This document shows, in pieces, positions 1-48,560 of a stretch of 48,560 nucleotides of DNA. Each line of letters starts with the position of its first letter. The first letter of the stretch is position 1. Where the stretch lies: positions 1 through 48,560 of the IMG/VR virus record IMGVR_UViG_3300005253_000639; one strand, 5' to 3'. The position numbers were made by a program, and so were the translations under genes. The notes under the pieces were generated by a model that did no database searches, was not told the DNA's origin, and worked only from the letters and a program-made list of their open reading frames with translations. Origin of the DNA: a virus.

Positions 1-2
1 TA

Positions 3-599
3 GTAAAAGAGAAGAATATATATAGAATAGATTTTAATCAGGGGGTTGACTGCAGGCTGATGACAGAAAAAAAAGCGGATCTCATTAAGGGCTTACCAAT
101 ATTTCCCTTTCGGTTTGCATTTGACGGAATGCATGAAGATGGTTATTGGCAAAGAGCCACAAAAATTATGATTGACAGAGGATACAAAAGATTTACAAAC
201 TATGTACTTTTTAACTTTAAAGACACTTCGGAAGATTTTTATTATAGATTAAAATTACATTCCGAACTTTCATATAAATACAAAGCAGAAATTGACGCTT
301 TTCCAATGAAATATAAACCAATATTAAATATACAAAAACAAAAAAATTATGTAGGTATAAACTGGACTAAAAAAGAACTGAGCGGGTTTAATGCCTTGAT
401 AGGAAATCATTCAGGTACTGGTATAGTATCAACAAGAAACAGGAAGGTGTTTAATAATAATGCTATAAACGAATTTGAATATTTCTACGGTAAGAATGAA
501 AAGGAATTTAAAAGATTAATAAACTACGAAAACATACGTGAATTATGCAAACGCAAAAGCATGAAAAATATTATAAAAGCAGCAAAAATAAAAAAATGA
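3..599 (+). CDS. Radical SAM protein, C-terminal part (5' end outside window)
   Basis: The frame is open from base 3 with no stop, so the gene enters from the left. The first ATG, at 60, is an internal Met: the residues before it (IDFNQGVDCRL) run straight into a typical radical SAM pattern. That pattern continues with FRFAFDGMHEDGYW, then YVLFNFKDTSEDFYYRL, then DAFPMKYKPI, all typical of the second half of the TIM-barrel in phage radical SAM proteins coded beside the terminase. The CxxxCxxC iron-sulfur motif must lie upstream and is not visible. The substrate is unknown; in such phages it may modify a nucleoside or protein. The stop overlaps the terminase start (ATGA at 596-599). Confidence 0.75.
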   Translation, partial: VKEKNIYRIDFNQGVDCRLMTEKKADLIKGLPIFPFRFAFDGMHEDGYWQRATKIMIDRGYKRFTNYVLFNFKDTSEDFYYRLKLHSELSYKYKAEIDAFPMKYKPILNIQKQKNYVGINWTKKELSGFNALIGNHSGTGIVSTRNRKVFNNNAINEFEYFYGKNEKEFKRLINYENIRELCKRKSMKNIIKAAKIKK

Positions 600-2146
600 T
601 TCTTACGGCAGAAAAAAAAATACAGTTAAATGCTTTAATCGATGCAAGGAAAAGTTTAAGAGTAAAAGGTAATCACTTAAAATTTATGCAGCACTGTTGG
701 AGAAAAAATAAAAAGTTATATCCATTTATAATCGGATTCCACACAAAACGAATTTGTAAAAGAATCGATAAGGCTATTGATGATTATAGAAATGGTGAAT
801 CATCCTATCTACTAATTTCAGTACATCATAGATCCGGTAAAAGTGACATAGTATCAAGATACTTAGGGCCTCATTTTTTAGGTGAATTCCCAAACGACGA
901 AGTTATGCAGGTGACATATAAAGCAGAATTTGCCGCTTCCTTTTCAGGCTATGGCCGGGAAATAATGAGATCACAAATATATCAAGAACTATATCCTAAT
1001 GTTAAACTGTCAGATGATACGAAGAAAAAAAATGAATGGCTGATTGCAGATAAGACCAGAATAAATACAGGTGGGAAATTATACGCATCGGGCCTGCATT
1101 CCGGATTAACAGGAAACGGTTTTTCACTTGGAATATTAGACGATTACTGCAGCGGCAGGGCAGAGGCTGAAAGTTTAGTACAAAGAAATAATGCCTGGGA
1201 CGCTTTCACAAATGATTTTATGACACGTATTGCCCCGGTAGGGATAGTTATTATATTAGCAACGCAATGGCATTGGGATGATATTAACGGGCGTATTCAA
1301 CAGGCTATGAAAGACGATCCAAATTTTCCGCGATTTGAAACAATGGTTTTCCCGGCAAGGTCCAGAGATTACAAAGGGCCCGGTAGATATTCAGGAAAAT
1401 ATTTATTTTTAGAACGCTTTTCGGAAAAATGGTATTTAACGCAGTATGCTACATTAGGAAAATATGGATCTCAGGCCCTACTAGATTGTAATCCGCAATT
1501 AAGAACAGGCGGTCTATTATCACTAGACGGCATAATACTTGAAGATTTAAAAAACTTTCCGGATCTGTTCAGATTAAAATTTGCGCGTATATGGGATTTA
1601 GCACACACAGCAAAACAAAGACAAAAAGACGATCCGGATTATACAAGCGGAACATTACTTGCATTTGAAATGCGACAAAACGATCCGGTATTACATTTAT
1701 GGATAAAACACGTAATACGATTCAGACATGCAGCAACAAAAAGAGATACTGAAATAAAACGAATTGCCGAAATTGACGGCCCTTTCGTAAAGCAGGCAAT
1801 CGAAGATTCGCCAGACGCAAAAGATGCACACGATTATATTAGAAATGCACTTCCTAGTATAAGTTGGAATAAAATAAATATTACAGGCGGAGACAAAACC
1901 GTAAGAGCAACCCCGCTGGAATCTATATTTGAAACACCTGGACATGTGCACGTTGCAAAAGAAAATTGGTATCGAGATTGGCTAGATGAAATAATTAAAT
2001 TTGACGGCCTAGGAACAAGCCACGACGATCAAGTGGATAACCTATCTGCAGGATACATTTTTCTTATAACTAACACGCTACGAATGAGTGATAAATTAAG
2101 AAAGTCACTTGCACAAAGACGAAAAAATATTTATAATAACGCATGA
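596..2146 (+). CDS. terL: Terminase large subunit (TerL)
   Basis: This is the packaging motor: an ATPase that drives DNA into the prohead plus a nuclease that cuts concatemers. With the start at 596 it has 516 residues. Visible motifs are a Walker A-like HHRSGKSD near 77-84, a Walker B LGILDD near 178-183, the coupling motif ATQWH near 222-226, and nuclease acidic residues in IWDLAH (about 334), EDSPD (about 403) and SHDDQVDN (about 477). An in-frame ATG at 545 would overlap the previous gene by 55 bases. I prefer 596 because it forms an ATGA junction, although neither start has a clear SD. The small subunit was not recognised. The portal gene follows with another ATGA overlap. Confidence 0.95.
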   Translation: MILTAEKKIQLNALIDARKSLRVKGNHLKFMQHCWRKNKKLYPFIIGFHTKRICKRIDKAIDDYRNGESSYLLISVHHRSGKSDIVSRYLGPHFLGEFPNDEVMQVTYKAEFAASFSGYGREIMRSQIYQELYPNVKLSDDTKKKNEWLIADKTRINTGGKLYASGLHSGLTGNGFSLGILDDYCSGRAEAESLVQRNNAWDAFTNDFMTRIAPVGIVIILATQWHWDDINGRIQQAMKDDPNFPRFETMVFPARSRDYKGPGRYSGKYLFLERFSEKWYLTQYATLGKYGSQALLDCNPQLRTGGLLSLDGIILEDLKNFPDLFRLKFARIWDLAHTAKQRQKDDPDYTSGTLLAFEMRQNDPVLHLWIKHVIRFRHAATKRDTEIKRIAEIDGPFVKQAIEDSPDAKDAHDYIRNALPSISWNKINITGGDKTVRATPLESIFETPGHVHVAKENWYRDWLDEIIKFDGLGTSHDDQVDNLSAGYIFLITNTLRMSDKLRKSLAQRRKNIYNNA

Positions 2147-3663
2147 GTTTAAGAACAGCACTATCTAATTGGGTTTTTAGTTGGTTTAAAAGTAGAGACG
2201 ATGTTTCAAATCCTACAAAACGACAGCGGAGATCCCCTGTTGATGTTGATTTTACTGACTCCATGCAATGCAACGCAGAATTAACAAAAGGGTTATATCA
2301 CAACAGTTATCCTGGATTAAAACTATCCGGAGCCATGGCATACACACCCATAGCAACGCCAATTTGGTTTATGGGAATTCCTGTTGCATCTACCGCAGAA
2401 GATAACGAAGATATAAACGACAAATTAAAAGAAATAACAAAAGATAAGGTCCAGGATTTTTCAGAAATACATTTACAATCTCACAGAGATGGGACCTGCT
2501 GGATCTATCCGTATTATTCGAATAAAGATGGTAAAGTAATATGGGAATTTATACAGGATGAAACAATAACCGATATAATAAGAGATATAAACACAGGTGA
2601 AATAATAAAACTGATAACCGATGAGGAAATTACTATCTCAACAGATTACGACACAGTCGTTACAGTAAGACGGCAACGAATATTTACTAAAATTAAAGTA
2701 GAAACAAAATGGCTTAAAGGGTCTGGAAGCATACCAGGACAATTAAAAGATAGCGCAAAAAGAAATGTGGCAGGAACAATACCGATTCACTTTTCAAATA
2801 ATAAAGACGGAAACGAGATCCGGGGACATTCTGATTATGAACGTATATTATCGGACCTTAAAAACTACCATGATATTGATTATAAATGGTCTTTATTCTT
2901 ATCAAAGTTCGGGCCGAAAATGGTTGTTGAATTAGAAGATGTTAAAAAATGGCTTGAAAATAATGGCTATAATGATCTTAATGATATAAACATCGCAACC
3001 GATGATATATTTTTAAATTATTATGATAGGGAAAAAATAACTTATATATTTCCGGAAGGGGCTTTTGTAGCATATGATCAAGCTCTTAAAAAAATATTCC
3101 GTAAACTTGTTGAAGGCTCCGGGATATGTGAAATTCTATGGGGCAATAAAGTAAGCGGAAACTTGGGATCTTATGAAGATCAAATGGACCAGGTTGTTAA
3201 GCTTGTAAATGAAAAGAGAAGACAAAAAACAAAATCATATAATAAATTATTTCTTATAACCCTGCAGCTTGAAATGTTGGCAAGTATAAAAACTATACCA
3301 GAGATAGAAATTAAAATAGAATGGGACTTCCTTGCTGCAATAAGCGAAGAAACAAAATCCGTTATATTTAAAAACTTTGCAGAAGGAGTTGCAACATTAA
3401 TAGATGCTGCAGGAATAACAATCGAACAATTATTTAATTTATGGGATAAATTATATCCAGGTTCAACAGAGGATGATTTTGAAATGTTTAGAAAAGGTCT
3501 TGTGGCAATGGCTGAACATAAACAATATAAGGATGCTTCTTTAGAAATCGCGGCAGATTTTAGAGGCGATCAAAGGATAGATGAAAATGAGGAAACAGTA
3601 TTAAATAAATCAACAGATGCGGCAAAAGAATTACAAAAAATCCTATATAATAAACAAAAATGA
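2143..3663 (+). CDS. Portal protein (SPP1 gp6-like)
   Basis: The 506-residue product sits directly after TerL (ATGA overlap). Length, position and sequence fit the SPP1 gp6-type portal, the dodecameric ring at the capsid vertex through which DNA passes and to which TerL docks. The N-terminal half has the usual alternation of short beta-strands (IPIHFSNNKDGNEIRGHSDY) followed by helices (LSDLKNYHDIDYKWSLFLSKF). The C-terminal part is helical and charged. The family is assigned from overall pattern and gene order, not from a single motif. Confidence 0.88.
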   Translation: MSLRTALSNWVFSWFKSRDDVSNPTKRQRRSPVDVDFTDSMQCNAELTKGLYHNSYPGLKLSGAMAYTPIATPIWFMGIPVASTAEDNEDINDKLKEITKDKVQDFSEIHLQSHRDGTCWIYPYYSNKDGKVIWEFIQDETITDIIRDINTGEIIKLITDEEITISTDYDTVVTVRRQRIFTKIKVETKWLKGSGSIPGQLKDSAKRNVAGTIPIHFSNNKDGNEIRGHSDYERILSDLKNYHDIDYKWSLFLSKFGPKMVVELEDVKKWLENNGYNDLNDINIATDDIFLNYYDREKITYIFPEGAFVAYDQALKKIFRKLVEGSGICEILWGNKVSGNLGSYEDQMDQVVKLVNEKRRQKTKSYNKLFLITLQLEMLASIKTIPEIEIKIEWDFLAAISEETKSVIFKNFAEGVATLIDAAGITIEQLFNLWDKLYPGSTEDDFEMFRKGLVAMAEHKQYKDASLEIAADFRGDQRIDENEETVLNKSTDAAKELQKILYNKQK

Positions 3664-4631
3664 CAAGTGCAGAATATAAAAGAATATATTCACGTACCCT
3701 GAGAAGCGGTTCAAGAATAACCAGAGATATAATTAAACAACTACAGTTGACTTTTAATGATGCTGCAAGGCTGGCAGCCACGCAGGTAAGAAATGCAGAG
3801 CTTGCGGGCCTATCGGATCTTACAGTACAGTCATGGCGGAATATTCAATTATCACTACAAGAAGGATCTTTAATGATTACAGACCGGCTTGCAGAGTTGT
3901 TGAATAGAAATTTAATAACCGTCGCAAATAAAGTAACAAGTATCGATAGAACATATTTAGTTAATATAATAATAGAAAATAATATCAAGTTAAGTTTATC
4001 AAATATTCAAAATATATTTACAGGCGTCAATCAAAATGTTTTATTAGCAACCTTGAATCGAATATATGCAGACGGATACACGTACAGCCAAAGAATTTGG
4101 AATGTTGGCCTTAACTATCAGGAAAATATTAGAAGACTTATCACATCTGATCTGGCAGTAGGCAGGGACCTTGTACAAACAGCCAGAGATTTAGAAGTAT
4201 ATGTACTTAAGGACCGGGCCGCGGTTGCTCAACGATGGGGGGATTTATTAAAGGGAAATACTGATTGGTTAAGACGGATAGGAAAAGATATTGATTATAA
4301 TGCTTTGAGAGTAATACGATCCGAATTATATGCATCCCTGCAGAGTGCATCGGCTTTAAGCGGGGCAGCAAATCCGGGTGCTTCAGGATGGTATACATGG
4401 ACCCGACAAAATTCTATTGATTGGGGTTGTAACTGTCCGGATAATGCTGCAGGCAGCCCGTACACATTACACGGTTTACCATCGTATGATCATCCTAATT
4501 GTCTATGCATTGTTACGCCGATTTTAAGAAATAGAACTCAATTTGTAAACGATTTAAAGAAATGGTCGAACGGTGGATCGGTTGACTATATTGATTCATG
4601 GTATTATAATTATTATCAATTCGCAGCCTGA
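3660..4631 (+). CDS. Minor head / head morphogenesis protein (Mu gpF-like)
   Basis: A 323-residue protein overlapping the portal gene by ATGA. The N-terminal 220 residues are mostly helical. The C-terminus has the cysteine/histidine signature of Mu gpF and SPP1 gp7 minor head proteins: WGCNCPDNAAG followed by DHPNCLCIVTPIL. Such proteins bind the portal and are carried in the capsid in few copies. Position between portal and protease/scaffold supports the call. Confidence 0.85.
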   Translation: MTSAEYKRIYSRTLRSGSRITRDIIKQLQLTFNDAARLAATQVRNAELAGLSDLTVQSWRNIQLSLQEGSLMITDRLAELLNRNLITVANKVTSIDRTYLVNIIIENNIKLSLSNIQNIFTGVNQNVLLATLNRIYADGYTYSQRIWNVGLNYQENIRRLITSDLAVGRDLVQTARDLEVYVLKDRAAVAQRWGDLLKGNTDWLRRIGKDIDYNALRVIRSELYASLQSASALSGAANPGASGWYTWTRQNSIDWGCNCPDNAAGSPYTLHGLPSYDHPNCLCIVTPILRNRTQFVNDLKKWSNGGSVDYIDSWYYNYYQFAA

Positions 4632-4634
4632 GTA

Positions 4635-4663
4635 TTGACAAATATGGATAATTTTGTGATTAT
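4635..4663 (+). promoter_or_regulatory. Possible sigma70-type promoter for the protease/scaffold gene
   Basis: TTGACA at 4635-4640 is a perfect -35. After 17 bases comes GATTAT (4658-4663), a weak -10 preceded by TG. It lies in one of the few gaps of the head operon, followed by a strong SD (GGAGGGG) before the ATG at 4684. It could boost scaffold and capsid over terminase and portal. Confidence 0.4.
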
Positions 4664-4683
4664 ATAAATGGAGGGGCTTTTAT

Positions 4684-5862
4684 ATGCCACCAAAACAACT
4701 AAAAGAAATACAGTCTGGTTATAGATGTTTGAATTATGCTATAGCAGAAATAAATATAAGTCCAGATTCTATACCGAATACAATCCCTGCAGAATATTTA
4801 AAAGAATGGCAAGCAGGAGATCCAGATCCATATTATAAAATACAGATGATAGAATATCCTATTTTATCAAACAGAATAAATTATCAAGAATCATTTTTTA
4901 AATCCTTTATATCTAAATTAAAAGAAAGACCGATCCCGGGAAGTAAAGCGGGCCATAATATGTGGTGGGGAGCCAGACCGGAAACAGATTTTATTATGAT
5001 AGGTGCTAAACTTGAAAGTAATGGAGACGGAACAGGAAAGGTTTATTTTAAAAATTATATTCCGCCAAAAGGCGAAAGCGGCAATAATGAGAATTTTATA
5101 ATTGAAAATAAAACTGACATGGTACATTATTCTCTTGTATCCTGGCCACGAACAGAAAGGTACGAGGACGAAGAAGGGAACGAAATTACAAATGCAATCG
5201 AGTCAATGAAAGGAGAACGAAACGACGCAGTAGAATACGGGCTTGGAGGTATGAAACAAACAACAAATGCAGGAGAAAACGAATATAACAAAGGTCTTAA
5301 CGAACTGAATAAATTAACTATTAATTTACCAGATCTTACAGATAATAAAAGCAAGGGAGAGGGAAACTTGACTAAGGAAGAACTTTTGAAAAAAATCAAT
5401 ACCCTGAGAGAAAACGGCGATCTTACCCTACAGGAAATTGCCGAATCAATGGGCTTGAAAAATCAAGTCGTGAAAAGCGAACATACCGAAGCTTTAAAAA
5501 TTGTTAATGCAATTAAAAAGCTTGGTATGGAAAATCCTATTGAAGATATAAAAGCTTTAAAGGAAATAATCGAATCCGATAAGGAAGCGGTTTTAAATGC
5601 CAGACTTGATAAAGAATTTGGTACAAATCCGGATGCTGAAGATAAAGAAAATTATTTACGGATGCATGCAGGAAACCAGATAGCAAATATAAAAGGAAAG
5701 GATCTTGAAGAAAAAATTGAAAACGTAAAAAAAGATTCAATTACTATTAAATTTGCAAAAGAAAGAGCGGATTACAATGCGGATGTAAATACTATCGGTA
5801 TTGTTGAAACAACCAAAAAGAAAGTACCTGTAAAAACAGGACGCAGAATCGACAAGGTTTAA
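4684..5862 (+). CDS. Prohead protease fused to scaffold domain
   Basis: 392 residues with two parts. Residues 1-160 resemble phage prohead serine proteases: a His in PGSKAGH (H91), then DFIMIGAKLE and GKVYFKNYIP strands, then HYSLVSWPR with the likely nucleophile Ser at 150 or 153. Residues about 229-392 are charged and helical (TKEELLKKINTLRENGDLTL onward), as expected for an internal scaffold that is later cleaved. The order protease/scaffold, decoration, capsid is standard. SD is GGAGGGG, 7 bases from the ATG. An internal start at 5368 may give scaffold alone. Confidence 0.82.
   Translation: MPPKQLKEIQSGYRCLNYAIAEINISPDSIPNTIPAEYLKEWQAGDPDPYYKIQMIEYPILSNRINYQESFFKSFISKLKERPIPGSKAGHNMWWGARPETDFIMIGAKLESNGDGTGKVYFKNYIPPKGESGNNENFIIENKTDMVHYSLVSWPRTERYEDEEGNEITNAIESMKGERNDAVEYGLGGMKQTTNAGENEYNKGLNELNKLTINLPDLTDNKSKGEGNLTKEELLKKINTLRENGDLTLQEIAESMGLKNQVVKSEHTEALKIVNAIKKLGMENPIEDIKALKEIIESDKEAVLNARLDKEFGTNPDAEDKENYLRMHAGNQIANIKGKDLEEKIENVKKDSITIKFAKERADYNADVNTIGIVETTKKKVPVKTGRRIDKV
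5368..5862 (+). CDS. Possible internal in-frame start giving free scaffold protein
   Basis: A TTG codon at 5368, in frame with the protease/scaffold gene (codon 229), is preceded by the purine-rich GGGAGAGGG (5355-5363), a good SD for its distance. The 164-residue product would be the scaffold half alone, as in lambda C/Nu3. The purine run also encodes Lys, Gly and Glu of the full-length protein, so the SD could be chance. Confidence 0.35.
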   Translation: MTKEELLKKINTLRENGDLTLQEIAESMGLKNQVVKSEHTEALKIVNAIKKLGMENPIEDIKALKEIIESDKEAVLNARLDKEFGTNPDAEDKENYLRMHAGNQIANIKGKDLEEKIENVKKDSITIKFAKERADYNADVNTIGIVETTKKKVPVKTGRRIDKV

Positions 5863-5872
5863 GGGGTAAATT

Positions 5873-6283
5873 ATGAGTGATGTAAATTTACCGGCAGATC
5901 CAGATACAAGAGCAGATTTTGCCAATTTTGTATTAGAAGAAAATTGCGATCATATACCTATTGTTGCAGAAGCAGCTATGACATATCGGGACATGATTGT
6001 AATGGAACCCTGGTGCGGAATAGCAGATCATACTTTGGCTATAGGGGCCGCCGGAACACTACACGTTAAAAGAGGTATACTTGTTAGATCTTCACGGATT
6101 GAAACGGGAACCGTATTTGCTTTATTCGGACAAGAAGTATGGTTCAACGCAGTAACGGGGGAATATATAGACACAGAAGCTGAGGATCTTTTTCTTGTTG
6201 GTTATGTTCGCGAAGCTGTAAACGCCGACGGCGTATTTGGATTTGAAAAACGTCGATATGTTATTGAAGGGGAGGCAACCTAA
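5873..6283 (+). CDS. Capsid decoration protein (DUF2190-like)
   Basis: 136 residues, beta-rich, just before the capsid gene. The C-terminal pattern LVGYVREAVNADGVFGFEKR matches the closing strand of small capsid-stabilising proteins of the DUF2190 type, which have VG, then A, then G and a hydrophobic strand. It probably binds the capsid surface after expansion. SD AAGGGG, 8 bases from the ATG. It ends in a TAATG junction with the capsid gene. Confidence 0.7.
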   Translation: MSDVNLPADPDTRADFANFVLEENCDHIPIVAEAAMTYRDMIVMEPWCGIADHTLAIGAAGTLHVKRGILVRSSRIETGTVFALFGQEVWFNAVTGEYIDTEAEDLFLVGYVREAVNADGVFGFEKRRYVIEGEAT

Positions 6284-7548
6284 TGAAAGAATTGATTGAT
6301 TATAAATTAACCCCTGAGAAACTTATTCAAAGGCGCGTTAATAACGAAGAAGGAATTGACTCTGCTATATTTGAAGGTACTATTAAGAATTACACAGGTA
6401 AGGAAAAAATAGTAAAATATAAAAATATAGATGAAGAATTAAGATCTTTTGTTGTACCAGCGGGTAAATTGTGGAATCGAAAATGTGCTCAATACAATGA
6501 ATTTTGGAATCGAATTGAAGATCAACTTAAACTTGTAAAAGATCAAATAGACAGAAAAGTAAACATTGAACAATTTCCGGATGATTATTATACCTTAATT
6601 GATATAATGAGAATTGATATTACAAGACGCAGAATTCAGGAAATGGATTACACCGGTGAAATGACAAACGAGATTACAAATGTTAACTATTCAAAAACAG
6701 TCGGACTTAACGAATTCAGAGATTATACCGGAGCTTTCAAAACTATGCATGCTACAAACGACACTGTACCAATGATAGAACAGAAAACCGGAGAAACTGG
6801 TTCCGTTGAAATGGCTTTACAGGCATTAGGGCATCAAAGATCCCTTGAAGATGAATTATACAATTTAGATATTTATTCGCTCGAAAAAGTTAATAGAGCA
6901 GTCACAAGAGCGCATGTCGGTTGGAGAAACGATCAATGTTTAGGAATGCTGATTGCTTTAACCGCAGCGAATGCCTGGGCAGCAAGACAGCAACAGCCCG
7001 CAATAAATATCGCAGGACAGACAGCCGAAGAAAATATATATCAGACTCTTGATACAGCAATCGAAAGACTGATTAACTTAAACGATCCGCAGACAGAACA
7101 ACCGATCGATGCTCCAAAATTAGTATTAGCTTGTAGACCTAACGACGTGAGACGAATCAACAAAGCTATAAACGGAGTAATAAATCTATACAGAGGTCAG
7201 CCTTCAAATTATGCTGCACTAACAGACATAACAGAAATATGGCCCTACAGAGGGGACGTATTTTATCGCGGACCTGATAGAATCGTATACGACGGAATTG
7301 CAGAAAACACAGCTTATTTATTTGTACCTGGTTCCGCAGGATCTCCATTCTGGACTTTGGTTAAACGTCAGTTAACACAGGAAATCGGTAGAGGCTCTGT
7401 ATTACAACTATCCAGGGAACAAAGAGCTTGGTATTTTGTACAGACTCAATACGCGAAAGAATTCTTGGGAGAAACAGACGGTTGCGCAAATGGAACAGGT
7501 TTTGTAATAGAAATTACATTACCAGATTCAGGTGCAGACGAAACTTAA
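6283..7548 (+). CDS. Major capsid protein (HK97 fold)
   Basis: 421 residues, start at a TAATG overlap with SD GGGGAGG. A helical N-terminus (about 1-100) is followed by the mixed alpha/beta body of HK97-type capsid proteins. Recognisable parts are LACRPNDVRRINKAI (the backbone-helix region), then VFYRGPDRIVYDG and TAYLFVPGSAGSPFW near the C-terminus. Position after protease/scaffold and decoration is decisive. It ends in two tandem terminators, fitting the most abundant virion protein. Confidence 0.9.
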   Translation: MKELIDYKLTPEKLIQRRVNNEEGIDSAIFEGTIKNYTGKEKIVKYKNIDEELRSFVVPAGKLWNRKCAQYNEFWNRIEDQLKLVKDQIDRKVNIEQFPDDYYTLIDIMRIDITRRRIQEMDYTGEMTNEITNVNYSKTVGLNEFRDYTGAFKTMHATNDTVPMIEQKTGETGSVEMALQALGHQRSLEDELYNLDIYSLEKVNRAVTRAHVGWRNDQCLGMLIALTAANAWAARQQQPAINIAGQTAEENIYQTLDTAIERLINLNDPQTEQPIDAPKLVLACRPNDVRRINKAINGVINLYRGQPSNYAALTDITEIWPYRGDVFYRGPDRIVYDGIAENTAYLFVPGSAGSPFWTLVKRQLTQEIGRGSVLQLSREQRAWYFVQTQYAKEFLGETDGCANGTGFVIEITLPDSGADET

Positions 7549-7554
7549 AATAAC

Positions 7555-7582
7555 AAGTTTATTAGAAGCATAAACTTTTTTT
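7555..7582 (+). terminator. Intrinsic terminator 1 after the capsid gene
   Basis: AAGTTTAT (7555-7562) pairs perfectly with ATAAACTT (7570-7577) around a 7-base loop and runs into a T-tract. The AT-rich stem alone would be weak, but a second terminator follows. Confidence 0.7.
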
Positions 7583-7589
7583 CCAAACG

Positions 7590-7616
7590 GGGGCTTGAAA
7601 TATAGCCCCTTTTTTT
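7590..7616 (+). terminator. Intrinsic terminator 2 after the capsid gene
   Basis: GGGGCT (7590-7595) pairs with AGCCCC (7604-7609) around an 8-base loop, followed by seven Ts. With the hairpin at 7555 it insulates the head operon from the accessory cassette. Confidence 0.85.
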
Positions 7617-7623
7617 ATATAGT
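7595..7623 (+). promoter_or_regulatory. Promoter of the glycan/sulfation cassette, overlapping the terminator
   Basis: TTGAAA (7595-7600) and TATAGT (7618-7623) are 17 bases apart and each matches consensus at five of six positions. The predicted transcription start falls at about 7630, on or next to the ATG at 7629. That gene has no SD, so it may be translated from a leaderless or nearly leaderless mRNA. Confidence 0.45.
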
Positions 7624-7628
7624 AGACC

Positions 7629-8345
7629 ATGCAAATAATCACAGTACAATTTAATTATCCGGACAGATCAAATTATAAAATCCTTTTAGATGTATTCAGA
7701 TATTCTTGTCAGAAATATATGCCAAAAGTTAAATTCAATTCAATTTGTATTGAGGCCCCGGAAAATAAAACAGGCCGGGCCCTTAACTTTAATTACAATA
7801 CAATCAAGTTGGAAAAGTGGGTACAGTTTTTAGAATCAACAAAGGATGATAATGTAATATTGGCTGATTGTGATATGATAGCAATAAGATCCGCCGAGCA
7901 TGCTTTTAAATTTGATTTTGATATAGCATATACAGAACGTACCAGGATTAAAAGAATACCCAATAACGGCGGTATTATGTTTGTAAAAGTCAACCACAAG
8001 TCGGTAAACTTTTTTAAGGAAATGCTTAAAATAAATATCAAGATGCTACACGATAGCAGATTCCATCAATTATGGCGGAGTAAATATGCAGGAATGAATC
8101 AAGCCGCTTTTGGATATATGACAGAAACGTATAGGGATAAAATAAATCTACATAAATTTAAGACGATAGAATTTAATGCTGTTGATTGTGACTGGCCGAG
8201 CATAAACGATAAAACCATATTCGTACATTGTAAATCCAAATTAAGAAAAATGATACTGAAGGAAAATCCAGGCCGACCGGAATATAAAAAAGCCGCTACT
8301 TTGTGGTACGGATTACATAAGGAAATGGTAAATAAGAAAAAATAA
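7629..8345 (+). CDS. GT-A-type glycosyltransferase, copy 1
   Basis: 238 residues. A nucleotide-sugar binding N-terminus (MQIITVQFNY) leads to a DxD metal-binding motif, ADCDM (D80 and D82), then IPNNGGIMFVK and YAGMNQAAFGY (about 153-163). The C-terminal IFVHCKSKLRK corresponds to the HxxGxxK-like end of GT8-type enzymes. It is related to the products at 8565 and 11807 in start, DxD, MNQA and HxKxxxR motifs. It probably transfers a sugar from a nucleotide-sugar in the cytoplasm; the acceptor is unknown. First gene of the accessory cassette. Confidence 0.78.
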   Translation: MQIITVQFNYPDRSNYKILLDVFRYSCQKYMPKVKFNSICIEAPENKTGRALNFNYNTIKLEKWVQFLESTKDDNVILADCDMIAIRSAEHAFKFDFDIAYTERTRIKRIPNNGGIMFVKVNHKSVNFFKEMLKINIKMLHDSRFHQLWRSKYAGMNQAAFGYMTETYRDKINLHKFKTIEFNAVDCDWPSINDKTIFVHCKSKLRKMILKENPGRPEYKKAATLWYGLHKEMVNKKK

Positions 8346-8358
8346 AGGAGAAATAGAA

Positions 8359-8556
8359 ATGGAAAAAGGTATATGTGAACATTGCAATTTTTGGATCGAT
8401 AGATATGGATTTAGGGGTGAAGAACTTAGAATTGATGCGGAATGTAGAAAAAACGCACCTAGAAATATAAGAGAAAACGATCCGGAACACAAAAGAATAT
8501 TTCCAGTAACTAATTGTAATGATTTATGTGGAGATTGGGAAAAAATAAAGCAATAG
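8359..8556 (+). CDS. Small Cys-rich protein, zinc-binding type
   Basis: 65 residues with SD AAAGGAG. The pattern CEHCNFW, then ECRKNAPR, then FPVTNCNDLCGDW is typical of a small phage protein family in which four or five cysteines probably bind zinc and the C-terminus ends in CGxW. Role unknown. It sits between two glycosyltransferase genes. Confidence 0.7.
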   Translation: MEKGICEHCNFWIDRYGFRGEELRIDAECRKNAPRNIRENDPEHKRIFPVTNCNDLCGDWEKIKQ

Positions 8557-8564
8557 GTAATAAA

Positions 8565-9236
8565 GTGAAACTAATTACGGTATACTTTGCAAGAAGCAGA
8601 AACTATAAAAACTTTTTAACAGTATGGTTAAAATCTGCAAAAAAAATAATGCCTAATATTGATATAAAAGTAATAAAACCCAAACAGTCAAAATGTATAG
8701 ATCATAAAAGAGATACAGCCATAGCATTTAATGAAGCCGCTTATTATGCCCTTAAAAGCAAAGAGCCGTTAATCATAACCGATGTTGATATGATGTTTAT
8801 GAATCCGGTTGATACAATCCTGGACCGCAAATTTGACATAGCTATAACTGTAAGAAAATACAGAGCAAAATATAATACCGGATTATGGATTTATAAACCA
8901 TCAAAAAGGTCAAGAAAGTTTGTACATAGTTGGATACAAAATACAAAATGGATTGTAGAGAATTTTAATAAGTGTACTGAACTAATTGGTACTCATGGCG
9001 GAATAGATCAAGCTTCGTTATGGATGACAATAAACAAAATACAAAATATAAATATTCTTGAATTGCCCTGTCAGGTATGGAATGCATGTCAAACGGAATG
9101 GGAAAAAGTTGATAGACATACTAAGATAATACACGTAAAATCAAAATTAAGATTAACAGCAACCGGTCGGAATGAAGTACCGGAAAATATGCAATATTTA
9201 AAACCGTTAATAAAAAAATGGAGATCTTATTTATAG
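8565..9236 (+). CDS. GT-A-type glycosyltransferase, copy 2
   Basis: 223 residues from the GTG at 8565. An upstream ATG at 8526 would overlap the previous gene, and only the GTG start aligns with the paralogues (MKLITVYFARSRNYKNF versus MQIITVQFNY and MKIVSVQFDY). DxD motif TDVDM at 73-75, then NTGLWIYKPS, GGIDQASLW and IIHVKSKLR. It is the most divergent of the three copies and may use another sugar or acceptor. Confidence 0.75.
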   Translation: MKLITVYFARSRNYKNFLTVWLKSAKKIMPNIDIKVIKPKQSKCIDHKRDTAIAFNEAAYYALKSKEPLIITDVDMMFMNPVDTILDRKFDIAITVRKYRAKYNTGLWIYKPSKRSRKFVHSWIQNTKWIVENFNKCTELIGTHGGIDQASLWMTINKIQNINILELPCQVWNACQTEWEKVDRHTKIIHVKSKLRLTATGRNEVPENMQYLKPLIKKWRSYL

Positions 9237-9244
9237 GGGGAAAA

Positions 9245-9790
9245 ATGAAAGGACATTGTTATTGGTTAACAGGACTTCCATGTTCAGGGAAAACAACTAT
9301 AATAAATGAGCTCGGAGCAATTTTAAATGGTGCCAGCGTACAGCATCACATTTTAGACGGAGATGTTTTTAGAAAGAATATCACAAACCATTTAAGCTTT
9401 AGCAATGAGGACAGGCGAAGAAATTTGTTAATAGCTGCTAATATAGCTAAAATATTAATACTCCATGATATAATTGTTTTGTGTGCATTTATATCCCCTT
9501 TTGTATCTGTAAGAAAAGAAGTAGAAAAAATCATCGGCGAAGAAAATTACACAGAAATATATATTGAGGCAAGCAGGGAAACTTGTATTAAAAGAGATGT
9601 GAAAGGAATGTGGAAAAAAGCTTTAAACGGAGACCTGCACGCATTTACAGGAGTCGGAAGTGTTTACGAAATGCCACTAAATTCAATAACTATAAATACG
9701 GAAAAGAAAAAAGTTTTTGAATCTGTTTCAGAATTAAAAAAAATAATAGAAGGATCTGGTAAATCGTGGGTTCCAACATATCAAATATAG
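9245..9790 (+). CDS. cysC: Adenylylsulfate (APS) kinase
   Basis: 181 residues, full length for a stand-alone APS kinase. It phosphorylates APS with ATP to PAPS, the universal sulfate donor. Motifs in order: P-loop GLPCSGKT (10-17), LDGDVFR (37-43), FSNEDRRRN (52-60), SPFVSVR (84-90), EIYIEASRETCIKRDVKG (104-121), KKAL then FTG (134-136), YEMP (141-144). Start chosen at 9245 (SD GGGG) rather than the ATG at 9218. No ATP sulfurylase is present, so the host must supply APS. The sulfotransferase at 11235 is the likely PAPS user. Confidence 0.95.
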   Translation: MKGHCYWLTGLPCSGKTTIINELGAILNGASVQHHILDGDVFRKNITNHLSFSNEDRRRNLLIAANIAKILILHDIIVLCAFISPFVSVRKEVEKIIGEENYTEIYIEASRETCIKRDVKGMWKKALNGDLHAFTGVGSVYEMPLNSITINTEKKKVFESVSELKKIIEGSGKSWVPTYQI

Positions 9791-9856
9791 GATGGCATGA
9801 TTACCGAGTGTAAATAAATGTGTGTATGACCCAAGTCTATATTTTAGGGGGTAAGA

Positions 9857-10015
9857 ATGGCGCTCAATAAATGTGAAGTATGTTATAATAATATATACAG
9901 AGAAGATCTTTGTAAAAACTGCAAAGAGCTATTGAAAAAAATGATTAAAAGTAAAACGTTAAAAGATGAATATAGACCACTTATAAACGGGAGTTATTAT
10001 GATAGTACCCGCTGA
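9857..10015 (+). CDS. Zinc-ribbon microprotein
   Basis: 52 residues, SD AGGGGGTAAG. Two CxxC pairs (CEVC at 6-9 and CKNC at 19-22) suggest a one-zinc ribbon; the rest is basic. It overlaps the next gene by 17 bases. Bases 9791-9856 upstream hold no gene. Confidence 0.55.
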   Translation: MALNKCEVCYNNIYREDLCKNCKELLKKMIKSKTLKDEYRPLINGSYYDSTR

Positions 10016-10601
10016 ATGTATAAAATGGATAAATCTTCAAAGAACTAAATATAAAAATCCTATCAATCAATTTAAAGATCAAATACAAAAAGAATATCTT
10101 GAAATGAGAGAATATTTACCGACCAGCGTTGAGTCAATACTCGACATAGGTTGCGGGCTCGCAGGAATAGATATTTTACTTTCAAAGCATTATGGGAAAC
10201 CAGAATTATTCTTAATGGATAATAGTGAAGTAAATGGACAAGTTGTTTATGGATATGATAGACGCCGGTCATTCTATTCTTCATTTGAAGCAACAGAAGC
10301 ACTTCTAAAAGCTAATTATATTGAAAATTATAATCTTATTGATATAAAAGAAAAAAGATTACCGGTCTTTAAAAAAATAGATCTTGTAATATCATTATTA
10401 TCATGTGGTTATCATTACCCTGTTACTGAATATCTGGAATATATAAATACAATATTATCTGAAAATGGAACTTTGATTATTGATATAAGGGAATTGACAG
10501 ATGGTATTGAAGTTGTACAAAAAGTATTTCCGAAAATAAAAGAAATCAGTTATTATAATAAATCAATAAGAATATGTGCGAGGCGAAATGAGAAGAATTA
10601 G
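9999..10601 (+). CDS. Class I SAM-dependent methyltransferase
   Basis: 200 residues. Motif I is SILDIGCGLAGIDIL (46-60); a second acidic strand FLMDNS follows, then DLVISLLSCGYHYP and an NTILSENGTLIIDIRE strand, the normal Rossmann order. Target not readable from sequence. Its place between APS kinase and sulfotransferase suggests a sugar O-methyltransferase in the same pathway. Confidence 0.72.
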   Translation: MIVPAECIKWINLQRTKYKNPINQFKDQIQKEYLEMREYLPTSVESILDIGCGLAGIDILLSKHYGKPELFLMDNSEVNGQVVYGYDRRRSFYSSFEATEALLKANYIENYNLIDIKEKRLPVFKKIDLVISLLSCGYHYPVTEYLEYINTILSENGTLIIDIRELTDGIEVVQKVFPKIKEISYYNKSIRICARRNEKN

Positions 10602-11235
10602 ACGAATGATAGGAAAGCGAAGAAATTTAAATAGACCGGGAGTTAGTTTACCAGAATATTTTAAGTACAAAAAAAGAAAGGGCAGCAAGCGTAAAAGATG
10701 GGATGCTATATTGTCAAGACTGCCTGCTAACATGCCCCTACTTGGTGTCGAGATAGGCATATTAAACGGTAATACGTCACATAGGATATTAAGACAAAGA
10801 CCGTTATTAAAACTTTATATGGTCGATCCCTGGATTTCCCCGGAAGAAGGATCAAGTTATTTTAAAACGGGTGATGATAATGCACGTAAGCCAGCACAAG
10901 AACATGAAAAAGCATATATATTGACATTAAAGAGGGTAGAGTTTGCAGGTGATAGGGCTATGATTATGAGGATGTTTTCACATGAAGCAGAGCAGAAAAT
11001 AGAAGATGGTTTGCTTGATTTTGTTTTTATCGACGGTGATCATTCATATATCGGAGTAAGTAAAGATATAAAATTGTGGCTTCCAAAAATTAAAAAAGGC
11101 GGATGGATCGGCGGCCATGATTATCACCATGAAACAAGACCTAATCTTCAGGGTGTAACAGTTGCTGTTGACGAAGTTTTTGCAAAGAGCAAAATTGAAA
11201 TAGACGATAATCATACTTGGTTTGTGAGAATATAA
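10588..11235 (+). CDS. Class I SAM methyltransferase (Methyltransf_24-like)
   Basis: 215 residues from the ATG at 10588 (GAGG five bases upstream); GTG 10576 and ATG 10606 are alternatives. Very basic N-terminus, then LLGVEIGILNGNTSHRIL (motif I, about 51-68), LYMVDPW (77-82), LDFVFIDGDHSYIGVSKD (143-160) and KGGWIGGHDYH (170-180). These are hallmarks of Methyltransf_24 enzymes, many of which act on sugars. The two methyltransferase genes overlap by 14 bases. Confidence 0.75.
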   Translation: MRRIRRMIGKRRNLNRPGVSLPEYFKYKKRKGSKRKRWDAILSRLPANMPLLGVEIGILNGNTSHRILRQRPLLKLYMVDPWISPEEGSSYFKTGDDNARKPAQEHEKAYILTLKRVEFAGDRAMIMRMFSHEAEQKIEDGLLDFVFIDGDHSYIGVSKDIKLWLPKIKKGGWIGGHDYHHETRPNLQGVTVAVDEVFAKSKIEIDDNHTWFVRI

Positions 11236-11810
11236 TGATAGTAATGATACTTGGAATGTCAAAAAGCGGTACAACACTGGCAGCAAGAACGCTGGATGCT
11301 GCAGGAATAAACTTTAGTCCAGAAAAAAAGCGGGCTGATTATCCTTCCTGCCCTTATGAGAATTTGGAAGGTTGCAGAATATGCATGGAACAGATTGAGA
11401 TAGATAGAAAAAAATCTTTATATTACCCAACTAAAATAAAAGATAGCACAAGAATTGTCTCTTATATAAAAATGAGATCAAAGCAGGATAGAAATTGGGG
11501 GTTTAAATTTCCTTACCTTACTTTTGTATATCATATATGGAAGAAATATTTACCGGAAGACCATATTGCAATAGCATTAAAAAGAACTCTGGAAGGATTA
11601 TTATGGCATTATAGTAAAAAAGGAAAAATAATATTAACGGAAAATAAAAAACAAACAATATTAAACATACAAGAGAAATATAATAACCTTATAGATAATT
11701 ATGGAATACCTGTGATACAATTTGAGGACTTTATTAATAAAGGGCCAATAGTACTAGAAAAAATAATCGGTCGTAAATTGCCAGATGTGAGGGATGGGAA
11801 AAAACATTGA
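11235..11810 (+). CDS. PAPS-dependent sulfotransferase
   Basis: 191 residues, start at a TAATG junction. The N-terminal GMSKSGTTLAARTLD (7-21) is the 5'-phosphosulfate loop that binds PAPS. HIAIALKRTLEGLLWHY (110-126) fits the 3'-phosphate binding element, which normally carries an Arg and a downstream Ser; here Arg is present and the Ser position differs. It would move sulfate from PAPS to a hydroxyl, most likely on the sugar built by the neighbouring glycosyltransferases. It is short for the family, so it may be a minimal version. Confidence 0.78.
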   Translation: MIVMILGMSKSGTTLAARTLDAAGINFSPEKKRADYPSCPYENLEGCRICMEQIEIDRKKSLYYPTKIKDSTRIVSYIKMRSKQDRNWGFKFPYLTFVYHIWKKYLPEDHIAIALKRTLEGLLWHYSKKGKIILTENKKQTILNIQEKYNNLIDNYGIPVIQFEDFINKGPIVLEKIIGRKLPDVRDGKKH

Positions 11811-12613
11811 AAATAGTTAGTGTACAATTTGATTATGGCGGATTACAAAGTTATAAAAAATTATCGCAGGTTTTTGCTTATAGCGTAAAAAAGAATTGTC
11901 CGGATGCAGATTTAGAATTAATAAATGCAAAACCACCAGAAATAAAAAGGAAAATCAGAAGTAAAAGCTTTGCAACTAATACTTTAAAAATAAAATTATG
12001 GCTTAATGCATTAAGAAGTACGACGGACGATGTTGTATTTATGGATTGTGATATGATTGTTCTTAAAGATATATCATCAGCTTTTAAAAATGATTTTGAT
12101 ATTGGATATACGAAAAGAACCGGATCGAGAATTCCTTATAATGGCGGTGTTGTATTTGTTAAAAATACCCCGGAAGCTATAAAGTTTATTGAGCACTGGA
12201 AAGAAATAAACGACAAAATGTATAATGATTATACTTTCCATCATACATATAGAAATAAATACGCAGGAATGAATCAAGCGGCGTTCGGTTATATAATGGA
12301 AACCGGAGGATATAAGACAAAATTAAAAAAGTTTAGTTGTGATATATGGAATGCATGTGTAGAAAATTGGCCGAAAATAAATGATGAAACACGAATTGTA
12401 CATATTAAAGGGGCTTTGCGAAGATCCGTATTGATGAATAGATCAATAGCCGGGTGTAGGTTCAGACGTGCAATAATACTTTGGAGAAATTTAGCAATAG
12501 AAGCAGGATTAATACACGCGCCGAAATTAGATGTTAATACAGCAACGCCAATAACACCCCACCCGCTTATAAGAAAAGTAAGAGGATTAAGAAGATCTCG
12601 AAGAAGGTATTGA
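11807..12613 (+). CDS. GT-A-type glycosyltransferase, copy 3
   Basis: 268 residues from a TTG start in a TTGA overlap. Closest to copy 1: MKIVSVQFDY start, DCDM (80-83), IPYNGGVVFVK, YAGMNQAAFGY and TRIVHIKGALRRS, the last a clear GT8-like HxxG element. It has an extra basic C-terminal tail of about 40 residues (HPLIRKVRGLRRSRRRY) absent from the other copies. Last gene of the cassette; connector genes resume 30 bases later. Confidence 0.78.
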   Translation: MKIVSVQFDYGGLQSYKKLSQVFAYSVKKNCPDADLELINAKPPEIKRKIRSKSFATNTLKIKLWLNALRSTTDDVVFMDCDMIVLKDISSAFKNDFDIGYTKRTGSRIPYNGGVVFVKNTPEAIKFIEHWKEINDKMYNDYTFHHTYRNKYAGMNQAAFGYIMETGGYKTKLKKFSCDIWNACVENWPKINDETRIVHIKGALRRSVLMNRSIAGCRFRRAIILWRNLAIEAGLIHAPKLDVNTATPITPHPLIRKVRGLRRSRRRY

Positions 12614-12643
12614 TTAAAAATACTTATAGGAGTACTATGGATT

Positions 12644-13135
12644 ATGGCTACTACAACCGATATTAGAAATTTAAGAATTGACGTGAGTGATCCTCCGGAT
12701 ATAAATCATATAATATCCGTTGCAACAGATACGGATCTACCAACAAAACCAAAACATCAAACAGTATATTATATAACAGACACTGAAAGATATGTACAAA
12801 CTGAAAAGACGATTGACGCAAGTGCAGCCGATTATATAAACGTTGAATTGTTTTTATCTGACAGTAAGATTGAAAGTCTTATAGATGCTAGCGGTTATGA
12901 TAAGGCCCTGTACAAAGTCGTCAAACTTATTGCATCAAAACTTGGGAGTAAACTTCTACTTGTCAAAAATGCCAGTGGTGCAGAATCTATCGAATATTTA
13001 AAACTTCTTGATTTATACAAATACTATAAAGGTATTGTCGCAGATTTTAAAGAAGAAGAAAAAGACAAAAGCAGTAATGATACTGGCAGATTAGGACAGA
13101 CAAGTTATACACAAATAGCCGGGGGCAATCTTTGA
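12644..13135 (+). CDS. Head-tail connector / adaptor protein
   Basis: 163 residues, the first gene after the cassette. Helical stretches in the middle (VELFLSDSKIESLIDASGYD, then KLIASKLGSKLL and LKLLDLYKYYKG) resemble the helical adaptor proteins (HK97 gp6/SPP1 gp15 type) that sit under the portal. Assignment rests on position, size and helical content. SD AGGAG, 11 bases upstream. Confidence 0.55.
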   Translation: MATTTDIRNLRIDVSDPPDINHIISVATDTDLPTKPKHQTVYYITDTERYVQTEKTIDASAADYINVELFLSDSKIESLIDASGYDKALYKVVKLIASKLGSKLLLVKNASGAESIEYLKLLDLYKYYKGIVADFKEEEKDKSSNDTGRLGQTSYTQIAGGNL

Positions 13136-13542
13136 AATTCTTTAATAAGCAATTATTAAAACAAGCCAGGGATTCCATAAAAAAAATGATAGATGAAAGC
13201 CCGGAGAATATAACTATATATAGAAAGCCAATGGTTGACGACGGGTACGACGGTGAAGTTATAGATCCATACGGTGAAGGAATTCCGAATTATTTAAAAG
13301 TAAGATTGAGTCAAGAAAAGAAATATGCTAATTATGAACGGGCTCCGGTCGGGCTATCTACAAATTTAGTAAGATATATTATAACGGATTATAAATCTAT
13401 TATATACGATGGTGACACATTCAATTCATCTTTTGATAAGGAATTTATAATTAAAGCAGTAGATCCGTTGATAAAATTTGGCGGACTTATTGGTTATCAA
13501 GCGCCGCTTGTAGAGGCTGTTACGATGACAACGGAAACATAA
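13132..13542 (+). CDS. Probable head-closure (stopper) protein
   Basis: 136 residues from a TTG start overlapping the previous stop (TTGA). Beta-strand pattern with short basic N-terminus (KFFNKQLLKQARDSIKKM), then NITIYRKPMVDDGY and YIITDYKSIIYDGDTF, which fits the small beta-barrel stopper proteins of siphoviruses. Position-based call. Confidence 0.5.
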   Translation: MKFFNKQLLKQARDSIKKMIDESPENITIYRKPMVDDGYDGEVIDPYGEGIPNYLKVRLSQEKKYANYERAPVGLSTNLVRYIITDYKSIIYDGDTFNSSFDKEFIIKAVDPLIKFGGLIGYQAPLVEAVTMTTET

Positions 13543-13555
13543 AGCAGGGGGATTA

Positions 13556-14179
13556 ATGCCAATAGGAATTATTACAAACCCACAATATAGAACTTTAAAA
13601 GTTGGTGATATTTCAAATGGAAATTACATGCAAGTATTAGCTGATGGAACTATTAGGCTTGAAGGCGATGCTCGAACATGGACTGACTTTTCAGTACCAT
13701 TGACAAGAGATAAACAAGGACAGGCAAGTAAACCAGATTATGATTTTACAAATTTAGGTTTATTATTTCCGCAAAATAATGAAACAGAAGAAATATATTT
13801 AAATTTACAAATGTTACATCAAAAAGCCTTAAGTTTATCAATCAACATGCATGTTCATTATATTCAATCTGCAGCCGAGCAACCAATATTTGAATTGCAA
13901 TATAAATTTTATAATAATGGCGGTGATGTTCCCGGGAGTTGGACTACAATTGATACTTCTGCAAATAAAGGAAGATATACATGGACTACAAACGACATGA
14001 TGCAAAAAGGAAATTTCCCAACCATAGCAGCGCCGGCAAATGAAATAGTAAGCGCAAATCTTGATGTAAAATTATATAGGCAAACGGGTGACGGATTAGC
14101 AGGAGATGTATTAACAAAATATGTTGATTTTCATTTTCAGATTGATAGTTTAGGAAGTGCGCAGGAGTACTTAAAATGA
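13556..14179 (+). CDS. Virion structural protein, beta-rich, unknown
   Basis: 207 residues with many predicted strands (WTDFSVPLTRDKQG, IYLNLQMLHQKALSLSINMH, YVDFHFQIDSLG). It sits among neck genes, so it is probably a neck, whisker or head-fibre component. No family recognised. SD GCAGGGGG. Overlaps the next gene by ATGA. Confidence 0.55.
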   Translation: MPIGIITNPQYRTLKVGDISNGNYMQVLADGTIRLEGDARTWTDFSVPLTRDKQGQASKPDYDFTNLGLLFPQNNETEEIYLNLQMLHQKALSLSINMHVHYIQSAAEQPIFELQYKFYNNGGDVPGSWTTIDTSANKGRYTWTTNDMMQKGNFPTIAAPANEIVSANLDVKLYRQTGDGLAGDVLTKYVDFHFQIDSLGSAQEYLK

Positions 14180-14460
14180 TAACTACAAAAAGAATAAATA
14201 GAACAACCTGGACGGCAATAACAACGGCAGGTCAACAGGGGACCTGCTGGATGTATGAAAATATAAAAGGGGAAGGCGGTGTTTTTATATCACATTCAAA
14301 TACTGGATCTCTGCCAAGAATAAGAATAGGATTCAGAGTATGGAAACCAAACGATAATACAAATATTTGCTTGCTCGGTCCCGATGATTTAAATGATATT
14401 TTTTATGCAAGATGTTTGAATGCTAGTGAAGAAGTAAAGCTTTGTGTAGATGTAATATAG
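14176..14460 (+). CDS. Small beta-rich structural protein, unknown
   Basis: 94 residues, with strands GTCWMYENIKGEGGVFISHS and RIRIGFRVWKP. It resembles small phage proteins of about 95 residues coded beside neck genes and may pair with the product at 13556. ATGA overlap upstream. Confidence 0.55.
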   Translation: MITTKRINRTTWTAITTAGQQGTCWMYENIKGEGGVFISHSNTGSLPRIRIGFRVWKPNDNTNICLLGPDDLNDIFYARCLNASEEVKLCVDVI

Positions 14461-14469
14461 GAGAAAAAA

Positions 14470-14712
14470 ATGACTGTACCGAAAACAATAAAATTGCCCG
14501 ATGATGCATCGAGCGGGCCAATAAAAAAACCAGATGAAACTATAATCTTAAACCCTATATTTGAAAAAAAATATTTAACAATTCAAGAAGTACTTAGTTG
14601 CATAAATCATTTTAGTGCTGTATTATTAGCGGATGGATGTTACACTGGTGAAGAAGAACATAAAAGATATTTACAACAGACGCCTGGCAATGGTGTACGC
14701 ACTTTCCCTTGA
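14470..14712 (+). CDS. Small protein of the neck region, unknown
   Basis: 80 residues, SD ATAGGAGAAAAA. Its last 27 codons overlap the next gene in another frame, which is unusual here and leaves the C-terminus uncertain. Its ribosome binding site (14456-14468) is perfectly complementary over 13 bases to the loop of the small RNA at 43619. Confidence 0.5.
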   Translation: MTVPKTIKLPDDASSGPIKKPDETIILNPIFEKKYLTIQEVLSCINHFSAVLLADGCYTGEEEHKRYLQQTPGNGVRTFP

Positions 14713-14992
14713 TTATGCTGCACGAGTAATAAATTTCTTCTGGTCTGTACAACCCCCGAAGCCTAATTCAGAAGGTTTATTCTGGACAAACAGAACCGGA
14801 CAGGCTGCAGCAAGAATGTTTACAGATGCTAAAATTGTAAACAATGTTGTAAGCTGGTTTATGGCACATGGGGTACAATATGGTGTTTATTTAGAACTTG
14901 CAAATGATAGAAGATACGCGGCTATAAATCCCGTCATGGTAAAATTCACAAGATATTTTATAAGAGATTTAAATAAATTATACAAGGGTTGA
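14633..14992 (+). CDS. HK97 gp10-like tail completion protein
   Basis: 119 residues from ATG 14633, or 100 from ATG 14690, which would shorten the overlap with the previous gene to 23 bases. The part WFMAHGVQYGVYLELANDRRYAAINPVM resembles the YGxxLEFG and AxxPxLxPA features of HK97 gp10-like proteins at the head-tail joint. Neither start has a strong SD. A frameshift between this and the previous gene is possible. Confidence 0.55.
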   Translation: MDVTLVKKNIKDIYNRRLAMVYALSLDYAARVINFFWSVQPPKPNSEGLFWTNRTGQAAARMFTDAKIVNNVVSWFMAHGVQYGVYLELANDRRYAAINPVMVKFTRYFIRDLNKLYKG

Positions 14993-14996
14993 TAAT

Positions 14997-15353
14997 ATGA
15001 CAACTAAAATAGTTGAAAGATTAAAAACAGGAACGATTAAACATGTTGTACAATTCGGAGTTGAAAAATTGCCTGCCCCGCCTTATGTAGTAGTCAAGCC
15101 AGAAAAAGATCCATTAGATCGAGGCACTATGGTTAGAATAATTGCGCATTTTTTACCGGGGCAAAATATATTTTTAGATGATTATATAAATAAGGAAGTA
15201 TTTGATTTATTAGATAATTTTTCTGCAGAATCACGAAATGGGAATTACAATACTCTTTTGACAGAGAATGATTATAATGATATAATTATTGGCAATGATG
15301 ATAAAACGATTAGTAAAGAACGGATATTTTTATTGCCAATGATTATAATTTAG
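14997..15353 (+). CDS. Probable tail terminator protein
   Basis: 118 residues just before the tail tube gene, the usual place for the protein that caps the tube and joins it to the head. Contains PPYVVVKPEKDPLDRGTMVR and IIAHFLPGQNIFLDDYI, fitting the alpha/beta fold of lambda gpU-like proteins. Mostly a positional call. Confidence 0.5.
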   Translation: MTTKIVERLKTGTIKHVVQFGVEKLPAPPYVVVKPEKDPLDRGTMVRIIAHFLPGQNIFLDDYINKEVFDLLDNFSAESRNGNYNTLLTENDYNDIIIGNDDKTISKERIFLLPMIII

Positions 15354-15394
15354 GAGAATGGCGCCATATTATTAAACCTTAAGGAGTTAAAATT

Positions 15395-16327
15395 ATGGCT
15401 GAGAGAGCAACAGCAAGATACGGATTTGGTTTAGTATTCACCAGATTCATGCCGTTAAATGACGATTTGACGATTCCAATACCCGAAAGAATACTGGGCG
15501 GCGCAGGCCCGTTTGATTTTTCAGATGTTGACAGCATTGCAGCAGTAGAATTGATAACTAAAATTGATAATGAAGCTGCAGAAACAGTAACAGTGGATTT
15601 GTCCGGAGTAGTAGATCCTACAGCTGTAACGGTTGCGGAATTATTTGCAGCAATAAACGTTGCAGGACCCACAGATTTAACGGCTTCTGAAGATGCTACA
15701 ACAGGCAGAATTATGATGGCTTACGATCTATCGGATGACGTTGGCTATGTACAGATTTACGGAGAATGTGCAGAGATTGCAATGTTCGGTCAGGGCTTTG
15801 GGGTAAGATTTGTAAAAAGTGATACTTTGAAATCTCTAAACGGTATACCGAATATGAAAGACGAAGAAATATTTGAGACTGCAGATGCGATGGGTCTTGA
15901 TACTACTGCAATATCCGATGGCTATAGAAAAGGAATTGCTATTACATTTGTGGATTCTGCAGAGGATTGGGATTTACTTGCATTAATGGAGAATGGATAT
16001 CATGTTGAATCAAATGAAGATGGTAATGAAGAATATGATACCCCGACTTCCGAAGATAGTAAAATATATTTCTTTTGTGAAGTGTTTTATACTCAATATA
16101 CGCGGGGTGAAAACAAAGAAGGTGAAATAGTCAATTATGTTCAGAAACTTTACAGAACATGTAAAGGAAATGTTGGAGAAAGTTCACACGAACGAGGATT
16201 CATGGATGGAAATTTTACGATTATTGGAACATCATACAAAGATCAAGATGAAAATCTTTTTGGTGATACTCGTAGAACAAAATTGAGCATAGAGGCATAC
16301 CAGGCATTAGACGTTTATAACGTATAG
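15395..16327 (+). CDS. Major tail tube protein
   Basis: 310 residues, strong SD (AAGGAG). Beta-rich N-terminal part, an acidic insert (DNEAAETVTVDLSGVVDPTA), and a C-terminal half with IYFFCEVFYTQYTRGEN, NYVQKLYRTCKGNVGE and FTIIGTSYKD. The position before the chaperone and tape measure identifies the tube protein. The 41-base gap upstream holds the palindrome ATGGCGCCAT. Confidence 0.7.
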   Translation: MAERATARYGFGLVFTRFMPLNDDLTIPIPERILGGAGPFDFSDVDSIAAVELITKIDNEAAETVTVDLSGVVDPTAVTVAELFAAINVAGPTDLTASEDATTGRIMMAYDLSDDVGYVQIYGECAEIAMFGQGFGVRFVKSDTLKSLNGIPNMKDEEIFETADAMGLDTTAISDGYRKGIAITFVDSAEDWDLLALMENGYHVESNEDGNEEYDTPTSEDSKIYFFCEVFYTQYTRGENKEGEIVNYVQKLYRTCKGNVGESSHERGFMDGNFTIIGTSYKDQDENLFGDTRRTKLSIEAYQALDVYNV

Positions 16328-16334
16328 GTTCGAC

Positions 16335-17012
16335 ATGGAAAAAGAAAAAGAATTTAATGAGAGTGCGTCCCTTGAACAGATGGGGGACGCGCAATATCCA
16401 ATATTGTCCGTACTGTTTAACGGGACTCCTGTTCTTGTAAAAATAAAAGAACTCAATCAAGCAAATATTATGGCGTGCGGAGATTTTTCTTTAATTGAAA
16501 CCTTAGAAGATAAGATCGGTCTGAAATCTAAAAATATAAAAATACGCGATATTATTGCATACGCAGAACGGAATCACGCAATAGTTAAAGAAGCCCTTGT
16601 CAGCCCGACCTATGAACAGATTTTTGAAATGATAGGTATAGATCCGAGTATCAAAGAAAAAAAGAAACTAATCGGGGAATTGAAAAAAAAGATTACACAG
16701 TTAAAACCAGGGCCGAAAAGATCCGCGATAGAAGAAGAACTTGATACACTAAGAATCAGATGTAATTATTTTCTACCGGATGATTTTATAAGCTGGATAG
16801 TTGCGTATACATTAAAAATAAATAGAACAGATATAAAAAAAATAACCGAGAAAATACTTTTAGATTCTGCAATATTAGCTAAACTTGGAAACGACAATCC
16901 TGCAAATCATATTGACGGGGATTTTACGCCCTTTAATAAAGATGACATAAATCGTAGGGCGTGGATAGAACATGGTAAATTCATGCAGGAAAATAAAAAA
17001 AAGGTTAGATAA
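16335..17012 (+). CDS. Tail assembly chaperone
   Basis: 225 residues, helical, between tube and tape measure. It has VLVKIKELNQANIMACGDFS and a charged linker KEKKKLIGELKKKI. In many phages this gene makes a second product by frameshifting. I saw no convincing slippery site leading into another open frame, and the tape measure starts immediately after the stop. Confidence 0.6.
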   Translation: MEKEKEFNESASLEQMGDAQYPILSVLFNGTPVLVKIKELNQANIMACGDFSLIETLEDKIGLKSKNIKIRDIIAYAERNHAIVKEALVSPTYEQIFEMIGIDPSIKEKKKLIGELKKKITQLKPGPKRSAIEEELDTLRIRCNYFLPDDFISWIVAYTLKINRTDIKKITEKILLDSAILAKLGNDNPANHIDGDFTPFNKDDINRRAWIEHGKFMQENKKKVR

Positions 17013-20000
17013 ATGGCTGTTGATGCTGGAACAATTTATTCAGAAGTACGCATTGATATAAATAAACTTAATGGGGACATTAGGCAAATTGAAACCCGTC
17101 TTAATCAATTCGCAAATAAAAATAAACAGAAATCCACAGAGGTAAAAAATTCCTGGTCAAATGCTTTCAAGCAAATGAACCTTGCGGGCGTAGCAGCGTT
17201 TGCGGCAATTGTCATGGCTGTAAAAGGGGCCACAACTGCATTCACTAGTTACGAACAATCAATGGCAAATGTACGGTCCGTCACAGATGCAACAGCCGAG
17301 GATTTTAAAAAACTAGAAGACGCTGCAATAGCGGCCGGAGAATCAACCAGGTTTACAGCAACGCAAGCCGCAGAAGCTTTATACTTTTTAGGGTCGGCGG
17401 GGTTTAGTGCCAAGCGAAGTATAAACGCTTTACAGGGTGTTTTACAATTAGCAGGTGCAACGCAATCGGATCTTGCTTCTACTTCCGCAACTATGGCCGC
17501 AACGCTTGCACAATTTTCGCTTGCATCAACAGAGTCAACAAGAGTGTCAAATGTATTTGCTGCAGCAATTGCAAATTCCCAAGCAACAATGGAAAAACTT
17601 TCTTTGGCTTTGAAAAAAGTTGGACCAATAAGCGGAGCCTTTGGAATTTCTCTTGAAGAAACGACAGCAAATCTTGAAGCATTATTTACAGCGGGATTGA
17701 CGGGTCAGGAATCGGGCGTTGCATTAAGAAATATAATGTTAGGATTAACAAAAGAAACAGGACCTTTAATTGCAAAATTAAAAGAACTTGGAATTGCATT
17801 TGAAGATGTTAATCCACAGGAAGTCGGCTTGACAGATGCAATACAAACTTTGGCAGAATCAGGAGTAGATCTTGCACAAGTCTTTGAGACAAGAACGGTC
17901 GCAGCTATTTTATCGCTTGCGGAAACCGGGGGCCCTGCATTAAGACAACTTGAAGCAGACATTACAGATACTAATAGAGCCGCTGAAATGTATGCAATTC
18001 AAAATGATACGCTTGCCGGATCTATGGACTTTTTTAAATCGGCTATGGAATCGGCATCTATAAAATTAACAAAAGAATTTGCCCCGGCAATCAGGGGAGT
18101 CGTAGATTTTTTAACCGATGCGATCAGGGCTTTTAATGGTTTACCCGGACCAATAAAAATTGCAATTGTAGCACTTGCAACCATCGGTCCTGCTATTGCC
18201 GCAATTTCGGCGGCAGTTGCATTATTGTCAGCTTCATTCGGCGGTATATCTGCAGCTTTAATGGTACTAGGTGGGGCTGTTGCCTTAACCGGAGTACTAC
18301 ACAGAATGCAGGATATAACCAGAGAAGCAAAGTTAGTAAATTCCTTTTTAGAAAGAGCTGTTGCAAATGGCGAAGATTTAAACGAAAAAATGGTAGAAAT
18401 GGCCAGAGTGACAGGAAAGTCACTTGAAGAAATTAAAGATATAGTACGTGAAAATGATAATATAAATGAAAGTTTATTAATACAAGATGAGCTTAATCAA
18501 GATATAGTTGATAAATATACAAGGAGAATCGAACTTTTAGAAACGGAGTTAGAACTTAACGCTGAATTATTAGTAAGCCAGGGAATTTCCGGTTTTTTAT
18601 ATAGAGCGCAGCTTGAAATTATATTGGGAATATTGGAGGCAAGAAAACAAGCGCGTGCTGTACTTGAAGCAGAAATAGAATTAAGAAAAGAACAAGAAGA
18701 AGCCGAAAGAATAAGACTTGAAAAAGAGAAAAAAAGATTAGATGATTTGGCAGACCTACAAGAAGAATTTAGACGGTTACAATTAACAGAAGAACAAAGA
18801 GCAATTGAGGATTTAGAAACCGATAGAGATAAATATATGGAGGGCGGGATTGAAACCGAAGAATGGTATCAACAAGAGCTTGCAGCTATAAGGGAAAAAT
18901 ATGCGGAAGAAGAAAGCGGAGAAAAAAAAGAAGCCGAAAGAATAAGACTTGAAAATGAAAAAATAAATTTACAGAAACTTGTAGAGATACAAGAAGAATT
19001 CAGGCGTGAACAACTTACCGCAGAAGAAAGAGCACGTGAAGATTTAGAAATACGCAGAGCCGAACTTTTGCTGGCTGGAATTGACGATGAAATATGGTAC
19101 CAGGAACAGCTTGCAGCTATAAGAGAACAATTCAGAAAAGAAGAAAAAGAAAAAGAAGAACGAGAAGATCCGAGAGCCGAACAAAGAGAAAAAGAAATTG
19201 CAGATACTAAAACACTTATTGAACTTAAAGATCGGTATCAGCAAAAACTTGAATCATTAAAGCAGACAGCAATTGAACAGCTTGAAGCTGACAGAGAAAG
19301 AACCATAGAAGAAATTAAAAACAGTGATGCTACAAAAGAAGCAAAAGACGAAGCTATAAAAGCAGTAAAAGAATATTATGATTTATTAATTGATAATACA
19401 GCAAACGCAATTTTTCAAGATACTTTTATGTCAATGATAGATACAGTACTTTCAGGATTCAGTGGATTATTTAGTGCGCTATCTGCATTGTCAGCAGCAT
19501 TGACAGCCAACCGAATTGCGGATCTCGATGCATGGCTACAAGCAGAACTTGAAGCGGCCGGACTAGTAGAAGAAACAACGCTTGAAAGACTTCAAAGAGA
19601 ATTAGACGCAGCTATTGCAGCGGGTGATTCAGAGACAGCCGATAAATTAAGACAAGATTTATTGCGCGAACAAATTGAAGAAGATTATCAAAAAAAATTA
19701 GCACAAATAAAATATGAAGGCGAATTAAAACAATGGAAATATACTCTGGCTATAGGAATTGCAAGTGCTGCTAGTGCAATACTTTCGGGCTATGCATCTA
19801 AACCTTTTTTACCAGTAGGTTTACTTGCGGGAATATTAGCAACCGCAAAATCAGGAATACAAATCGCGGCTATTAAAGCACAAGAACCAAAACCCCCTGC
19901 AGCGGCAACAGGCGGACTTGTATTACCATCAAGTACAGGCGGGACCCTGATCAATACTGCAGAAAATAGAGCGCCAGAATTATTATTAAACGGTGGGGCA

Positions 20001-20168
20001 TCGGGAGAAGCTTTCTTAAATGGATTTGCTCAAAGGATTGCAGATATTATAAATGCTGGGAATGGCAATGGGATAACAATACCAGTTCATTTATATATAG
20101 ACGGTAAGAAGGTTGCGGAATCGAGCGCAAAATATTATAATAAGGGAATAGTGAGGATTGATCTGTGA
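17013..20168 (+). CDS. Tape measure protein (TP901 type)
   Basis: 1051 residues, the largest gene. Residues about 80-260 carry the TP901 tape-measure core (SYEQSMANVRSVTDATAEDF, then ALYFLGSAGFSAKRSINAL and GLTGQESGVALRNIMLGL). Hydrophobic segments lie near 50-72, 385-430 and 810-830. Residues about 560-760 are a charged coiled coil with a tandem duplication of 77 codons. The length sets the tail length and the hydrophobic parts may help DNA entry. Start overlaps the previous stop region. Confidence 0.93.
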   Translation: MAVDAGTIYSEVRIDINKLNGDIRQIETRLNQFANKNKQKSTEVKNSWSNAFKQMNLAGVAAFAAIVMAVKGATTAFTSYEQSMANVRSVTDATAEDFKKLEDAAIAAGESTRFTATQAAEALYFLGSAGFSAKRSINALQGVLQLAGATQSDLASTSATMAATLAQFSLASTESTRVSNVFAAAIANSQATMEKLSLALKKVGPISGAFGISLEETTANLEALFTAGLTGQESGVALRNIMLGLTKETGPLIAKLKELGIAFEDVNPQEVGLTDAIQTLAESGVDLAQVFETRTVAAILSLAETGGPALRQLEADITDTNRAAEMYAIQNDTLAGSMDFFKSAMESASIKLTKEFAPAIRGVVDFLTDAIRAFNGLPGPIKIAIVALATIGPAIAAISAAVALLSASFGGISAALMVLGGAVALTGVLHRMQDITREAKLVNSFLERAVANGEDLNEKMVEMARVTGKSLEEIKDIVRENDNINESLLIQDELNQDIVDKYTRRIELLETELELNAELLVSQGISGFLYRAQLEIILGILEARKQARAVLEAEIELRKEQEEAERIRLEKEKKRLDDLADLQEEFRRLQLTEEQRAIEDLETDRDKYMEGGIETEEWYQQELAAIREKYAEEESGEKKEAERIRLENEKINLQKLVEIQEEFRREQLTAEERAREDLEIRRAELLLAGIDDEIWYQEQLAAIREQFRKEEKEKEEREDPRAEQREKEIADTKTLIELKDRYQQKLESLKQTAIEQLEADRERTIEEIKNSDATKEAKDEAIKAVKEYYDLLIDNTANAIFQDTFMSMIDTVLSGFSGLFSALSALSAALTANRIADLDAWLQAELEAAGLVEETTLERLQRELDAAIAAGDSETADKLRQDLLREQIEEDYQKKLAQIKYEGELKQWKYTLAIGIASAASAILSGYASKPFLPVGLLAGILATAKSGIQIAAIKAQEPKPPAAATGGLVLPSSTGGTLINTAENRAPELLLNGGASGEAFLNGFAQRIADIINAGNGNGITIPVHLYIDGKKVAESSAKYYNKGIVRIDL
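18699..19160 (+). repeat. Tandem 77-codon duplication in the tape measure gene
   Basis: Two copies, 18699-18929 and 18930-19160, both starting GAAGCCGAAAGAATAAGACT. At protein level both begin EAERIRLE, then share QEEFRR, LTxExRAxEDLE, xWYQxxLAAIRE. The coiled coil grew by exact in-frame duplication, which would lengthen the tail by 77 residues. Confidence 0.85.
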
Positions 20169-20872
20169 AAGTAATTTTCGATAATATAGTTTTAGATTCT
20201 ACCTTAAGCAGTTTAAATGCATCTTTAAATTACCCTGTTGAGAATTTACAGGATAGTATATTAAAAAAACGTTATCAAAGTGTAGTTACAAGTGATACAA
20301 TTACAATAGATTTTTCAGAAACTTTAACAGTATCAAGTTTTTGGTATGTTTATACGAATGCAACTTATTTACAATTACGATTATATGTTGGATCTGATAG
20401 TCTGGTTTTTACTTTAACTATAAATAATCCGGAAAGTTATATTGACGCACATTATTTTTCGGCGGTTGATGCTGATTATGCAGAGCTTGATATTATAGGG
20501 CCAGAGAATGTTTACTTGGGTGTGATCGCATTAGACGATCCGGTTGAATTTCCAGATCCTGAAAATGTCTGGACGGAAGGATATCAAGATAATAGTTCCG
20601 TAAATGAGAATGACGACGGGAATACCCTGCAGGATTATATAAAACCACTAAAAATAAATAATTGGAAATTTAGAGATGTTACAAGATATGATTCTAATTA
20701 TTATAAGGATCTTTACGAGTTAACCGGAATCGGAAAAATAATATGGGTTGATGCTTTCGAGGATAACCATGATTTTTTAAAACCGTTATATTGTAAAATG
20801 ACAGCACCGTTGCAGCCAACGAAAAACGGACGGCGTTATAATTTTGAATTGAATATTAAAGAGGCACGATAA
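20165..20872 (+). CDS. Distal tail-like protein
   Basis: 235 residues from GTG 20165 (GTGA overlap with the tape measure stop). Beta-rich (ITIDFSETLTVSSFWYVYT), ending in PLYCKMTAPLQPTKNGRRYNFEL, a tail-tip style end. The place right after the tape measure fits a Dit-like hub protein. Positional call. Confidence 0.55.
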   Translation: MKVIFDNIVLDSTLSSLNASLNYPVENLQDSILKKRYQSVVTSDTITIDFSETLTVSSFWYVYTNATYLQLRLYVGSDSLVFTLTINNPESYIDAHYFSAVDADYAELDIIGPENVYLGVIALDDPVEFPDPENVWTEGYQDNSSVNENDDGNTLQDYIKPLKINNWKFRDVTRYDSNYYKDLYELTGIGKIIWVDAFEDNHDFLKPLYCKMTAPLQPTKNGRRYNFELNIKEAR

Positions 20873-21048
20873 TGATTATAGGAATAGTTTGTAAATGCAA
20901 ATGCACAAAAGAGTTTATTATAAACATCTCAGAGACAAATATTTTAGATAGTTCATCTATGAAAATATATAATGAATGGGAATGTTCGAAATGTACAGAG
21001 AAACCAGAACCGCCAAAAGTAAGAGTATTAAAAAACTTAGCTTTTTAA
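20872..21048 (+). CDS. Zinc-ribbon microprotein in the tail operon
   Basis: 58 residues at a TAATG junction. CKCKC (7-11) and CSKC (38-41) form a possible zinc ribbon, followed by a Pro/Lys tail. It fills the gap between the distal tail and fibre genes. Role unknown. Confidence 0.55.
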   Translation: MIIGIVCKCKCTKEFIINISETNILDSSSMKIYNEWECSKCTEKPEPPKVRVLKNLAF

Positions 21049-21060
21049 GGAGAAAAGAAA

Positions 21061-21915
21061 ATGCCAATAGTTAGAATACCAGATCCAAACGCATTGCCAA
21101 CAATACAAAATGACTTTGTTAGACAAAATAATAAATCCGCAGTTAATTTTTTGCAGGTCAATAAACCGATATGGGACGATGCAACTAATATAGTTCAAGG
21201 TGCAATCTTTCAGATCGGAGGGACTGTTTATTATTGTAATGCATCAACGGCGATCGGCGGTGCTCCTTCTGCTTATATAAAACTAACTCCGAGCGGAGAC
21301 GGATCAATAGTTACGCCGACTTATGTTGCGGACTTGACAGGCGTATCTTGGAATAATGCCTATAATGGTTATTATGATGTTGGTGGTAATGCTTATATAT
21401 TTGACGAACTTATTGCAATTGTAGCTGGAGAAATAGTTGGAGCAAAAACAAGATTGTGGCGAGCATTTCAAATCATGTTATCTCTGAATGTAACTTTTAC
21501 TGCAAATCCAATATTTTCAGGAGATCCTACATTTTCAGGTAATGCAACTTTTGATAATGGAATTATAGCTAATGGTGGAATAACTGAACACTCTATAACC
21601 TATAAAGATAAAATAATGGATATAGGTGATTGGAATATGAATTTAACTGGTTCTATTTCAATAGCTCATGGATTAAATGTTAATAAGATAAGAAGTGTTC
21701 TAAGTCTAATTCAAAGCGATAGTGGTGTAATTTTAGATCCGGATGGGAAATATGATGGTACTGTTGGAGGCATAGGACATTATGTATATATAAATGGTGC
21801 TAATGTATCGGTAGTAAGAAGGACAGGAAGTGTGTACGATATATCTCCAAACTATAATGCAGTAAGTCCTGAAATATCAACAAGAGGCTGGATAGTAATA
21901 AAATATGTGGTTTAA
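21061..21915 (+). CDS. Tail fibre / receptor-binding candidate
   Basis: 284 residues, SD AAGGAG. The centre has short repeats VTFTANPIFSGDPTFSGNAT and FDNGIIANGGI, typical of trimeric beta-structured fibre shafts. The C-terminal part (SISIAHGLNVNKIRSVLSLI and GGIGHYVYINGANVSVV) looks like a globular tip domain. It may bind the cell surface. No reverse transcriptase or variable repeat pair was seen nearby. Confidence 0.6.
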   Translation: MPIVRIPDPNALPTIQNDFVRQNNKSAVNFLQVNKPIWDDATNIVQGAIFQIGGTVYYCNASTAIGGAPSAYIKLTPSGDGSIVTPTYVADLTGVSWNNAYNGYYDVGGNAYIFDELIAIVAGEIVGAKTRLWRAFQIMLSLNVTFTANPIFSGDPTFSGNATFDNGIIANGGITEHSITYKDKIMDIGDWNMNLTGSISIAHGLNVNKIRSVLSLIQSDSGVILDPDGKYDGTVGGIGHYVYINGANVSVVRRTGSVYDISPNYNAVSPEISTRGWIVIKYVV

Positions 21916-23760
21916 ATGATAATATCTGAAATATCAAAATATTATGAATCAGAAGCTCAAACAAATGTTGCACCGTTTATATATCAACAGCAACCGGCAA
22001 CCCACGTAACAGCGCCATATTGGATAGATATATTCGGGGCAGCAGATGAAAGCATACTATTTAATATGTATATAAATGATTTTATCAGGGATTATTATAA
22101 TAATTATTCAGAAGTAAATAGCCTGCTTGACTGCATAGATACAGAGCAGTCATTTTTTTGGTTATCAACATCTTACATTTTATATAATCATTATGAGCAT
22201 GATTACTCACCGTTCACAGATAATTATTATGAATATGGCCGGGCGTTTGGATTCAATAATAAATTCCCGATATATATTGACGATGTTTTTTATGATGCAC
22301 TAATGAAAACAATACCGTCAATTGCGCAACAGCAGGATCTTGTCAATTATGAAAAGTTAGCAGGCATGACAGGATCTATTGAATATGCAAATACTGAAGG
22401 ACAGTTTGATGAATTTATTGATACTGATATAACCGGTACAAAAAATAGATTATATTATCTTGATGCTATATATGGAATAGAAAACTATACAAGATCGCAA
22501 CTTGTTTCATTAGCTTCATATTTTATAGAGGACGATAGTATCAGTTTAAATAAATATTCTACCGATTTACAGGATTTGAGATTTAAACAAAATATTGAAA
22601 TACCGATAGAAACTTTTAACACGACTGAATATCCAGATATAAAAGATAGTTATGTAGACAATATAATTCCTTTATTGTACGGACAAGTGAGAAGATCCGA
22701 AGCGATCCCAATTGATGGTGAGCTGGGAACCGGAAACGATATAAATTTCAGGCAAGCTCTTATTTTAACAAGCCTCGGAACTGTACAGGTAGAAATAGAT
22801 GATCAGTGGACTACCAAAACCCCAACGGCTACAAATTTAACACTTGGAGAATTTACACTTGCAGAAGTAGACGGCAGGAAAGCAAACGGAGAACCATATA
22901 ATTGTAGAGTTGTTGATTCAATAGGAATACCGAACACATATTCATCTGATATAATAATAGATATGAACGAACGATTTATTAATGTGTCTTATAATAATAG
23001 TCTATATGATATTTCAGAATGGGAGTCAGAAGAAATACAACTTGAATCAATAGGTATAGTTTTTAATAAACCTGTAAAATTATATGAAGCAATTCGCATG
23101 GTACAGGCTGGATCTAATGTTGGATTCAGATATGAAATAGCAGCGGATGGAAGGCGGACAATACGAATCGACGATCCGGACAGAACACCCGTTGAATATA
23201 TTATAAGGAATCAAATTAAAGGGATTATAGAATCATCTATAGAAACAAATAAGAAATTACTTTCGGCAATTGTAAAAGTTAAATATTCAAAGGATTATAA
23301 TTCAGATAAATATTTATCTGTTACTAATTCAGATTATCAAAATGTTGTATTAGAAAAATATAGAGAGCAACCGACGGTTGAAATTGAAACGGATCTTATT
23401 ACTCAGGTCCAGGCAGAAGCCAGAGCCGAGTTATACGCTTCCAGATTTTCAAACATGCCAAGAATCGTACCATTAAATATAATGGGTATTGATTATTACA
23501 CGTTGAGAATATATGATGTTATTGAAGCAGAGCTAACACTTGAATTTGTTAATGCTGATACTGGAGAGATTAAGGGAGATCGGGAATTTTTCGGAGTATG
23601 GAAAATACAGGTATTAAGTATAGATCCGGATTTTGCAAATCAAGGAAATAATATCACTGGCTATTTAGTTGAGCAAATCGAACCTATAAATGTTGTTAGA
23701 ATATCAGAACCCGGAGTAATAAGAATGGTAGATAATATATATAAAAGGAAGGTTTATTAA
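21916..23760 (+). CDS. Central tail-tip / baseplate hub protein
   Basis: 614 residues. Residues about 240-300 (YVDNIIPLLYGQVRRSEAIP) and the C-terminal third (LITQVQAEARAELYASRF, then YYTLRIYDVIEAELTLEF and GVWKIQVLSIDPDF) follow the pattern of siphovirus tip proteins with a gp27-like hub, where the C-terminal part gives the last strands. It probably closes the tail tube and anchors fibres. Confidence 0.7.
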   Translation: MIISEISKYYESEAQTNVAPFIYQQQPATHVTAPYWIDIFGAADESILFNMYINDFIRDYYNNYSEVNSLLDCIDTEQSFFWLSTSYILYNHYEHDYSPFTDNYYEYGRAFGFNNKFPIYIDDVFYDALMKTIPSIAQQQDLVNYEKLAGMTGSIEYANTEGQFDEFIDTDITGTKNRLYYLDAIYGIENYTRSQLVSLASYFIEDDSISLNKYSTDLQDLRFKQNIEIPIETFNTTEYPDIKDSYVDNIIPLLYGQVRRSEAIPIDGELGTGNDINFRQALILTSLGTVQVEIDDQWTTKTPTATNLTLGEFTLAEVDGRKANGEPYNCRVVDSIGIPNTYSSDIIIDMNERFINVSYNNSLYDISEWESEEIQLESIGIVFNKPVKLYEAIRMVQAGSNVGFRYEIAADGRRTIRIDDPDRTPVEYIIRNQIKGIIESSIETNKKLLSAIVKVKYSKDYNSDKYLSVTNSDYQNVVLEKYREQPTVEIETDLITQVQAEARAELYASRFSNMPRIVPLNIMGIDYYTLRIYDVIEAELTLEFVNADTGEIKGDREFFGVWKIQVLSIDPDFANQGNNITGYLVEQIEPINVVRISEPGVIRMVDNIYKRKVY

Positions 23761-24632
23761 TGTCTACATTATATCAAAGAATAATTGAATTGTCAGATAC
23801 GGAAATAGCAATTAGTTTGTTACATTATTTAGAATCAGATATATCAACAGATGGTAAAACAAAAAAAGTATTACTAAGTGAAATATCAGATCTTATTAAT
23901 GCCACAATTAGAGGCGCTATAATATCAGAAGCACGATCTTATAATGTCAATAATGTAAATAATACGAATTATAATATATTAGATGGTGACGGCTATAACG
24001 AAATAAATATAAATCCGTCAAGTGCAAATAGAGAAGCCAAATTTCCAGATCCTACATTGGCAGTAAATTTAAATAGAAAATTAAAAATTAGAAATGGCGG
24101 TAACGGAACTCACAAAATAACTTTAACTCCATTTGCGGCAGAGACTTTTAATGTCATGTCAGGAAATGAAGAATGGACTTTATCGAGTTTTGAATTAATA
24201 CAAGCCGGTGATTGGTGTGAGTTTATAGGTAACGGTACTAACTGGATAAAATGTAATGAGCCTTATTGGCATAAGTTTAATAATCCGGCAACTGGAGCAA
24301 AAGTAAGTAAAACAACAGGGTGGACAGCAGATCAATTTACTCCTGGTGGATTTGAGATTACATTTTCAGAAGCACCTATCGGATCAATTGCTGTTAGAGA
24401 TGTTATATCACAAGGCGGAACTCAAAGTACTATATTTTATAGAAAAAGTGGTGATACTAATATTTCTAATACTCCAAGTGGATCTAGTGAATTATCCCAT
24501 GTTTTAATGTTTTCAGATGATGATGTAATACAGGGGGTGTACTGGATGAGTTCTGATTTAAAAATACAAATTGCAGTTACTAATGTGAACACAGATGTTA
24601 ATGTTCAATATCCAATAGAATATTTACAATAA
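23760..24632 (+). CDS. Tail fibre-like protein
   Basis: 290 residues, ATG in a TAATG junction. Helical N-terminus (YQRIIELSDTEIAISLLHYL) as an attachment domain, then beta-rich (NREAKFPDPTLAVNLNRKLK, ITLTPFAAETFNVMSGNEEW) and a Gly/Ser-rich tip. Probably a second receptor-binding or fibre protein. Last structural gene before lysis. Confidence 0.6.
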   Translation: MSTLYQRIIELSDTEIAISLLHYLESDISTDGKTKKVLLSEISDLINATIRGAIISEARSYNVNNVNNTNYNILDGDGYNEININPSSANREAKFPDPTLAVNLNRKLKIRNGGNGTHKITLTPFAAETFNVMSGNEEWTLSSFELIQAGDWCEFIGNGTNWIKCNEPYWHKFNNPATGAKVSKTTGWTADQFTPGGFEITFSEAPIGSIAVRDVISQGGTQSTIFYRKSGDTNISNTPSGSSELSHVLMFSDDDVIQGVYWMSSDLKIQIAVTNVNTDVNVQYPIEYLQ

Positions 24633-24641
24633 GGAAATAGA

Positions 24642-24956
24642 ATGACTATAGAAGTATTAACATCAGAAGTAGAAAATATAAAAAAAGAACATGATAAATG
24701 TGAAAATAGACAGAAAGGAAAACAAGACGAACTGCAAGATCAAATTAATGATCAAGAAGTTAAGCAGTCAACTGATAAAAGAAAAATATACGATCATGTA
24801 AATGAAATAGAAAAAAAATTGATGGTTGAAATCGGTGCAGTTGCTAAAGATGTACGAGATACCAAATGGTCAATAGTAAAATGGTTGTTTATTGTTATGG
24901 GTGGGAGTGCTTTATTGCAAGGCGCTATTAATAAAATATTTAATTTAGGGGGATAA
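24642..24956 (+). CDS. XhlA-like membrane protein
   Basis: 104 residues: charged coiled coil (about 1-75) and one C-terminal membrane segment (WLFIVMGGSALLQGAI). This matches haemolysin XhlA-like proteins, which often accompany holins. SD AAGGAA. The holin gene follows two bases later. Confidence 0.7.
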   Translation: MTIEVLTSEVENIKKEHDKCENRQKGKQDELQDQINDQEVKQSTDKRKIYDHVNEIEKKLMVEIGAVAKDVRDTKWSIVKWLFIVMGGSALLQGAINKIFNLGG

Positions 24957-24957
24957 A

Positions 24958-25179
24958 ATGAGCTTGAAAGGCCGAAAATGGTTCGGGTATATATTTACAT
25001 CAATATTGATTCTAGTAATAGGCATATTAATATTAATAATTAAACCGGATATTTTTATAGGTACAGCATTATATATAATGTGTGGATTGGTAGGAGTCTA
25101 TTTAATATTTGCAGCATCAAATATTATAAAGTCTTTTATAACTTCCGCATGGTTCCAAGAAAAGTTGTCAGGTAAATAA
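24958..25179 (+). CDS. Holin
   Basis: 73 residues with two membrane segments (YIFTSILILVIGILILII and ALYIMCGLVGVYLIFAAS), a basic N-terminus and a charged end. Position between an XhlA-like protein and the spanin and endolysin genes supports a pore-forming holin. Confidence 0.75.
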   Translation: MSLKGRKWFGYIFTSILILVIGILILIIKPDIFIGTALYIMCGLVGVYLIFAASNIIKSFITSAWFQEKLSGK

Positions 25180-25182
25180 TGA

Positions 25183-25557
25183 ATGAAAAATATAATAATC
25201 GGTTTAGTCGGATTGATAATCTTAATCTCAGGAATATTTATCTATGTTAAAATTCAAGATAATAATAGTATTGATGCTCTTAATATTGCCGTTGAAAACT
25301 ATCGCACAGGAACAGAACAGTTACTTGATGAAATTGCAGAACTTGGAAAACAACTTATTATATATGAATCAATTATCATTAAAGCAGAGAATAGAAATAC
25401 AGAACTTGGAAATATCCTTAACGAGTCAGCAAAAGAAATCGAACGAAGCATTAATAGCACAGAGAGAATTAAAGATATTACTTCAGAATTTGAAAATGCA
25501 GTTAAAGACAGCTTATCAATTATTGAAGAACTCAGAGAATACGATTTTACAGAATGA
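25183..25557 (+). CDS. Inner-membrane spanin-like protein (Rz-like)
   Basis: 124 residues: N-terminal membrane anchor (IIIGLVGLIILISGIFIYV, 4-22) and a periplasmic-type coiled coil to the end. Same plan as lambda Rz. An almost equally long gene is nested in the +1 frame, as Rz1 is within Rz. Weak SD. Confidence 0.6.
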   Translation: MKNIIIGLVGLIILISGIFIYVKIQDNNSIDALNIAVENYRTGTEQLLDEIAELGKQLIIYESIIIKAENRNTELGNILNESAKEIERSINSTERIKDITSEFENAVKDSLSIIEELREYDFTE

Positions 25558-25693
25558 AGAACAGTTTAATACTGACATGGAAAATTTAGGAATTAGTATT
25601 ATGTCAGATAAAAGAAAATCTTTTTTTAAGGGCTTAATGATAGGGCTTGGAGCCGGCGGGGCCGCTTTGATAATATTAAGTATATTTAATTAA
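25244..25693 (+). CDS. Secreted coiled-coil protein nested in +1 frame (possible outer spanin partner)
   Basis: 149 residues. N-terminal signal peptide (KFKIIIVLMLLILPLKTIA, likely signal peptidase I cut before QEQ), long coiled coil rich in Leu, Gln and Lys, and a C-terminal membrane segment GLMIGLGAGGAALIILSIFN. It shares 314 bases with the Rz-like gene. There is no lipobox Cys, so it is not a classical Rz1 lipoprotein. It may instead be a self-standing spanin held by its C-terminal anchor. AGGA lies 10 bases before the ATG. Confidence 0.55.
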   Translation: MLKFKIIIVLMLLILPLKTIAQEQNSYLMKLQNLENNLLYMNQLSLKQRIEIQNLEISLTSQQKKSNEALIAQRELKILLQNLKMQLKTAYQLLKNSENTILQNEEQFNTDMENLGISIMSDKRKSFFKGLMIGLGAGGAALIILSIFN

Positions 25694-25703
25694 GGGGGAT
25701 TAA

Positions 25704-26312
25704 ATGAAATCTGAATTGAAATATTGGAATGATATAGATACGCATTATACTCAGGAAAACAACCCGCAAGAGCAAATATTATATAAAGAGGACGGCAAGG
25801 GATTTTTAGAATTTTGCGGCTCAACGGCTGCCGTTTCTTTATTACATGCTCGGGGAAATAAAGTTGAAATAATATGTCCAGGGGCATGGAAACCACAACC
25901 CGAGGGAGTGCTTGGAAACTTCTTCCACGATCCAAGAAATTATGCAGAGTTTTCAAGATTGAATAAAAGTATAGATCCCAAAGAATATTTTAATAATAGA
26001 ATGCTCGGATTTTACCCGTATGCAATAAAGCAAGTTTTCGGAGTAGAAAGTATTGTAGAAAAGAAATCCGTTGAGGATATAGATAAATTATTGTCAAAAA
26101 ATATCGGTGTAATGTTGTGGCTGAAAAAGCCGAGTCATTTTATTGCCGTTGTAAAATACGACAAAGAGGATAATACTATTATATACAATGACCCGTGGAA
26201 AAAGAATTATTATCCTTCAGGGTTGAAAGGAACAAGCGGTTTTAATAGAAAAATAAAAAGAATCGAACTTGAAAAAAACTTAAATCATTATCGTATTTTA
26301 ATTGGTGTTTGA
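25704..26312 (+). CDS. Endolysin, C39-like cysteine peptidase
   Basis: 202 residues, SD AAGGGGG. A papain-like layout: Cys in EFCGSTAAVSLL (C38), His in KPSHFIAVVKYD (H145) and Asp/Asn in IYNDPW (162-163). This fits C39-like peptidase domains that cut peptide cross-links in phage endolysins. No signal peptide or cell-wall binding domain, so release would depend on the holin. Last late gene. Confidence 0.75.
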   Translation: MKSELKYWNDIDTHYTQENNPQEQILYKEDGKGFLEFCGSTAAVSLLHARGNKVEIICPGAWKPQPEGVLGNFFHDPRNYAEFSRLNKSIDPKEYFNNRMLGFYPYAIKQVFGVESIVEKKSVEDIDKLLSKNIGVMLWLKKPSHFIAVVKYDKEDNTIIYNDPWKKNYYPSGLKGTSGFNRKIKRIELEKNLNHYRILIGV

Positions 26313-26327
26313 AAAATATAATTTTGC

Positions 26328-26356
26328 TTGACATGATTGCATGATTATTCTATTAT
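26328..26356 (+). promoter_or_regulatory. Strong promoter of small RNA 1
   Basis: TTGACA (26328-26333), 17 bases, TATTAT (26351-26356). It lies just after the endolysin stop and reads into a short terminated transcript. Confidence 0.7.
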
Positions 26357-26362
26357 TATAGT

Positions 26363-26441
26363 AGACAGTGTGAAATTATTTTTCACGTATGCCTCCTTTT
26401 TTATTTTTGATTAAGCCCGGATGACAGACCGGGCTTTTTTT
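26363..26441 (+). ncRNA. Small RNA 1 with exposed anti-Shine-Dalgarno stretch
   Basis: From the predicted start to the terminator is about 78 bases. Hairpin GTGAAA/TTTCAC (26370-26375 and 26381-26386) is followed by an unpaired stretch containing GCCTCCTTTTTT (26391-26402), which is complementary to SD sequences. It matches the SD of the gene at 36950 over 11 bases (AAAAGGAGGCA, 36934-36944). No ORF with an SD lies inside. Confidence 0.55.
26413..26441 (+). terminator. Intrinsic terminator of small RNA 1
   Basis: AAGCCCGG (26413-26420), 8-base loop, CCGGGCTT (26429-26436), then Ts. A strong GC-rich stem; it may also stop late transcripts from the lysis genes. Confidence 0.9.
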
Positions 26442-26442
26442 A

Positions 26443-26471
26443 TTGACAAATTCCATTTCATTTTGTAGTAT
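26443..26471 (+). promoter_or_regulatory. Promoter of small RNA 2
   Basis: TTGACA (26443-26448) sits right behind the T-tract of the previous terminator, then 17 bases and TAGTAT (26466-26471). Predicted start about 26478, at the foot of the first hairpin. Confidence 0.7.
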
Positions 26472-26477
26472 ATAAAT

Positions 26478-26546
26478 AACCGTGAAAACGGTCTTATCAA
26501 GAACCCCTTGATAAGCATCTAGCCCCTGTGAAAGCAGGGGTTTTTT
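26478..26546 (+). ncRNA. Small RNA 2: three stacked hairpins ending in a terminator
   Basis: About 69 bases with almost nothing unpaired. Hairpin 1: ACCGT-GAAA-ACGGT (26479-26492), with a GNRA-type loop. Hairpin 2: CTTATCAAG-AACCC-CTTGATAAG (26493-26515), perfect 9-bp stem. Hairpin 3: CCCCTG/CAGGGG (26523-26540) with six Ts. Its AACCCCTTGATAA (26502-26514) is perfectly complementary over 13 bases to the ribosome binding site of the J-domain gene (27707-27719). Likely an antisense regulator (inference). Confidence 0.72.
26523..26546 (+). terminator. Intrinsic terminator of small RNA 2
   Basis: CCCCTG pairs with CAGGGG around TGAAAG, followed by TTTTTT (26541-26546). Confidence 0.88.
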
Positions 26547-26587
26547 AAAGCCCTACAAAGCATTCAAATAAGACAATTATAAAATAT

Positions 26588-26706
26588 AAAACCTTGACAA
26601 CCAAAAGTCTATATAAAAAAACCTTACCAGACCTATGTAAACAACTTTCAAAGCGTCTAAATTATAAGAACAAAACCTTAACATAAAATAGTAAAACCTT
26701 GTGACA
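26588..26706 (+). repeat. Cluster of four AAAACCTT-type direct repeats
   Basis: AAAACCTTGACA (26588-26599), AAAACCTTACCA (26618-26629), AAAACCTTAACA (26672-26683), AAAACCTTGTGACA (26693-26706). A further perfect copy lies at 26957-26968. The same 12-mer forms the -35 region of promoters at 29496 and 34816, and 11 of its bases recur at 37722. Here most copies lack a well-placed -10, so they look like binding sites as well as promoter parts. Confidence 0.65.
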
Positions 26707-26768
26707 GCCGTACAACACATCCTGATTATAGGTTAAGCCTTGCCGTATATTAGTTTATAAATGGCAAT

Positions 26769-26782
26769 GGTATACGGATACC
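26769..26782 (+). promoter_or_regulatory. Short inverted repeat GGTAT-N4-ATACC
   Basis: Arms 26769-26773 and 26778-26782 with a four-base spacer. Too short to be more than a possible protein site; noted because it lies in the control region. Confidence 0.25.
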
Positions 26783-26886
26783 TTTTTGATGATAAAACTC
26801 TGTCACTCCGTTCCTCAGGCCTATTCCTAAGACTATTATTTAGAATGATTGTATACATTGGCCCTGCTTTTATAAGGTTATTTAAG

Positions 26887-26904
26887 ACTATACATGTGTA
26901 TAGT
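26887..26904 (+). promoter_or_regulatory. Operator-like palindrome
   Basis: ACTATACA-TG-TGTATAGT: 8-base arms with a 2-base centre, perfect. Typical size and symmetry for a dimeric phage regulator site, about 60 bases upstream of the -35 at 26963. Confidence 0.45.
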
Positions 26905-26962
26905 GCTTTTATAAAAAAAAACTTTTCTCTTGAAAATAAACCCGTATTCAGGAAATAAAACC

Positions 26963-26991
26963 TTGACAGGAAACCTTAAAAAGACTAAATT
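26963..26991 (+). promoter_or_regulatory. Probable early promoter
   Basis: TTGACA (26963-26968) inside AAAACCTTGACA, 17 bases, TAAATT (26986-26991, four of six). It would give a leader of about 220 bases before the gene at 27221. Confidence 0.5.
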
Positions 26992-27152
26992 TAACTTATA
27001 TTTAATAAAGTTTAGTATGCATCATCGTTAGAAACCACAGCTTGTGCATTAAGTCATCAGAGCACATTATTTTAAGAGAAGGATTTTTTAAAGCGAAGAA
27101 ATAAGATTCACGGGCGTCGGGATTGTTTCACTTTTACTGACAAATTATCGAA

Positions 27153-27191
27153 ACCGGAGTTATCCGGTCTATCAAGGTTAAGCTCTTGATA
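27153..27191 (+). promoter_or_regulatory. Leader RNA hairpins upstream of the first early gene
   Basis: ACCGGA-GTTA-TCCGGT (27153-27168) and TATCAAG-N8-CTTGATA (27170-27191). The second has the same arms as hairpin 2 of small RNA 2, so both may bind one factor or compete for one partner. Not followed by a T-tract, so not a terminator. Confidence 0.5.
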
Positions 27192-27220
27192 CTGAAAAGA
27201 TTGCTTAAAAGGAGAAAAAA

Positions 27221-27421
27221 ATGAAAGATAAAATCAGAATTGAAAAGCATTATTATAATCCGAATGATAAAATGGAAGTTATTAACATGAGAGAATTATT
27301 ATTAATTGCTTGTAATAATGGGTATGATGACAGCGTTAATTATCTTATCTACTTGTTAACTGTTAAAGATAAGGTTGTTAATTTTCCAGGCGGATATATT
27401 AAAGCAAGAAATGAATATTAA
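27221..27421 (+). CDS. Small early protein, unknown
   Basis: 66 residues, strong SD AAGGAGAAAAAA. Helical centre (MRELLLIACNNGYDDSVNYL) reminiscent of a single ankyrin-like helix pair; no family recognised. First gene of the early operon. Confidence 0.6.
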   Translation: MKDKIRIEKHYYNPNDKMEVINMRELLLIACNNGYDDSVNYLIYLLTVKDKVVNFPGGYIKARNEY

Positions 27422-27431
27422 GGAGAAAAAA

Positions 27432-27656
27432 ATGAATAGATTAAGCAAAATAAATAATATGGATAAAACTGACAGAGCCTATTGCGCTTTAAATAATTGG
27501 TTTTTATTTCTACAGAAAAATGGCATTACAAGAAAATATCAGAAAGATGTTCTTTGTATTTTATGGGGCCGCGCTACAGAAAATGGCAAAGATACGATTC
27601 AGGCTGATTTTTGGGAAAAGGAATTTTTCACATTAAAAGGATATTCAAAATATTAA
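27432..27656 (+). CDS. Small early protein, unknown; stop codon overlaps tRNA-like element
   Basis: 74 residues from ATG 27432 (SD AAGGAGAAAAAA). Contains ALNNWFLFLQKNGITRKYQK, a helical phage-type segment. The last A of its TAA is the first paired base of the mini-tRNA-like element. Confidence 0.6.
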   Translation: MNRLSKINNMDKTDRAYCALNNWFLFLQKNGITRKYQKDVLCILWGRATENGKDTIQADFWEKEFFTLKGYSKY

Positions 27657-27696
27657 GCTTTCTGGTAGTGGCCAGGTTCAATTCCTGGCAAAGCTA
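27656..27696 (+). ncRNA. Mini-tRNA-like element 1 (no anticodon arm)
   Basis: Acceptor stem AGCTTT/AAAGCT (27656-27661 and 27690-27695, 6 bp), then nine unpaired bases CTGGTAGTG carrying the D-loop-like GGTAG. A T-arm GCCAGG-TTCAATT-CCTGGC (27671-27689) directly abuts the 3' acceptor strand. Acceptor plus T-stem is 12 bp, as in real tRNA, with a TTCAAT-type 7-base loop and a discriminator-like A (27696) followed by TTTT, not CCA. It lacks the anticodon arm and variable loop. A second copy at 28442 keeps the pairing with compensatory changes. Confidence 0.65.
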
Positions 27697-27723
27697 TTTT
27701 AAAATTTTATCAAGGGGTTAAAT

Positions 27724-28191
27724 ATGAATAATTATTTTAAAGATTGTAAAAACTTAAATGAAGCTAAAAAATTGTACCATACATTATTAAAAGAGAATCA
27801 TCCTGACCAGGGTGGCGATACTATAATATGTCAGCAGATAATCGAACAGTTTGAAAACTATATAATATTATTTACAGCTGATATTTTTAGAAAAGATGGA
27901 AATGCAAAATACGAACATTTCTCAGATGATTTTCAGGCTATACTAAATAAGATAATTCATTTTGAAAATATGAAAATTGAAATTATCGGCTATTGGATTT
28001 ACTGTTTTAATTCTTATGAATACAAAGAAGAATTAAAAGCATTCGGATTCTGGTTTTCAAAAAAGCATAGAGCCTGGGTTTTTAGTGGAACATCAAAAAA
28101 GAAAATCCGGTCAAGATTAACAACAAACGATATAAGATCAATTCATGGAGTTGTTGATATTGAAACAGAAAAGTTATTAAAAATAAGTTAA
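27724..28191 (+). CDS. J-domain protein
   Basis: 155 residues. The N-terminus is a short J-domain: AKKLYHTLLKENHPDQGGD with HPD at 26-28. The rest is a separate domain (MKIEIIGYWIYCFNSYEYKE, then FGFWFSKKHRAWVFSG) found in small phage and plasmid DnaJ-like proteins. It probably recruits host DnaK to a phage complex, perhaps replication. SD AAGGGG is perfectly matched by small RNA 2. Confidence 0.75.
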   Translation: MNNYFKDCKNLNEAKKLYHTLLKENHPDQGGDTIICQQIIEQFENYIILFTADIFRKDGNAKYEHFSDDFQAILNKIIHFENMKIEIIGYWIYCFNSYEYKEELKAFGFWFSKKHRAWVFSGTSKKKIRSRLTTNDIRSIHGVVDIETEKLLKIS

Positions 28192-28199
28192 TATAAATC

Positions 28200-28219
28200 G
28201 GGCCCGGGTATCCGGGTCC
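28200..28219 (+). terminator. GC-rich hairpin after the J-domain gene
   Basis: GGGCCCGG (28200-28207), GTAT loop, CCGGGTCC (28212-28219), 8 bp with one G-U. Only TAATATTTT follows, so it may be a weak terminator or an mRNA-stabilising hairpin. Confidence 0.5.
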
Positions 28220-28241
28220 TAATATTTTAAGGGGGAATAAG

Positions 28242-28442
28242 ATGAAAACATTAGTAGTATTAGAAGGCAATTGCAACGGCGAAGGACAACAGTTTAAAGA
28301 ATGGTTGGAAAAGAATCTACCAGAAGATATTCAATTAGTCTATAGAGATAATTGCTCTGGTGTAGGTGGAGGATTATTCGATGAGGATTTTATGCCTATA
28401 GAGGATGATAATGATTTTTGGTCACAGTATTGTAATAGTTAA
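28242..28442 (+). CDS. Small acidic early protein; stop codon overlaps tRNA-like element
   Basis: 66 residues, SD AAGGGGGAA. Starts KTLVVLEGNCNGEGQQFKEW and is rich in Asp, Glu and Gly. No family recognised. As with the gene at 27432, the final A of the stop begins a mini-tRNA-like element. Confidence 0.55.
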   Translation: MKTLVVLEGNCNGEGQQFKEWLEKNLPEDIQLVYRDNCSGVGGGLFDEDFMPIEDDNDFWSQYCNS

Positions 28443-28483
28443 GCCTGCAGGTAGACAGCCGGGTCCGACTCCCGGCAAGGCTA
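28442..28483 (+). ncRNA. Mini-tRNA-like element 2 (no anticodon arm)
   Basis: Acceptor AGCCT/AGGCT (28442-28446 and 28478-28482), unpaired GCAGGTAGACA with the GGTAG motif, T-arm GCCGGG-TCCGACT-CCCGGC (28458-28476), discriminator-like A at 28483, then TTT. Compared with element 1, the pair T59-A92 is replaced by C45-G79 and A74-T86 by G61-C73 (last two digits of the positions), so pairing is kept while sequence changed. No anticodon arm, no CCA. Confidence 0.65.
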
Positions 28484-28512
28484 TTTGAAATAAAATTAGA
28501 AGGAGAATGAAT

Positions 28513-28893
28513 ATGTCAGCATGGCTAGAACATAAAGAAACTTGCAAGTATTGCGGTACAGTTAAAATTAAAAATAAATTCACTTATGCTTATGATGGGC
28601 ATCCGGAACAGAAGATAATAAGAGAGTATTGTTGGGAATGTAAGCAATCATTTATAGGTACAAGACAAAAAGTTATTAGATACGGAGATATTCCAAAATC
28701 AGGATTTTCATATAATTACCGAGAAAACCGAAATGAAATAGGGATATCTTGTTATTTGCAAAATATGAGACCAAGGCCAGAATTTACAAAAGGAAGGAAA
28801 AAAATAGTTTTTTCAGCAATAATAATTGATTATGGTGGAGACGATGAACCGTTAATCGATATGAAAACAATTAGAATAAGGAGTATAAAATGA
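28513..28893 (+). CDS. Zinc-ribbon early protein
   Basis: 126 residues from ATG 28513, placed 7 bases after AAGGAG; ATG 28507 is too close. CKYCG near the start and CWECKQSF about 28 residues later form a zinc ribbon. The rest has beta-strands ending KIVFSAIIIDYGGDDEPL. Role unknown. Confidence 0.6.
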   Translation: MSAWLEHKETCKYCGTVKIKNKFTYAYDGHPEQKIIREYCWECKQSFIGTRQKVIRYGDIPKSGFSYNYRENRNEIGISCYLQNMRPRPEFTKGRKKIVFSAIIIDYGGDDEPLIDMKTIRIRSIK

Positions 28894-29162
28894 GTAATTT
28901 TTATTTGACAAGGGGTGTAAACAACAGGGTTGCAGAAGAAGAAAATTTTGCAAAGTTTGTACTAAAATCATTACGCAGACATTTCAATAATGATTTTTCT
29001 GAATGCGATCCAGAGGACGCGGAAACTAACAGAGAATCTTTAAAAGATGGGAGCCGTATCTTTACGGTTTATAATTTTAATCCGGATGTGAAGATCTGGA
29101 TAATCACAGAAGCAAAACCATACAGAGATAGGACGACAGTTTTATTTCCGGATGAATATTAA
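28890..29162 (+). CDS. Conserved phage/plasmid protein, unknown
   Basis: 90 residues at an ATGA overlap, SD AAGGAG. TRGVNNRVAEEENFAKFVLK, then LKDGSRIFTVYNF and KIWIITEAKPYRDRTTVLFP follow a pattern I associate with a small protein widespread on plasmids and phages, of unproved function. Confidence 0.6.
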   Translation: MSNFYLTRGVNNRVAEEENFAKFVLKSLRRHFNNDFSECDPEDAETNRESLKDGSRIFTVYNFNPDVKIWIITEAKPYRDRTTVLFPDEY

Positions 29163-29171
29163 GGGGGAAAT

Positions 29172-29333
29172 ATGACTAATTTTAATAATGACAATGGCTT
29201 TGCGAAAGCACAAAGAGATTATGATAATCAATTACCAGATGATTCTGGAAACGGATCTGAATGTGATGGTAAATGTATCAAATGTTGTTTTGAAGATTGC
29301 GATTACAGAGAAGAATTATATGCGGAGGATTAA
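29172..29333 (+). CDS. Small Cys-rich acidic protein
   Basis: 53 residues, SD AAGGGGG. Five cysteines in CDGKCIKCCFEDC suggest metal binding. The next gene's SD (GGAGG) lies in its last codons. Confidence 0.55.
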   Translation: MTNFNNDNGFAKAQRDYDNQLPDDSGNGSECDGKCIKCCFEDCDYREELYAED

Positions 29334-29335
29334 AC

Positions 29336-29491
29336 ATGTATGTTGATAGAAATTTTATGAGAGATGCGGGTTGTTATACAGTAGGATATTACGATCCGGA
29401 TGGAAAATTTCATCCAGAAAGTGATCATGATACTGCAGAAGAAGCAGCCAAAAGAGTTCATTATTTAAACGGCGGGAAAGATAATAATTAA
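29336..29491 (+). CDS. Small early protein, unknown
   Basis: 51 residues from ATG 29336, chosen because GGAGG lies 8 bases upstream. Contains YTVGYYDPDGKFHPESDHDT and AAKRVHYLNGG, a compact pattern seen in small phage proteins. Last gene before a new promoter. Confidence 0.55.
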   Translation: MYVDRNFMRDAGCYTVGYYDPDGKFHPESDHDTAEEAAKRVHYLNGGKDNN

Positions 29492-29495
29492 AACC

Positions 29496-29524
29496 TTGAC
29501 ACGATTTAATATTTATAATAAAAT
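29496..29524 (+). promoter_or_regulatory. Strong promoter for the recombination genes
   Basis: TTGACA (29496-29501), 17 bases, TAAAAT (29519-29524). It includes AAAACCTTGACACGATTTA, nearly repeated at 34810. Drives the genes from 29554 including ERF and exonuclease. Confidence 0.8.
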
Positions 29525-29553
29525 AGTATCAGATGATTTAACAGGGGGTTAAA

Positions 29554-29730
29554 ATGGATATATTTAGAGAGAACGAAAAAGAATTATTAATAAGTCAGGT
29601 GGAACAAACGGTAAAAAATCATCCAATATCAGTTAGTACTATAATTGATTGGATTGTAGTAATTGGCATAGTTTCTGATTATGGATATAAGCCGATTGAT
29701 CTACTTAAAATGATTGAATGTAAAAGATGA
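29554..29730 (+). CDS. Small early protein, unknown
   Basis: 58 residues, SD AGGGGG. Helical; VSTIIDWIVVIGIVSDYGY and KPIDLLKMIE. First gene of the recombination operon, with no recognised family. Confidence 0.55.
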   Translation: MDIFRENEKELLISQVEQTVKNHPISVSTIIDWIVVIGIVSDYGYKPIDLLKMIECKR

Positions 29731-29746
29731 TTAACGGGGGGTTAAA

Positions 29747-30718
29747 ATGCCAAAGAAAAAAACAGAATCAAAAATTGCACCGGCAATCAAACCGGTAAAA
29801 GTAAAACGTAAAAAACCCAGAAAGAAAAAAATAGCTAATACAAGTCTGGTAGCAGTAAATCCGCAAAGACTTATTTTAAAGGCTATTGAGAAGGATCTTG
29901 ATCTTGATAAAATGGAAAGAATTCTTGCTATGCGAAAAGATTTAAAAGACGAATTTGCAAAAGATGAATATTTCAGGAATCTTGCATTATTTCAAAAAGA
30001 TTGTCCTATTATAGAAAAAACGACTCCGGTATATGAAAAGAACAGTAAAAAAGTTCGCTACATGTATGCAAAAATTGAATCTATTATTAAACAAGTAAAA
30101 ATTGTACTAGAGAGGTATGGATTTTCATATAACTTTCTTACAAAACAAGAGAGCGGTAATTTTACAACTATATGTAATTCATATCATAAAACAGGACATC
30201 AAGAATCTACTGAATTTACAGTTCCAATTGATATGGAATCTTATATGTCAGATCCGCAAAAAGTAGCAAGTGCGTCGACTTTTGCAAAACGATATGCTTT
30301 TTGTAATGCGTTCGGCATAGCAACAGAGTCGGAGGACAATGATGCTAATACGACAGAACCTGAAAATAAAAAAATGACTGACAAACAAAAAAAGGAACTG
30401 AATAGAAAGTATGGATATGATTATAAAAAGAAATCTGGAAGTAAAATAAAAAATACCGGAGAAGAAAAAAACATAACTAATAATTCAGATTACAAAGAAG
30501 TCAGGCCGGATAATTCAAAAAAGGTTGAAGAAATAAAAAAGAAGACAATTGAATTATTGAATAGTAAGACCAAAGAAGATAAAAGGATTTTCTCAGGTGA
30601 GGAAATGATTAAAACTAAACGGGCTATCTATCGTTATATTGAAGAAGGCAAAATAGCTGAAGCATTAAACGCCCTTGATGTAGCAGAAGGAATTAAGGCC
30701 CAGAGAGTAGGAGAATAA
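29747..30718 (+). CDS. erf: ERF-family single-strand annealing protein
   Basis: 323 residues. Very basic N-terminus (about 1-30), then the ERF core: NLALFQKDCPIIEKTTPVYE, YMYAKIESIIKQVKIVLERY, GFSYNF, YHKTGHQESTEFTVPID, and AKRYAFCNAFGIATESEDND. It would pair complementary single strands made by the exonuclease at 31357. The long Lys/Glu-rich C-terminal part is variable in the family. SD GGGGGG. Confidence 0.85.
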   Translation: MPKKKTESKIAPAIKPVKVKRKKPRKKKIANTSLVAVNPQRLILKAIEKDLDLDKMERILAMRKDLKDEFAKDEYFRNLALFQKDCPIIEKTTPVYEKNSKKVRYMYAKIESIIKQVKIVLERYGFSYNFLTKQESGNFTTICNSYHKTGHQESTEFTVPIDMESYMSDPQKVASASTFAKRYAFCNAFGIATESEDNDANTTEPENKKMTDKQKKELNRKYGYDYKKKSGSKIKNTGEEKNITNNSDYKEVRPDNSKKVEEIKKKTIELLNSKTKEDKRIFSGEEMIKTKRAIYRYIEEGKIAEALNALDVAEGIKAQRVGE

Positions 30719-30719
30719 A

Positions 30720-31355
30720 ATGAGCGAAGAAAAACAGATGGTTGATTTAAAAGTGCAGGATGCGAAAGCAGTAATAATACTTGGTCAGGCTGATTATGAA
30801 TATGCGGTTGAAATGTTAAGAGGTATTAAAGAGTATAGAAAAAAACTTGATGCCAGGTACAGGCCCATACAACAGAAAACAAAAGAAGCAAATCAGCTTG
30901 CATTACAACATATTAGGGATTATGAAGTACCTTTAAACGAAGCCGAACGGATTATAAAATCAAGTATGAGTAGATACGTTACAAAAAAAGAAGCCGAAAG
31001 GCAGGCCGAACAGGACCGGATTAGAAGAGAAGCCGAAGAAAAAGAGCGCGAAGCAATTAAAAAAGATCTCGAAGAATGCGGCCTTAATAAAAAAGAGGCT
31101 GCAGAAGAATCCGAAAAAATGGAAGTGTTTACTCCGGAAGTAGAAATTGAAGATACAACAAAAACAGAAAAAACAGAAAATATTTCATATCGGGAAAACT
31201 GGAAATTTGAAATAGAAGATGTATCAAAGATCCCAACTGAGTATATGGTTCCGGATGAAAAAAAGATCGGCGCGGTTGTCAGGGCTTTAAAAAATAATAT
31301 CAATATAGCAGGTGTCCGGATCTATGTTGAAAAATCTGTAATAAACAGGTATTAA
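30720..31355 (+). CDS. Coiled-coil protein between ERF and exonuclease
   Basis: 211 residues. A long charged helix (about 20-130, with KKEAERQAEQDRIRREAEEK) and a C-terminal domain WKFEIEDVSKIPTEYMVPDE followed by IGAVVRALKNNINIAGVRIY. The latter fits a conserved phage family beside recombination genes (pattern W, D, VP, YMVPD, GVR). It may bridge or regulate the recombinase and nuclease. Confidence 0.6.
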   Translation: MSEEKQMVDLKVQDAKAVIILGQADYEYAVEMLRGIKEYRKKLDARYRPIQQKTKEANQLALQHIRDYEVPLNEAERIIKSSMSRYVTKKEAERQAEQDRIRREAEEKEREAIKKDLEECGLNKKEAAEESEKMEVFTPEVEIEDTTKTEKTENISYRENWKFEIEDVSKIPTEYMVPDEKKIGAVVRALKNNINIAGVRIYVEKSVINRY

Positions 31356-31356
31356 G

Positions 31357-31938
31357 ATGATTGAATTTGACAGTATAAACCATGAGTATAAAATAAATGG
31401 TATATCGGTTCCAAGCGTCACGAGGGTGCTTGGAGCCGGCTATTATTGCCATAATGAGCAGGCTATGAAACGCGGATCTAAAATTCACACATTAACATAT
31501 ATGTATGATAAGGGCGATCTTGAGTTAGACTTTTTGGTAGGAACCGAATATTTTGGTTATGTTTCTGCGTGGGTAGATTTTAAAAAAATAACTGGAATTA
31601 AATTATTAGAACGTGAGAAAATAGTCGGTAGTGAATTGTATATGTGTGCTGGTACTTTAGATATATTGGGTATTATGAACAGAAATAGTTCATTTAGTTG
31701 GATGCCGGATCAAGATAATTCTATTAAAGATTTATGGTTATTAGATATTAAGTCTGGAAGTGTATCTAAAAGGCAGCATCAATTACAAGTATCAGGATAT
31801 AAATTATTCCATGAAAGAAAAAAAGAAATTGATAAGCTCGGATGCGTTTATTTAAAGCCTAATGGCAGTTTCAATCTAGTCGAATATAAATACGATCCCA
31901 GTTCTTTTATTCAGAAAATAAACGATTATAAGGAGTAG
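31357..31938 (+). CDS. PD-(D/E)XK exonuclease
   Basis: 193 residues. Nuclease motifs: MCAGTLDILG (acidic residue of motif II), LWLLDIKSG (the D-x-K of motif III) and HQLQVSGYKLF (Q-x-x-x-Y), with HTLTYMYDKG upstream. RecB/YqaJ-like phage exonuclease that would resect DNA for ERF. Gene order ERF, coiled coil, exonuclease is that of a two-component recombination module. Confidence 0.82.
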   Translation: MIEFDSINHEYKINGISVPSVTRVLGAGYYCHNEQAMKRGSKIHTLTYMYDKGDLELDFLVGTEYFGYVSAWVDFKKITGIKLLEREKIVGSELYMCAGTLDILGIMNRNSSFSWMPDQDNSIKDLWLLDIKSGSVSKRQHQLQVSGYKLFHERKKEIDKLGCVYLKPNGSFNLVEYKYDPSSFIQKINDYKE

Positions 31939-31941
31939 TAA

Positions 31942-32232
31942 ATGAAAGATAAAAATTTAGAACCAGATGCGATATTCTGTATATGCGGACACAAAGCGAA
32001 AGGAATTAAATGTACCGATTTTTATTTAGTGATTTGTGACAAATGCAAGAAGGAATATAAATTTGATAGTAAAAAATTATGCCAAGAAACTGTATACACA
32101 ATGTTTATAGATCCGACCCCGGATAGAATAAAAGTTATTGCTATTTGCGGGAATTGCAAACAGTCTTTATATCACAATTATAAATATCAATTTTGTACTA
32201 AATGCAGAGTAATAAAAATATGGTATAAATAG
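31942..32232 (+). CDS. Double zinc-ribbon protein
   Basis: 96 residues with four Cys pairs: CICG, CDKC, CGNC and CTKC. Two zinc ribbons seem likely. SD AAGGAG. Unknown role. Confidence 0.6.
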   Translation: MKDKNLEPDAIFCICGHKAKGIKCTDFYLVICDKCKKEYKFDSKKLCQETVYTMFIDPTPDRIKVIAICGNCKQSLYHNYKYQFCTKCRVIKIWYK

Positions 32233-32240
32233 GGGGTAAT

Positions 32241-32570
32241 ATGAATAAAGAAATAAAACTTTGTATGAATGAATATATAAAAATATCAAGAAGGGAACTT
32301 ATAAAATGGGCTGGCTTATTATATAATACTAATTACAGGCCTGCTCAAAAAGTATTACATCATATACAACATAAATTACAAAATAAAAAATACGTAACAG
32401 AAAAACCAGAATCAGCCTGGGAAATATTTAGGGAATTAATAGTTCAAGTTGATAATGTTCAATTTGCAGATGAATTATTTGAAGAGCTTGGATTAAATAC
32501 ATGGGAATTTGTAGATGCACAAGAAGCAATAAAAATAATGCAAAAAAAGAAAAAGGAGATTAAAGAATGA
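32241..32570 (+). CDS. Mosaic small protein 1
   Basis: 109 residues. Starts with a degenerate PC-MNDMC module (KLCMNEY), contains YVTEKPESAWEIFREL, and ends KKKKEIKE, whose codons carry the SD of the next gene. Belongs to the mosaic family spread over 32241-39130. Function unknown. Confidence 0.6.
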   Translation: MNKEIKLCMNEYIKISRRELIKWAGLLYNTNYRPAQKVLHHIQHKLQNKKYVTEKPESAWEIFRELIVQVDNVQFADELFEELGLNTWEFVDAQEAIKIMQKKKKEIKE

Positions 32571-32893
32571 CTAAAGAAGGATACGATCCTAAGTGTTTCC
32601 ATACATGCCCGGACTGTGATTATAGATGTAACTGTGGGGATATTCCCTGCTCACATTGTCTATCTTTATTTATAGCAACAGAAGAAGATGGATCTCAATG
32701 GGTTAAATATGAAGATTTTGAAAAACTTATGAAATATAAAAAGAGGTGGGTGAGGATAAAAGATTTTATTTATGAGAGAATAAATATTGCTAATTATACA
32801 AAAGGATTACCTGCTATGGAGCATGCTATAATTGTTGGTTTTTTAGAAGTCAGTGCAAGAATTAGAGATATAGAAAAGGAGATTAAAGAATGA
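32567..32893 (+). CDS. Mosaic small protein 2, Cys-rich
   Basis: 108 residues. N-terminal CPDCDYRCNCGDIPCSHC could bind two zinc ions; then MKYKKRWVRIKDF (YKKxW module) and the shared end IEKEIKE. ATGA overlap with the previous gene. Confidence 0.6.
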   Translation: MTKEGYDPKCFHTCPDCDYRCNCGDIPCSHCLSLFIATEEDGSQWVKYEDFEKLMKYKKRWVRIKDFIYERINIANYTKGLPAMEHAIIVGFLEVSARIRDIEKEIKE

Positions 32894-33222
32894 AAAAAAA
32901 ACCAAGCTATAGCGATGTTAAGTTTGATGTTAGTGATTTAGATCTCAGAAAACATAGACTTAAAAATAAAGTACCTGATAAAGAATCAAAACCATGTGTT
33001 AATGATATGTGTCACAGGTATGATAAAACGAATGAAACTAATTGCTTATATTATGCAATTCACAATAATCATATATTAACATGTCATAAATACCTAACAG
33101 AAAAACCAGATTCAATCTATAAAATGATGTGGAAAAAATTAGAGTGGGAAATAGATTGGAACATAGGTGATGTATCAGTATATAATAAAATGCAAGAAAT
33201 AGAAAAGGAGCTTAAAGAATGA
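32890..33222 (+). CDS. Mosaic small protein 3
   Basis: 110 residues with KPCVNDMCHRYD, CHKYLTEKPDSIYKMMW and the end MQEIEKELKE. All three family modules are present. ATGA overlap. Confidence 0.6.
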   Translation: MKKKPSYSDVKFDVSDLDLRKHRLKNKVPDKESKPCVNDMCHRYDKTNETNCLYYAIHNNHILTCHKYLTEKPDSIYKMMWKKLEWEIDWNIGDVSVYNKMQEIEKELKE

Positions 33223-33494
33223 AAATAAAACCCTGTATGAATGATATGTGTCCTCTTGACTATTACAATAAAAAGTACGGCAATAAATGTAAAGATAAAA
33301 AGGGCTGTCCAAAATACATAATAGAAAAATCAGAGTCAGCATGGGATATGGCAAATAGACTTTTAGAAGTTATTGCTAAACTCCCATTTAAAGAACAAGA
33401 ATATTATATATGTAAATTCCCATATGCTAAAAAATATAAAAACCAAGACGCAATAAAAAAAATGCAAGAAATAGAAAAGGAGCTTAAAGAATGA
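33219..33494 (+). CDS. Mosaic small protein 4
   Basis: 91 residues with KPCMNDMCPLDYY, CPKYIIEKSESAWDMAN and the end MQEIEKELKE. The most regular member of the family: three modules with short linkers. Confidence 0.62.
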   Translation: MKIKPCMNDMCPLDYYNKKYGNKCKDKKGCPKYIIEKSESAWDMANRLLEVIAKLPFKEQEYYICKFPYAKKYKNQDAIKKMQEIEKELKE

Positions 33495-33616
33495 ATATTT
33501 CAATTGCAAATGATAAAATGTTAAAAAAATATATGAAACGTAATCCAAATAATGTAAAAACCGGATGGATAAAATCAATGCTGAAAAAAAGAAAAAGGAG
33601 CTTAAAGAATGAATAA
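33491..33616 (+). CDS. Tiny basic protein, possible remnant of a mosaic gene
   Basis: 41 residues, start at the usual ATGA junction. Very basic. Its 3' end is the same AAAAAGGAGCTTAAAGA module, but read in a different frame (KRKRSLKNE), so it may be a truncated or frame-shifted member. Confidence 0.4.
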   Translation: MNISIANDKMLKKYMKRNPNNVKTGWIKSMLKKRKRSLKNE

Positions 33617-34049
33617 AAAAATATTAGAAAAGATTGAAGAAATAGAAAGTATGTATTCTTCTTGTTCTGGAAGATATTGTGTTGATGCTGATAAATTAGA
33701 TGAAAAAATAAAAGAAATAAAACAGTTTCTGCAAGCAGAAGAACAAAAAGAGCCTGAGTTTGTTAAGGGAATGATTGTTAAAAAGAAAAATGTACATGAG
33801 GATAAATATAAATATCTTATGTATAGTAAGAATATAGAAAGAGCCGAACCTCTTGACTGGAAAGAATTAGCAAAAACAATAGCATATTTTATACCGGATT
33901 GTGTTAAAGTTATAAGAAATATACACGGTAGATTATATTTTATGAATAACAAGGATGAGGATTGTACGAGATCTGATGGCCATACTTATAATATATCTAT
34001 TCCAAACCCAACAGGCAAACATCAAGAAATAGATATAGAAAGAGGTTAA
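33609..34049 (+). CDS. Early protein with LQAEEQ module
   Basis: 146 residues. The N-terminal helix pair KILEKIEEIESMYSS and EIKQFLQAEEQKE is shared in pattern with the product at 37255. The C-terminal part (LAKTIAYFIPDCVKVIRNIH, GRLYFMNNKDED) is unique. Function unknown. Confidence 0.55.
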   Translation: MNKKILEKIEEIESMYSSCSGRYCVDADKLDEKIKEIKQFLQAEEQKEPEFVKGMIVKKKNVHEDKYKYLMYSKNIERAEPLDWKELAKTIAYFIPDCVKVIRNIHGRLYFMNNKDEDCTRSDGHTYNISIPNPTGKHQEIDIERG

Positions 34050-34052
34050 AGA

Positions 34053-34805
34053 ATGATAACTGAATTTACAATACTAAAAATCAAATGTACTCAGGAAATG
34101 ATCGGTAAGGATATTATAATCTCTGCTTCAGAAGAAGGACAGGAAGCTTTAAAGTCAATGCCTCCGGCTGAAAAAATGGCTTGTGTAATAAAGTATAAAG
34201 GTAAACATAATTTAGATAGGCATGATTTATTTCATGCCTGTGTGAAATTAGTATCTGAAAATACAGGGAGAAGGGAGATTGAAGTCAAAGAACATTGTAA
34301 GCGCGATTGCAGGTGGTTTTCCGGATACGTATATTATAAAGATAAATTCGGAAAAGAAAGAGTAGACGTAATAACAAAATCAATCTCTTTTGCAAAAATG
34401 AGCCTGCAGGAAGCGGATGAATTTTATGAAAAAGCATTTGATATACTTGCGGGCTATTTGAAACTAAGTTCAGAAGTATTGATAAATGAAGCAAAATTAC
34501 GAATGCAGGGAAAATATTATTGTGTAGTTTGCGGTGAACCGGCAAGCCAACGGCATCATTGTTTTTCACAGTCAAAACCGAATATAGAAAAATATGGAAA
34601 AAAAGTAATCGATGCTGATTTTAATCGTAGGTGGGTATGTATAAACTGTCATCCTGGACATGGGAATATACCGCCTGAATTAATATGGGATGAAAAAAAG
34701 TTTATATCAGTAGCCAGGAAAAACGGCTATTTACAGGACCCGGAAAAAGAATATTCCGCTGAACCAGAACAGGACTTGGAAAATGGGGAATTGGATATAT
34801 ATTAA
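34053..34805 (+). CDS. Recombination-type protein with C-terminal HNH-like zinc domain
   Basis: 250 residues. N-terminal part: KHNLDRHDLFHACVKLVSEN, then VKEHCKRDCRWF and KSISFAKMSLQEADEFYEKA, close in pattern to DUF1367/NinB-like phage proteins. C-terminal part: CVVCGEPASQRHHC, DADFNRRWVCINCHPGH, an HNH-type zinc-bound fold. It may bind or cut branched DNA. The fusion is unusual in my experience. Last gene of the recombination operon. Confidence 0.6.
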   Translation: MITEFTILKIKCTQEMIGKDIIISASEEGQEALKSMPPAEKMACVIKYKGKHNLDRHDLFHACVKLVSENTGRREIEVKEHCKRDCRWFSGYVYYKDKFGKERVDVITKSISFAKMSLQEADEFYEKAFDILAGYLKLSSEVLINEAKLRMQGKYYCVVCGEPASQRHHCFSQSKPNIEKYGKKVIDADFNRRWVCINCHPGHGNIPPELIWDEKKFISVARKNGYLQDPEKEYSAEPEQDLENGELDIY

Positions 34806-34815
34806 TAATAAAACC

Positions 34816-34844
34816 TTGACACGATTTATTATTAATATTATGAT
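34816..34844 (+). promoter_or_regulatory. Strong promoter, near-copy of the one at 29496
   Basis: TTGACA (34816-34821), 17 bases, TATGAT (34839-34844). The same 12-mer AAAACCTTGACA plus CGATTTA as at 29490, and even the leaders match (GATGATTTA then AGGGGG). Confidence 0.8.
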
Positions 34845-34871
34845 AAGAGGATGATTTATAAGGGGGATTTA

Positions 34872-35303
34872 ATGGAAACAAGCAAAACAAAAAAACATAT
34901 TTATAGTGAAGATTGTACCTGCGAGCAATGTTCAGAAATGTGGAGAAAGGAACTTATGAAAGCAGTCGAGCGTGGAGAAAGGAAACTAAAAAATAAATAT
35001 ATCAAGTGGCTAAGGCAGATTAATGATTTACACAATAATGAAAGATTAATATTTATTAAATGGCTATCACAAAAAAATAATAGCTTCAGTTACGGCCATA
35101 TGGGAGATTATTTTAACTATATTTACTATAAATATAGAAATTTGCCATATCCTAAAAATCTTAAATTTGAAATAGAGCTACATTTGATAATGATTCACAT
35201 ATCAGCAATGTTTTTTTATAATAAAATTAAAGACCGTAATGAAAAAGTTGATTTTTATAATATTATAACAGAATTACCATTATCAAAAATAAACAATATG
35301 TAA
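34872..35303 (+). CDS. Early protein, unknown
   Basis: 143 residues from ATG 34872 (SD AAGGGGG). Near the N-terminus are HIYSEDCTCEQCSEMW cysteines, followed by long helices (KNKYIKWLRQINDLHNNERL). Tyr- and Phe-rich end. No family recognised. Confidence 0.55.
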   Translation: METSKTKKHIYSEDCTCEQCSEMWRKELMKAVERGERKLKNKYIKWLRQINDLHNNERLIFIKWLSQKNNSFSYGHMGDYFNYIYYKYRNLPYPKNLKFEIELHLIMIHISAMFFYNKIKDRNEKVDFYNIITELPLSKINNM

Positions 35304-35317
35304 ATTAAGGGGGTTAA

Positions 35318-35727
35318 ATTTTTAACAAAACTAATCTTCACAAAGTACCTGAGAATAAAAGAGAGTATGAGAACTGGCTTAAAAGAATTTCAGATCAAGA
35401 AATCGAATGTAATATCACAGGGGTGATGATTACTTGTGTATGTGATCTGAAATACGAAATTAAATATTTATATCGGTGTTATTATTGCGGTATATGGTTT
35501 TGCCCGGTTTGCGCTAAAAAACATTTCGGCAAAAGACCGAAGGGTAAATTTACATATAAAGAATATTGTAAGGAAAAAATGATGAAGAAGTAAAAACATA
35601 TGAAGGATTAAGTGTTATTGATATAACAGAAATACCAATAACACTTAAGGATTGGAATGAATATAAACCAGACCCAATTTTCAATAAAAAAATAACAGGT
35701 GTTAACAAGGAGAATAAGGATGAATAA
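35318..35727 (+). pseudogene. Zinc-ribbon gene with ATT start and a frameshift
   Basis: After a good SD (AAGGGGG) four bases ahead, an open frame starts at ATT (35318), not ATG. It codes REYENWLKRISDQEIECNIT and CYYCGIWFCPVCAKKHFGKR and stops at 35593. A protein-like continuation in the -1 frame (EEVKTYEGLSVIDITEIPIT, LKDWNEYKPDPIF) starts at the A-run 35574-35579 and runs to 35727, overlapping the next start. One inserted or lost A would fuse them to 136 residues. Either a decayed gene, a homopolymer sequencing error, or a recoded gene. Confidence 0.55.
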
Positions 35728-36085
35728 AGAAATAACTTTAAAATGGCTGAAAAAAAATCCTATTAATTACAGGCTTATTGATTGGTTTAAAAGTCAAGAA
35801 ATATCTAATAACCGATCTGAAAATATAATAAAAATGCTACAAGAACAAAAAGAATATAATTTATTAGATGAATTATTGAGAGCTCTTCTAGTTGAGATAG
35901 ATCTCGAATTGTACTGTATGTATTCTGATGAATACAATAAATATATAGATGATGAAGATTGCATATTACTTGAAAATGTTGAGAAGGCTGTTAAATTTGG
36001 ATGTAACTTATTAAAGGAGAAAAAAGATGAATATAATATTATTAACAAGAAGACAAATAATAAAAATATGGTTAGAAGGAAATGA
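35720..36085 (+). CDS. Early protein, unknown
   Basis: 121 residues from ATG 35720 (SD AAGGAG). Helical and acidic: ENIIKMLQEQKEYNLLDELL, RALLVEIDLELYCMY. Its last 19 codons overlap the next gene in another frame, so the C-terminus is uncertain. Confidence 0.5.
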   Translation: MNKEITLKWLKKNPINYRLIDWFKSQEISNNRSENIIKMLQEQKEYNLLDELLRALLVEIDLELYCMYSDEYNKYIDDEDCILLENVEKAVKFGCNLLKEKKDEYNIINKKTNNKNMVRRK

Positions 36086-36236
36086 AAAATTTCTTGATTA
36101 TCATTGCTGTCCTTATTGTAGAAATTTATTGGTTAAAACAAAAGATGAAAATTATTTTTGTAATAATGACAGATGTGATAATAATAATACGTATGAAAAT
36201 CCAGAATTAAAGGAGAATGAAAATGGGAAGAATTAA
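36027..36236 (+). CDS. Zinc-ribbon protein
   Basis: 69 residues, SD AAAGGAGAAAAAAG. CCPYC and CNNDRCD form a zinc ribbon; the C-terminus is Asn/Glu-rich. Unknown role. Confidence 0.55.
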   Translation: MNIILLTRRQIIKIWLEGNEKFLDYHCCPYCRNLLVKTKDENYFCNNDRCDNNNTYENPELKENENGKN

Positions 36237-36438
36237 GGGAGAACCAATAAGTAAAAGAATCGGTAGAGGGAATATTGCCGGCAAGCCGTCAAAGGTACAT
36301 TACAACGGCAAGTCCGGAAGTGTACGAATATGTATATCTGCAGCCGGGGGCCTGCTTGCGGGGGACTGGGTATATTTAGAAAAGCTTGATGATGGCGTTA
36401 TTCTGATTATACCCGAAAGCGTTTATAATAAAGAATGA
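36223..36438 (+). CDS. Small AbrB-like beta protein
   Basis: 71 residues from ATG 36223, 8 bases after AAGGAG; ATG 36217 is too close. GSVRICISAAGGLLAGDWVY and DGVILIIPE resemble the swapped-hairpin AbrB/MazE-type DNA-binding fold (strand, AxxxGDxV, strand). It could be a regulator, but no partner toxin is seen. Confidence 0.45.
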   Translation: MGRIKGEPISKRIGRGNIAGKPSKVHYNGKSGSVRICISAAGGLLAGDWVYLEKLDDGVILIIPESVYNKE

Positions 36439-36578
36439 CTAAAGAACAAGAATATATAATAGCAGTTACTAAATATGGAAGGAGAAATTGTGAAAAAATT
36501 ATTAAATCAATTTTGTACAATATTAGAAAAATGCACAAGTTAATTAATAAAATAGAAAGGAGCTTAATGAATGAGTGA
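36435..36578 (+). CDS. Small basic protein, mosaic-family 3' end
   Basis: 47 residues at an ATGA junction. Ends with a shared AGAAAGGAGCTTAATGAATG module that also supplies the SD of the next gene. An internal GTG at 36490 with AAGGAG could give a 17-residue peptide in another frame. Confidence 0.4.
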   Translation: MTKEQEYIIAVTKYGRRNCEKIIKSILYNIRKMHKLINKIERSLMNE

Positions 36579-36756
36579 ATGGATAAGCGTAAAAGAGAGA
36601 TTGCCGGAAAAAAAAGATTTATATTTAGTAATATGTGATTGGCCTGGTACAGAAGCTGTTAGAGCAATATCAGATTATTCAAAGGGATCTGGATTTGCAG
36701 CAAGATACGTCAGTTATTGGCAGCCATATCCAGATCCACCGGAGGTAATTAAATGA
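36571..36756 (+). CDS. DUF551-like protein
   Basis: 61 residues: EWISVKERLPEKKDLYLVIC at the start and VSYWQPYPDPPE at the end, the WxSVxxRLPE and WxPxPxPP signature of DUF551. Common in phages, function unknown. Confidence 0.8.
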   Translation: MSEWISVKERLPEKKDLYLVICDWPGTEAVRAISDYSKGSGFAARYVSYWQPYPDPPEVIK

Positions 36757-36953
36757 GTGAGCTTAAAAGAATTGTCAGTTTATTAAATAAAATATCTGAA
36801 TTGGAAAAATATAAAAAGATGTGGGAAAATTTTTGGAGGGATTTTGATATTGTGTACGATTTGTTATCATTTCAGAAGAAATATTTAGGCCCGCGGTTTA
36901 GAGAGCAATTGTTATATAGAAAAAATATAATTGAAAAGGAGGCAGAAGAATGA
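36753..36953 (+). CDS. Mosaic small protein with YKKxW module
   Basis: 66 residues, ATGA overlap. LEKYKKMWENFW is shared with the products at 32567 and 37255. It ends IIEKEAEE, whose codons hold the SD AAGGAGG that small RNA 1 matches. Confidence 0.5.
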   Translation: MSELKRIVSLLNKISELEKYKKMWENFWRDFDIVYDLLSFQKKYLGPRFREQLLYRKNIIEKEAEE

Positions 36954-37258
36954 AAGTAGAAATGATTAAAACAAAAAAAAGATTTATTAAATTGATAATA
37001 GATATGGAATATCCTGTTTTGTATTATGGTAGTAGTGATGATTATTTACAACTGAATATGTTTTTTTTAATTAAGGACGACAAAGACAGAAATAAAAGAT
37101 TTAATTTGCCTGGATGCTTGCTTTCTTTTGGAAATGTTACTAAACAAGATCTCCAGAATTATTATAATAGAGAGAAAAAACTACTAATTAAATATGAAAA
37201 ATGGATGTATGAAGTATGTGGAAATTATTGTTATAGTTTTAGGGAGATTAAAGAATGA
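36950..37258 (+). CDS. Early protein, unknown; possible target of small RNA 1
   Basis: 102 residues, SD AAAAGGAGGC. RFIKLIIDMEYPVLYYGSSD and NRFNL-like strands, no family. The SD (36934-36944) is complementary to small RNA 1 over 11 bases. Confidence 0.5.
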   Translation: MKVEMIKTKKRFIKLIIDMEYPVLYYGSSDDYLQLNMFFLIKDDKDRNKRFNLPGCLLSFGNVTKQDLQNYYNREKKLLIKYEKWMYEVCGNYCYSFREIKE

Positions 37259-37554
37259 ATGAAGAAATATTAACTAAGCTTAAAGAAATTAACGACTTAT
37301 TAAATGAGATTCATGGTAATCAACCAAAAGCGGATACGGCTTTTTATGAATTACAGAAGCTAAAAGAACTCTTGCAAGCAGAAGAACAAGAAGATGAATA
37401 TAAAAAAAGGTGGGAAAATATTCTGCATGAATTAAAATGTGTATTATCAGATATTGGAGAAGCGATAGTATTAAAAGATTTTGAATTATTAAAAATGACA
37501 AAATATATGGCTGAAAAAAGAATTAAAGAAATAGAAAAGGAGCTTAAAGAATGA
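37255..37554 (+). CDS. Mosaic small protein 5
   Basis: 99 residues: LKELLQAEEQEDEYKKRWEN combines the LQAEEQ and YKKxW modules, and the end is KEIEKELKE. ATGA overlaps at both ends. Confidence 0.58.
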   Translation: MNEEILTKLKEINDLLNEIHGNQPKADTAFYELQKLKELLQAEEQEDEYKKRWENILHELKCVLSDIGEAIVLKDFELLKMTKYMAEKRIKEIEKELKE

Positions 37555-37718
37555 AAATAAAAGATATAAATAGTAAGGACTGGCATATCAGACACCGGGC
37601 AATAGACGAGATATGCGAAGAGCTGGACGAATACAGGCGGGACACATCGGTTGATGATTGTATTGAGCTGCTTGGCCTGTTTTCCAGGGCCTTAAAATTA
37701 GAATGTATAATAAAATAA
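37551..37718 (+). CDS. Small early protein, unknown
   Basis: 55 residues: DWHIRHRAIDEICEELDEYR and CIELLGLFSRALKL, helical. Its bases are richer in GC than its neighbours, which may reflect a different origin. The SD is the shared AAGGAGCTTAAAGA module. Confidence 0.55.
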   Translation: MKIKDINSKDWHIRHRAIDEICEELDEYRRDTSVDDCIELLGLFSRALKLECIIK

Positions 37719-37721
37719 ACC

Positions 37722-37749
37722 TTGACACGAAAAGGTATATATGTATAAT
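37722..37749 (+). promoter_or_regulatory. Consensus promoter of small RNA 3
   Basis: TTGACA (37722-37727), 16 bases, TATAAT (37744-37749): both hexamers perfect, inside AAACCTTGACACGA. Predicted start about 37756. Confidence 0.85.
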
Positions 37750-37755
37750 AGAAGT

Positions 37756-37859
37756 ATGGAACCAAAAAAAATTGTGATAACAGAGCATATTATGGAGCGG
37801 TCGAGGTTTTTCGCACAATTTCCTTGGTTTCAGCCGTTCCATTGTATGCTCTTTTTTTT
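37756..37859 (+). ncRNA. Small RNA 3: long hairpin ending in a terminator (may also code a short peptide)
   Basis: GAGCATA (37783-37789) pairs with TATGCTC (37845-37851), and ATGGAGCGG (37792-37800) with CCGTTCCAT (37834-37842, one G-U), followed by eight Ts. About 104 bases from the promoter start. The predicted start coincides with an ATG (37756) opening a 36-codon frame to 37866 (KIVITEHIMERSRFF), so a leaderless peptide is an alternative. Confidence 0.6.
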
Positions 37860-37876
37860 GGAGTAAGGGAGTAAGA

Positions 37877-38026
37877 ATGAATGAACGAGAATTGAATAAT
37901 AGATTAGATGCATTAAGATATAGTTATTTTAAACATGTAAATTGCAGATGTGTATCAGGGCCATATCCTATAATTTCACTTTATGAAAAACTTAAAATAG
38001 ATATAAATTATTTTATATATAATTAA
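37877..38026 (+). CDS. Small early protein, unknown
   Basis: 49 residues, SD AAGGGAG. Contains VNCRCVSGPYPIISLYEKLK. It fills the gap before the replisome organiser. No family recognised. Confidence 0.5.
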   Translation: MNERELNNRLDALRYSYFKHVNCRCVSGPYPIISLYEKLKIDINYFIYN

Positions 38027-38035
38027 AGGGGTAAT

Positions 38036-38788
38036 ATGAAAATATCATGGATTAAATTAGAAATTGAATTGTTTGACAATAAAAAAATTAAGAAAATAAG
38101 AAGAATGCCAGACGGTGATAAAATATTATTAGTATGGATTTATTTATTAATAGAAGCAGGGAAATGTAATGCGGGTGGTATGATATTTATAAGTGAAAAA
38201 GTACCGCTTAATATGGATGATATTGCAAAAGATTTAAACTTTGAAATATCAGTAATTCAGTTAGGGATTAAGACGTTTTTAAGACTAGACATGATAATAA
38301 TGGATGAAAAAGAATTTCTGTATATATCAGATTGGGAAAATCATCAAAATATTGAAGGCATGGAAAAGGCTAAATTGTTAAGAAAGGAAAGGAATAAGCG
38401 GTATTATGAGAAAAAACAGATTGAATCTTTAGATAATAAGACGACTAGTAAGACACTTCAAGGCGCTACAGATAAGACTAGACTAGATAAGACTAGACTA
38501 GATAAGACTATAAAAGATAAGAATAAATATAGAGATAATATTTCCTTAACTTTAATAGAATATGAAAAATTATTAAAAAAATATGGTGAAACACAATTAG
38601 ATCTTATACTCGATAAACTTGATAATTATAAGGGGTCTAAGGGTAAAAAATATAAAAGTGATTATAGAGCTATTCTTTTATGGGTTGTTGAAGCTGTTAA
38701 AGCAGAACCACTAAAAAACGATGGCGGAATGTGTGAAGCAGAAAAGGAATATTTTAGAAATCTTGAAAAGGAGAAATTAAATGTCTGA
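38036..38788 (+). CDS. Replisome organiser-like protein
   Basis: 250 residues, SD AAGGGG. The N-terminal 120 residues match the phage replisome organiser N-terminal domain: ISWIKLEIELFDNKKIKKIR, MPDGDKILLVWIYLL, then AGGMIFISEKVPLNMDDIA. The middle has DKTRLDKTRLDKT, coded by 15-base tandem repeats. The C-terminal YKSDYRAILLWVVEAVKAE is a typical end. It would bind an origin and recruit host helicase; the phage has no visible helicase of its own here. Confidence 0.8.
   Translation: MKISWIKLEIELFDNKKIKKIRRMPDGDKILLVWIYLLIEAGKCNAGGMIFISEKVPLNMDDIAKDLNFEISVIQLGIKTFLRLDMIIMDEKEFLYISDWENHQNIEGMEKAKLLRKERNKRYYEKKQIESLDNKTTSKTLQGATDKTRLDKTRLDKTIKDKNKYRDNISLTLIEYEKLLKKYGETQLDLILDKLDNYKGSKGKKYKSDYRAILLWVVEAVKAEPLKNDGGMCEAEKEYFRNLEKEKLNV
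38471..38510 (+). repeat. 15-base tandem repeats in the replisome organiser gene (origin candidate)
   Basis: GATAAGACTAGACTA at 38471-38485 and 38486-38500, then a partial GATAAGACTA to 38510; related GACTAGTAAGAC lies just upstream. Iterons inside the initiator gene are a common phage origin layout. Confidence 0.55.
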
Positions 38789-39130
38789 AGAATTAAAACC
38801 CTGCATGAATGATATGTGCCCAAGATTTAACAATAAGGATTACGGATGTAATTGTAATATGGTCGAAGCATATAGTATTTTACCATTACATAAAATATCT
38901 AAAGCAATGGAAAAGTTTTTTTAAAATGCAAAAAATACCTAACAGAAAAACCAGAATCAGCGTGGGAAATGTTCAGGGATTTAAAAAAGCATAAAGATTT
39001 TGATGAATTTATGTTTATTCATTTTAACCATATGTGGAAACTATTAATATATCCGGAAGAACAGGCAAAGGAAATAATGAAGAAAATAAAAAAGGAGCTT
39101 AACAAATGCAAGCAACTAAGAATTATTTGA
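38781..39130 (+). pseudogene. Mosaic small-protein gene interrupted at a T7 run
   Basis: Frame 1 (38781-38924) codes KPCMNDMCPRFNN and ends KAMEKFF at TTTTTTTAA. A -1 shift in the T run continues as KCKKYLTEKPESAWEMFRDL and KKIKKELNK to 39130. Intact relatives at 32890 and 33219 have exactly this module order in one frame, so this is a broken or recoded copy. The SD of the next gene lies in its end module. Confidence 0.6.
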
Positions 39131-39666
39131 AAAATGAAATATTAACAGAAAATGAAAAAAATAAACGCTGGGAAAATACAATAACGACCCGCCTTAACTG
39201 GTGGGAGAATGAATTTAAAAGGATAAATAAACTAAACTGTTTTACTGCAGGACAAAAAGAACTGATTAGTAAAGAAATCAGGCAAATGACACAACTTGAA
39301 ATTGACGGCGGCAAATGTCCTGTATGTAGGAAGGAATGGATTGTTGTTGAATTTAATAATGTGTTCGGGTCCGGAAGATATTTTAAACCGGACTGTCAAT
39401 GTTTTTTTAAATGCCCGCGATGTAAAAATCAGTTATATGATCTTAAAGTAACAACACGATTAAAAATGAAAAACTTTACATGTCCTGGTTGTGGTTGGGT
39501 TTTATTATATAATGGTGATAAAAGATTTGGCCCGGATTATGAAATATTTTATGACGGTCTACGGAGAAAACCAACAAATATAAATATTGAAAAAGTAGAA
39601 AAGGAGAAAAGAAAAAAGGAAAAAGAAAAAGAAAAAAAGGAAAAAGAAAAGGAGAAAGTAAAATGA
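39106..39666 (+). CDS. Double zinc-finger protein with charged tail
   Basis: 186 residues. CPVC (about 70), then CQCFFKCPRC and CPGCGW give at least two zinc sites. The last 30 residues are almost only Lys and Glu. Possibly nucleic-acid binding; family not recognised. SD AAGGAG. Confidence 0.58.
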   Translation: MQATKNYLKNEILTENEKNKRWENTITTRLNWWENEFKRINKLNCFTAGQKELISKEIRQMTQLEIDGGKCPVCRKEWIVVEFNNVFGSGRYFKPDCQCFFKCPRCKNQLYDLKVTTRLKMKNFTCPGCGWVLLYNGDKRFGPDYEIFYDGLRRKPTNINIEKVEKEKRKKEKEKEKKEKEKEKVK

Positions 39667-39935
39667 CAGAAGAAATAAAAATAACCGAAGAGGATTATAA
39701 GAAAATATTAGATACTGTTCTTATAGAAACAGTTCACGAAATCGTAACATTTAAAGAATATAGTAAAGACCCGTCGCTAAGAAAAGCAAAAGAAAAAGGC
39801 TACATAAAGAAATCCAAGCACGAAGAAGCAGTAGAATATTATACAGAACTTATGAATTATAGAGAAATAACCAGAGTAGGAGTTACAAAATTAAAAGACA
39901 AATATGAAGAAGCACTAAAGGAGAAAAAGAAATGA
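39663..39935 (+). CDS. Small charged helical protein, unknown
   Basis: 90 residues, ATGA overlap. ILDTVLIETVHEIVTFKEYS then KHEEAVEYYTELMNYREI; helical throughout. Unknown. Confidence 0.5.
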   Translation: MTEEIKITEEDYKKILDTVLIETVHEIVTFKEYSKDPSLRKAKEKGYIKKSKHEEAVEYYTELMNYREITRVGVTKLKDKYEEALKEKKK

Positions 39936-40147
39936 ACGAAATAAAACTAACAATAGTTCATTATTTTGCGCCATATGGTAATGAAAGCCCAGTTAGAACA
40001 TTGATATCAGTACATTCTAATAATGAAAAAGTGAAAGAGGAAATAAGAAGAGCTATAGATTATGAAACTAAGAAACAGCAAATTAAATTATTATACATAT
40101 ATAATACATGGTGGTTTAAATTGTTTGGCGGAAAATTCAAGGGATAA
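39932..40147 (+). CDS. Small early protein, unknown
   Basis: 71 residues. A beta-strand start (IKLTIVHYFAPYGNESPVRT), a helix, and a Trp-rich hydrophobic end (YIYNTWWFKLFGGKFKG) that may touch the membrane. Confidence 0.5.
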   Translation: MNEIKLTIVHYFAPYGNESPVRTLISVHSNNEKVKEEIRRAIDYETKKQQIKLLYIYNTWWFKLFGGKFKG

Positions 40148-40161
40148 AAAAAGGAGAAGAA

Positions 40162-40347
40162 ATGAACGGTAGAAATTTAGACAAGGAGAAATGCGTAAAA
40201 AGTATCAGGCGTGTAATGGTCAGTGATAGAAAAGGAAATAAATTTATAGATAAAATCCTGGTCGGGAATAAAACCTGGGGGATGATTGATTATTTAATGG
40301 GAGTGCACGGAATGAGATTTAGATTTATTACAGGGGATAAAAGATGA
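40162..40347 (+). CDS. Small basic protein, unknown
   Basis: 61 residues, SD AAGGAG. KCVKSIRRVMVSDRKGNKFI then TWGMIDYLMGVHGMRFRFIT. No family recognised. ATGA junction with the next gene. Confidence 0.5.
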   Translation: MNGRNLDKEKCVKSIRRVMVSDRKGNKFIDKILVGNKTWGMIDYLMGVHGMRFRFITGDKR

Positions 40348-40544
40348 CAATGACAGATAAAGAAAAATGGAATAAGTTTTTAGGTGAATATTTAAAACAA
40401 GCAGAATATAATATTCATGTTAATAGTATATCAATAGATCCAGACGATACGCAGGGAAATGTCAAAGGAGATACCTGGTCAGGGTTTGAAGTATTTTTTA
40501 ATGATGATGAAAGTTTTAAACATATTTTTATGATAGGTGATTAA
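40344..40544 (+). CDS. Small acidic protein, unknown
   Basis: 66 residues. Asp-rich C-terminal half (SIDPDDTQGNVKGDTWSGFE). Unknown role. Confidence 0.45.
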   Translation: MTMTDKEKWNKFLGEYLKQAEYNIHVNSISIDPDDTQGNVKGDTWSGFEVFFNDDESFKHIFMIGD

Positions 40545-40573
40545 ATGAAAAAAATTAAACATGGAGGAAAACA

Positions 40574-40954
40574 ATGAGCAAACAATTTAAAGCAGTCTTT
40601 GAACTGTTCAACGAAAGACCGATTCCGCAATCGGACAAACTACAACTTATTTTTAAAAGACCTTATTCAGAAGAGGAACAGATAAAACTAGTGCCCTTTT
40701 TTGATAAGCCGGTCCAAGCTCAAATTCGTGAATATGTACCTGAAGGGGGGGAGAAAACAACGGAGGCTGAAATTGATGGTGTGTTTCACGTTATTTCTAC
40801 AAAGCCAGACAGATTAGCAAACGGAAATAAAACAGGATTTGTAATTGAAAAAATGTATGATCGGGAAAATCATAAAAATGTTATTCAGTTATATCAAAAG
40901 GATTGTGAAATCTTTATGGAAATTATACAAGAAGAATTGCCGGGTATGGAGTAG
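40574..40954 (+). CDS. Early protein, beta-rich, unknown
   Basis: 126 residues, SD GGAGG. FKAVFELFNERPIPQSDKLQ, IEKMYDRENHKNVIQLYQKD. A single-domain appearance; no family recognised. Confidence 0.5.
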   Translation: MSKQFKAVFELFNERPIPQSDKLQLIFKRPYSEEEQIKLVPFFDKPVQAQIREYVPEGGEKTTEAEIDGVFHVISTKPDRLANGNKTGFVIEKMYDRENHKNVIQLYQKDCEIFMEIIQEELPGME

Positions 40955-40964
40955 GAGCCGTAAA

Positions 40965-41354
40965 ATGAAAATAATTATGTTTTTGTTTTTTTTAGAAATG
41001 GGAATTATACCTGCAGGGCATCTTGAGATGTACGAATACACAAGAGATGTATATCAAGAATTATCTTTTTATGGTGATTTTAAATTTGAAGTGCAAATGT
41101 TTGATAATCATTTATTTTATGGAGTAGGAAATAAAATACATATGTGGAAAGTTATTGGAAATAAATCATTCAAACCAGACGCCATTAACTTTTTATTTTT
41201 TGCAGGTGTAAGGTTTAATGATAATATAGAATTAGGCTTCAGGCATTATTGTGATCACCCGATAAAAGCCTGGGACAACGGGAGTAATACTTTTCTGGAA
41301 AGATGGTATGAAGAAATATATGTTAAATTAAACTTTAGTTTATTTGAGGATTAA
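40965..41354 (+). CDS. Small secreted or membrane beta protein, unknown
   Basis: 129 residues from ATG 40965 (SD TAGGAG). A short hydrophobic N-terminus (KIIMFLFFLEMGIIPAG) could be a signal peptide. The rest alternates strands (FKFEVQMFDNHLFYGVGN, INFLFFAGVRFNDNIELGFR) and has HYCDHP. It resembles a short outer-membrane barrel or its fragment. Role in surface change or exclusion is possible but unproved. Confidence 0.5.
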   Translation: MKIIMFLFFLEMGIIPAGHLEMYEYTRDVYQELSFYGDFKFEVQMFDNHLFYGVGNKIHMWKVIGNKSFKPDAINFLFFAGVRFNDNIELGFRHYCDHPIKAWDNGSNTFLERWYEEIYVKLNFSLFED

Positions 41355-41358
41355 ATGA

Positions 41359-41571
41359 ATGAATAATCACGTAATGAATTTTAATCCACATTTAAGAGAA
41401 GTCAAATGCAATAAATGTAATAGCATAAATACAAAAGGTGTCAACTATTCTGAAAATATCGAGCTTCCGGATGATACAACGTCCGGTAAAACGATTGTAG
41501 TATATATATGTTTTGATTGTAAAAATGAATTCACTAAAGATAAAGTATTTAAGCAGCTGGAATTATTATGA
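41359..41571 (+). CDS. Zinc-ribbon protein
   Basis: 70 residues: CNKCNSIN and CFDCKNEF, a classic one-zinc ribbon about 30 residues apart. ATGA junction with the methyltransferase gene. Confidence 0.55.
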   Translation: MNNHVMNFNPHLREVKCNKCNSINTKGVNYSENIELPDDTTSGKTIVVYICFDCKNEFTKDKVFKQLELL

Positions 41572-42248
41572 ATAAAATCTATTTAATTGACTGCATGGAC
41601 TTTATGAAAGACAAGCCTGATAACTTTTACGATTTGGCCATTGTAGATCCGCCTTATGGGATAGGCGATTTTAATCCTCCAAATAGTCTTAATAAATATG
41701 GCGAGCGTGTAAAAAGAAATAGTTTAAAAGTAGACTGGAACGATACGATCCCCAATAAAAACTATTTTAATGAAGTTAAAAGAATTTCTAAAAATCAAAT
41801 TATTTGGGGTGCTAATTATTATAATTGTTTCACAAAGGGCGGGGCTATAATCTGGCATAAAGGAAAAATAAATCCTATATTAAGTCAATGTGAAATAGCT
41901 AGTTTGTCTTTCCAACAAAAAGTTGATTATGTATTAATTCAATGGCAATCAGGATTTGCAAGAAAACAATATGAAAAAGACTACAATGCTATTCATCCAA
42001 GTCAAAAACCAGTGGCCCTTTACAAATGGATTTTAAAAAACTACGCAAAACCAGGCTATAAGCTTTTAGACACTCATAGCGGATCCGGCTCTTTTAGAAT
42101 AGCAGCATATGACATGGGCTTTGATCTTGACTCCTGCGAGCTTGACAAAGATTATTTTGCTGCTAATGAAAAACGCTTTCAAGATCATATACAACAGAAT
42201 GATCTATTTAAAAAAAGCGAATATCAAGATTTACTTTACAAGGATTAA
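41568..42248 (+). CDS. DNA adenine/cytosine-N4 methyltransferase
   Basis: 226 residues. Catalytic DPPYG (27-31), then HPSQKP (143-148) and the SAM-binding LLDTHSGSGSFRIAAY (about 167-181): motif IV before motif I, the beta-class order. Single-chain, no restriction enzyme nearby, so it probably protects phage DNA or marks it. Target site not predictable. Confidence 0.88.
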   Translation: MNKIYLIDCMDFMKDKPDNFYDLAIVDPPYGIGDFNPPNSLNKYGERVKRNSLKVDWNDTIPNKNYFNEVKRISKNQIIWGANYYNCFTKGGAIIWHKGKINPILSQCEIASLSFQQKVDYVLIQWQSGFARKQYEKDYNAIHPSQKPVALYKWILKNYAKPGYKLLDTHSGSGSFRIAAYDMGFDLDSCELDKDYFAANEKRFQDHIQQNDLFKKSEYQDLLYKD

Positions 42249-42251
42249 AGA

Positions 42252-42542
42252 ATGAAATCGAAATGGAGAGGACATAAAATAAAATTGAAAAAAGGAGTTT
42301 GGTTATATAATGACACAAATAAACCTGTGAGAGATAATATAAATATTTCATGTGGATTTTGTGGACGTCCCAAAACCAAAGAGGGATATGATGCATGTTT
42401 AGGAACATTACCTGGTTTAACGAACGCTTGCTGTGGACATGGAAATATTGAAGAAGCTTATGTTCAATTTTCTGATGGCCATAGTATTGACGGACAGAGT
42501 GCAGATATAATTATAAAAATGTTGAAAAGGAGATCGATATAA
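42252..42542 (+). CDS. Conserved phage Cys-rich protein
   Basis: 96 residues. CGFCGRPKTKEGYDACLGTL, then NACCGHG and a strand AYVQFSDGHSIDGQSA; this follows a small phage family with CLGTLPG and CCGHG. Zinc binding likely, role unknown. Confidence 0.65.
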   Translation: MKSKWRGHKIKLKKGVWLYNDTNKPVRDNINISCGFCGRPKTKEGYDACLGTLPGLTNACCGHGNIEEAYVQFSDGHSIDGQSADIIIKMLKRRSI

Positions 42543-42546
42543 AAAA

Positions 42547-43077
42547 ATGACAATAATGGCAATAGATCCAGGTAAAAGAAAATCAGGTATTTTTATTATT
42601 GGCAACAAATGTGTATGGTATGATCTCATAGATAATAGAAAACTAAAAACTGAAAAAGAAATATTTAACAATACTAATGATAAACTAAATTTCTTGATAG
42701 AAGTATTTGCGGTTGATGTTGTCATTATTGAAGATTATGCATATAGCCTGAGAGCTTCAAGGCAATTATACGGGGCCGAAATAAAAGGAATGCTCAAAAA
42801 CATAATTTACAAATGTGATAAGAAAATAAAAATAATAAAAATATCTATCGGGACTTGGAAATCGTATATGCGAAAAGATATTTTTAAAATAAGAAATCAG
42901 AAAAAAAGGTGGATAGGGCCCTATAAAAAAGCGGTAAAAAATAATTACGGATGGGATTTTAAAACAGAAGATATTTGCGATGCGTATTTTATGATAAAAG
43001 CCATAATGTCAATTAGAAAAGGTGTTATAAAATCGGGAGCAGCGCAAAATATTTATAATGAATTACAAGGGGTGTAA
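42547..43077 (+). CDS. RuvC-like Holliday junction resolvase
   Basis: 176 residues, RNase H-like fold. Acidic triad: D7 in AIDPGKRKSG, E62 in VVIIEDYAY, and D142/D145 in KTEDICDAYFM. A basic stretch (RNQKKRWIGPYKKAVKN) can bind DNA. It would cut junctions made by ERF recombination before packaging. Confidence 0.75.
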   Translation: MTIMAIDPGKRKSGIFIIGNKCVWYDLIDNRKLKTEKEIFNNTNDKLNFLIEVFAVDVVIIEDYAYSLRASRQLYGAEIKGMLKNIIYKCDKKIKIIKISIGTWKSYMRKDIFKIRNQKKRWIGPYKKAVKNNYGWDFKTEDICDAYFMIKAIMSIRKGVIKSGAAQNIYNELQGV

Positions 43078-43078
43078 A

Positions 43079-43255
43079 ATGGGATTAAATATATTAGAAT
43101 TTCCAGAACAAAATTATGATTATATTTGTGAAGATTGTGAAACAAGACATTCTTCATATTTGGTACATAGTCAAATAGTAGGATTTATATGTATGAATTG
43201 CGGGAGCAACAAGCTCGATAGAATTATTGATAAAAAAATTATTCCGGAGGTGTAA
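43079..43255 (+). CDS. Zinc-ribbon protein
   Basis: 58 residues from ATG 43079 (SD AAGGGG). CEDCETRH and CMNCGSNK form a zinc ribbon of transcription-factor style. Confidence 0.55.
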   Translation: MGLNILEFPEQNYDYICEDCETRHSSYLVHSQIVGFICMNCGSNKLDRIIDKKIIPEV

Positions 43256-43256
43256 A

Positions 43257-43454
43257 ATGGACTGGACACAAATATATTTAATTGGGTTGGTAATAACATT
43301 TATAGAAATAATGATAGCTGCAGTAAGAGAAAATATTTTTGAAGGTTTGACTCCGATGTACAATATAGTTATTACATTTTTTGCATTAATATTATGGCCA
43401 ATTTTTAATATGATGTTGCTTATAATGTGGATAGACAAAGGAGAAACAAATTGA
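43257..43454 (+). CDS. Small two-helix membrane protein
   Basis: 65 residues from ATG 43257 (SD GGAGG). Two membrane segments (YLIGLVITFIEIMIA and VITFFALILWPIFNMMLLIM). Could be a second holin-like or host-takeover protein; no family recognised. Confidence 0.55.
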   Translation: MDWTQIYLIGLVITFIEIMIAAVRENIFEGLTPMYNIVITFFALILWPIFNMMLLIMWIDKGETN

Positions 43455-43525
43455 GTTATATGGTTTTGATACTTGGAGTGCAGACATTATTATGTATTAA
43501 TACTTGTGGTTGTATTAATACATAA
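43451..43525 (+). CDS. Possible 24-residue hydrophobic peptide
   Basis: TTG at 43451 in a TTGA junction; the peptide ends CINTCGCINT because it is coded by the inverted repeat. It may be only chance reading of a DNA site. Confidence 0.25.
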   Translation: MSYMVLILGVQTLLCINTCGCINT

Positions 43526-43526
43526 T
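43489..43526 (+). promoter_or_regulatory. Perfect 15-base inverted repeat holding two GTATTAATAC palindromes
   Basis: ATTATGTATTAATAC (43489-43503) and GTATTAATACATAAT (43512-43526), 8 bases apart. The 10-base core GTATTAATAC is itself a palindrome, present twice. It looks like a tandem operator or a long hairpin, about 60 bases upstream of the promoter at 43584. Confidence 0.6.
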
Positions 43527-43583
43527 GGAATTATAATCGGCAGGATATATAAGGCAGAAAAAAAGAATAGGGGCAATTGATTA

Positions 43584-43612
43584 TTGTAATAAATATTATA
43601 ATATTATATAAT
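43584..43612 (+). promoter_or_regulatory. Promoter of small RNA 4 / leader
   Basis: TTGTAA (43584-43589), 17 bases, TATAAT (43607-43612). The -10 is perfect and the -35 moderate. Predicted start about 43619. Confidence 0.6.
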
Positions 43613-43618
43613 CATTTG

Positions 43619-43678
43619 TGCGTTTTTCTCCTATAACGCTGGCCCGCGATCAAAAGTTTTTTGTGAACGGGTCTTTTT
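43619..43678 (+). ncRNA. Small RNA 4 / attenuated leader with anti-SD loop
   Basis: Hairpin GCGTT (43620-43624) / AACGC (43635-43639) displays the loop TTTCTCCTAT. Then a terminator hairpin GGCCCG (43641-43646) / CGGGTC (43668-43673) with five Ts. TTTTTCTCCTATA (43623-43635) is complementary over 13 bases to the SD region of the gene at 14470. The terminator precedes the gene at 43692, so it may instead be an attenuator. Confidence 0.55.
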
Positions 43679-43691
43679 AAAGGATGGTAGT

Positions 43692-44099
43692 ATGACAAAG
43701 AAAGAAAAGATTGTAATAAAAAAAGAAGCAAAGAAATATTTTTACGATTTTATGGATACAAGAGATAGGGTATATATATTGATGGATGAATTCAAAGAAA
43801 AGCATGGTTTTATTCCAGAGCAATATAAAAGCGATATTATGCTTATGAATGCATACGAAGAATATAAACGTTTTGGCGGTTGGAAGAAAATTCCAGGAGT
43901 GAAGCTGATTATGAATAAATCAATACAGAAATATTGCCGAGCTAAAATAAAAAATCCACAGCCGGAAAAAGAAATGTCAGCATTGGAAATGGAATTATAT
44001 TTAACGAAAAAGACAAATGAAATATTCGAGTCAATAGAAAAAGCGAAAAAAGAGCTTAAGGGAATACACAGGCGCATTGACAAAAACCTTAAAATATGA
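43692..44099 (+). CDS. Basic helical protein, unknown
   Basis: 135 residues, SD AAAGGA. KKYFYDFMDTRDRVYILMDE, EYKRFGGWKKIPGVKLIMNK, and a C-terminal helix KTNEIFESIEKAKKELKG. Size and charge could suit a small terminase or DNA-binding protein, but I cannot confirm either. Confidence 0.5.
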   Translation: MTKKEKIVIKKEAKKYFYDFMDTRDRVYILMDEFKEKHGFIPEQYKSDIMLMNAYEEYKRFGGWKKIPGVKLIMNKSIQKYCRAKIKNPQPEKEMSALEMELYLTKKTNEIFESIEKAKKELKGIHRRIDKNLKI

Positions 44100-44106
44100 A
44101 TAATAT
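44077..44106 (+). promoter_or_regulatory. Promoter of small RNA 5
   Basis: TTGACA (44077-44082), 18 bases, TAATAT (44101-44106). It overlaps the end of the previous gene. The stretch after the -35 repeats AAAACCTT, and AAGTATGGA follows as at 37752. Confidence 0.55.
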
Positions 44107-44111
44107 AAGTA

Positions 44112-44209
44112 TGGATCGAAATGATAAAACATTAAGATATTATTGCAGAAAGGTTGCCGGGAACGGCAGAAGGTTTAATCAACCCGATCCAAGCCTTTCT
44201 GCTTTTTTT
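44112..44209 (+). ncRNA. Small RNA 5: three-way junction ending in a terminator (or leader peptide gene)
   Basis: Closing stem GCAGAAAGG (44145-44153) / CCTTTCTGC (44194-44202) is perfect over 9 bp and followed by seven Ts. Inside are GCCG-GGAA-CGGC (44156-44167) and GGTT-TAATC-AACC (44172-44184). An overlapping frame 44111-44230 codes a plausible 39-residue peptide (RKVAGNGRRFNQPDPSLSAF) that ends in an ATGA-type overlap with the next gene, so both readings remain open. Confidence 0.5.
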
Positions 44210-44222
44210 ATGGAAAGACATA

Positions 44223-44402
44223 ATGAATGATAAAGATTTTAAATGGAAACATTGTGAAAGGAAAAAAGGATATAACCATATAAAAAATGCAAAAAACATA
44301 ATAAAAATAATGAAGAAATCGGGCATGATAATAAACAATTGTAATATTTATAAATGTAAATATTGCCACAAATATCATATAGGGCATAAAAAAAAAGAGT
44401 AA
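44223..44402 (+). CDS. Small basic Cys/His protein
   Basis: 59 residues from ATG 44223. C-terminal CNIYKCKYCHKYHIGH looks like a zinc finger. Starting further upstream at 44154 would read through the terminator hairpin, so I reject it. Confidence 0.5.
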   Translation: MNDKDFKWKHCERKKGYNHIKNAKNIIKIMKKSGMIINNCNIYKCKYCHKYHIGHKKKE

Positions 44403-44419
44403 CTATTTAGGAGAATACA

Positions 44420-44797
44420 ATGAAACTAAAAAGCGCAATAAATAAATTAATGTTGATTATTGGAATGAAAGAAAAACATAAATTCAAGATAAAAATAACG
44501 GAAGTAGAATTGTATTATAAAGCGAAAAATCTTTTTAAGAGTCGAATAAAAGACAAAGAGGAATTAAAAAGAACATGTATGTTAGTAATATCAACTGCAA
44601 GAATAATGAATATGTTTCCTACTATTCCAAGATTTATGCCCAAAAGAATACAAACCGGTGGCATAGTTCCAGGATATAATAATTCTAATAATCTACTTGC
44701 AGAGTATAAAAAATCAAGAAAAAAAATAAGCAAAAACTTAGGAATTGCAGCGGGAAAAACTAGAAATAAAATAATAAAAGAGTGTACAAAAAAATGA
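44420..44797 (+). CDS. Basic early protein, unknown
   Basis: 125 residues, SD TAGGAG. Lys-rich, helical; FMPKRIQTGGIVPGYNNSNN in the middle. No family recognised. Confidence 0.5.
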   Translation: MKLKSAINKLMLIIGMKEKHKFKIKITEVELYYKAKNLFKSRIKDKEELKRTCMLVISTARIMNMFPTIPRFMPKRIQTGGIVPGYNNSNNLLAEYKKSRKKISKNLGIAAGKTRNKIIKECTKK

Positions 44798-44985
44798 TTA
44801 AACCATTTCTATTTTATTTAATATCAATATGTACAATATGTATATCAATTTTATCAATCACTATAAAAATATATCCATCTCAAACCATAATATTATTGAT
44901 AATATTATCAATAATTGGCGTTATAATATCAATAATTGTTATAATTAAAATAATAAAATTTGAGAAAGAGTTAGAAAATGATTAA
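44794..44985 (+). CDS. Small two-helix membrane protein
   Basis: 63 residues from ATG 44794 (ATGA overlap). Two Ile-rich membrane segments (FLFYLISICTICISILSI and IILLIILSIIGVIISIIVII). It overlaps the next membrane protein gene by 8 bases, so the two may work together. Confidence 0.55.
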   Translation: MIKPFLFYLISICTICISILSITIKIYPSQTIILLIILSIIGVIISIIVIIKIIKFEKELEND

Positions 44986-45943
44986 ACTTTTTGCTATTCT
45001 GTTAATAATAAGCGGCTCATTTTTAGAAATATGGTATTATGCCTATCGCTTTATAAACGACGGAATTGAATCGTGGTTATCAATAACAATAGGAATTGCA
45101 TTAACATTATTTCTTTGCCTGGCAATATTAAACAGGAATAAAAAAGGAATAGGAATAATAATATTAACTTTAATTATTTATAGTATCCTTGCTACTTCTG
45201 CAGGACAATCATTTTCATTAAGCTTATTTCAAAAAGAAGAAATACAAGAGGATATTCAAGAGCAGTACCGACAGGAAGAAATCGAAGAAATCCAATATAG
45301 GGTAAAACAGATTGACGAAAAATATTCTCAGATTCAATCCGGAATAAACGAAACGACACAAACATTACACGACAGGGGTGTATATCGTACGGCCCTGGAA
45401 AAAGCCGAAAATCAACAAACATTATTAAATGAAGAAAGGCTGCAATTAAATAATAGATTATCGGAATTAAGAAACGAGGCTATAACTTACGAAGGGATAG
45501 AAGAACGCAAAACCAATATATATGAATTCTATAATCGATTAACTTTCATGCCTGAAGACTGGCTGCAATTTTTCTTTCAAACATGGTTATCAATATTTAT
45601 TGCAATCATGGCCCCCCTGGGTATTACAACCCTGCAGGCAGAAAAACCAAAACCCGAAAAGAAAATGGAGCCAGATCAAGCATGGATTAAATTGATTGAA
45701 AACTGGGTCCATGTAAACTGGTTCGGCGTGAGAAGTAAAAAGAGCAGTAATATTTTAAATGAAACTAATTTCTTTGAATATACAAAAACGCACGACGGTA
45801 AGGAATTCCCGAAAAAGTATTATAACAAAATAAAGGCAATAGCCATAAAAACAAGGTGCATAAATAACAGCGGGACGATCATTAATAATAATGAACCGGA
45901 AGTAATAGGCAGGATAGTAAATTATTTATTAAAGGTAGGGTAA
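44978..45943 (+). CDS. Membrane protein with coiled coil and cytoplasmic domain
   Basis: 321 residues. Three N-terminal membrane segments (to about 75), a charged coiled coil (about 85-175), a further segment near 200-220 (FFFQTWLSIFIAIMAPLGIT), then a soluble C-terminal domain with DQAWIKLIENWVHVNWFGVR. It could act in host membrane takeover or superinfection exclusion; no family recognised. Confidence 0.55.
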   Translation: MIKLFAILLIISGSFLEIWYYAYRFINDGIESWLSITIGIALTLFLCLAILNRNKKGIGIIILTLIIYSILATSAGQSFSLSLFQKEEIQEDIQEQYRQEEIEEIQYRVKQIDEKYSQIQSGINETTQTLHDRGVYRTALEKAENQQTLLNEERLQLNNRLSELRNEAITYEGIEERKTNIYEFYNRLTFMPEDWLQFFFQTWLSIFIAIMAPLGITTLQAEKPKPEKKMEPDQAWIKLIENWVHVNWFGVRSKKSSNILNETNFFEYTKTHDGKEFPKKYYNKIKAIAIKTRCINNSGTIINNNEPEVIGRIVNYLLKVG

Positions 45944-45944
45944 C

Positions 45945-46160
45945 ATGATTGAGAAAAAAGTAGAAAAATGTATCTACAATAAAGCACATAATGAATGCAG
46001 GATGAGATACAAATGTTCCTTTACTCAATATGGCAGTACAAAAAAGACCTGCAGAATAAAAGGAGATCTTTCAGGGCAAGGATTCAGAAGACAGTCACGT
46101 TGGGACATAGCGCCAGGAGCCAAACTAAATTATAAAGATTTAATAAAAGGGTCAATATGA
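45945..46160 (+). CDS. Small Cys-rich basic protein
   Basis: 71 residues. CIYNKAHNECRMRYKCSF and CRIKGDLSG; four or five cysteines. ATGA junction with the next gene. Confidence 0.5.
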   Translation: MIEKKVEKCIYNKAHNECRMRYKCSFTQYGSTKKTCRIKGDLSGQGFRRQSRWDIAPGAKLNYKDLIKGSI

Positions 46161-46330
46161 CAGAAAAAGAATATTCAATTATTAGAAATGAAATAGAACT
46201 AATAAAAAAGAAACTTGCAAAAATATATAAAACTTTATCGAAACAAGAAAGCGGTAAATTAAGCATGGCTGATAATAAAGGCGGTGAATTGAGTATTGTT
46301 AATAGCGGGGGATTATCTTTAAAGGAGTAA
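46157..46330 (+). CDS. Small protein with GxLS repeats
   Basis: 57 residues. N-terminal helix, then GKLSMADNKGGELSIVNSGG and LSLKE: a GxLS motif three times. Such short repeats suggest a peptide ligand or polymer contact. Function unknown. Confidence 0.5.
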   Translation: MTEKEYSIIRNEIELIKKKLAKIYKTLSKQESGKLSMADNKGGELSIVNSGGLSLKE

Positions 46331-46336
46331 AGAATT

Positions 46337-46519
46337 ATGAACAGATGTTTAAAATGTGGTGATGAATTAGGATTTGGTAACTTACCAAAAAATGTACTTC
46401 TTTGTGATGCTTGTGAAAGAGTAAGAGGATTAAAAAGAGTAAAGATTCTGGATAAAATAAAAACAGCAAAAAAGTTTATTGAAAGGGAGATTACACAACA
46501 AAGGAGTAAAGAAATATGA
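46337..46519 (+). CDS. Zinc-ribbon protein
   Basis: 60 residues, SD AAGGAG. CLKCGDELG and CDACERVRG, then a basic helix. ATGA overlap with the next gene. Confidence 0.55.
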   Translation: MNRCLKCGDELGFGNLPKNVLLCDACERVRGLKRVKILDKIKTAKKFIEREITQQRSKEI

Positions 46520-46707
46520 AAATCAATAAAAAAACAGGGTCCGGATCTAATAGAGATAAAAATAAACCTACAAAGAAACAAAATAAATGGTCTAATCTTT
46601 TCTATACTTTTGCACATAAAAGAGTAATAGCATTTAAAAGAAAATTAAAAAACATGAGAAAAATCCTAATAAAAAAAAGGCTAAACAAGGAGAAAGACAA
46701 TGAATAG
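46516..46707 (+). CDS. Highly basic small protein
   Basis: 63 residues, about one third Lys or Arg. SD AAGGAG. Possibly nucleic-acid binding. It overlaps the next gene by 8 bases. Confidence 0.45.
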   Translation: MKINKKTGSGSNRDKNKPTKKQNKWSNLFYTFAHKRVIAFKRKLKNMRKILIKKRLNKEKDNE

Positions 46708-46963
46708 AAAAAAACCGCAGGAAAAACTATCTAATTTAAGTAAAAATTTAAGGCCCCCACCCCCACAGCATCCAGAAAGAAATAACCAATATAGAATACA
46801 AAAGGTATTGAAAGATAGAAATTCCGCAATAAATATTTTATTGATAAAATATCTTGAATCAACCGGATATGATCCAGAAGATATAATTATGTGCCAATCG
46901 AGTAAAATAACTAAAGAAGGGCATATTTTTAAAACATGGTTTGAAAAGAAAGGAGAAAAATAA
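46700..46963 (+). CDS. Small protein with PPPPQHP motif, copy 1
   Basis: 87 residues, SD AAGGAG. RPPPPQHPERNNQYRI near the N-terminus, then a helical part. The same proline motif occurs in the gene at 48148, embedded in unrelated sequence. Confidence 0.5.
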   Translation: MNRKKPQEKLSNLSKNLRPPPPQHPERNNQYRIQKVLKDRNSAINILLIKYLESTGYDPEDIIMCQSSKITKEGHIFKTWFEKKGEK

Positions 46964-47379
46964 TGAAAACAGATGATCAAATATTAGAAAGAATTGCTTA
47001 TGTAGAGAAAAAGGTAGATCCAATAGGCTTCGCAACAAGTGATTTAATATTTAGACTTGGGTATAAAGCAGGAAAACAATTTCTAAAATCTGATGTAACA
47101 GAAAAAGAATATAACACAAAGTTAAAATGGTCAAAAAATAAAAATGATATTATTAAAGAAATGAAAGAATATCTATCTTTTGCATTTCAAAAGGCCACGG
47201 ATGAAAGAGGTATATCAGCAAATAGATCATTATTGCATTATCAAAACTGGTTTTGGTTAATCGGAGATCAAGATTTTGCTGATTCTATATTTAAAGATTT
47301 TTCTAATTATGGATTAGAAAAATTAAAAGAAATAGAAAAAAAATTAAAGACCATGAAGGAAAAAGATAATGAAAGCTAA
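46963..47379 (+). CDS. Helical early protein, unknown
   Basis: 138 residues, SD AAAGGAG, TAATG junction. IGFATSDLIFRLGYKAGKQF, KKATD-like helices and YQNWFWLIGDQDFADSIFKD. Ends LKEIEKKLKTMKE, similar in style to the mosaic family end but without an SD. Confidence 0.5.
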   Translation: MKTDDQILERIAYVEKKVDPIGFATSDLIFRLGYKAGKQFLKSDVTEKEYNTKLKWSKNKNDIIKEMKEYLSFAFQKATDERGISANRSLLHYQNWFWLIGDQDFADSIFKDFSNYGLEKLKEIEKKLKTMKEKDNES

Positions 47380-47578
47380 AAATAAAATCGGGAAAATATA
47401 TTGTGAGATTATAATGAAGGTAAAATTAAGCCTATGGAGTGCTATAAAATTACGAATAGCAGGCATGAAAAACCTGGCTGATGGTCTCGATCCAGATATT
47501 GAAATTGATACATCTAAATATAAGATACATGAATCAGGACATGTTATTCCAAAAAATCAGAAGGAAAAAGAAGCGTAA
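47369..47578 (+). CDS. Small basic protein, unknown
   Basis: 69 residues. Amphipathic N-terminal helix (IMKVKLSLWSAIKLRIAGM), then DGLDPDIEIDTSKYKIHESG. Unknown role. Confidence 0.45.
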   Translation: MKAKNKIGKIYCEIIMKVKLSLWSAIKLRIAGMKNLADGLDPDIEIDTSKYKIHESGHVIPKNQKEKEA

Positions 47579-47736
47579 TGAATATATTATTGTATGCAAA
47601 TTATCTGTTAAATGCAGATGTATTACAACCAGAGCCAAACGAGAACATGAAAATGTTTGAAAAAATGATATTTAAAACAGCAACTATATTTGGCCCGGAA
47701 GTCATATTGTTAAATTATGAAAGGTGTGGAGAATAA
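47578..47736 (+). CDS. Small early protein, unknown
   Basis: 52 residues at a TAATG junction. Contains LNADVLQPEPNENMKMFEKM. It fills the gap between the genes at 47369 and 47736 and keeps the overlap pattern, which supports it. Confidence 0.5.
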   Translation: MNILLYANYLLNADVLQPEPNENMKMFEKMIFKTATIFGPEVILLNYERCGE

Positions 47737-47969
47737 TGATTTATAATTTCGCAAATTGTTATCCAGAAGAACACGAAGATATAATAGCTTGGTATTATAG
47801 TTTATGGCTAGACAGAAAGAAAATGTATATTATATTTAAAGAATTATTGTTAAGACAATTAAAAATATATATAGTTTTAATTAGTTATTGCATGTTCTTA
47901 AATCTTAGAAGAAAAACAGTTAAGTCCACAACAGCAATAAGAAAATATAAACAATCAAGGAGAAAATAA
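47736..47969 (+). CDS. Small basic protein with hydrophobic helix
   Basis: 77 residues from ATG 47736 (TAATG). IIFKELLLRQLKIYIVLISY and CMFLNLRRKTVKS: one possible membrane helix with a very basic end. Confidence 0.45.
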   Translation: MIYNFANCYPEEHEDIIAWYYSLWLDRKKMYIIFKELLLRQLKIYIVLISYCMFLNLRRKTVKSTTAIRKYKQSRRK

Positions 47970-48151
47970 TGTCGAAAAAGAAAATACCAAACTGTAAACT
48001 ATGTGACTGGAATAGTACCGGAAGTTTAAGCGGCGAAGAATATAAAGAATGCGGAGCGCAAGGGTATAAATTATCCTGTGACGTTTATAATAAAAGGCAA
48101 TGCAGGAAGTTATATTCTACAAGAATTATAAACAAGGTGGTTAAAAAATGA
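47969..48151 (+). CDS. Cys-rich small protein
   Basis: 60 residues, SD AAGGAG. CKLCDWNSTGSLSGEEYKEC then CDVYNKRQCRKL: probable zinc site. ATGA overlap with the next gene. Confidence 0.5.
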   Translation: MSKKKIPNCKLCDWNSTGSLSGEEYKECGAQGYKLSCDVYNKRQCRKLYSTRIINKVVKK

Positions 48152-48504
48152 TATATGATTTAACAGATTGTAAATATTACGATGAATCGTGTGCAGGTAA
48201 TTGCGAGGATATGGTCGCAAATGAATATGAAGACAAAGAATGCTATGAAGAAAAGATAAAGCCTCCGCCTCCTCCTCCGCAACACCCAAAGCCGGAAAAA
48301 AAACAGCAATATTTCAGATTTAATGATAAAGAGATGAGTATATTTAAAATTAAAAAAATTGATGAAATAAATATTTCAGGTTGGGGTGATGAATGGTTTA
48401 TTAAGATAAACAATCCATCATTTAAAATTATATATGATAGTGAAGAATCAAGAAATGAAGACTATGAAAAACTATCAAACATACTTACAGGATTGACAGA
48501 GTAA
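48148..48504 (+). CDS. Protein with PPPPPPQHP motif, copy 2
   Basis: 118 residues. Acidic Cys-rich N-terminus (CKYYDESCAGNCEDM), a run of six prolines and QHP, then a compact alpha/beta domain (YFRFNDKEMSIFKIKKIDEI, EWFIKINNPSFKIIYD) ending LSNILTGL. The last domain resembles a small PH-like or YcxB-type strand pattern, but I would not name it. No gene is seen in 48505-48560. Confidence 0.55.
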   Translation: MIYDLTDCKYYDESCAGNCEDMVANEYEDKECYEEKIKPPPPPPQHPKPEKKQQYFRFNDKEMSIFKIKKIDEINISGWGDEWFIKINNPSFKIIYDSEESRNEDYEKLSNILTGLTE

Positions 48505-48560
48505 ATAAAAATGAGTAATATTAAAATCGGAAGAAAATCGGTATAAAAACGGTATAATAT

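Follow-up and report, generated by a model that had tools for sequence, protein, structure and literature searches.

Putative anticodon-less tRNA-like elements at stop codons in a phage gene block, and a possible wider class of reduced phage tRNA genes

The presence of tRNA-like genes in phages has long called for an explanation. The tRNA-like domain of tmRNA combines an acceptor stem and a T-arm with a D-loop that has no D-stem, and it has no anticodon arm. Hairpins that join an acceptor stem to a T-arm are cut by RNase P, with the T-loop setting the site of cleavage, and G19, G53 and A58 matter for recognition by the enzyme (PMC11143913). Host RNase P also cuts phage RNAs that are not tRNAs, such as phi80 M3 RNA, the P1/P7 C4 antisense RNA and the T4 gene 32 mRNA (PMC11143913). 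By mimicking the tRNA elbow, mascRNA and menRNA likewise recruit RNase P and RNase Z, which cut them; the two RNAs are not aminoacylated (PMC11693755). A search of the open-access literature, with subscription journals and preprint servers mostly outside its scope, returned no description of anticodon-armless tRNA-like elements in phages; the claim of a preliminary description of the present locus, that no element of exactly this type has been described, holds within that literature.

The window, meaning the whole stretch of DNA analysed, comprises the 48,560 bases of an IMG/VR virus record and belongs to a tailed phage, with genes for a terminase, a tape measure protein, a replisome organizer and an Erf-like protein. 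Within it, ARAGORN finds no tRNA gene, and no Rfam family reaches its gathering score. No closely matching phage record was found; a search with the Erf gene gave no close relatives, and one with the terminase gave only a record of 100% identity that ends before E1, the first of the two elements considered here. A plus-strand gene block begins at 27221, and E1 and E2 occupy two of its first gaps (Table 1), which measure 67 and 64 nt, respectively, most subsequent gaps being 16 nt or shorter. Longer later gaps measure 62, 114 and 45 nt, and a TTGACA promoter-like sequence is found in two of these longer gaps. A near-identical promoter-like stretch, CCTTGACACGATTTA..., is common to two gene gaps (29496-29524 and 34814-34842), which suggests a repeated early promoter. 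The gap between those of E1 and E2 holds a hairpin that is terminator-like and not tRNA-like. Elsewhere in the window, past the head genes, a cassette at 7629-12613 contains an APS kinase gene (9218-9787, E 1e-41), two Pfam-supported glycosyltransferase-like genes, a methyltransferase domain and a gene that is sulfotransferase-like by eye only (11217-11807); its role is possibly virion glycan modification. A virus record 99.9% identical to the window (L124) has an extra 97-nt segment, absent from the window, with a degenerate full-length tRNA (ARAGORN tRNA-???, 5643-5715); the difference (L124 5634-5720 compared with window 4618-4627) lies directly after the gene that ends at window position 4631.

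Table 1. Coordinates of the two mini-tRNA-like elements, their parts and the surrounding features in the window
Feature	Position	Strand	Remarks
Sigma-70-like promoter candidate	26963-26991	+	Upstream of gene block; consensus match only
Small gene upstream of E1	27432-27656	+	74 aa; no family
E1, mini-tRNA-like element	27656-27696	+	41 nt; AGCTTT-CT-GGTAG-TG-GCCAGG-TTCAATT-CCTGGC-AAAGCT-A; sequence, descriptor, model R1 (19.5 bits)
E1 acceptor 5' strand	27656-27661	+	AGCTTT; pairs with 27690-27695
E1 GGTAG	27664-27668	+	D-loop-like (G18G19)
E1 T-arm	27671-27689	+	GCCAGG-TTCAATT-CCTGGC
E1 acceptor 3' strand	27690-27696	+	AAAGCT plus discriminator-like A
Gene downstream of E1	27724-28191	+	155 aa; PHROG 15863, function unknown
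Plain 8-bp GC-rich hairpin	28200-28219	+	GGGCCCGG-GTAT-CCGGGTCC, then TAATATTTT; gap between E1 and E2 gaps
Small gene upstream of E2	28242-28442	+	66 aa; no family
E2, mini-tRNA-like element	28442-28483	+	42 nt; AGCCT-GCA-GGTAG-ACA-GCCGGG-TCCGACT-CCCGGC-A-AGGCT-A; sequence, model R1 (20.6 bits)
E2 acceptor 5' strand	28442-28446	+	AGCCT; pairs with 28478-28482
E2 GGTAG	28450-28454	+	
E2 T-arm	28458-28476	+	GCCGGG-TCCGACT-CCCGGC
Gene downstream of E2	28507-28893	+	128 aa; no family

Reading of the sequence bore out the positions and boundaries that the preliminary description had given, together with the start of each element at the final A of the TAA that ends its upstream gene, the ends in A followed by TTT, the 7-base T-loops, and two changes between the copies that keep pairing (T-A to C-G in the acceptor, A-T to G-C in the T-stem). 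Both T-arms have a perfect 6-bp stem and a 7-nt loop. The loop of E1 fits the T-loop consensus and that of E2 deviates at position 55, where C replaces T, with T54, C56, A58 and T60 kept in both despite the loop changes. The 12 bp of acceptor plus T stem that had been ascribed to both fit E1 only (6+6 bp); E2 has five potential acceptor pairs and six T-stem pairs, with a 1-nt offset. Only 9-11 nt lead from the acceptor strand to the T-arm, with no cloverleaf anticodon arm, and C74 and CCA are absent from both elements.

E1 and E2 are real and exceed chance. E1 and E2 account for two of the only three T-arm-like 17-mers in the whole window, and a descriptor of GGTAG, T-arm and closing stem finds no element in 400 dinucleotide-preserving shuffles. 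A covariance model, R1, trained on 14 elements from other phages with E1 and E2 left out, gives just two significant matches in the window, E2 (E 2e-4) and E1 (E 6e-4); the next match has E 1.1. The two elements thus match a model made solely from anticodon-armless tRNA-like elements of other phages. R1 places E2 in another 5' (acceptor) register, and its signal therefore mostly confirms the T-arm. Neither element is detected by RF00005 or ARAGORN; the best sub-threshold full-length Rfam match of E1 is mascRNA-menRNA, at a non-significant 14.6 bits (E 8.2, cut-off 42.5).

The preliminary description would have been refuted by a lack of further covarying homologues; instead, other phages have elements that share the structure and differ in the sequence of the stems. 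A first pattern (GGTAG, 6-bp T-stem and T-loop), scanned over 2.9 million contigs, gave four viral loci; three of these, without a tRNA in the vicinity, also have an acceptor-like stem that the pattern did not ask for, and L005, among these four, was rejected as a full tRNA-Lys. Matches to a looser GGTAG pattern were left uncounted, most of them being full tRNAs in which GGTAG lies close to the T-arm. A second pattern, in which 7-14 nt separate the 3' half of a D-arm from a T-arm core downstream, gave at least 119 loci. Among the 90 distinct matches listed, the lower T-stem is paired, which completes the T-stem, in 78 (10.8 expected) and a long acceptor stem is present in 46 (about one with 3' flanks swapped). 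These elements have an acceptor, a D-arm and a T-arm, and 8-11 nt stand where the anticodon arm would be; many of them reach 43-53 bits with the Rfam tRNA model (RF00005), aligned as tRNAs from which that arm is deleted. By a descriptor search, fetched loci totalling 2.38 Mb contain 94 distinct elements, a minority of them inside full tRNAs, and the reversed and block-shuffled control sequences contain none; a slightly larger set, with the elements inside full tRNAs removed, comprises 86. At least 63 non-redundant members, from unrelated phages, have D-arm, T-arm and acceptor stem and no anticodon arm. Among bases that the pattern and pairing tests left free, G1 (30/63, 48%), A73 (36/63, 57%), C74 (33/63, 52%) and A76 (51%) are all enriched in these 63, and C75, at only 19%, is not. 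The 3' end of the class reads A73-C74-N-A76, unlike that of full phage tRNAs from the same loci, and CCA is encoded by 5/63 members (8%) compared with 370/768 full phage tRNAs (48%). Annotation programs miss such elements or label them undetermined tRNAs. Anticodon-armless tRNA genes may form a large, so far unrecognised class in phages, serving as portable processing signals or decoys and not in translation, in which the acceptor-to-elbow fold is kept and the CCA end is weakened, with E1 and E2, which are also without a D-stem, as the most reduced form. To this overall reading we would give close to an even chance.

Forms like E1 and E2, with a lone GG and no D-stem, occur elsewhere (L003, L004, L023, L032, L148, L231 and L260). 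That of L003 adjoins a gene of 420 aa and ends one base ahead of the next start codon, and that of L004 encodes CCA; L237 may be a plain long hairpin and no mini-tRNA. In a structure-guided alignment of 25 lone-GG elements, 95.7% of cells are paired, with many pair types, compared with 55.6% when shuffled and 28-48% when slid, the first figure being inflated by the choice of members on pairing. Where GG was not part of the search motif, it is present in 29 of 32 linkers compared with 21.7 in shuffles, a weak signal in which one family makes up a third. The 180-kb record behind L141, G004, has 16 significant matches to R1, a model to which its own family contributed; they cluster mostly within 2 kb where long genes are few, and a small hairpin follows several of them. 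The corresponding array (L141 10700-12890, minus strand; G004 72586-74615) consists of at least twelve distinct mini-tRNA-like units of 44-50 nt, whose stems differ by compensating changes, and includes no full tRNA; there are more copies near 60 and 64 kb.

Members are also found in named phages. Lactococcus P335-group phages (bIL309 36732-36791, ul36 207-266 and others) carry a 60-nt member between the lysin and the prophage end or integrase, where it stands alone behind a promoter-like sequence, without a next gene to separate. The elements of bIL309 and ul36 are 97% identical, and their 150-nt flanks on either side are about 50% identical. As a cassette (bIL309, L277; ul36, L278; D4840, L279), this member is 94-97% identical amid mostly unrelated neighbouring sequence, a pattern that suggests strong selection or module exchange. 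Polaribacter phage Danklef_1 has a member that is annotated as tRNA-OTHER, Undet and lies 14 nt ahead of a gene; Alteromonas PT15-A5 has one member, and the E. coli jumbo phage EJP2 has a candidate whose stem is imperfect. In a Streptococcus porci prophage, an anticodon-armless tRNA starts 3 nt past GOLLD RNA, an order that resembles that of MALAT1 and mascRNA (loci with GOLLD and an anticodon-armless tRNA: L292 3426-3875 and L341 1501-1950). This adjacency is one distinct case; in the other GOLLD-bearing record of 50, the two are about 9 kb apart. GOLLD is known near tRNAs or with tRNAs inside it (PMC12286853, PMC6582537). In 84,980 bacterial and archaeal genomes, a strict pattern gave 57 loci only, and a separate search of the bacterial genomes for exact relatives of E1 and E2 gave none. 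Many of the 57 have a different, Bacteroidota structure (L294, L299-L302, L304, L307, L312, L313, L327, L336 and similar), with a D-arm, a T-arm and no anticodon arm, in which closed hairpins on both sides replace the acceptor stem; these units are apparently chained and occur in Spirosoma, Larkinella, Chitinophagaceae and Flammeovirgaceae.

The start inside a stop codon, which the preliminary description had treated as distinctive, is shared with ordinary tRNA genes: 24 of 68 mini-elements lie within 10 nt of an upstream stop codon, compared with 66 of 218 full phage tRNAs (p = 0.46). The overlap was thus ruled out as a special signal, and starting at a stop codon is a property of compact phage genomes. 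No conserved neighbour gene of the class was found among 30 upstream and 30 downstream proteins.

E1 and E2 may be reduced, anticodon-less tRNA-like modules for RNase P and tRNA processing inside an early phage mRNA, a reading that is plausible, although we would stop short of giving it an even chance. The transcribed T-loop/GG elbow and the stacked acceptor/T helix would be recognised by host RNase P, an enzyme that can do without the anticodon arm and that would cut the 5' side of the element at or beside the stop codon, and tRNA 3' processing would take off the other side. The cuts would separate the mRNAs of the neighbouring genes and release a mini-tRNA-like RNA of 41-42 nt. More speculatively, a terminating ribosome could choose between folds, because the stop codon contains the start of the acceptor 5' strand, for which a GGUAG/CUAUU stem is the competitor. 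Processing by RNase P and RNase Z would fit the parts retained in E1 and E2, which stand as two diverged copies between co-directional genes and have independent look-alikes in other phages. In the D-arm class, G1, A73, C74 and the pairing of the acceptor and lower T-stem are tRNA-like, as processing would have it, and a weakened CCA with A73 and C74 kept would fit a processing signal that does not become a usable tRNA. The diversity of neighbouring genes is expected of a generic signal. Against processing, an RNase P cut ahead of the first A of the acceptor would destroy the stop codon, and the lone lactococcal elements, having no next gene, indicate that punctuation in cis is not the role of the whole class. 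The lack of C74 and CCA in E1 and E2 also counts against it, as does the predicted energy of the E2 acceptor, which bears on the main rival for these two elements, a plain hairpin.

In the predicted minimum-energy fold of both elements, the T-arm proposed by the preliminary description is retained and the acceptor stem is not, as GGUAG pairs instead with CUAUU (27664-27669 with 27693-27698 in E1; 28448-28454 with 28481-28487 in E2). The tRNA-like fold is put at -14.4 kcal/mol compared with -14.6 kcal/mol for the competing fold in E1, and at -16.3 compared with -18.7 kcal/mol in E2, where it is thus disfavoured by 2.4 kcal/mol. Acceptor pairing probabilities are about 0.25 (E1) and 0.04 (E2), compared with a median of 0.94 in full phage tRNAs, 8% of which fall below 0.1; among class members, the predicted fold includes the acceptor stem in 73 of 86, E1 being borderline and E2 not included. 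The energy model ignores the contact between D-loop and T-loop, and the excised 41-42-nt forms are predicted to fold tRNA-like, so a tRNA-like form of E1 and E2 is possible. The competing stem nevertheless favours the notion that E1 and E2 are ordinary intercistronic hairpins (GGUAG...T-arm...CUAUU) that slow exonucleases or weakly terminate, their tRNA look being due to ancestry or accident, and so do the modest folding z-scores (-1.9 for E1, -1.6 for E2) and the plain terminator-like hairpin in the intervening gap, which likewise follows a stop codon. That hairpin is flagged as terminator-like (GC-rich stem plus T run), whereas E1 and E2 are not. A hairpin has no need of a T-loop consensus, yet the four conserved loop bases are kept; furthermore, the acceptor change keeps tRNA-like pairing, and GGUAG/CUAUU has no covariation. 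The hairpin explanation is unlikely, though it deserves serious weight.

For the class as a whole, the main rival to processing in cis is that released mini-tRNAs act in trans as decoys that occupy a host factor with affinity for the tRNA acceptor or elbow, with tRNA-directed defence, stress or modification enzymes as candidates. The absence of an anticodon arm would make such RNAs insensitive to anticodon nucleases (compare PMC10264068). The lactococcal members, conserved between divergent flanks and placed alone behind promoter-like sequence, are consistent with this role, as are the copies in G004, at least 16 in number, mostly tandem and outside long genes. The class has no shared neighbour gene and no acceptor identity in common, however, and E1 and E2 lie inside an operon without evidence of a promoter of their own. 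Decoys are a rather improbable account.

It is less probable still that the elements are relics of tRNA genes that lost their anticodon and D arms and were kept by chance. They do occupy genome positions like those of tRNA genes, and the degenerate tRNA of L124, which the window is without, indicates that tRNA-like pieces are gained and lost in this lineage. Chance retention is at odds with stems that remain paired as their sequence changes, with the conservation of the lactococcal element and not of its flanks, and with the persistence of two parallel copies in one compact genome. Remnants of attachment sites in host tRNA genes are very improbable: tRNA fragments are common at prophage ends (PMC9897764), but such remnants are 3' halves without a matching 5' strand, one per element, whereas the window has two copies, E1 and E2, both internal and each with a 5' strand that matches, and the mini-element of bIL309 lies outside the 29-bp att repeat.

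The elements keep the part of a tRNA that is read by the processing enzymes and lose the part that decodes; they therefore cannot serve translation, and thereby separate the tRNA as adaptor from the tRNA as handle. If RNase P cuts them, phages would have a tRNA punctuation system like those of animal mitochondria and MALAT1, and the class is open to test in cultivable phages such as the lactococcal P335 group and Polaribacter Danklef.

Among known systems, canonical tRNA genes (RF00005) have the anticodon arm that the D-arm class is without, and encode CCA far more often. Unlike tmRNA, E1 and E2 have no mRNA-like tag domain and are far too short, and ARAGORN and Rfam give no tmRNA match. The RNase P model substrates AT1 and pMini3bp have an acceptor stacked on a T-stem, a T-loop and no anticodon arm, as would the tRNA-like form of E1 and E2 (PMC11143913), but they are engineered, with a continuous 12-bp helix and an encoded CCA, whereas E1 and E2 have a linker of 9-11 nt and no CCA. 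mascRNA and menRNA (RF01684) differ in belonging to eukaryotic long noncoding RNAs and in keeping a reduced D-arm and an anticodon-like stem; like the putative tRNA-like form of E1 and E2, they are tRNA-like structures in a longer transcript, with an acceptor stem, a T-arm and two D-loop guanines that form the elbow (PMC11693755). The phage class, apparently undescribed, may be a variant of tRNA-like RNase P substrates.
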